Assembly (NCBI GenBank): GCA_041623475.1
Contig: JBFJWU010000147.1
Coordinates: 1-7,844, forward strand
Origin: JBFJWU01 sp041623475 [NCBI: bacterium]
Lineage (GTDB): Bacteria; J088
Length of the DNA: 7,844 nucleotides
Direction: 5' to 3'
Below the pieces are notes generated by a model, which searched no databases, had not been told where the DNA came from, and saw only the letters and a list, made by a program, of their open reading frames with translations. Shown here piece after piece: positions 1-7,844 of this stretch (position 1 is the first letter of the stretch; the number at the start of each line of letters is the position of its first letter). The translations under genes and the position numbers were made by a program.

Positions 1-1784
1 AGGCCTCCGGACGTACCGTGATAGATCCAAACACGTCCCGACACGGTACCGTAAACATAATCGCCCACGGCCACGTCATCGTATGTATCCTCGTTGAAAT
101 CACCGACAGCAAGGGCGTGGAACCCGCCGGCAGTGGCCTCTGCGACGGTCAAATCAGCATTGTTGTCAAAAGATCCGCCGTAGTAGACCCAGAACGCCTT
201 GCTGTCGCGAACAGTAACAATCAGGTCGTCATTGCCGTCCCCGTTAATTCGCCCGATTGCCAGGTCACTACCAAAGCCCGGAGTAGCGCAGCATGGGTAA
301 TAATAGGATTGGTTGGCGATACCAGGCAACAGGGTTGCGCCCGCGCCGTCTTCAAAAACCCTGACCGCAGCAGACCTGTTGCCTACATAGATTTCTGTCA
401 GTCCGTCGTTATCCTGGTCACCTGCTGCAATTGAATAAAGTGCCCCGATTCCTACGCCGACAGTCTGGTTAATTGCCATGCTTGACAACGTCCCGTTGCC
501 AAGGACGACCTTTAGATTGCCACTGTAGTCCCCAAAAACCAGATCCTTGATCCCGTCTGCGTTCAGGTCCGGGACTACCAGCATTTGGGCGATCGAAGTA
601 CCATTTGCAATTGAGTGAGAATGCGTCGTAGAAACGCCGCAACCAGACACACCTTTGTAAAAATAGATGGTATTTTGGGTCGCGACAATTATCTCGTCGT
701 TGCCATCATTGTCCAGGTCGCCTACCGCAACGGATTCATCCGGTGCGTTAAAGTTTCCACCGAAACGAGCTGTTCCACCCGCCGTGGGATTGACCTCGAA
801 CCAGTCTGCCGTCGTTTTCAGGCTGCCCGCGTTGTTGCAATACAGGTACGCCGCGCCCCACGGATTGTTGTTCAAATATTCAGGGGCACCAACGACAACT
901 TCCAGTTGGGCGTCGGCGGAACTGACATTGCCGATGACCACCGAAGCGCCAAAATATGCGTTGTCGTCGTCAGCAGGCTGCACCGTCCAGTCCGCAGAAT
1001 TCGTATAAATGGGGTCTATTACAACCGGGTACTCGGCCCCGGAATCATCAACCGAAATACTTACAAAATTGCCGGCGACTTCGAAACGTGTCGGCAGCAC
1101 GACACCGTCGGCATCGTAAGCAACCAGACTATGCGAATCGAATTCCGCACCTCGGTCCGAACTGTACCGTACGAATTGTTCGACCGGGTTCTTGTCCGCA
1201 TAGATCCGGCGTGCCCCAATATTTGTTTCTTTAATTTCTGGCTGCAACCCGTGCGCCTGCATCCGGACAACCAGATCCCCGTCGCCGTATGGCCGTCGGG
1301 AAATCGTCCACCCCTGCTCCAAGCCCTGTTCCGAATTCTCGTACCACTCGACGATGCCGTCGCCCAGTTCAATTTCGACACGATCCCCACGAACAATCGG
1401 AGTGCTGTGAGCAACCGAATCAAGCACTTCGCCACGACCTATCCCGCGAGTCGTCAGGCCCAGTGCAACAGCGGGAGAGACGCTGTCGTTCTTGACGAGT
1501 GCAACACCATTATCGGCAAAAGTCGTAGTAAATCCGTTCCCCGGGTTCGGCGCCTGAAGCAGTTTTCGGCTGCTGCGGACTTCCGGGAGAACTGTCGCAA
1601 GTACCGGCGTTTCCGAAATTACCTTGGCCGTGTCGGATTCTTTGTCGTCAATCCTGTACTCAACAGCACGGGTTTGATCTGGCACCGTTGTCGACATTCT
1701 TAAAATGCCAACTACGCCCAGCAGTAATAGAATTGCTAAGGCACCACCGGTGGTGCGACGATCGATATTCCGAACAAGGCTCAT
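1..1784 (-). CDS. FG-GAP repeat (integrin-like beta-propeller) surface or secreted protein, 3' end cut by window edge
   Basis: The minus-strand frame is open from ATG 1784-1782 to the left edge (594 codons plus two bases) with no stop. AGGAG (1796-1792) lies 7 bases before the ATG, which fixes the start. Residues 1-10 are basic (R5, R9, R10) and about 13-28 are hydrophobic (ALAILLLLGVVGIL), so this is a signal peptide or membrane anchor. It has no lipobox cysteine and is not a convincing Tat signal. Residues about 80-260 form an N-terminal domain with GLEQGW (154-159) and YPVVIDP (252-258), seen in other bacterial FG-GAP proteins. From about 275 FG-GAP blades follow. Calcium-loop-like D-x-D-x-D-G-x-D motifs or relatives start near D356 (DLDNDGND), D406, D456, R512 and D562, about 50 residues apart; an earlier blade lies near 286. 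Family knowledge: such proteins fold as calcium-binding propellers and act extracellularly in adhesion or as large secreted proteins. The ligand and true length cannot be seen. The frame is unbroken. Confidence 0.9.
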   Translation of the reverse strand, partial: MSLVRNIDRRTTGGALAILLLLGVVGILRMSTTVPDQTRAVEYRIDDKESDTAKVISETPVLATVLPEVRSSRKLLQAPNPGNGFTTTFADNGVALVKNDSVSPAVALGLTTRGIGRGEVLDSVAHSTPIVRGDRVEIELGDGIVEWYENSEQGLEQGWTISRRPYGDGDLVVRMQAHGLQPEIKETNIGARRIYADKNPVEQFVRYSSDRGAEFDSHSLVAYDADGVVLPTRFEVAGNFVSISVDDSGAEYPVVIDPIYTNSADWTVQPADDDNAYFGASVVIGNVSSADAQLEVVVGAPEYLNNNPWGAAYLYCNNAGSLKTTADWFEVNPTAGGTARFGGNFNAPDESVAVGDLDNDGNDEIIVATQNTIYFYKGVSGCGVSTTHSHSIANGTSIAQMLVVPDLNADGIKDLVFGDYSGNLKVVLGNGTLSSMAINQTVGVGIGALYSIAAGDQDNDGLTEIYVGNRSAAVRVFEDGAGATLLPGIANQSYYYPCCATPGFGSDLAIGRINGDGNDDLIVTVRDSKAFWVYYGGSFDNNADLTVAEATAGGFHALAVGDFNEDTYDDVAVGDYVYGTVSGRVWIYHGTSGG

Positions 1785-1854
1785 TGTTGCTCTCCTAAAC
1801 AATGAATGGATCAAGGCAAAATGTTGCGGCTACATCACCGCGGTTCGTTAATTT

Positions 1855-1866
1855 CATTGCGCAATG
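1855..1866. promoter_or_regulatory. Perfect 12-base palindrome, possible operator
   Basis: CATTGCGCAATG reads the same on both strands and lies 71 bases before the FG-GAP ATG. With no spacer it cannot form a useful RNA hairpin, so binding by a dimeric regulator is the more natural reading. I do not recognise it as the site of a named regulator. A chance palindrome of this length is unlikely but possible. Confidence 0.3.
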
Positions 1867-1893
1867 CGCTAACACGCCATGACGGGTCCGGCT

Positions 1894-1936
1894 GTCGCCA
1901 ACCCGAAACGGCAAAAAAATACACGCGTCGCCAACC
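1894..1936. repeat. Pair of 10-base direct repeats, 33-base period
   Basis: GTCGCCAACC occurs at 1894-1903 and again, identically, at 1927-1936. The 33-base period is close to three helical turns, so both copies face the same side of the DNA. This suits cooperative binding by a regulator upstream of the FG-GAP gene. The assignment is inference from spacing alone. Confidence 0.3.
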
Positions 1937-1959
1937 GGTGTCTCCGCATACACCAGCGG

Positions 1960-1988
1960 GTTAATGCGCATACCCCCCACGTTGTCAA
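1960..1988 (-). promoter_or_regulatory. Candidate sigma-70 promoter for the FG-GAP gene
   Basis: On the minus strand a perfect -35 hexamer TTGACA lies at 1988-1983, followed by a 17-base spacer and ATTAAC at 1965-1960 (3 of 6 matches to TATAAT). Transcription would start near 1953 and give a leader of about 170 bases that contains the direct repeats and the 12-base palindrome. The -35 is good and the -10 is poor, so confidence is limited. Confidence 0.25.
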
Positions 1989-2116
1989 CGCATTCGCCCC
2001 GGTGACACACCAACATTTTGCTGGCCGGTCCGGGACGTGTTCGACTCAGATGGTTCCGGCTGTCAGAACGGTCAATTCCGGGCAGTCAGGTCAAGCTGCA
2101 TCAAACGTCGCACATT

Positions 2117-2138
2117 TTAGTACTAATTTCATTACAAT
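2117..2138 (+). promoter_or_regulatory. Candidate -10 element with adjacent palindrome upstream of the uracil glycosylase gene
   Basis: TACAAT at 2133-2138 matches the -10 consensus at five of six positions and sits in the AT-rich island, but no good -35 lies 16-18 bases upstream. The 10-base perfect palindrome TTAGTACTAA at 2117-2126 ends six bases before it, overlapping the -35/-10 spacer. That position would suit a repressor or an activator that replaces the -35. It is not a recognisable LexA box. Confidence 0.25.
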
Positions 2139-2231
2139 TCAATAGTCACAACAATATTTTTTTTATCAAGAGCAAATATGCACCCAATTGCGGCAATCTG
2201 CGGTAACTCTGGCTGAAAAACGGGACATTCG

Positions 2232-2939
2232 GTGGCGATTACAGAAATATACAAAACCCTTTCAAAACGACTGGCCGGGCTTGAGTTTGGCGAGCCCGTC
2301 ACCCACGTCTACGACCCGCTGCAATATGCGTGGCCAGCCGTCCAGATGTACCTGGACAAATGGGGGCGTGGCCCGCGGCAGGTTGTCTTTCTGGGTATGA
2401 ACCCCGGACCGTGGGGCATGGCCCAGACCGGGGTCCCGTTCGGTACCGTCAATCTGGTCAGGGACTGGGTCGGTGTACACGCACAGGTCGGCAAGCCGGG
2501 CAACGAACACCCCAAACGGCCGATCGTCGGATTTGCGATCGACCGCGAAGAAGTCAGCGGCAACCGCTTCTGGGGCTGGGCCAGGGATCGTTTTGGCACA
2601 GCCGACGCGTTCTTTGCCAACCATTTTGTCGCCAACTACTGCCCGCTGGTGTTTATGGAAGCATCTGGTCGTAATCGCACGCCCGACAAGCTGCCAGTTG
2701 CGGAACGCGAGCCGCTCCTTGCAGCCTGCGACGACGCACTGCGCCAGGTGGTTTGCGAGCTGGATGCAGAATGGCTGGTCGGTATCGGCAAGTTCGCCGA
2801 AGACCGGGCCCGGCAGGCGCTGGCCGGCCTGGGTGTCCGGATCGGTCGAATCCTGCACCCCAGCCCCGCCAGCCCGATTGCGAACCGTGGCTGGGCCCCG
2901 CAAGCCGAAAAGCAATTGCGGCAGCTGGGTTTGCTGTAA
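2232..2939 (+). CDS. smug1: SMUG1-type (family 3) uracil-DNA glycosylase
   Basis: The 235-residue protein matches single-strand-selective monofunctional uracil-DNA glycosylase, which cuts the N-glycosidic bond of uracil and some oxidised pyrimidines in DNA to start base-excision repair in the cytoplasm. Motif 1 is GMNPGPWGMAQTGVPFG at residues 55-71, with N57 the expected catalytic-site asparagine and the family's GMAQTGVPFG pocket. Motif 2 is HPSPASPIANRGW at 209-221, with catalytic histidine H209. The middle carries NYCPLVF (135-141) and SGRNRTP (145-151), also SMUG1 signatures. The start is GTG 2232: an in-frame TGA at 2214-2216 blocks anything longer, and the next in-frame ATG would remove conserved N-terminal sequence (YDPLQYA, 27-33). 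The ribosome site is weak. Length is close to family size (human SMUG1 is 270). It converges on the DsbA-fold gene with a 15-base gap. SMUG1 is common in animals and patchy in bacteria, so the gene may have been acquired horizontally, although its composition is not visibly foreign. Confidence 0.95.
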   Translation: MAITEIYKTLSKRLAGLEFGEPVTHVYDPLQYAWPAVQMYLDKWGRGPRQVVFLGMNPGPWGMAQTGVPFGTVNLVRDWVGVHAQVGKPGNEHPKRPIVGFAIDREEVSGNRFWGWARDRFGTADAFFANHFVANYCPLVFMEASGRNRTPDKLPVAEREPLLAACDDALRQVVCELDAEWLVGIGKFAEDRARQALAGLGVRIGRILHPSPASPIANRGWAPQAEKQLRQLGLL

Positions 2940-2954
2940 GCTGGCAGCCGGGCC

Positions 2955-3599
2955 CTAGGTGGCCGCAGCCGCCAGCAGTCGCTCCTGCTGCCGGCGAACA
3001 ACCGGAATCAGAATCTCCGCTGTCTGGTAACCGACGCAGACAAGCTTCAGGCGTTCGCCATTAGTCAGTACCACGGCAGGAAAAGCCGTGATCCCGGCCA
3101 GTTTTGCCCGTTGGAAATTCAGCCTCGTCTGCTTTTCGGTCTCTGGGCGCCGAAACTCGCCACTGAACTCGTCGGGGTCGATCCCGACATCGGCAGCGGA
3201 ACCACGATAGGTGCTTTCATCGGTCGGATCTTCGCCCTGCGAATAAAAGCGAAATTGAACCCGGTCCAGGAACTCCATCGCCCGGGCAGGCCATGCTGCC
3301 GTAACAGCGTTGACCGCCCGTGACGCGGGCTCAGTATCGTAGACGAAGCCGGGGTTTCGATCAAAAAACGTCATGTCAAACTCCCGGCCGGATGTCTGCG
3401 CCACCTGTTGCCAATGATGCGTGATCTCGTGTGAAAGTTCCGGCGGCATTGGCGTGCGCGTATATGGCCGCAAACCACCGGGAACGATTTCTGTCGGCAT
3501 CTCGTTGGCTACAGCCTGGCTGATCGCCATCATCTGCGGCGCGAACCCATAACACCACGAACACATCGGGTCGGTAAAATACAGCAGCTTGAAGTCCAT
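2955..3599 (-). CDS. FrnE-like DsbA-family thiol oxidoreductase, cytoplasmic
   Basis: From ATG 3599 the protein has 214 residues. The thioredoxin-fold start (LLYFTDPMC) leads straight into the redox motif CSWC at 13-16, within the family signature DPMCSWCYGF. GGLRPYTRTPMPPE (41-54) is typical of this FrnE-like subgroup. Near the C-terminus TAFPAVVL (171-178) supplies the cis-proline (P174) that packs against the active site. The region between is the helical insertion expected for DsbA folds. There is no signal peptide, so it should act in the cytoplasm, unlike periplasmic DsbA; partner and substrate are unknown. The frame continues upstream through ATG 3626 (223 residues) to TTG 3671, but neither these starts nor ATG 3599 has a clear Shine-Dalgarno. 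I chose 3599 because homologous proteins begin just before the first beta strand. It is divergent from the pseudo-ATPase gene, and the longest version would overlap that gene's promoter region. Confidence 0.88.
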   Translation of the reverse strand: MDFKLLYFTDPMCSWCYGFAPQMMAISQAVANEMPTEIVPGGLRPYTRTPMPPELSHEITHHWQQVAQTSGREFDMTFFDRNPGFVYDTEPASRAVNAVTAAWPARAMEFLDRVQFRFYSQGEDPTDESTYRGSAADVGIDPDEFSGEFRRPETEKQTRLNFQRAKLAGITAFPAVVLTNGERLKLVCVGYQTAEILIPVVRRQQERLLAAAAT

Positions 3600-3626
3600 C
3601 GTTACATTGAAACAAAACTGCGACAT

Positions 3627-3655
3627 TTGCTGACGCGGAGGCGCTTTGCAATACT
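3627..3655 (+). promoter_or_regulatory. Candidate sigma-70 promoter for the pseudo-ATPase/pilT pair
   Basis: TTGCTG (3627-3632), a 17-base spacer and AATACT (3650-3655; 4 of 6 matches) form a plausible promoter. The expected start near 3662 falls at the first base of the inverted repeat at 3662-3685, so the mRNA would begin with a stem-loop. This coincidence supports the call but both hexamers are imperfect. Confidence 0.35.
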
Positions 3656-3661
3656 GTGTCC

Positions 3662-3685
3662 GCCCCGACAATCAATTGTCGGGGC
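3662..3685. promoter_or_regulatory. 11-base-arm inverted repeat in the divergent region
   Basis: The arm GCCCCGACAAT (3662-3672) is followed by CA and then its exact complement ATTGTCGGGGC (3675-3685). As DNA it is a strong symmetric operator candidate between two divergent genes. As RNA it can form a GC-rich stem once the innermost A-T pairs open as a loop. No U tract follows, so it is not an intrinsic terminator. Confidence 0.55.
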
Positions 3686-3718
3686 CAATTGACCGGGTGG
3701 AGGACCCCCAAATTGGCC
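3683..3718 (+). promoter_or_regulatory. Structured translation-initiation region of the pseudo-ATPase gene
   Basis: GGCCAATT (3683-3690) is the exact complement of AATTGGCC (3711-3718), and the right arm contains the TTG start codon (3713-3715). Between them GGGT (3695-3698) pairs with ACCC (3704-3707), presenting the ribosome site GGAGG (3699-3703) exactly as the five-base loop. The left arm shares bases 3683-3685 with the preceding inverted repeat, so the two large stems compete. This is a possible translational switch; function is inferred. Confidence 0.4.
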
Positions 3719-5329
3719 GAACCTGAAAAACGACGCTCGCTGGGCCAGATCCTGACAGGGTTCGGCATTATCAGCGAGCAGCAGCTGGACGAGGCCCTTG
3801 CGGCGCAGAAAGATTCTGGCCTGCGCCTGGGCGAGCAACTTCAGGAAATGGAGTTCTGCGACACAGGCGATGTCGAATGGGCCCTGTCCACGCAACTGGA
3901 ACTGCCATTGGTCAGGGTCACCCTGGAGATGGTTGACCGCGACGCAGCCAGCCTGGTTCCCCCGGGGCTTGCGCGGGCTGGCTGCCTGATCCCCATCTGG
4001 GCTGTCGGCGACGATGTCGGGATCGTCATGGCAGACCCGACCAACCAGCAGGTCAAGGATGCGGTCGCCGAGGCCACGGGCAAAGAAGCCCAGTTTTCAT
4101 TGGGCATCCCGTCAGAGATCCGCGGCGTCATCAACGAAATCTTTGGCGATGCGCCCGAAGGCGATGGTCAGAGTGTATTCGGATTGTACGATACGGACCT
4201 GTTCGGCAAGGAAGATGCCCGGACCATTAACCTGGATGCATCCGGCAAAGCGTTCCTGGAACGGTTGTTTGCCGAGGCGGTGCTGGCTGGTGCAAATGCT
4301 GTATTTTTTGAACGACGCTCCGGTGCCTTTTCGATCCGATTTCGCATCGGCAGTGAGGTACGGACGGTAGTGACCTGCCAGGTGGACTGGTACGACCAGT
4401 TGACGCAAAAACTGGACGTAATGGCCAACCTGCGTGAAACAGGCCAATTTGGCATACGCCAGGGTCGCCTGTTTCCCGAGATCGCCGATACCCAGATCCG
4501 AACCGGATTCGAGGTCACCTCGGCGCCCGCTGGACGCCACGTCACGGTCACGTGCCGCCCCATGCGCCGCCTGCGGACGACGCCGGACCTGGCGACAATC
4601 GATTTTGGCGAATCGGCGAACTTGCTTGAAGCCGCAACTGCGGACCCTGATTCTGCGTTTGTTGTCGCGGCATCGGATACGGGCTTTCACGGCTGGCTGA
4701 TGCGCGCCTTGTTGAACGGACTGAACAATGATCAACGGCGAACAATCGCCATCGCCCGCGAGCGAGAGATTGCCGACGAACGGGTCGAAGACCGGACCTA
4801 CACGGTCATCGATCCGGGTGAACAACGACCAACCACCGAGCAGATCCTGGAACAGGTCCTGGCACTGGAACCCAATCTGCTGCTGATCGACGCTCCGTGG
4901 AATCAGGCCGACCGGGAGGTCATCCGGTTCCTGCAACTGCAGCATGTTCAGGTCATTCAGGCCCGTTACAGCGAAAACGCGGCGACACTGGCCCGCGAAC
5001 TGGCTGAAACCGCGCTGGCCGCACCCGGCAGCGACACGTTGGCCCTGTCGGGACTGGTGATCCCCGCCATATGCGATTCGTGCCGCCAGGAAATCTCTGG
5101 CGTCGAAATTCCGGGCGTTAAACCGGACATCACGCTGTTCGAGGCCTCTGGTTGCAAAGAGTGTGACTATACCGGTTCATCCGGCAACGAATTTGTTGCA
5201 CAGGCCATTTCCATCGATCAGGCAGACGGCGCTGGCGATGCCCTGGCCAGCCGGTTGACCGAGTATCTGGAACAAGGTCGAATTGCGGCAGCGGATTATA
5301 TGCTGCTGCTGGCAAAAAGGACAGGTTGA
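3713..5329 (+). CDS. MshEN-domain GspE/PilB-family pseudo-ATPase upstream of PilT
   Basis: The 538-residue protein follows the layout of pilus-assembly and type II secretion ATPases (PilB/GspE/MshE). Residues 9-61 form two 24-residue MshEN repeats (S9-Q32, R38-Q61; each with LG near its start and ALxxQ at its end) separated by five residues, the arrangement known to bind cyclic di-GMP. Residues about 82-145 complete the N domain. Residues about 175-285 match the N2 domain (FRIGSE, KLDVMANL, FGIRQGR). The ATPase core from about 290 is degenerate. The Walker A position reads ASDTGFHG (320-327) without GK[ST]. The Walker B position reads LLLIDAPWN (389-397) where active enzymes have VGE. The His-box position reads ARYS (417-420) instead of TLHT. 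The zinc tetracysteine survives (C454, C457, C481, C484), which marks PilB/GspE rather than PilT ancestry. TTG 3713 is chosen because GGAGG lies 9 bases upstream; GTG 3656 in the same frame would overlap the inverted repeat. ATP hydrolysis is very unlikely. A regulatory or structural role with PilT is inference. Confidence 0.85.
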   Translation: MAEPEKRRSLGQILTGFGIISEQQLDEALAAQKDSGLRLGEQLQEMEFCDTGDVEWALSTQLELPLVRVTLEMVDRDAASLVPPGLARAGCLIPIWAVGDDVGIVMADPTNQQVKDAVAEATGKEAQFSLGIPSEIRGVINEIFGDAPEGDGQSVFGLYDTDLFGKEDARTINLDASGKAFLERLFAEAVLAGANAVFFERRSGAFSIRFRIGSEVRTVVTCQVDWYDQLTQKLDVMANLRETGQFGIRQGRLFPEIADTQIRTGFEVTSAPAGRHVTVTCRPMRRLRTTPDLATIDFGESANLLEAATADPDSAFVVAASDTGFHGWLMRALLNGLNNDQRRTIAIAREREIADERVEDRTYTVIDPGEQRPTTEQILEQVLALEPNLLLIDAPWNQADREVIRFLQLQHVQVIQARYSENAATLARELAETALAAPGSDTLALSGLVIPAICDSCRQEISGVEIPGVKPDITLFEASGCKECDYTGSSGNEFVAQAISIDQADGAGDALASRLTEYLEQGRIAAADYMLLLAKRTG

Positions 5330-5331
5330 AC

Positions 5332-6420
5332 GTGGCCAAGATTGACCAGTTTTTCAAGCATATGGTGGAAAAAGGCGCCAGCGATATGCACTTCAGCTGC
5401 GGTTCAAAACCGCTGCTGCGCAAAGGCGGAGAACTGGAACCGATCAATTTTGACGTCCTGAATCACAAGCTGGGCACCGAATTGCTGATGGAAATCATGA
5501 CCGAAGCCCAGCGCGAAGAATTCAAGAAAACGAAAGACATTGACTTCGCGTATGCGCCCAAGACCGTGGATGCCAGGTTCCGGGCCAACATATTTATCGG
5601 CCGTCTGGGCATTGGCGCCGTCTTTCGCCAGATCCCGTCAGAAGTCCTGACCGCTGAACAACTGGGACTGCCGCCGGCGGTCCTGAAATTCGGCAAGCTC
5701 AGTCGCGGAATGGTCCTGGTTACCGGTGCAACCGGGTCCGGCAAGTCGACGACGCTGGCTGCGATCATTGACTACATCAACAAAACCCGCAAAGACCACA
5801 TCCTGACCCTTGAGGATCCGATCGAATTTGTTCACAAGAACCAGATGTGCCTGGTCAACCAACGGGAAGTCGGCAACCATACCGAGTCATTTTCCCGGGC
5901 CCTGCGTGCAGCCCTGCGCCAGGACCCGGATATCATCCTGGTTGGCGAGATGCGGGACCTGGAAACGATTGAACTGGCAATCACAGCCGCAGAAACCGGC
6001 CACCTGGTATTCGGCACGCTGCACACGTCATCCGCTCCCAAGACCGTAGACCGTATCATCAACGTTTTCCCAACCGACCAGCAGGAACAGATCCGGACCA
6101 TGCTGGGCGAGTCCCTCAAGGGCGTCATCGCGCAGAACCTGTGCAAGAAGCTTGAAGGCGGCCGGGTCGCGGCCCTTGAAATCCTGGTGATCAATCGTGC
6201 AGTCGCAAACCTGATCCGCGAAGGCAAACTGTACCAGATACCGTCGATCATGCAGACAGCCAAACGAGAAGGCATGCAGACCATGGAACAGGCCCTGATG
6301 GATCTGGTCCAGGCCAAAGTGATCAGCGGCGAAGAGGCCTACATTAAGGCAAATGACAAAGACCAGTTTGCCAAGTTCGTCAAGGCTGACCCTGAAACCG
6401 GGGAAATGCCAGGCAGCTAG
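5332..6420 (+). CDS. pilT: Type IV pilus retraction ATPase PilT
   Basis: The 362-residue protein is a full PilT-family hexameric motor, the cytoplasmic ATPase that depolymerises pilin and drives twitching motility and DNA uptake. Seen in order: an N-terminal PAS-like domain with SDMHF (17-21); Walker A GATGSGKST (132-140, K138); Asp box EDPIEF (161-166); Walker B IILVGEMRD (201-209, E206); His box GTLHTSSA (228-235, H231); and GMQT (314-317). The PilT C-terminal retraction motif AIRNLIRE appears as AVANLIRE (290-297), with two substitutions. Usual PilT is about 345 residues; this one has a slightly longer charged tail. It lacks the MshEN domain and tetracysteine zinc site of PilB. GTG 5332 is chosen because AAGGA (5317-5321) is 10 bases upstream. 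TTG 5326 is also in frame and would overlap the upstream stop as TTGA; either way the genes are translationally coupled. PilU is the main alternative, but the sequence is closer to PilT. No pilU follows; argB does. Confidence 0.92.
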   Translation: MAKIDQFFKHMVEKGASDMHFSCGSKPLLRKGGELEPINFDVLNHKLGTELLMEIMTEAQREEFKKTKDIDFAYAPKTVDARFRANIFIGRLGIGAVFRQIPSEVLTAEQLGLPPAVLKFGKLSRGMVLVTGATGSGKSTTLAAIIDYINKTRKDHILTLEDPIEFVHKNQMCLVNQREVGNHTESFSRALRAALRQDPDIILVGEMRDLETIELAITAAETGHLVFGTLHTSSAPKTVDRIINVFPTDQQEQIRTMLGESLKGVIAQNLCKKLEGGRVAALEILVINRAVANLIREGKLYQIPSIMQTAKREGMQTMEQALMDLVQAKVISGEEAYIKANDKDQFAKFVKADPETGEMPGS

Positions 6421-6431
6421 CTGGATCAGGC

Positions 6432-6490
6432 GGTCGAAACGACCACTGGCCACCGGGGATAACGTCGGTTATCCTGTTGCCCTGAAAGGG
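6432..6490 (+). promoter_or_regulatory. Three consecutive small hairpins in the pilT-argB spacer
   Basis: Within 59 bases there are three perfect stems: GGTCG-AAA-CGACC (6432-6444), GGATAAC-GTCG-GTTATCC (6457-6474) and CCCT-GAA-AGGG (6480-6490). The last is followed by TTTT (6491-6494), but its stem is only four pairs. Its right arm overlaps AAGGG (6486-6490), the probable argB ribosome site 8 bases before GTG 6499, so the hairpin may lower argB translation. A weak terminator or an mRNA processing site is equally possible. Confidence 0.45.
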
Positions 6491-6498
6491 TTTTCGCC

Positions 6499-7407
6499 GT
6501 GGAACATGCAAAACGACGGGCCGCTATTCTTCACGAAGCGCTGCCCTATATCCAGAAATTTTCCGGCAAGACCGTACTGATCAAGTACGGCGGTCACGCC
6601 ATGGTCGACCCGGACCTGCAGCAGAGCTTTGCCCGGGATGTCGTCCTGCTCAAGCAGATTGGCGTCAATCCCGTCGTCGTCCATGGCGGTGGTCCCCAGA
6701 TCGGTGAATTCCTGCAAAAACTTGATATCCCGTCGCGATTTGTTGGCGGCCAGCGGATTACCGATGACGAGACCATGAGCGTCGTCGAAATGGTCCTGGT
6801 CGGCAAGGTCAACAAGGAAATTGTCAACATGATCCAGACCGCCGGCGGCAAGGCAGTTGGACTGTCCGGCAAGGACGGCGGCCTGGTCGTCGCCACGCGG
6901 ATGAAACTGGAACAGGAATCACCTGACGATGCCCCGCCCGAAATCATTGACATTGGCAAAGTCGGACAGATTACTAAAATCAACCCCGAAGTCATCGAAT
7001 CCGTTGAATCGTCCGGATTTATCGCCGTCATTGCGCCGGTCGGCCGCTCCCGTGACGGCGAGACGCTGAACATCAATGCCGACACCGTCGCTGGTGAACT
7101 GGCGGCCGCATTAGGGGCTGAAAAACTGATTCTGCTGACAGATGTCCCAGGTGTAAAGTCCAGCGACGGCTGGGTTCAGTCCCTTGGGGTTGACGCGATC
7201 GCGAAACTGGCCGAGGCCGGCGATGTCACCGGCGGTATGATTCCCAAGCTGGACTGTGCTGCCAACGCAGTCAAAGGGGGCGTTCCGGAAGTCCACATCC
7301 TGGACGGTCGGGTCCCGAATGTTGTCCTGCTGGAACTGTTCACCGACGAAGGCGTCGGTACGATGATTACCCGCGGTAACGACCTGAAAGTTCGCGCCGA
7401 CGCCTAG
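6499..7407 (+). CDS. argB: Acetylglutamate kinase
   Basis: The 302-residue enzyme phosphorylates N-acetyl-L-glutamate with ATP, the second step of arginine biosynthesis, in the cytoplasm. Amino acid kinase motifs are all present: KTVLIKYGG (24-32) with catalytic K29; [10 protein letters not shown] (61-70), which binds the acetylglutamate/phosphate; GLSGKDGG (121-128); the NINAD loop (191-195); LLTDVPGV (212-219) for ATP; and [10 protein letters not shown] (245-254) with the second catalytic lysine K250. It closely follows the Pseudomonas enzyme in length and sequence. The mobile N-terminal helix before FSGKT (EALPYIQKF, 13-21) is the hallmark of arginine-inhibited hexameric forms, so feedback inhibition is likely. 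The start is GTG 6499, 8 bases after AAGGG; no upstream extension is supported. The C-terminus (about 292-302) has a short charged tail. No other arg gene is in the window. Its TAG overlaps the stop of the convergent ABC gene. Confidence 0.97.
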
Positions 7408-7844
7408 CCTGTTCCAGCGCCCTCAACTAACGGATGAAAACAGGCGACAGAATGGTCACGACCATCCAGGTCAGGCATCTGGGCAGAACATTGGTCGCTT
7501 GCCCGCGCACACCGCAGACGGAACGCACAGCCACTGGGCGGGTTGGATGGCGACGGCGGTTCGCCTTTTAGCAGGATCCGTTCCCGCTCTTTGCCGGGTT
7601 CAGGTCGTGGCACTGCATCCAGCAATGCCCGGGTGTACGGGTGCCTGGGATTGGCAAAGATGTCGGCGGGCGTTCCCGATTCAACAATGCGGCCCAGATA
7701 CATCACCAGGACCCTGTCCGAGATCCGCTCGACAACCCTCAAGTCGTGGCTGATAAACAACATGCTGTGACCGTGCTGCTCTTTCAAATCCATCAGCAAA
7801 TTGAGGATCTGCGCCTGTACGCTGACATCCAGGGCAGAAACCGC
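7404..7844 (-). CDS. dppF: Dipeptide/oligopeptide ABC transporter ATP-binding protein, C-terminal part (5' end outside window)
   Basis: The visible 146 residues are the C-terminal part of a DppF/OppF-type nucleotide-binding subunit, the inner-membrane peripheral ATPase that powers peptide uptake. The fragment opens with [15 protein letters not shown], the end of Walker B and the D-loop. It continues with the switch histidine in [11 protein letters not shown], then [11 protein letters not shown] and [11 protein letters not shown], and the oligopeptide C-terminal domain with [15 protein letters not shown] and four cysteines (in CAFRLRC, QCS and VACF). Related transporters can hold an iron-sulfur cluster at such cysteines; whether this one does is not visible. 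[15 protein letters not shown] and VACF favour DppF over DppD. The Walker A and signature motifs lie beyond the right edge. The gene converges on argB and the two stop codons overlap in CTAG (7404-7407). Confidence 0.9.

Follow-up and report, generated by a model that had tools for sequence, protein, structure and literature searches.

How extension and retraction motors alternate at a single pilus base, and how c-di-GMP controls the balance between them, are open questions. In the window (the whole stretch of 7,844 nucleotides analysed here), the gene directly in front of an intact pilT encodes a protein related to the PilB/GspE-type ATPases, in which much of the catalytic apparatus has been replaced. 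What might such a protein do next to PilT? An earlier note on this DNA took it for a dead assembly-type motor that is maintained rather than decaying, and suggested that it could cap, scaffold or regulate the pilus machine. The loss of the ATP site, a neutral-drift simulation, codon usage and the overlap with pilT all speak for the dead but maintained motor. A largely conserved, predicted c-di-GMP pocket in the N domain was overlooked in that note. The protein, which we call the pseudo-motor, is probably a sensor or regulator and not an engine.

The gene and its neighbours

The pseudo-motor gene, recognised by Pfam, alignment and model, occupies positions 3713-5329 of the forward strand. It starts with TTG at 3713, ends with TGA at 5327-5329 and comprises 538 codons. 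A Shine-Dalgarno-like sequence graded as strong, GGTGGAGGA, is located at 3696-3704 on the same strand, 8 nt 5' of the start. The 538-residue protein consists of an MshEN domain (residues 1-147), a linker, an N2D domain (~179-290), a degenerate RecA-type motor (~291-503) and a shortened C-terminus. The TTG start of pilT (5326-6420, forward strand) shares four bases (TTGA) with the pseudo-motor stop, and the description of a long, clean frame directly 5' of pilT is thus confirmed; a GTG two codons downstream is an alternative pilT start. The motifs GATGSGKS, VGEMRD and HLVFGTLHTS are all intact in PilT, which matches TIGR01420 with 467.8 bits (cut-off 319.1).

At the composition of the pseudo-motor gene, 538 consecutive codons would be free of stops with a probability of ~1e-8. 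When neutral drift was simulated from the gene, 24 of 200 runs were still free of stops at 90% identity and 4 of 200 at 80%; at 60, 45 and 30% identity the count was 0 of 200. The codon preference, trained on the remaining window genes, is 0.207 for the pseudo-motor, with 0.262 for argB, 0.241 for pilT, 0.230 for the uracil-DNA glycosylase (UDG), 0.095 for the DsbA-type gene and 0.086 for the ABC ATPase. The open frame, the codon usage and the 4-base overlap with pilT therefore indicate a maintained gene, not decay. Together these results show that the gene has been under selection in the past, and they are also compatible with a very recent silencing.

A perfect inverted repeat, GCCCCGACAAT / ATTGTCGGGGC, with 11-nt arms and a 2-nt spacer, is present at 3662-3685, 5' of the pseudo-motor gene. 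It lies between this gene and the divergent dsbA-type gene, provided that the latter starts at a later Met and not at TTG 3671. The repeat is not followed by a T run and is thus operator-like rather than terminator-like, making it a possible operator. Between 3500 and 6520 no sigma-70 promoter was predicted, an uninformative result given that shuffled sequence yields 1.2, and a search for RNA families and tRNAs found none.

The other genes of the window are an FG-GAP repeat protein (3-1814, reverse strand; Pfam), truncated by the window edge, a uracil-DNA glycosylase of the SMUG1 type (2232-2939), which scores 286 bits against SMUG1 of Geobacter metallireducens, the DsbA-type protein (2955-3671, reverse strand; Pfam), argB downstream of pilT (6499-7407) and an oligopeptide ABC ATPase (7404-7799, reverse strand; Pfam). 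Up to an E value of 1, neither Pfam nor NCBIfam has a model that reports the SMUG1-type gene. The FG-GAP gene has a codon preference of -0.020, unlike the other window genes (0.086 to 0.262).

The ATP site and the fold of the motor body

The pseudo-motor matches the Pfam family T2SSE with 41.4 bits (cut-off 24.9), and stays far under the NCBIfam equivalogs for PilB (63.7 of 675.65 bits) and GspE (30.7 of 630.25 bits). In a phmmer search of sequences of known structures, PilF, MshE, PilB and GspE match along its length. We aligned it with 15 intact motors, 13 from genomes and 2 from one plasmid, giving 16 rows; the 13 come from the 15 motors of a 274-genome search, two of which were left out because of unclear starts. 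Identity to the 15 intact motors is 17-22%, with a mean of 17% in the CTD.

At the TGPTGSGKT columns of Walker A the pseudo-motor reads AASDTGFHG (residues 319-327; 4667-4693, forward strand), although the register may shift by one residue. In the former Walker B region (residues 390-398; 4880-4906, forward strand) LLIDAPWNQ stands at the ILVGEIRDx columns, so that the VGEIRD columns read IDAPWN and the catalytic glutamate column, E394, is an alanine. The losses of the Walker A lysine and the Walker B glutamate reported in the earlier note are borne out, and GK[ST] does not occur anywhere in the protein. The former HIS box (residues 410-421; 4940-4975, forward strand) reads QHVQVIQARYSE at the TGHLVLSTLHTN columns, with Val in place of H412 and Tyr in place of H419. 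His411 is one residue off the first histidine column, and faces that histidine in the pairing of the earlier note. Therefore, only the second HIS-box histidine, on the phosphate side, is lost in either register, and the claim that the HIS-box histidine has gone applies to that residue. Replacement also extends to the RLPQDG motif and to most of SDIHIEP.

The earlier claim that every catalytic motif has been replaced goes a little too far. It is right for Walker A, the catalytic glutamate and the second HIS-box histidine; of the arginine-finger columns, R267 has become Glu and R282 is retained, and the ASP-box glutamate E352 is perhaps retained, in a stretch that is poorly aligned and modelled with low confidence. 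By spacing and comparison with PilB (PMC5424180), the columns R267, R282 and E352 would be equivalent to R271, R286 and E357 of PilB, so that R282 and E352 would match one arginine finger and the ASP-box glutamate, both of them ATP-site ligands in PilB. A displaced but intact P-loop, which would speak against a dead motor, was looked for in all six frames of the window; the sole G....GK[ST] is the GATGSGKS of pilT at 5725. As judged from the alignment, these replacements show that the ATP site has been lost and that the pseudo-motor is a PilB/MshE-type protein with a dead motor.

The zinc tetracysteine module (5072-5164, forward strand) survives, as had been noted, with Cys454, Cys457, Cys481 and Cys484 all present. 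To describe what else is kept, we took the 14 intact motors with an N domain and counted the columns in which all of them agree. The pseudo-motor retains 10 of 12 such columns in MshEN (7/9 in MshEN_N and 3/3 in MshEN_C), 6/27 in N2D and 12/60 in the CTD, four of these 12 being the zinc cysteines; N2D and CTD together retain 18/87. The survival of the N domains, also claimed earlier, thus holds for MshEN and not for N2D, where degeneration has gone as far as in the motor. In a leave-one-out comparison, each of the 14 intact motors retains at least 27 of 29 columns in N2D and at least 60 of 62 in the CTD. Since intact motors miss at most two invariant columns per domain, chance is excluded as a cause of the losses in the pseudo-motor. 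Expressed relative to the intact-motor level, its identity is 0.84 in MshEN_N, 0.66 in MshEN_C, 0.53 in the linker, 0.40 in N2D, 0.33 in the CTD and 0.42 in the tail. A constraint that differs by domain, higher in MshEN than in N2D and CTD, is not expected from decay.

An AlphaFold2 model built with an alignment of 15 relatives has a mean pLDDT of 70.2 and a pTM of 0.48, with residues 146-174, 286-288 and 349-371 under pLDDT 50; the alignment-free model (mean pLDDT 36.4) was unusable. Superposed with VIA-align, the model matches PilF (5oiu) with a Z score of 20.6 (rmsd 5.3, 343 residues), PilB with 20.2 (5tsh) and 20.1 (5zfr), and EpsE (1p9w) with 19.4. MshE (5htl) gives 14.2 over 116 residues, and PilT structures at most 13.6. 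The top Foldseek matches are GspE, PilF and PilB chains. The superposition on PilB/GspE that had been proposed as a check thus gives Z scores of 19 to 21 over ~340 residues, from a middling model and an alignment biased towards motors. Because that alignment is made of true motors, the model demonstrates just compatibility with their fold. The overall fold of an extension ATPase is predicted for the pseudo-motor on this basis.

The MshEN domain and possible roles at the pilus base

The MshEN domain (residues 1-147; 3713-4153, forward strand) contains the predicted c-di-GMP pocket. It matches Pfam PF05157 over residues 63-148 (41.5 bits, cut-off 23.1) and the c-di-GMP motif NF053729 over residues 10-61 (49.9 bits, cut-off 38), and aligns without gaps to residues 6-118 of MshE of the Vibrio cholerae MSHA pilus (PDB 5htl). 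In MshE, c-di-GMP is contacted by R9, L10, G11, L25, L29, Q32, R38, L39, G40, L54, L58, Q61 and D108 (PMC5013675). The contacts fall in two 24-residue motifs; 12 were scored and D108 was added as the 13th. Ten of the 12 (L10, G11, L25, L29, Q32, R38, L39, G40, L58 and Q61) are identical in the pseudo-motor, as is D108, whereas Arg9 is replaced by Ser and Leu54 by Val. Within residues 6-64, 10/12 contacts but only 15/47 other positions are identical (Fisher p 0.0018). With D108 included the pseudo-motor scores 11/13, inside the span of 8 to 12 given by the 14 intact motors. The conservation of the contacts in the pseudo-motor rests on one sequence.

Published mutants give an idea of what these changes could mean. 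In MshE, changes of charged residues such as Arg9 altered the affinity at most fivefold, replacing a conserved hydrophobic residue lowered it by a factor above ten, and variants at G11 or G40 bound little or no c-di-GMP; in XpsE, binding was lost through changes at G11, I19, L29, R38, G40, L54, L58 and Q61 (PMC5013675). Applied to the retained contacts, these effects make c-di-GMP binding by the pseudo-motor MshEN domain likely but not certain, as predicted from its sequence. The affinity could be weak, given the changes of R9 to Ser and L54 to Val, that of the turn residue Gly47 of MshE to Glu, and departures from the published MshEN motif at the core positions T15, Q44 and C49.

The largely conserved pocket makes regulation dependent on c-di-GMP likelier than a passive cap or scaffold. 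We favor, with a probability of about one half, that the pseudo-motor regulates the pilus base and is itself switched by c-di-GMP, as a protein in which the input domain and the zinc module have been kept and the ATP output lost. In this mechanism, the MshEN domain is predicted to bind c-di-GMP. The degenerate N2D/CTD body would dock on a PilC-type platform or on the ring of PilT or PilB; a body still shaped like an extension ATPase should be able to dock on the same partners. The docked protein may then block or stabilize one motor and so bias extension against PilT-driven retraction. The overlapping genes would have it co-expressed with PilT. More specifically, and only tentatively, it could occupy the base as a regulatory ring or clutch, gated by c-di-GMP, and either pass the base on to the co-encoded PilT or withhold it.

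A purely structural part has a modest chance of being the right explanation. A non-hydrolysing ring or subunit would cap or scaffold the pilus base, PilT or another ATPase would supply the power, and c-di-GMP would be irrelevant. The predicted motor fold and the retained zinc module are in line with it, and there is a precedent in V. cholerae, where PilT K136A still interacts and serves pilus function when PilU is active (PMC6821130; PMC9815625), but it leaves unexplained why MshEN, and especially its c-di-GMP contacts, is the best-preserved region. Conversely, the pseudo-motor might have left the pilus altogether as a free-standing c-di-GMP receptor whose degenerate body binds another target. 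MshEN domains are joined elsewhere to kinases, CheA and many other outputs (PMC5013675), the N domain matches NfrB-type glycosyltransferases in NCBIfam (far under the cut-off), and the poor retention of invariant columns in the body would agree with a new target. Yet T2SSE is recognizable along the body, the zinc cysteines are present and the gene overlaps pilT, and we find such a departure rather doubtful.

That the gene was long kept as a divergent protein and has lost its function recently, by silencing or the onset of decay, is improbable. Neither a stop nor a frameshift is present, whereas neutral drift this far would give many stops, and the codon usage and Shine-Dalgarno sequence are intact and the N domain preferentially preserved; the low CTD identity to intact motors, the TTG start and the failure to find an orthologue in the genomes searched would suit a silenced gene. 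A rebuilt site, with the protein still an ATPase or at least binding nucleotides, is very improbable. It could draw on R282, perhaps on E352, and on H411 if the register shifts by one, but GK[ST] is missing and the phosphate loop, the catalytic Glu, the second HIS-box His and RLPQDG have been replaced.

The pseudo-motor is unusual, yet it belongs to the PilB/MshE kind rather than to a novel type of system. MshE, which shares the gap-free N domain and its contacts, is a working extension ATPase (PMC9815625), whereas the motor of the pseudo-motor is degenerate and its ATP site lost. With PilB, PilF and GspE it has in common the T2SSE domain, the N2D-CTD layout, the zinc tetracysteine and the predicted fold; it differs from them in lacking the Walker A Lys, the catalytic Glu, the second HIS-box His and one arginine finger. 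The pairing of a second motor-family protein with PilT recalls PilU and ATPase-defective PilT of V. cholerae. PilU, however, is of the PilT type and has the conserved Walker A lysine (PMC6821130), and the pseudo-motor is of the PilB type and naturally without an ATP site. In that system, ATPase-defective PilT still contacts PilU and supports PilU-driven retraction, and pilus function can thus outlast the loss of ATPase activity in one partner (PMC6821130). In MSHA pili, PilT participates in extension, and c-di-GMP stimulates the extension that depends on MshE (PMC9815625).

In principle the pseudo-motor also resembles FimX of Xanthomonas and Pseudomonas, a partly degenerate c-di-GMP receptor that acts with PilZ on the extension motor PilB (PMC8389850; PMC11656802): both would be degenerate former enzymes that bind c-di-GMP and act on a motor. 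FimX is a GGDEF/EAL protein with no kinship to motors, and the pseudo-motor does not belong to its kind. CpiA of Acinetobacter baylyi, which inhibits the motor PilB, may be similar in effect; it is described as having no homology to known domains (PMC8213720), unlike the motor-related pseudo-motor. The c-di-GMP input and the ATPase, united in MshE, are split in the pseudo-motor, which could therefore reveal the effect of MshEN on the machine apart from ATP hydrolysis. Among the literature matches listed, mostly from non-subscription sources and thus weak evidence of absence, we found no description of a PilB/GspE relative that naturally lacks the ATP site, nor any mention of inactive ATPases in a paper on archaeal pili.

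Relatives and genomic distribution

Whole-genome searches with the pseudo-motor as query gave matches in 2/2, 1/41, 15/274, 2/398, 3/78 and 0/1 genomes, with at most five candidates per genome scored in the 274-genome search and at most three in the 398-genome search; these 794 look-ups overlap, hence the distinct genomes are fewer. All 23 matches are motors with an intact P-loop, and no orthologue was found in the sampled Pseudomonadota and Campylobacterota genomes. A scan of the genome contigs of 84,980 species, in which one of six 8-residue peptides had to be matched exactly, returned five loci, all of Campylobacterota type (one Epsilonproteobacteria) and all with GPTGSGKS. Viral contigs returned none, and plasmids five records at 20-24% identity, in one of which the matched ATPase and its neighbour are both intact.

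The neighbouring genes are likewise distant from those of the genomes sampled. The window PilT reaches at most 57% identity over its length to Pseudomonadota (146 of 259 genomes matching), and the best identity of ArgB is 60%, suggesting that the lineage of the window is absent from the sampled genomes. Against plasmid-borne copies, PilT is 54.5% identical to one from Aeromonas and 47-49% to those from Actinomycetota, Desulfuromonadia, Nitrospirota and Campylobacterota, somewhat nearer to the gammaproteobacterial than to other plasmid copies. In a PilT tree of 48 rows it is placed on a long, unresolved branch. Among 30 pilT loci taken from the 146 of 259 matching genomes, no relative of the pseudo-motor was found in the flanks (26 have at least 750 bases upstream, and four have less than 220), nor argB within 0.7-1.5 kb downstream of pilT. 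The pairing of the pseudo-motor gene with pilT is known from this single window.

A different arrangement was seen on a plasmid of Candidatus Manganitrophus (L079, 2149-7649), where the genes for two extension-type ATPases, both with an intact P-loop, cluster with pilT and a platform-type gene; just one of these two ATPases has the MshEN_N part. PilB/GspE-type ATPases are also encoded on four contigs of the viral collection (L086, L087, L088 and L092).
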